Source: a bacterium (GTDB lineage: Bacteria; SZUA-182; DTGQ01). Taken from it: a stretch of DNA of 13,889 bases. This document shows positions 1-13,889 of this stretch, in pieces. The translations under genes and the position numbers were made by a program. Location of the stretch: contig JAILZY010000087.1 of the NCBI GenBank assembly GCA_023512255.1, forward strand, positions 1 to 13,889, in the 5' to 3' direction. Numbering within the stretch: the stretch's first letter is position 1; the number at the start of each line of letters is the position of its first letter. The notes beneath the pieces are model-generated. The model had not been told where the DNA came from. It saw only the letters and a program-made list of their open reading frames with translations, and made no database searches.

Positions 1-20
1 ATAAGAGCTAAGCCCCTTCG

Positions 21-64
21 AGGGTTTATGGTTGTTCTGATATAGGGTTTATGGTGTCTGATAT
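21..64. repeat. Imperfect tandem repeat upstream of the kinase gene
   Basis: Two adjacent copies (21-43 and 44-64) share the core AGGGTTTATGGT followed by TCTGATAT; the second copy lacks two bases. The octamer ATAAGAGC also occurs at 1-8 and again at 65-72, flanking the pair. No clear promoter hexamers stand out. The stretch lies in the 125-base leader of the kinase gene and may contain its promoter, but I cannot point to one. Confidence 0.6.
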
Positions 65-125
65 ATAAGAGCGAATAAATAATATCCGAAAATATAGATA
101 GAAAAATAAGAGAGCCATAAATAGA

Positions 126-2297
126 ATGTCAAAGGAAAGCAAAACTAAAAAGCAGCTCCTTGAAGAAGAGGCAAGATTGCGCCAGCGAATCGCTGAGATG
201 GAAATACTTGAGGCTGAGCATCGAATTATCGAAGATGAACTTAGGCAATCGAAGAGAGAGCTTAGCATCAGGAATGAAATCATCTCTATTTTTCTTACTA
301 CTCCTGATGATGAAATGTATGCCAAGGTGCTGCGGGTGATCCTGAAACATACTGAAAGCCAATACGGATTATTCGGATACATTGATCAGGAGGGAAACCT
401 GGTCTGCCCCTCTCTGACCAGGGATATTTGGGATCAGTGCCAGGTTCCTCATAAGAATTTCATCTTTCCACGCGAGCAATGGGGAGGTCTGTGGGGCCAG
501 TCTCTCAAAGAGAAGAAAACCCTTTGCTCAAACAAGCCGCTCCCTGTGCCTGAGGGCCATGTTCCCATCTTAAAGACTCTGATCGTGCCGATCATCCATG
601 GAACAAAGCTGATCGGCCTTTTGGCGGTAGCTAACAAGGCAGAAGATTATACGCCGCAGGATCAGACCATGCTTGAGACTATCGCTGACCACATCGCGCC
701 TGTTCTCCATGCTCGGTTGCAGAGAGACAGGCAGGAAGCAGAGCGGCAAAGATCGGAAGAGAAGCTTCGGGAATCCGAAGCCAAGTATTCGGCTCTGGTA
801 GAGCAGGCCAAGGATGGGGTAGTCATTGTCCAGGATGAGGTTCTCAAATTCGCCAATAAGGCTATGGAAACCCTGAGCGGCTATTCGGTTGAAGAGTTGA
901 TTGGAAAATCCTGCTTTGACATTGTGGCTCCCGAACATAGAGACTTTGTTGCTCAAAGACACAGGCTGCGCCTTCAGGGTTTGCCGGTCCCCGCCTCTTA
1001 TGAAATCAAACTATTGGATAAGAATGGGGCCAAAAAGGAGGTTGAGGTTTCCGTCGGGTTGATTAACTACCAGGGCAAACCAGCAATTACAGCCTTTATC
1101 CGTGATATCAGCGAGCGGAAGCGTATGGAGGAGGAGCTGCTTAAGGTTCAAAAACTTGAATCTCTCGGCATCCTGGCCGGCGGCATTGCTCATGACTTTA
1201 ATAATCTGCTGGCCGTTACCATCGGCAACCTCTCTCTCCTGGAGCTTGAGATCAGCGGATATGGAGATACCGCCTCTGAATTACTGGAGGCGATCAAAAC
1301 AGCCTCTTATCAGGCCAAGAGGCTGACCCAGCAATTGCTTACCTTTGCCAGGGGCGGGGCCCCGATCAGGAAGGTTGCTTCTGTGTCTAACCTATTGAAA
1401 GATGCGGTCAATTTTGCCTTAAGCGGCTCGCGGGTAAAATGTGAACTAATCATTCCAGATGATCTGTGGCCAGCCGAAATTGATGAAGGCCAGATTAGCC
1501 AGGCTATTGATAATATAATTATCAATGCCGAGCAGGCTATGCCTGCCGGCGGCCTGATTAGGGTATGGGCTGAAAATGTTACTGTTGAGCCAAACCTCAG
1601 CCTGCCGTTGAAACGGGGAGAGTATGTCAAGATCTCGATCCAAGACCAGGGGGTGGGTATTCCGGAAGAGAATCTACCGAAAATATTTGATCCATATTTT
1701 ACCACCAAACAAAAGGGGGCAGGGCTAGGGTTGTCTATTGCCTACTCAATTATTAAAAAACATTGCGGATACATCGGCGTAGAATCTGAGCTTGGGGTCG
1801 GCAGCGTATTCCACATCTATCTTCCAGCCACCAGGCAGGAAATCTCCACCGCTCCTTCCGGCGGGGTTAGCGAGGAGAAATTCTGCTGCGGCTGGGGGAA
1901 AATTCTGCTAATGGATGATCAGGAAATGATTCGAAATATGGCTAGACAGATGCTGACCCGGCTTGGATACCGAGTTGAATTTGCCTCACATGGCGAGGAG
2001 GCAATCAGGCTCTTTCGCCAAGCAAAGGAGTCGAAAGATCCTTTTTGTGCTGTTATTCTGGATCTAACCATACCGGGAGGCATGGGAGGCAAAGAAACCA
2101 TCCAGAAGCTGAGGGAGATAGATCCTGAGGTTCGGGCCATTGCCTCAAGCGGTTATTCGAACGATCCAATCATGACCGAATATCAAAAGTACGGCTTTAA
2201 GGGAATCGTCAGCAAACCATATGAGATTAAAGAATTAAGTGAGGTGCTGCAAAGGGTGATCATGGGCAATGAGGGCCCTGCCCAAACCTTCGGCTGA
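126..2297 (+). CDS. Hybrid sensor histidine kinase (GAF-PAS-HisKA-HATPase-REC)
   Basis: This is a 723-residue hybrid two-component kinase with no predicted membrane segment, so it probably acts in the cytoplasm. Residues 1-50 are charged and likely coiled coil. Residues about 50-200 read as a GAF domain (ending in GTKLIGLLAVANKAEDYTPQ) and about 215-335 as a PAS domain (ERKRMEEEL at its end). The HisKA H-box is AGGIAHDFNN with phospho-acceptor His356. The ATPase has an N-box at about 460-472 (Asn463, Asn467), a G1 box DQGVGIP at 507-513 and a G2 box GAGLGLS at 531-537. The C-terminal receiver keeps the acidic pair Asp597/Asp598, phospho-acceptor Asp646, Ser674/Ser675 and Lys697, so both halves look active. 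Phosphate presumably passes from His356 to Asp646 and on to an unlinked partner; no response regulator or output gene is adjacent. The ATG at 126 has only a weak purine stretch (108-114) upstream. The ligand is unknown. Confidence 0.93.
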   Translation: MSKESKTKKQLLEEEARLRQRIAEMEILEAEHRIIEDELRQSKRELSIRNEIISIFLTTPDDEMYAKVLRVILKHTESQYGLFGYIDQEGNLVCPSLTRDIWDQCQVPHKNFIFPREQWGGLWGQSLKEKKTLCSNKPLPVPEGHVPILKTLIVPIIHGTKLIGLLAVANKAEDYTPQDQTMLETIADHIAPVLHARLQRDRQEAERQRSEEKLRESEAKYSALVEQAKDGVVIVQDEVLKFANKAMETLSGYSVEELIGKSCFDIVAPEHRDFVAQRHRLRLQGLPVPASYEIKLLDKNGAKKEVEVSVGLINYQGKPAITAFIRDISERKRMEEELLKVQKLESLGILAGGIAHDFNNLLAVTIGNLSLLELEISGYGDTASELLEAIKTASYQAKRLTQQLLTFARGGAPIRKVASVSNLLKDAVNFALSGSRVKCELIIPDDLWPAEIDEGQISQAIDNIIINAEQAMPAGGLIRVWAENVTVEPNLSLPLKRGEYVKISIQDQGVGIPEENLPKIFDPYFTTKQKGAGLGLSIAYSIIKKHCGYIGVESELGVGSVFHIYLPATRQEISTAPSGGVSEEKFCCGWGKILLMDDQEMIRNMARQMLTRLGYRVEFASHGEEAIRLFRQAKESKDPFCAVILDLTIPGGMGGKETIQKLREIDPEVRAIASSGYSNDPIMTEYQKYGFKGIVSKPYEIKELSEVLQRVIMGNEGPAQTFG

Positions 2298-2667
2298 CAT
2301 CTTGGGGGAGAGCTCATAAGTTACCATATTTATCATAACTTACCATCTTTATTAAAGGATTAAAGGCTCTCATACTCTCCCTCCCTTGATGTGAGGGAGG
2401 CTTTATTGGGGGTGAATAAAAGCCTCACACCCTACCCATTGCAAGGGAGAGGAATTGTGGGGAAGATCTCTGGGGAGAGCTTTAGTCTCTTGGCTTGGGT
2501 CTCTTGGAAGGGGGTGATAAATGCGGAAGCTTGTGCGCCAGGGGTGGATAAGCGATTTATACGAGCAAGCTTATCATCATGGAATTGCTTAAGTTAGTGG
2601 TGGTTCAAGAGAGGGTTTTAAACTTCTGATGTGCAGGAGAAAAGGAGCGGGAGAGAAAGGAGCGGTC
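2298..2667. other. Non-coding gap between kinase and carbonic anhydrase genes
   Basis: No credible gene lies here. Just after the kinase there is a weak inverted repeat (TAAGTTA 2317-2323, TAACTTA 2336-2342). A better G/C-rich hairpin follows at 2380-2400. Downstream, CCCTACCCATTGCAAGGGAGAGG (about 2432-2453) has the look of a dispersed intergenic palindrome. A 68-codon open frame from GTG 2391 runs through these elements, but it starts inside the hairpin, lacks a ribosome site and has no recognisable protein character. Confidence 0.6.
2380..2400 (+). terminator. Possible hairpin terminator after the kinase gene
   Basis: Arm CCTCCCT (2380-2386) pairs with AGGGAGG (2394-2400) around a 7-base loop, and CTTTATT follows. 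The stem is G/C-rich but the U-tract is poor. It could equally be part of a dispersed palindromic repeat. Confidence 0.4.
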
Positions 2668-3357
2668 ATGATAAGGGAGACAGTGAGGTCTTGGTGGATC
2701 ATTGCCTGGATATTGCCGTTGGTCGTGCTGAGCGCGGCATCGGCTAAAGAAGCCTCTCACGAAGCTTCTGGAGGAATAGCTGCTGATCAGGTCCTTAAGA
2801 TGCTGCTTGATGGAAACAAGCAGTATGCAGCCGGAAAACTTACCCATCCTAATTCAACACCGCAGCGTCGGCAGCAACTCGTTGCAGGCCAGCATCCCTT
2901 GGCCATTATCCTCAGTTGTTCGGATTCGCGGGTGCCGCCGGAAATTATCTTTGATCAAGGGCTTGGAGATTTGTTTGTGGTTCGGGTAGCTGGAAATGTA
3001 GTCGATAATTTGGCTCTTGGAAGTATCGAATATGCAGCCGAACACTTAGGGGTTCCCTTGATTGTGGTCCTGGGGCATGAGAAGTGCGGCGCAATAACCG
3101 CCGCGGTTGAGGGTGGCGGCAAGGCACCTGGTCATATTGAGGCTGTGGTAAAAGCCCTGAGGCCGGCTGTTGAGAAGGTGAAAGATAAGCCTGGGGATAA
3201 GGTAGAAAATGCGATCAAGGCCAATATCGAGCTGATTGTCGAGCAGCTTAAGACCTCACGACCGATTCTGGCTGAATTGGTCAAAGATGGCAAGCTGATG
3301 ATTGTCGGAGCGCGCTATGATCTCGATACTGGTCTGGTGGAGATCATAAATCAGTAA
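2668..3357 (+). CDS. Exported beta-class carbonic anhydrase
   Basis: This enzyme would interconvert CO2 and bicarbonate with a zinc-bound hydroxide. The motif CSDSRVPPE supplies Cys84, Asp86 and Arg88, and GHEKCGA supplies His137 and Cys140. That is the full beta-class zinc set (Cys-His-Cys) plus the Asp-Arg dyad. Residues 1-26 form a signal peptide with a Trp/Ile/Leu-rich core ending in ASA before KEAS, so the mature protein should be periplasmic. The start chosen is ATG 2668, because AAAGGAG lies at 2656-2662 just upstream; an in-frame ATG at 2629 has no ribosome site and would put charged residues before the signal core. The 229-residue length fits the family. The gene stands alone, with gaps of about 370 and 440 bases on either side. 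A role in CO2/bicarbonate supply or pH balance is inferred from the family only. Confidence 0.94.
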   Translation: MIRETVRSWWIIAWILPLVVLSAASAKEASHEASGGIAADQVLKMLLDGNKQYAAGKLTHPNSTPQRRQQLVAGQHPLAIILSCSDSRVPPEIIFDQGLGDLFVVRVAGNVVDNLALGSIEYAAEHLGVPLIVVLGHEKCGAITAAVEGGGKAPGHIEAVVKALRPAVEKVKDKPGDKVENAIKANIELIVEQLKTSRPILAELVKDGKLMIVGARYDLDTGLVEIINQ

Positions 3358-3388
3358 TACCTGATAATAGGGATGAACAAGAGGTCGA

Positions 3389-3417
3389 GGTAGGGTAAGC
3401 GAGCAGGCCACCCTACC
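3389..3417 (+). terminator. Inverted repeat downstream of carbonic anhydrase
   Basis: GGTAGGGT (3389-3396) and ACCCTACC (3410-3417) are perfectly complementary over 8 bp with a 13-base loop. They sit 32 bases past the carbonic anhydrase stop codon. No T-run follows, so function as an intrinsic terminator is uncertain; it may only stabilise the 3' end. Confidence 0.3.
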
Positions 3418-3473
3418 CTCCCCTTGCCCTTTAACGAGCAGCGATAAGGTATGGTAGCGGCGGCTAATTCGGC

Positions 3474-3513
3474 AACAGTGCCCCCTGCCCCCTCAAACAG
3501 CGCCCCCTGCCCC
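3474..3513. repeat. C-rich direct repeat, 2 copies, 22-bp period
   Basis: AACAGTGCCCCCTGCCCC at 3474-3491 recurs at 3496-3513 with one change (T to C) in 18 bases. It is non-coding. Confidence 0.8.
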
Positions 3514-3541
3514 TGAACAAGCAATGAAAGGGCATTCTAAT

Positions 3542-3587
3542 CTTATCGAGTAACGCCTAAGAACCTTATAGAGTAACGCCTAAGAAT
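3542..3587. repeat. 23-bp tandem duplication
   Basis: Unit 1 spans 3542-3564 and unit 2 spans 3565-3587. They share the core GAGTAACGCCTAAGAA and differ at only two of 23 positions, which suggests a recent duplication. Confidence 0.85.
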
Positions 3588-3796
3588 CCCCCCACCTCTG
3601 AATAAGTAGCGAAATAGGGGAAGGGCTGCTATGCTGAAACTAATCACCTATTAATCCTGACCTAACTTCAGCCTTTGCAGAAACGAGGTTAGGAAAACTC
3701 AAGTAGGGTATCAAATATTCCCGATGCCCTGGGGAAAGGAGGTCGATAAAAAGGTAACCGGCTCAGGATAACCTGTAAAATAAAGGACTCCCACTC

Positions 3797-4264
3797 ATGG
3801 AATTGAAGGAAATCGGCACAGTTGTCTCCGAGATCAAAAAGCTTAATCAGGTGCGGCATCTTCTTCGCGATGGATGGACCGCCGACACCTGCACAATCAA
3901 ACTCAAGCCTCAATATCGACGGGGATTAGGCGGTTTAGAAGGCTTTTCACGGGTTATAATTCTCTACTGGATCAGCCGACACAAAGAATGGAAAATGCCC
4001 AAGGACAATCCCAAGCCCAAGCGGGTTAAAATCTTTGCCACCCGTATTCCGGTTCGACCAAACCCTATTGGCTTGTCAGTGGTTGAGCTGCTCGATTTTT
4101 CCCCTGAAGATGGCACCCTGACCGTCAGGGGACTGGATGCTATTGATGGCACTCCGGTTCTGGATATCAAACCCTATCTGCCCCATTTTGACAGCTTTCC
4201 AGAGGCCAGTGTACCAGAGTGGATCGCCCGCTACCTGAGAGATGACGGCTCAAGTCATACCTGA
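3797..4264 (+). CDS. trmO: TrmO/TsaA-family tRNA m6t6A37 methyltransferase
   Basis: TrmO uses S-adenosylmethionine to N6-methylate the t6A at position 37 of certain tRNAs, giving m6t6A and refining decoding of ACY threonine codons. The 155-residue protein has the family signatures FATRIPVRPNPIGLS (80-94) and LDAIDGTPVLDIKPYLP (113-129), and it opens with IGTVVS as in other members. It is near the short end of the family: the E. coli enzyme has a C-terminal extension that is absent here. AAAGGA at 3782-3787, nine bases before the ATG, supports the start. The last five residues (GSSHT, 151-155) and the stop codon are encoded by the first copy of a 42-bp tandem repeat, so the C-terminus may have been altered recently. 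The substrate assignment comes from the family. No operon partner is visible. Confidence 0.92.
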   Translation: MELKEIGTVVSEIKKLNQVRHLLRDGWTADTCTIKLKPQYRRGLGGLEGFSRVIILYWISRHKEWKMPKDNPKPKRVKIFATRIPVRPNPIGLSVVELLDFSPEDGTLTVRGLDAIDGTPVLDIKPYLPHFDSFPEASVPEWIARYLRDDGSSHT

Positions 4265-4350
4265 GAGATAGCTCAAGCCAAGATAGATGGCTCAAGCTAT
4301 ACCTGAGAGATAGCTCAAGCCAAAATAGATGGCTCAGGCTGAGAGAGATT
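4232..4350. repeat. 42-bp tandem repeat overlapping the trmO stop codon
   Basis: Units at 4247-4288 and 4289-4330 match at 39 of 42 positions; a third, deleted copy starts at 4331 (GGCTCAGGCTGAGAGAG). The sub-motif TACCTGAGAGAT also occurs earlier, inside the trmO coding sequence (4232-4243), then at 4258-4269 and 4300-4311. The repeat therefore seems to have grown out of the 3' end of trmO. Within each unit GCTCAAG occurs twice. Confidence 0.9.
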
Positions 4351-4552
4351 CCCCAAGCTGAGTAAATTAAGTTTCATCTGCCCTGTGAAATCAATTTATC
4401 TTGTGCATCTGATTGATAAATCTTAAATTTTTTGGGAGATATGAAAATATTTTCCCATTTCTTTCAGTTAAACCTCGCTTTCGAAAGCTAGGGTCTTTAA
4501 ATTTTATCGGCTCATCCTGACTCAATCCTAAGATAATAGGCTAGGTTAAAAT

Positions 4553-4582
4553 TTGACATCAATATTGCATTAATAGTTTATT
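4553..4582 (+). promoter_or_regulatory. Candidate sigma-70 promoter for the beta-helix/cohesin operon
   Basis: A perfect -35 hexamer TTGACA (4553-4558) is followed after 18 bases by TTTATT (4577-4582), which matches the -10 consensus at four of six positions. Transcription would begin near 4590, giving a leader of about 180 bases. The surroundings are AT-rich, so chance matches are possible. Confidence 0.35.
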
Positions 4583-4669
4583 AAATAATTCTATCTAAAA
4601 AATCCCCCCAAAGAAAGGCCCAGCCATGGCTAAGGAGCCTTGCTATTTATTATCACTTGTATCTATTCT

Positions 4670-4699
4670 TATAAATTTATCACCTATAAATTTATCACC
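4670..4699. repeat. 15-bp perfect tandem duplication in the leader
   Basis: TATAAATTTATCACC occurs at 4670-4684 and again immediately at 4685-4699 with no mismatch. It lies between the candidate promoter and the start codon. It could be a duplicated protein-binding site or simple slippage. Confidence 0.9.
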
Positions 4700-4757
4700 A
4701 TCATTGAATCCTTTTATTACTATCAGTTATATCATAACATCGCATACTGTAACATAC

Positions 4758-4769
4758 AGGAGGAGAAGG
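4758..4769 (+). promoter_or_regulatory. Ribosome binding site that fixes the beta-helix start
   Basis: AGGAGGAGAAGG at 4758-4769 is a near-ideal Shine-Dalgarno sequence, with AGGAGG ending nine bases before ATG 4773. It argues for this start over the in-frame ATG at 4626. Confidence 0.85.
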
Positions 4770-4772
4770 TTT

Positions 4773-7244
4773 ATGAGAGAAAAACTAGGTGCATTTTTAA
4801 TATTATTTTTTGCAGCTTTTCAGCTTATTATGGCCACCACCTGCCTGGCTAAGGTTATCAGAGTGGCAAAAAGCGGCGGAGACTACACCAGCATTCAGGC
4901 AGCCATCAATGCCGCCTCGGCTGGAGACACAATCGAGGTCGGCCCTGGGGTATACAATGAAAACATCACCATCAACAAAAACTTAGACCTGATCGGAGCA
5001 GGAGCGACCACCTGGATTCCGCAGCCTCCCCTCTCAGGCGGCATTGCTCAGATTGAGCCCGGCATTTTGATTGCCAAGTATCCAATCACCAAGCCGCCCT
5101 TACCCGATCCCCCGCCGGAAATTTTTAATCCCACAGAAGTCTTCAATCCTACATTAGGATTAAATATCAGAGCCAGAGATGACCTGTCCCTAATCAATCT
5201 GCCAACAATAAATCTGCCAACTACCATAACCCTACCAGGCTCAATCCTGCAACCTTCACCTATTATTCAGCTTCCTGGAAAGGAGATTGACTATCCTGGT
5301 CCTACCAGCAGCCTGGCCGTTAAAATTCCCTCTTATGGATCGCTTTATGCAGGGCCACAGATCTTAATCCCCGGGCAGATAAAGCCTTTTCCGAACGGAA
5401 GCATTATCCAGGGGAAGGGATCAGGGCATGTGGTAACCTTCACCGGTGTCTCAGCCGGCAGTATCCGCGGTTTTACCATCACTAACAGCGGCTCCCAACA
5501 TGCGGGCATCATGCTCTACAACAGCCGCAATCTAACCATTGCCTGCAACCGACTGTCCAAGAATAAGGATGGGATTGTAGCCTCTTCCTCTTCGGCTATT
5601 GTCCGCAATAATGTATTCGATGAGAATGGCTTTAGTGATAATTCACTCTGTGATTACGGCCTATGCTGTCTGAAATCGACCCTCTCTATTACCAATAACC
5701 TGGTCATTAACCAGGAAGTCGGCCTCTATATAGCTTGGGAGGAGTCAAGCGGCACGGCCATAATCAATAATACCATCACCGGCAACCGCTATGATGGAGT
5801 CTGGTGTTATCGCTCTTCGCCGGTGATCAAAAATAATATCATTACCCAAAACGGCTATGGCATCTGCGCCATATACAGCGCGGCTCCCGAAATTTCCTAC
5901 AATGACGTCTGGGGAAATGGGCAGGACTATAATCAGCAAACAGGCGGCCTAGCCGCACCAGGCCCCGGGGATATTTCCGCTGATCCGCTGTTTGTCAATC
6001 CTGATGAGGGAGACTATCACCTTGATCTTCTCTCACCTTGCATTGATGCAGGTGATCCGAATCCGATCTACAACGATCCTGATGGCAGCAGAAATGATAT
6101 GGGCCTCTACGGCGGCCAGGGAGGCTCTCTTGGGACTCCCGCAGGCCAGGAAAGCGGCTTTGTTTTTACTGACATTGGGCTCATTCCGACCGCGGCTATT
6201 CCTCAGGATCAAGATGATCCATCCTTTGGGCTGGCTAAGGTTAGTCAAACTATGGCTGAAAAGCTGAGAATCCCTCAGTGGGTAGATTCTCCTTTCGGAG
6301 GCCAGATCAGGATTTTCGGCCAGTTTGGCCAGCTTGACCAGGTCGATTTCTACCAAATTCTAGCTGCTAGATGGAAGAATAATGATACTACTGCCCCTTC
6401 AGATAGTGATTTTCTTCCGCTTAAGGAGCCTCTAGCCAAGGTAAAGACGACGATTGATGGCGGAAAAGTCAATCATGAAATTGTTACCCTTGGGCCGGTT
6501 GAGCGGGGCGGTTTCTCCTCCCTATACGAATTGAACAAGGGTGAGTGGTGGTCTCAGCCTACGCTTCGCCTGATCTGGAACACCACGGCCTGGCCAAATG
6601 GAAAATATACCCTAAAGTGCAGGGCCTTCAAATGGAACAGCTCGAAAACCGCTCTGATCGACGCTACACCGAGCTCTTCCATCCCCCTGACCATAATTAT
6701 CAACAATAGCCCGCCAGCCGCCCGGATTCACTGGGTTAAGTACAGCTCCAGCAATCCTAACTACGACCCGGCGGTTGATGGCAACATCCCAGAGTGTGGG
6801 TTGATTCACCTTACCCATAACCGCGAAAACTTGCGGTTTGTCATCACTGCCTCACACCCTGAAGGGTATCTTGACTACTTCAACCTTGATTGTCTGTGGG
6901 GCAAGAATAGACCGGGTGGTGTGATCTGCTATCAGAATTATGCCACAGCCACACCCTCATCACCCCACATCTGGTATGGAGTCAGTCAGCAGGAATTTTC
7001 CCTGCCCAGCAGCTTTAATCAGTGGGAGAATTGCGCCTATCAGTTCCGGCTATATGCCCGATCACGGGCCACGGATGGCTATACTCACCTCTATGGAAGA
7101 GAGTTTAACGATCATTACACCATCGAGATTGGCTCTGGCTCAGCCTGCACTTCATCAGGAGTTGCCGGTGACCTCAACAACGATGGCCGAGTAACCATTG
7201 ACGAGTTGACCAGGGTTATCAATGCCTTCCTGGGCAGAAAATAG
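4773..7244 (+). CDS. Secreted right-handed beta-helix protein with C-terminal dockerin-like motif
   Basis: An 823-residue exported protein of unknown substrate. Residues 1-26 are a signal peptide ending near TCLA. A parallel beta-helix begins with VAKSGGDYTSIQAAINAAS, the usual opening of secreted pectate-lyase-fold repeats. It is interrupted at about 80-208 by a Pro/Ile/Leu-rich insert, resumes at IIQGKGSGHVVTF, and closes with the family's end signature (ADPLFVNP at 403-410, then SPCIDAGDP and DMGLYGG). Residues about 450-795 are not recognised, though they include beta-rich, Trp-containing stretches. The C-terminus carries one EF-hand/dockerin-type loop, GDLNNDGRVTIDEL (799-812), with Asp800, Asn802, Asp804 and Glu811. 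A full dockerin has two such loops. Catalytic residues of polysaccharide lyases cannot be assigned, so it may bind carbohydrate, cleave it or be structural. It is first in a likely operon with the cohesin-like gene 20 bases downstream. Confidence 0.88.
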   Translation: MREKLGAFLILFFAAFQLIMATTCLAKVIRVAKSGGDYTSIQAAINAASAGDTIEVGPGVYNENITINKNLDLIGAGATTWIPQPPLSGGIAQIEPGILIAKYPITKPPLPDPPPEIFNPTEVFNPTLGLNIRARDDLSLINLPTINLPTTITLPGSILQPSPIIQLPGKEIDYPGPTSSLAVKIPSYGSLYAGPQILIPGQIKPFPNGSIIQGKGSGHVVTFTGVSAGSIRGFTITNSGSQHAGIMLYNSRNLTIACNRLSKNKDGIVASSSSAIVRNNVFDENGFSDNSLCDYGLCCLKSTLSITNNLVINQEVGLYIAWEESSGTAIINNTITGNRYDGVWCYRSSPVIKNNIITQNGYGICAIYSAAPEISYNDVWGNGQDYNQQTGGLAAPGPGDISADPLFVNPDEGDYHLDLLSPCIDAGDPNPIYNDPDGSRNDMGLYGGQGGSLGTPAGQESGFVFTDIGLIPTAAIPQDQDDPSFGLAKVSQTMAEKLRIPQWVDSPFGGQIRIFGQFGQLDQVDFYQILAARWKNNDTTAPSDSDFLPLKEPLAKVKTTIDGGKVNHEIVTLGPVERGGFSSLYELNKGEWWSQPTLRLIWNTTAWPNGKYTLKCRAFKWNSSKTALIDATPSSSIPLTIIINNSPPAARIHWVKYSSSNPNYDPAVDGNIPECGLIHLTHNRENLRFVITASHPEGYLDYFNLDCLWGKNRPGGVICYQNYATATPSSPHIWYGVSQQEFSLPSSFNQWENCAYQFRLYARSRATDGYTHLYGREFNDHYTIEIGSGSACTSSGVAGDLNNDGRVTIDELTRVINAFLGRK

Positions 7245-7264
7245 GAAGGGAGGAAAGACTAGTT

Positions 7265-8842
7265 ATGAAAAGAAAATTATGCCTCATTCTGACCTTGGTT
7301 TTCACCATAACCTGCGGCTGGCTAGGTGGAAATATTCCAGAGGTAGCGGCACAAGCGAAGGCCGTGAGCATCAATCTGGCCAATGCCAGCGCAGCAGCCG
7401 GCACGACGGTCTTGCTGCCCTTGTTCTTGCAGGCCGCCGGCGCCCAGGTGGGCTCTTTGGCCATTGATATCGGCTTTAATCCCAAGATGCTCCTAAACCC
7501 CTCGGCCAGTATCAATCCAGCTCTTGACGCCGGCTCATCGAGCAGCTGGATATTAATCAGCAACACCCCATCGCCTGGCATCTTCCGGCTGGCCATCATT
7601 CCCAACTATACCGCTGGCCCAAGGATTGACCAATCAAGCACTCTCATTCCAGATGGGCAGGTAGCCACAGTTACCTTTTTGCTGTCTTCGTCTGCTCCTC
7701 CTGGAAGCAAGCTTTCCCTGACCAACACTCCCTCATCCTGTACTCCTAAAGGGGAACTTCTGGCCACCATTGGCCTGGGGGCTGAGATCACGGTCAGCTC
7801 TCAAGTTTCAGTCGAGGAGATTTGCGATGGGAAGGATAATGACGGCGATGGCCAGATTGATGAAGGGCTAAGCCGCCCCTGCTCGACTGCTTGTGGTCAG
7901 GGCTATGAGGTTTGCCGCAATGGGCAATGGGTTGACTGTAGCGCACCTTTGCCCCAACCAGAGATCTGCGATGGGAAGGATAATGATTGTGATGGTCAAA
8001 TCGACGAAGAAGTGCCTTGGAACTTTTATTTTGCGGATCATGACGGCGATGGATATGGGCAGGCTGCCGAGAGTAAGAAGGCTTGCTCTGCTCCTTCTGG
8101 ATATGTCTCAAATAGCGACGATTGTGATGATACCGATAGCCATGTTCATCCTGGTGCTCAGGAGATCCCCTGCAACGGTAAGGATGACGATTGCCAGGGA
8201 GGAGATGATACGACCCGCTGCGGGCAGCAGCAAACTTCAGGAGAGTGTGAGGAGGATGATTCAGGAGATCTGGATATTCAGGGAGCTTTGGGGCAGCCAG
8301 GCCAGGAAGTCAAAATTGGGGTTAGGGTCAGATATGCACCTTCCTCAATCTCGGCCTTTGGGTTCGATGTCCTCTATGATACCTCTAGGCTCAGGTATAC
8401 GGGCTCTGAGAGGGGAAATCTGACCACCTCTTTTCCCCTATTTGAGGTCAATGAGATCGCCCCTGGCCGGGTGAGGGTAGGTGGCCTGAGCCAAAGCCCC
8501 CTCCCGCAGGGAGCAAATGACTATCTGGTCTGGCTGAAATTTATGGTCTTAGGCAGTCAGCCGGGGCAGGGATGCTATTGGCTTGGGCTCGATAATCTGA
8601 TTGATGATCTCGTATTATTTTCTCCCTCTGGCGGCTGTTTCTGTTTTGGGAGAAGCTGCACTGGGGATCAGAATGGCGATGGGAACATCACTCCCCAGGA
8701 TGCCCTGCTGGTCTTTCGCTGCTACCTTGGGCTAATCCAATGCCCTGAGTGTGCTGATGTTGACGGCAATGGAAGTGTTACTCCGGCAGATGCCCTGTGC
8801 CTGTTCAAACGCTACCTAGGACAGCCTTCTTGTTTGGATTGA
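7265..8842 (+). CDS. Secreted cohesin-like / MopE metal-binding / cohesin-like / dockerin protein
   Basis: A 525-residue exported protein. A signal peptide (1 to about 30, ending near VAAQA) precedes a cohesin-like beta-sandwich (about 34-180; AAGTTVLLPLFLQ and VGSLAIDIGFNP). Two MopE-type motifs follow, CDGKDNDGDGQIDE (187-200) and CDGKDNDCDGQIDE (235-248). Next comes a related Asp-rich stretch (about 251-325; DHDGDGYG, DDCDDTDSHVHPGA). A second cohesin-like domain (about 333-460; SAFGFDVLYDTSRLRYTG) and a complete two-loop type I dockerin end the protein: DQNGDGNITPQD (468-479) and DVDGNGSVTPAD (498-509), each followed by an F-helix ending YLG. Many Cys residues suggest disulphides and folding outside the cytoplasm. 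The start has GGGAGGAAA at 7248-7256, and the gene follows the beta-helix gene by 20 bases. The domains imply calcium- or copper-dependent assembly of surface proteins. A scaffold role is inferred; no cellulase is in view. Confidence 0.88.
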   Translation: MKRKLCLILTLVFTITCGWLGGNIPEVAAQAKAVSINLANASAAAGTTVLLPLFLQAAGAQVGSLAIDIGFNPKMLLNPSASINPALDAGSSSSWILISNTPSPGIFRLAIIPNYTAGPRIDQSSTLIPDGQVATVTFLLSSSAPPGSKLSLTNTPSSCTPKGELLATIGLGAEITVSSQVSVEEICDGKDNDGDGQIDEGLSRPCSTACGQGYEVCRNGQWVDCSAPLPQPEICDGKDNDCDGQIDEEVPWNFYFADHDGDGYGQAAESKKACSAPSGYVSNSDDCDDTDSHVHPGAQEIPCNGKDDDCQGGDDTTRCGQQQTSGECEEDDSGDLDIQGALGQPGQEVKIGVRVRYAPSSISAFGFDVLYDTSRLRYTGSERGNLTTSFPLFEVNEIAPGRVRVGGLSQSPLPQGANDYLVWLKFMVLGSQPGQGCYWLGLDNLIDDLVLFSPSGGCFCFGRSCTGDQNGDGNITPQDALLVFRCYLGLIQCPECADVDGNGSVTPADALCLFKRYLGQPSCLD

Positions 8843-8960
8843 TGGGCTTTAGTGGGCGCAAGGAGCTTTTGTCTGACCCATAAGCAGGTGGGCTTTAGAT
8901 GTCTTGCGTGTCCCCATATCGCCGTGTCTCCGTGTCCTCCCATAAGCAGGTGGGCTTTAG
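8843..8960. repeat. Repeated TGGGCTTTAG element after the cohesin-like gene
   Basis: A 22-bp sequence beginning CCCATAAGCAGG occurs identically at 8877-8898 and 8939-8960 (period 62). Its last ten bases, TGGGCTTTAG, also occur at 8843-8852, directly after the stop codon. Between the copies lies CCGTGTCTCCGTGTCC, which resembles the dispersed CTCTGTGTCTCTGTG-type sequence near 12380. Non-coding. Confidence 0.85.
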
Positions 8961-8983
8961 CGCCTTGCCCTAAAAGCTTCAAG

Positions 8984-9021
8984 AAGCCTGGCTGAAGGCA
9001 TTTTCGCTTTCAGCCAGGCTT
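8984..9021 (+). terminator. Strong hairpin terminator of the secreted-protein operon
   Basis: AAGCCTGGCTGAA (8984-8996) pairs perfectly with TTCAGCCAGGCTT (9009-9021): 13 bp around a 12-base loop. It lies about 140 bases past the cohesin-like gene, with an A-rich 5' side and a short T-rich 3' flank (TTTAT). It is the clearest terminator in the window. Confidence 0.8.
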
Positions 9022-9236
9022 TATCATCTAGCATCCCATTTTAAGATAATAAATCCCATTTTAAGACAGACAATTCCCGCACCAATCATCCCAATTGATT
9101 ATGTCGCTTTTTATCTCTAATTAACACTCTTCTAATTACCAATAATAGTACTAAATTTTTCAATGACCTAAGCCTACCGGCCCATTCTGTAAATATTTTT
9201 CAAACCAGGATGGCCTAATAAATGCAGATAAATAAA

Positions 9237-9270
9237 GAAGTTAACATTACATTGAAGTTAACATTACATT
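9237..9270. repeat. 17-bp perfect tandem duplication
   Basis: GAAGTTAACATTACATT is present at 9237-9253 and repeated exactly at 9254-9270. It contains the palindrome GTTAAC. It is upstream of the small-peptide candidate and the BON gene. Confidence 0.9.
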
Positions 9271-9303
9271 TTTGTACTAAAACAAGGGGGGAAGGAAGTA
9301 ATT

Positions 9304-9384
9304 ATGGAGACAGGAGGTTTATTTTTATTATTTTTATTTTTCATTCATCATATTTTTATCATTTTTTTATCATTTTTCTCATAA
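9304..9384 (+). CDS. Candidate 26-residue hydrophobic small peptide
   Basis: A short reading frame starting METGG and continuing as an almost unbroken Phe/Leu/Ile segment, interrupted by a central His-His pair and ending LSFFS. It would form a single membrane helix. A purine-rich Shine-Dalgarno-like run (AAGGGGGGAAGGAAG, 9284-9298) sits five bases before the ATG, better than the ribosome site of the BON gene that starts 43 bases after its stop. It could be a leader peptide, a small membrane protein or a chance frame: T-rich DNA readily encodes Phe/Leu/Ile runs. No family is recognised. Confidence 0.3.
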   Translation: METGGLFLLFLFFIHHIFIIFLSFFS

Positions 9385-9427
9385 GAAGTTATCAAAAAAG
9401 TTATTATTAAGAAAAGAGTTAATTATT

Positions 9428-10882
9428 ATGAAAATCAAAAAGTTATTTTATTTTTTATTTATTATATTTTTTATTGTTTTCAATTTTGGAAAAAGTATAA
9501 AAAGTGAGGCCTTTCCTGTCGAAAAGATCAAATCAGATAATGAGATTTTAGAATCAGTAAAAAAAATTCTTTTTTTATTCAATCCTAAACTGCGGACTCA
9601 AATTAAATTAGAAGTTCATCAGGGAGTAGTATTTCTTTCTGGAATAATTAATACTCTAAAAGATCAAGAGGAAGCAATCAATATTGTTAAAACAGTTACT
9701 GGTAATGGAGTGATTGACTATTCGATTCTAAATCCCGCAATCTGCCGCGATAAGGATATCAAAGATAATATCTTGGTAGTCTTTTTGGATGATCCTAGCA
9801 TATATGCTCCGGATTTAGGAATCCAAGTGTTGAACGGAGTGGTAACCCTGACCGGATCTGTAGCCAGCGCATGGGAAAAAGAAGAGGCTGTCAATGCTGC
9901 AAAGGGAATTGTGGGAGTTGTCAAGGTAGTTGACCGCCTAAGTATTGATTCCCAAAACAAACGGTTAAGAAGGATGGAGTGGCTGGATATAATCACCACC
10001 ATTTTTGCTCAAGACAGATACCTTTTTGATAATCAGCTTAATATCAAAATTGGTGATAGTCTTGGTGATGGCCGGATTATTGTTCGGGGAGTTGTTGATA
10101 CAGCTATGGAAAAGAGCCTTGTATCCCAAAAAATTTTGGCCCTAGAGATAGGAGAAGTTGATAATCAATTAATAATCGAAAAGAGCAACCAGGGCTATAT
10201 CCAAAAGGCGTCCTTTAATCTCAATGATTCGGAGATTCACCGAGCTATCGATCGCCTTATTTATCTGGATGAAAGGATACATAAGGGGAAAGATATTGTA
10301 ATTCTAGTAGATAATGGAGTTGTTAGCCTTCAGGGCAGGATTGCTAATGACTATGAAAGAGAGATTCTGAAGCAGGATATTCGGAGTGTAGATGGAATTC
10401 TATTCATCAAAGATATGCTAATTACAGACGAGACTTCTCGTGGAGATATGGATATTGTCCAAGATATTAAACGAGCCTTTGGATATGAGCCGGATCTTGC
10501 AGGAGCTGATATAATGATAACTTGTAAGTTAGGAAAAGTTACTTTAAATGGCGAGTTAGATCTTGCTGCCAAAGATTTGGCTGAAAGCCTATTGCTCAGA
10601 GTAGTCGGAGTAAAAGAATTTTCCAATCAGATTCGGATTGTACCCGTATCAGTTTTGGTTAAACCGAAAAATTATGTTGTAAGATCCTCTTCTTCTAACT
10701 TAATTAATTGGAATCTAGAAGTAGAAAATAAATCCTTTCAGATCTGTATAGATAAGGAGAATGAAACAGTAACTATTCGAGGTAATGGGGAAGACCTAAA
10801 GCAAAAAGATAAAGTTGAAGATATTGTAAAGTCTAGGGCTCCGAGTAATTTTCAGATTGTCAACGAAATCGAAATCCCGTAA
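9428..10882 (+). CDS. Exported protein of about six consecutive BON-like domains
   Basis: A 484-residue protein made almost entirely of BON modules, small alpha/beta folds found in OsmY and other envelope proteins that bind membranes or lipids. A Lys-rich start followed by a Phe/Ile-rich core (1 to about 28) is a signal peptide. Modules fall at about 36-102 (GVVFLSGIINT), 108-174 (GVVTLTGSVAS), 182-252 (RIIVRGVVDT), 266-333 (GVVSLQGRIAN), 340-405 (KVTLNGELDL) and, degenerate, 420-484 (TVTIRGNGED). In several, the hydrophobic-x-G strand is followed by a helix and an IVGV- or VDGI-type second strand. OsmY has two modules, so this array is long. The codons are AT-rich, unlike the neighbouring genes, which may mean a different origin. 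An envelope-stabilising or membrane-tethering role is inferred. The ATG has only a weak AAGAAAAGAG (9409-9418) upstream. Confidence 0.85.
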   Translation: MKIKKLFYFLFIIFFIVFNFGKSIKSEAFPVEKIKSDNEILESVKKILFLFNPKLRTQIKLEVHQGVVFLSGIINTLKDQEEAINIVKTVTGNGVIDYSILNPAICRDKDIKDNILVVFLDDPSIYAPDLGIQVLNGVVTLTGSVASAWEKEEAVNAAKGIVGVVKVVDRLSIDSQNKRLRRMEWLDIITTIFAQDRYLFDNQLNIKIGDSLGDGRIIVRGVVDTAMEKSLVSQKILALEIGEVDNQLIIEKSNQGYIQKASFNLNDSEIHRAIDRLIYLDERIHKGKDIVILVDNGVVSLQGRIANDYEREILKQDIRSVDGILFIKDMLITDETSRGDMDIVQDIKRAFGYEPDLAGADIMITCKLGKVTLNGELDLAAKDLAESLLLRVVGVKEFSNQIRIVPVSVLVKPKNYVVRSSSSNLINWNLEVENKSFQICIDKENETVTIRGNGEDLKQKDKVEDIVKSRAPSNFQIVNEIEIP

Positions 10883-10899
10883 AATTAGCGTGAGCTTAA

Positions 10900-10951
10900 G
10901 CGAACGCCAGAGAGGCGGAACTTTTGAAAAGACTGCCTCTCTGCCGTTAGC
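10900..10951 (+). terminator. Hairpin terminator after the BON-domain gene
   Basis: Arms 10900-10916 and 10935-10951 (17 bases each) pair with two mismatches, including a continuous 9-bp core CAGAGAGGC/GCCTCTCTG. The loop of 18 bases itself contains CTTTTGAAAAG. It begins 18 bases after the stop codon and is followed within a few bases by TATTTT, as expected for an intrinsic terminator. Confidence 0.7.
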
Positions 10952-11092
10952 GAAGGTATTTTCAAACTCTGCCAATAAACACATTGTGGCTACATATTGC
11001 GGCTTTGGCTCATTCTGATTTAAAATTTATGAATTATACTTTTGTCCTTTTTGAATTGGTTGAAATAAATATTGAAACTTTGTCTTAACCAG

Positions 11093-12352
11093 ATGAAGAT
11101 AATTACCCTTGGACTGCTTCTTTTCACTCTGCTTTGGCATGGCGGCTGCGCTCTCCTTCCCAAAAGGGTAAGGCCTGCCGAGGTTAGACCGACCACAAAG
11201 CTGCCAGTGGCCGACCTCGAAAACCGCTCTCAGCTCAATACAGCTATCGAAAGGCAGCTTAGGGTACTTAAGACCAAATCCCTTCCAGACAAGCTTCGCC
11301 AGTTCGCCGGACAAACTCTTTCCCAAGAGCTTATCATCAACTCCCTGATCAGATTTCAAGAGCTTTTGAATACCTGCCAGAATGCCGAAGAGCTCAACCG
11401 AAGGATTCGGGAAGAATTTGACATCTACCAAAGTAGCGGTGGACCAAGCGGCAAGGTTTTATTCACCGGCTACTACACCCCTGTCTACCAAGCCTGCCGA
11501 ATCCGCCAGGGTGAATTTCAATACCCTCTGTACAGGCTTCCACCTCACTATCAGACCCTTGATCTATCACCCCTTAGGAGCTCGTGGAAGAATATCACCA
11601 TTACTGTCTTTGTTGACGGCAATGGCCTGGTTCGTCTTCCCCCGTCGCGGCGCGAGATCGAAGAGTGCAAGGTCTATGCTGGCCAAAATCTGGAGATAGC
11701 CTGGCTGGCCGATCCCCTTGATGCTTTTTTGGCCCAGGTTCAGGGCTCGCTGATCGTAGAATACCCTGACGGCCAGCGACAGTTTCTAAATTATGCCGGA
11801 AAGAATGGTTATGAGTATACTTCTCTCGGTGCAGAGCTCTATCGGGATGGACACCTAGAACTTAGCAAGATCAATATGGCTTCCATCAGGAAATGGTTTA
11901 GGGAAAACCCGCACCGCCTTGCTGAATACCTGAATCGTAATCAGTCCTATGTTTATTTCCTACCCCAGGAAGATGGCCCCTTTGGAGCAGGAGGGGCAGT
12001 GATTACCGAATGGGCCAGCATTGCCACCGACAAGCGTATCTTTCCTATCGGAGGAGTAGCCCTAATCGATACCAAGATTCCGCTGCTAGACAATAAGAGC
12101 AATCTGATTGGTTGGAAGAAACACACCTGCTTTGTGATCGATCAGGACACAGGAGGGGCAATTGTTGGCCCCGGCAGAGTGGATAATCTATATGGGAGCA
12201 GGCAATACAGCAGGTCAGATGGCCGGATACCAGAAACAGGAAGGCCGTCTATTCTATCTGCTGCTTCGCCATTTGAGCAGCTCACCCAGATGAGCAGCTT
12301 GCACAAGAGAATAGCAGAGAATAAATGGGTTCCACAGAGATCACAGAGATGA
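11093..12352 (+). CDS. mltA: MltA-type membrane-bound lytic murein transglycosylase
   Basis: MltA cleaves the MurNAc-GlcNAc bond of peptidoglycan, forming 1,6-anhydromuramic acid, on the periplasmic side of the envelope. The 419-residue product begins with a signal sequence ending HGGC, with Cys19 as a likely lipidation site, although His at -3 is atypical for a lipobox. A helical linker (about 20-115) leads to the MltA barrel domain (FTGYYTPVY at 124-132). The C-terminal 3D domain has DQDTGGAIVGPGRVDNLYG (350-368). Asp352 matches the catalytic Asp of E. coli MltA (Asp308) and Asp364 matches the second conserved Asp. After this the tail diverges, and its last residues (WVPQRSQR) and stop codon are read from a repeat arm. 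ATG 11093 is preferred; an in-frame TTG at 11072 would add seven residues. Neither has a good ribosome site. Confidence 0.9.
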   Translation: MKIITLGLLLFTLLWHGGCALLPKRVRPAEVRPTTKLPVADLENRSQLNTAIERQLRVLKTKSLPDKLRQFAGQTLSQELIINSLIRFQELLNTCQNAEELNRRIREEFDIYQSSGGPSGKVLFTGYYTPVYQACRIRQGEFQYPLYRLPPHYQTLDLSPLRSSWKNITITVFVDGNGLVRLPPSRREIEECKVYAGQNLEIAWLADPLDAFLAQVQGSLIVEYPDGQRQFLNYAGKNGYEYTSLGAELYRDGHLELSKINMASIRKWFRENPHRLAEYLNRNQSYVYFLPQEDGPFGAGGAVITEWASIATDKRIFPIGGVALIDTKIPLLDNKSNLIGWKKHTCFVIDQDTGGAIVGPGRVDNLYGSRQYSRSDGRIPETGRPSILSAASPFEQLTQMSSLHKRIAENKWVPQRSQR

Positions 12353-12399
12353 GAATCCGTAAAAAGCTGACCTGCCCAATCTCTGTATCTCTGTGATCT
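12338..12399. repeat. Inverted repeat spanning the mltA stop, between convergent genes
   Basis: AGATCACAGAGAT (12338-12350) and ATCTCTGTGATCT (12387-12399) are perfect 13-bp inverted arms with a 36-base loop. CACAGAGAT also occurs twice in direct order (12333-12341 and 12342-12350), and ATCTCTGT twice on the right. The left arm overlaps the mltA stop codon. It could act as a two-way terminator for mltA and citrate synthase, though no T-run is present. Confidence 0.75.
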
Positions 12400-12407
12400 A
12401 TGCGGCT

Positions 12408-12444
12408 ATCCCATTGAAATTATGGAATCCCATTGAAATATGGA
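12408..12444. repeat. Imperfect 19/18-bp tandem duplication
   Basis: ATCCCATTGAAATTATGGA (12408-12426) is followed directly by the same sequence lacking one T (12427-12444). It lies just downstream of the citrate synthase stop codon, in the convergent intergenic space. Confidence 0.85.
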
Positions 12445-12453
12445 ATGTATATT

Positions 12454-13671
12454 TTACCGCTCCTTTATGGGTATATAGGGGCGGTTGTGGTCCCCGATAT
12501 ACTGTTGTGTAGGCCGGAAGATTCGGTTATCCTGCACCTGCTCCAGCCAGTGGGCTGACCAGCCAACAACCCTGGAGATGGCGAAAATGCAGGTAAAAAG
12601 ATCAACAGGGATGCCCAGGCACTCATAGATGATTCCCGAATAAAAATCCACATTCGGGTACAGGTTCTTATGAGCCAGCTTATTGGCCACCACCTCTTCC
12701 AATTTGAGGGCGATCTGGTATAGGGTTTTGACCTCCTCACCAGGGAAAATATCGAGCAGCTCAGGGATAAGGCTCTGGAGAATAATAGCTCTCGGATCTT
12801 TGGTTTTGTAAACCCGATGTCCAATCCCCATGATCTTAGCCTTAGCGTTTAATTTTTCCTCAACGAATGATTCCACATTATCTGGATGTCCAATAGAGTA
12901 AAGCATTCGGATGACCCGCTCATTGGCGCCTCCATGGAGTGAGCCGCTCAGGGCTCCGATGGCGCCGGAAATTGACGAGTAGATGCTGGCCTGAGTAGAG
13001 CCAATAACCCTGGCGGTGAAGGTTGAGGCATTCATGGTGTGCTCCATGTGCAGGATCAAAGACTTGTCCAATATTCGGGCGGCATCAGGGTTAGGAGGAT
13101 TGCCGGTTAGCATATAGAGCAGATTTTCCGCGTGATTATATTTGGATTGGGGAGGAATGGGCTCCTCGCCGTTACGATGACGCTCAAATGCAGCCAAAAC
13201 AGTAGGCATTCTGGCGATGAGTGAAATGGCCCGTCTCAAATTGTGGCGGGATGAGCAAATATCATCAGCATAGTAATCCTCGCCTTGAAGCAGAGCCGTC
13301 GCGGTCTGAAGAGCGATCATGGGATGCATGCCTACGGGAAAATGGGTTATGGCCTCGCGAATAGTATTGGAAATATAACGAGACTTGGTAAGCAGGGTTT
13401 TAAATTGGTTGAATTCCCGCTCAGAGGGCAGATGCGAATAAAGGAGCAGGTAGGCGGTTTCCTCAAAAGAGCTGTGCTCTGCCAGGTCCTTGACATTGAT
13501 ACCTCGATATTCTAAGATTCCCTGCTGGCCATCAATATAGCTTACCGAGGATTTGCTGCAGATAACTCCCTCAAGCCCAGGCCGGTAGCTATCCTCTGCT
13601 TTCGATGGCTCCGTTTTTGGCTGCTCTGTTTTTGTAAGGGTAGCTCCCTCACGGTTTTCCATACAATCCAT
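12454..13671 (-). CDS. gltA: Citrate synthase (type I-like)
   Basis: Condenses acetyl-CoA with oxaloacetate to citrate, the entry step of the TCA cycle, in the cytoplasm. The 405-residue protein has all three catalytic residues: His246 in SLHGGAN, His285 in GIGHRVYK and Asp342 in NVDFYSG. Substrate-binding His211 (MEHTMNAST), Arg294 (DPRA), Arg367 (SRVVGW) and Arg386 (FRPTQQYIG) are also present. The fold starts at RPGLEGVICSKSSVSYID, as in Bacillus-type enzymes, and lacks the NADH-sensing N-terminal domain of the E. coli hexamer. Ahead of it is an unusual polar Lys/Glu/Pro/Thr tail of about 28 residues. The start is supported by AAGGAGAAG (minus strand, 13675-13683) six bases after its AGGAG core. 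It is convergent with mltA. A close relative, 2-methylcitrate synthase, cannot be fully excluded, but no prp genes are nearby. Confidence 0.93.
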   Translation of the reverse strand: MDCMENREGATLTKTEQPKTEPSKAEDSYRPGLEGVICSKSSVSYIDGQQGILEYRGINVKDLAEHSSFEETAYLLLYSHLPSEREFNQFKTLLTKSRYISNTIREAITHFPVGMHPMIALQTATALLQGEDYYADDICSSRHNLRRAISLIARMPTVLAAFERHRNGEEPIPPQSKYNHAENLLYMLTGNPPNPDAARILDKSLILHMEHTMNASTFTARVIGSTQASIYSSISGAIGALSGSLHGGANERVIRMLYSIGHPDNVESFVEEKLNAKAKIMGIGHRVYKTKDPRAIILQSLIPELLDIFPGEEVKTLYQIALKLEEVVANKLAHKNLYPNVDFYSGIIYECLGIPVDLFTCIFAISRVVGWSAHWLEQVQDNRIFRPTQQYIGDHNRPYIPIKER

Positions 13672-13767
13672 GAACTTCTCCTTTCCTTACAAGTTATGCT
13701 CTCTTAATCTTACCTTGCCTTCGTGGGGGGGCGGATAATCAGGCTTTATTAATATTGTGTAGATAAG

Positions 13768-13797
13768 AATATACCATAAAATCAAAACCAAAATCAA
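13768..13797 (-). promoter_or_regulatory. Candidate sigma-70 promoter for citrate synthase
   Basis: On the minus strand TTGATT (13797-13792) is followed after 18 bases by TATATT (13773-13768). These match four of six -35 positions and five of six -10 positions. Transcription would start near 13760, leaving a leader of about 90 bases to the ATG at 13671. The DNA is AT-rich, so the call is tentative. Confidence 0.4.
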
Positions 13798-13889
13798 AAA
13801 CTAATAGCGCATAGCAGATGTTCCCCATGTTTAAATTAGGAGGAGGAGATAAGCCGCAGGGTAAGGGTATTGAGGTAAAAGACAATAGT

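Follow-up and report, generated by a model that had tools for sequence, protein, structure and literature searches.

The window analysed here, a stretch of 13,889 nucleotides, carries two neighboring genes encoding a putatively exported beta-helix protein (ORF A) and a protein with the architecture Coh1 - MopE - Coh2 - Doc (ORF B). ORF B unites cohesin and dockerin on one chain, the combination by which adaptor scaffoldins are recognized. We consider the chances about even (probability roughly 0.5) that ORF B acts as an adaptor scaffoldin outside cellulosomes, with ORF A as its dedicated cargo, and we infer the binding partners as follows. ORF A would be a surface or matrix protein, the single loop at its C-terminus acting as a half-dockerin which is held by Coh1 in a single orientation and in a Ca-dependent manner. 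The MopE repeats may serve as a metal-stiffened spacer, and the Coh2-Doc tail of ORF B would link the pair to a network built on the same tail of many exported proteins.

Architecture and Conservation of the Gene Pair

ORF A (P0001, 823 aa) occupies positions 4773..7244 and ORF B (P0002, 525 aa) positions 7265..8842; these and all features described below lie on the + strand. The 20 bases between the two genes, already recognized in the sequence-only reading, form a spacer (7245..7264) with the ribosome-binding site GGGAGGAAAG. ORF A is preceded by a Shine-Dalgarno-like AGGAGGAGAAGG (4758..4769) which aligns with GAGGGAGGAAAAGG in the sister species G001. Both proteins possess hydrophobic N-termini that, as judged by eye, resemble export signals and suggest that both are exported.

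The right-handed parallel beta-helix of ORF A (aa ~30-455, 4860..6137; PF13229/PF05048/TIGR03804) was recognized in a profile search with E values of 2e-18 for PF13229 and 4e-15 for NosD. It is followed by a beta-rich C-terminal module (aa ~456-783, 6138..7121) that is kin to a protein from another member of the class (G005:C179), which matches aa 589-793 of ORF A with 27% identity. The C-terminus of this homologue carries no F-hand loop, as the protein ends before any F-hand.

In ORF B, MopE (PF11617, 58.8 bits) and cohesin (PF00963, 42.1 bits, split over two stretches) were both found above the cut-offs. The first cohesin, Coh1 (aa 29-182, 7349..7810), reaches 24.0 bits by itself compared to a cut-off of 24.1, and its ortholog in the sister species 38.4. 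The acidic, Cys-rich MopE repeats form three stretches (aa 183-318, 7811..8218) and separate Coh1 from Coh2 (aa 328-460, 8246..8644), the profile of which recovers solved cohesins from the PDB with E values down to 5e-9. Structure models were calculated with AlphaFold without an alignment; the model of Coh2-Doc is of low confidence (pLDDT 56), and nearly all of its top 40 Foldseek matches are cohesins, while the model of Coh1 (pLDDT 31) is unusable. The two predicted sandwiches are cohesins by profile, and for Coh2 the fold search with the low-confidence model points to the same fold. The dockerin of ORF B (aa 465-525, 8657..8839), which had been called complete, scores 30.7 bits with Dockerin_1 (PF00404; cut-off 22.9); it contains two loops, both visible in the alignment, and six Cys residues, and belongs to the common class A (113 bits with the class-A profile).

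The pair is known from two genomes, the source genome and G001, the single other species of the genus which was compared. There the orthologs of ORF A (C36:53133-55622, 75% identity) and ORF B (C36:55643-57211, 65% identity) are again separated by 20 bp, so that the neighborhood is kept in one congeneric genome. Among the folded domains of ORF B, Coh1 shows the weakest conservation (58% identity, dN/dS 0.25). This speaks against the cargo reading, although modules that set specificity can evolve rapidly. A hairpin 3' of ORF B (8983..9022, -32.1 kcal/mol, z -6.9), strong but with a weak T-tract, is a probable terminator and has its positional equivalent in G001 (z -6.5). A promoter scan detected no sigma-70-like site on the + strand upstream of ORF A, and the promoter region proposed earlier as common to both genes is suggested by their spacing.

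The Lone Loop of ORF A

ORF A ends with one loop, DLNNDGRVTIDE, which lies within the lone F-hand or half-dockerin sequence GDLNNDGRVTIDELTRVINAFLGRK (aa 799-823, 7167..7241). No second Ca-loop repeat was found in the alignment of ORF A from either species, in agreement with the single EF-hand/dockerin-like loop noticed from the letters, and because of this single loop in both species the C-terminus was not filed as a dockerin. It scores 12.3 bits with Dockerin_1, below the cut-off of 22.9, with only half of the profile covered, and the class profile of the dockerins of the genus gives no match even at an E value of 1. Position 12 of the loop is Glu, whereas Asp occupies this position in almost every other loop of the set, and its recognition positions differ from those of every complete dockerin in the genome. 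A frameshift or assembly error was rejected, as the G001 ortholog stops at the same place.

Between the orthologs 29 of 34 residues of the loop are identical and its dN/dS of 0.075 is the lowest of ORF A. As this strongly constrained loop is absent from the class homologue of the neighboring C-terminal module, it resembles a tag that was added to the protein and is kept by selection. A search for the Ca-loop pattern on the DNA level yielded 33 matches in the genome and none for the backward-read control, therefore the pattern is not due to chance. That the loop is a C-terminal tag in general use in this genome was also considered and is not supported: non-dockerin Ca-loop patterns are few and scattered, and all matches of a peptide search were complete dockerins except for a CotH protein.

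The loop may work like a half-dockerin. It might instead be a structural Ca-binding cap and no dockerin; ORF A would then simply be expressed together with ORF B, perhaps serving as a surface adhesin or as a beta-helix that binds polysaccharides, with ORF B taking part in the common network. The sub-threshold dockerin score covering half of the profile, the dissimilarity to the other dockerins of the genome and the missing second loop in both orthologs are in line with such a cap. We nevertheless regard it as rather unlikely, as constraint on the loop exceeds that on the remaining ORF A, as the loop is missing in the homologue of the adjoining module, and as its position and the gene order mirror two further pairs of the genome, C133 and C122, which have a complete dockerin. 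Furthermore, nonduplicated half-dockerins of R. flavefaciens are reported to be functional, as cited in PMC8063739.

The C133 pair repeats the logic of ORF A and ORF B elsewhere in the genome: a beta-helix protein whose dockerin is atypical (only 36 bits with the class profile) is followed by an atypical cohesin with a Coh-Doc tail. Coh1 and the N-terminal cohesin of C133 form separate, very long branches in the cohesin tree, each encoded directly 3' of a beta-helix protein that bears a dockerin of atypical sequence, and the C133-type cohesin is duplicated in G001. Both loops are kept in the other two beta-helix partners and Coh1 diverges fast, which would suit a degenerating remnant of a complete dockerin/cohesin couple, in which ORF A has lost half of its dockerin and the interaction is fading. 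The identical truncation in both species and the strong conservation of the remaining loop make this explanation very improbable.

Returning to ORF A as cargo of ORF B, Coh1 and the loop lie outside all common classes and are private to the pair. The earlier proposal had ORF B recruit ORF A; since the loop is unlike complete dockerins at the recognition positions, the private Coh1 would, if the loop is recognized at all, be a likelier partner than both cohesins alike.

The Cohesin/Dockerin Set of the Genus

It had been suggested that the pair could be a minimal assembly. The view of a stand-alone cassette had to be abandoned, as the pair represents one node of a genus-wide set, each genome having ~20-30 cohesins and a similar number of dockerins. 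There are 23 cohesins and about 21 dockerins in the source genome and 26 and 31 in the sister species, compared to only 0-9 of each per genome elsewhere in the class. In ORF B, Coh2 and the dockerin constitute a widely used C-terminal Coh-Doc tail, in which the two modules are 4-8 aa apart. It was found in 29 proteins, 13 from the source genome, 14 from the sister species and one from each of two others. Tail cohesins make up about half of all cohesins, and tail cohesins and tail dockerins each form nearly one class; the complete dockerins mostly belong to one class as well, with about 90-120 bits by the class profile. A separate clade of acceptor cohesins (13 rows, 97/84 support in the cohesin tree) occurs in proteins without dockerin, including a lipobox-bearing double-cohesin protein (C134); C122 and C153 are further loci with acceptor cohesins.

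The pair is probably tied into a Ca-dependent surface network of the genus, as far as can be judged from sequence. The dockerin of ORF B would bind an acceptor cohesin, e.g., that of the lipobox-bearing protein, or another tail cohesin, and Coh2 would take up a class-A dockerin from another protein. Chaining of ORF B through its own dockerin, as suggested previously, is only one option, because acceptor cohesins would be an equally good partner. In its general form, tail dockerins would bind tail cohesins and give rise to mixed head-to-tail fibers with ORF A as side branch or chain terminator. The co-occurrence of both modules at near-fixed short spacing, their near-uniform classes and the large share of tail cohesins fit such fibers, which we still judge improbable: the acceptor clade could be the real partner, and in characterized adaptors the cohesin and the dockerin carried by the same chain usually have different specificities (compare PMC4959524).

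No plant-cell-wall glycoside hydrolase or CBM was detected in the 22 scanned proteins of the cohesin/dockerin set of the source genome, a scan that covered the set except for a few proteins (C81, C89, and C116); the partners are C25 and papain-like peptidases, propellers, VWA, beta-helices and HYR/PKD modules. A cellulosome was rejected for lack of this context among the scanned proteins. Tentatively, the universal Coh-Doc tail, fused to over twelve exported proteins of unrelated kinds, might build a general-purpose exoskeleton into which private adaptor pairs plug special cargo, one of them via a half-dockerin. If so, this cohesin-dockerin network would be as complex as some cellulosomes without being devoted to plant fiber. 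Non-cellulosomal cohesins and dockerins are widespread and their use is mostly unknown; the genus offers a compact, testable case, with a common connector on many exported proteins and side-by-side, putative private plug-and-socket pairs, one with a one-loop dockerin. Such modules could yield new orthogonal connector pairs.

Relation to Known Systems

Many cohesin and dockerin proteins have likewise been found in uncultured lineages, namely ANME archaea (PMC9012536) and Ca. Stygibacter (PMC8542988), and these sets also comprise scaffoldin-like proteins that combine several cohesins with a dockerin, as well as C25 peptidases with dockerins. In these two studies, however, we found no report of a near-fixed Coh-Doc tail that recurs in over ten proteins of a genome.

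Adaptors with a single cohesin and a single dockerin are known (PMC4081043). Like these and ScaC of R. flavefaciens (PMC4081043; PMC4959524), ORF B combines cohesin(s) and dockerin on one chain, an arrangement through which dockerins of a second class can be drawn into a larger complex. It differs from adaptor scaffoldins by the MopE spacers and the missing glycoside hydrolase/CBM context in the scanned proteins, and its Coh and Doc form a C-terminal dyad common to proteins of many kinds.

The gene order resembles that of ORF2375 and ORF2376 of Archaeoglobus fulgidus, which encode a non-cellulosomal dockerin and cohesin on consecutively numbered ORFs. ORF2375 carries a complete dockerin; in contrast to that pair, the putative cargo described here possesses a single loop, and the two proteins form part of a large network. 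The Doc of ORF2375 and the Coh of ORF2376 are reported to bind strongly and specifically (PMC9705933). Adjacent pairs of this kind, adaptors with cohesin and dockerin and half-dockerins reported to be functional thus have precedents elsewhere. The half-dockerins of R. flavefaciens (cited in PMC8063739) also consist of one repeat; they belong to a cellulosome, whereas the loop described here terminates a beta-helix protein whose gene lies next to that of a putative adaptor.

Domain Organization and Conservation of the Gene Pair

ORF A (window 4773-7244, forward strand) encodes an exported protein of 823 aa, which consists of a beta-helix matched by PF13229, NosD and TIGR03804 in the profile search, another module rich in beta strands, and one Ca-loop (GDLNNDGRVTIDELTRVINAFLGRK) at its C-terminus. 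In ORF B (window 7265-8842, forward strand, 525 aa) the profile search placed a cohesin on either side of a stretch of Cys-rich MopE repeats, Coh1 before it and Coh2 after it, followed by a complete dockerin with two loops. The observation of the pair in the sequence-only reading was borne out, with exact coordinates for both ORFs and the domains as read. Coh1 of ORF B is marginal on its own (24.0 bits vs a cut-off of 24.1 for the Pfam cohesin profile; 38.4 bits for the ortholog in G001, the sister species); among proteins of solved structure it matched cohesins best (E 0.055). Solved cohesins were also retrieved by the Coh2 profile with E-values down to 5e-9, and cohesins headed the structure matches of a low-confidence Coh2-dockerin model (pLDDT 56).

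Both genes are likewise adjacent in G001, the sole other species of the genus compared, with the same gap of 20 bp and identities of 75% and 65%, respectively. Common to both species are a strong hairpin 3' of ORF B (z -6.9 here, z -6.5 in G001) and a downstream MltA gene. Among the 40 nearest genomes searched, no orthologs of ORF A or Coh1 were found outside the genus. Between ORF B and the hairpin lies a direct repeat in two copies (window 8878-8960, CCCATAAGCAGGTGGGCTTTAG), which is absent from the sister species, and downstream of the pair an exported-looking protein with five BON domains is encoded (window 9428-10882), for which BLAST gave no match in the corresponding region of G001.

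In a Nei-Gojobori comparison by domain with G001, which is rough since synonymous sites are near saturation, the lone loop was more constrained than any other part of ORF A (dN/dS 0.075, 29 of 34 residues identical; the beta-helix region has 0.25 in its N-terminal part); within ORF B the MopE repeats were constrained most strongly and Coh1 most weakly among the folded domains. The last module of ORF A has a homologue at class level (G005, contig C179), and since that protein stops just short of the loop, the loop looks like an appended tag. It was not retrieved at all by the dockerin profile shared by both genomes. Because it neither reaches the profile cut-off nor contains two Ca-loop repeats, it was not filed as a dockerin, and both results speak for the main rival explanation, a mere Ca-cap.

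Cohesin and Dockerin Repertoire

With Pfam profiles, this genome gave 23 matches to cohesin and 21 to dockerin (E up to 0.1); the counts were 26 and 31 for G001, and seven other class members had between 0 and 9 of each (E up to 0.01). The proposed minimal Ca-dependent surface assembly, a two-gene cassette whose second protein recruits the first and possibly self-chains, is partly supported and enlarged: domains and adjacency hold, and the isolated cassette gives way to a genome-wide set. What is new is a repeated Coh-Doc tail together with private adaptor pairs, not the mere presence of cohesins and dockerins. In this tail a cohesin is followed after 4-8 residues by a dockerin, which usually forms the protein end; the extracted ORFs include 13 such tails here, 14 in G001 and one each in G002 and G003, and Coh2-Doc of ORF B is one of them. 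The N-terminal parts vary widely (C25 and papain-like peptidases, VWA, Lcl_C, alpha-toroids, PKD/HYR arrays, beta-propellers with Kazal domains), and none of the 22 scanned proteins from the cohesin/dockerin set of this genome showed a glycoside hydrolase or CBM. One tail protein is a C25 (gingipain-family) peptidase with propeptide (L153:1490-4156, G000 C122); a CotH-kinase-like one (L203:6611-9607, G001 C27) carries an insert (WSASPMARDLNNDGQITEEDYTIF...) in two copies, which are lone Ca-loops.

Side-by-Side Gene Pairs and a Possible Adaptor

The complete dockerins of both genomes are essentially one class (about 90-120 bits with the shared profile; consensus TPxDALxxFxCYLG...TPADALCLFxKYLGQPSCLD, six Cys). 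Two beta-helix proteins fall outside it: ORF A and one on contig C133, whose dockerin is of the IAEYDVGL type (36 bits). Each is encoded directly upstream of a gene for a protein with an N-terminal cohesin and the common tail. In the cohesin tree, Coh1 and the C133 N-terminal cohesin each form a very long branch by themselves; the C133 domain is weak (19.7 bits, Pfam cohesin profile), and its type is duplicated in G001. A third beta-helix/dockerin gene, on C122, precedes a double-cohesin protein gene. Moreover, a small single-cohesin gene adjoins a Coh-Doc gene in G001 (L171, C61), G002 (L187, C119; here a papain-like peptidase) and G003 (L189, C227); kept in three genera, this pair follows the same logic and is of older date. 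Cohesin and dockerin genes side by side are therefore a repeated pattern.

In the simplest reading ORF B would be an adaptor: Coh1 would grip the half-dockerin of ORF A, and the Coh-Doc tail would plug the pair into the common network; all binding is what we infer. Each step is plausible because of precedents elsewhere, namely the strong binding between the dockerin of ORF2375 and the cohesin of ORF2376 in A. fulgidus (PMC9705933), adaptors with cohesin plus dockerin in R. flavefaciens (PMC4081043), and nonduplicated half-dockerins described as functional in R. flavefaciens in work cited in PMC8063739.

Acceptor Cohesins and a Candidate Anchor

Cohesins from proteins that lack a dockerin form a clade of their own in the cohesin tree (13 rows, support 97/84). 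The tail dockerins may bind either tail cohesins, resulting in chaining, or these acceptor cohesins, resulting in anchoring. A protein with two acceptor-clade cohesins and no dockerin (L157:3854-5755, G000 C134; L170, G001 C18) has a lipobox-like N-terminus (LLAGCAAKTYQDK; LLAGC/LFPGC), by which it is a candidate outer-membrane or surface anchor of the network. A single-cohesin protein (L165, G000 C153; L201, G001 C13) has a long C-terminal half rich in Gly, Tyr, Phe and Ser and is possibly adhesive or fibre-forming.
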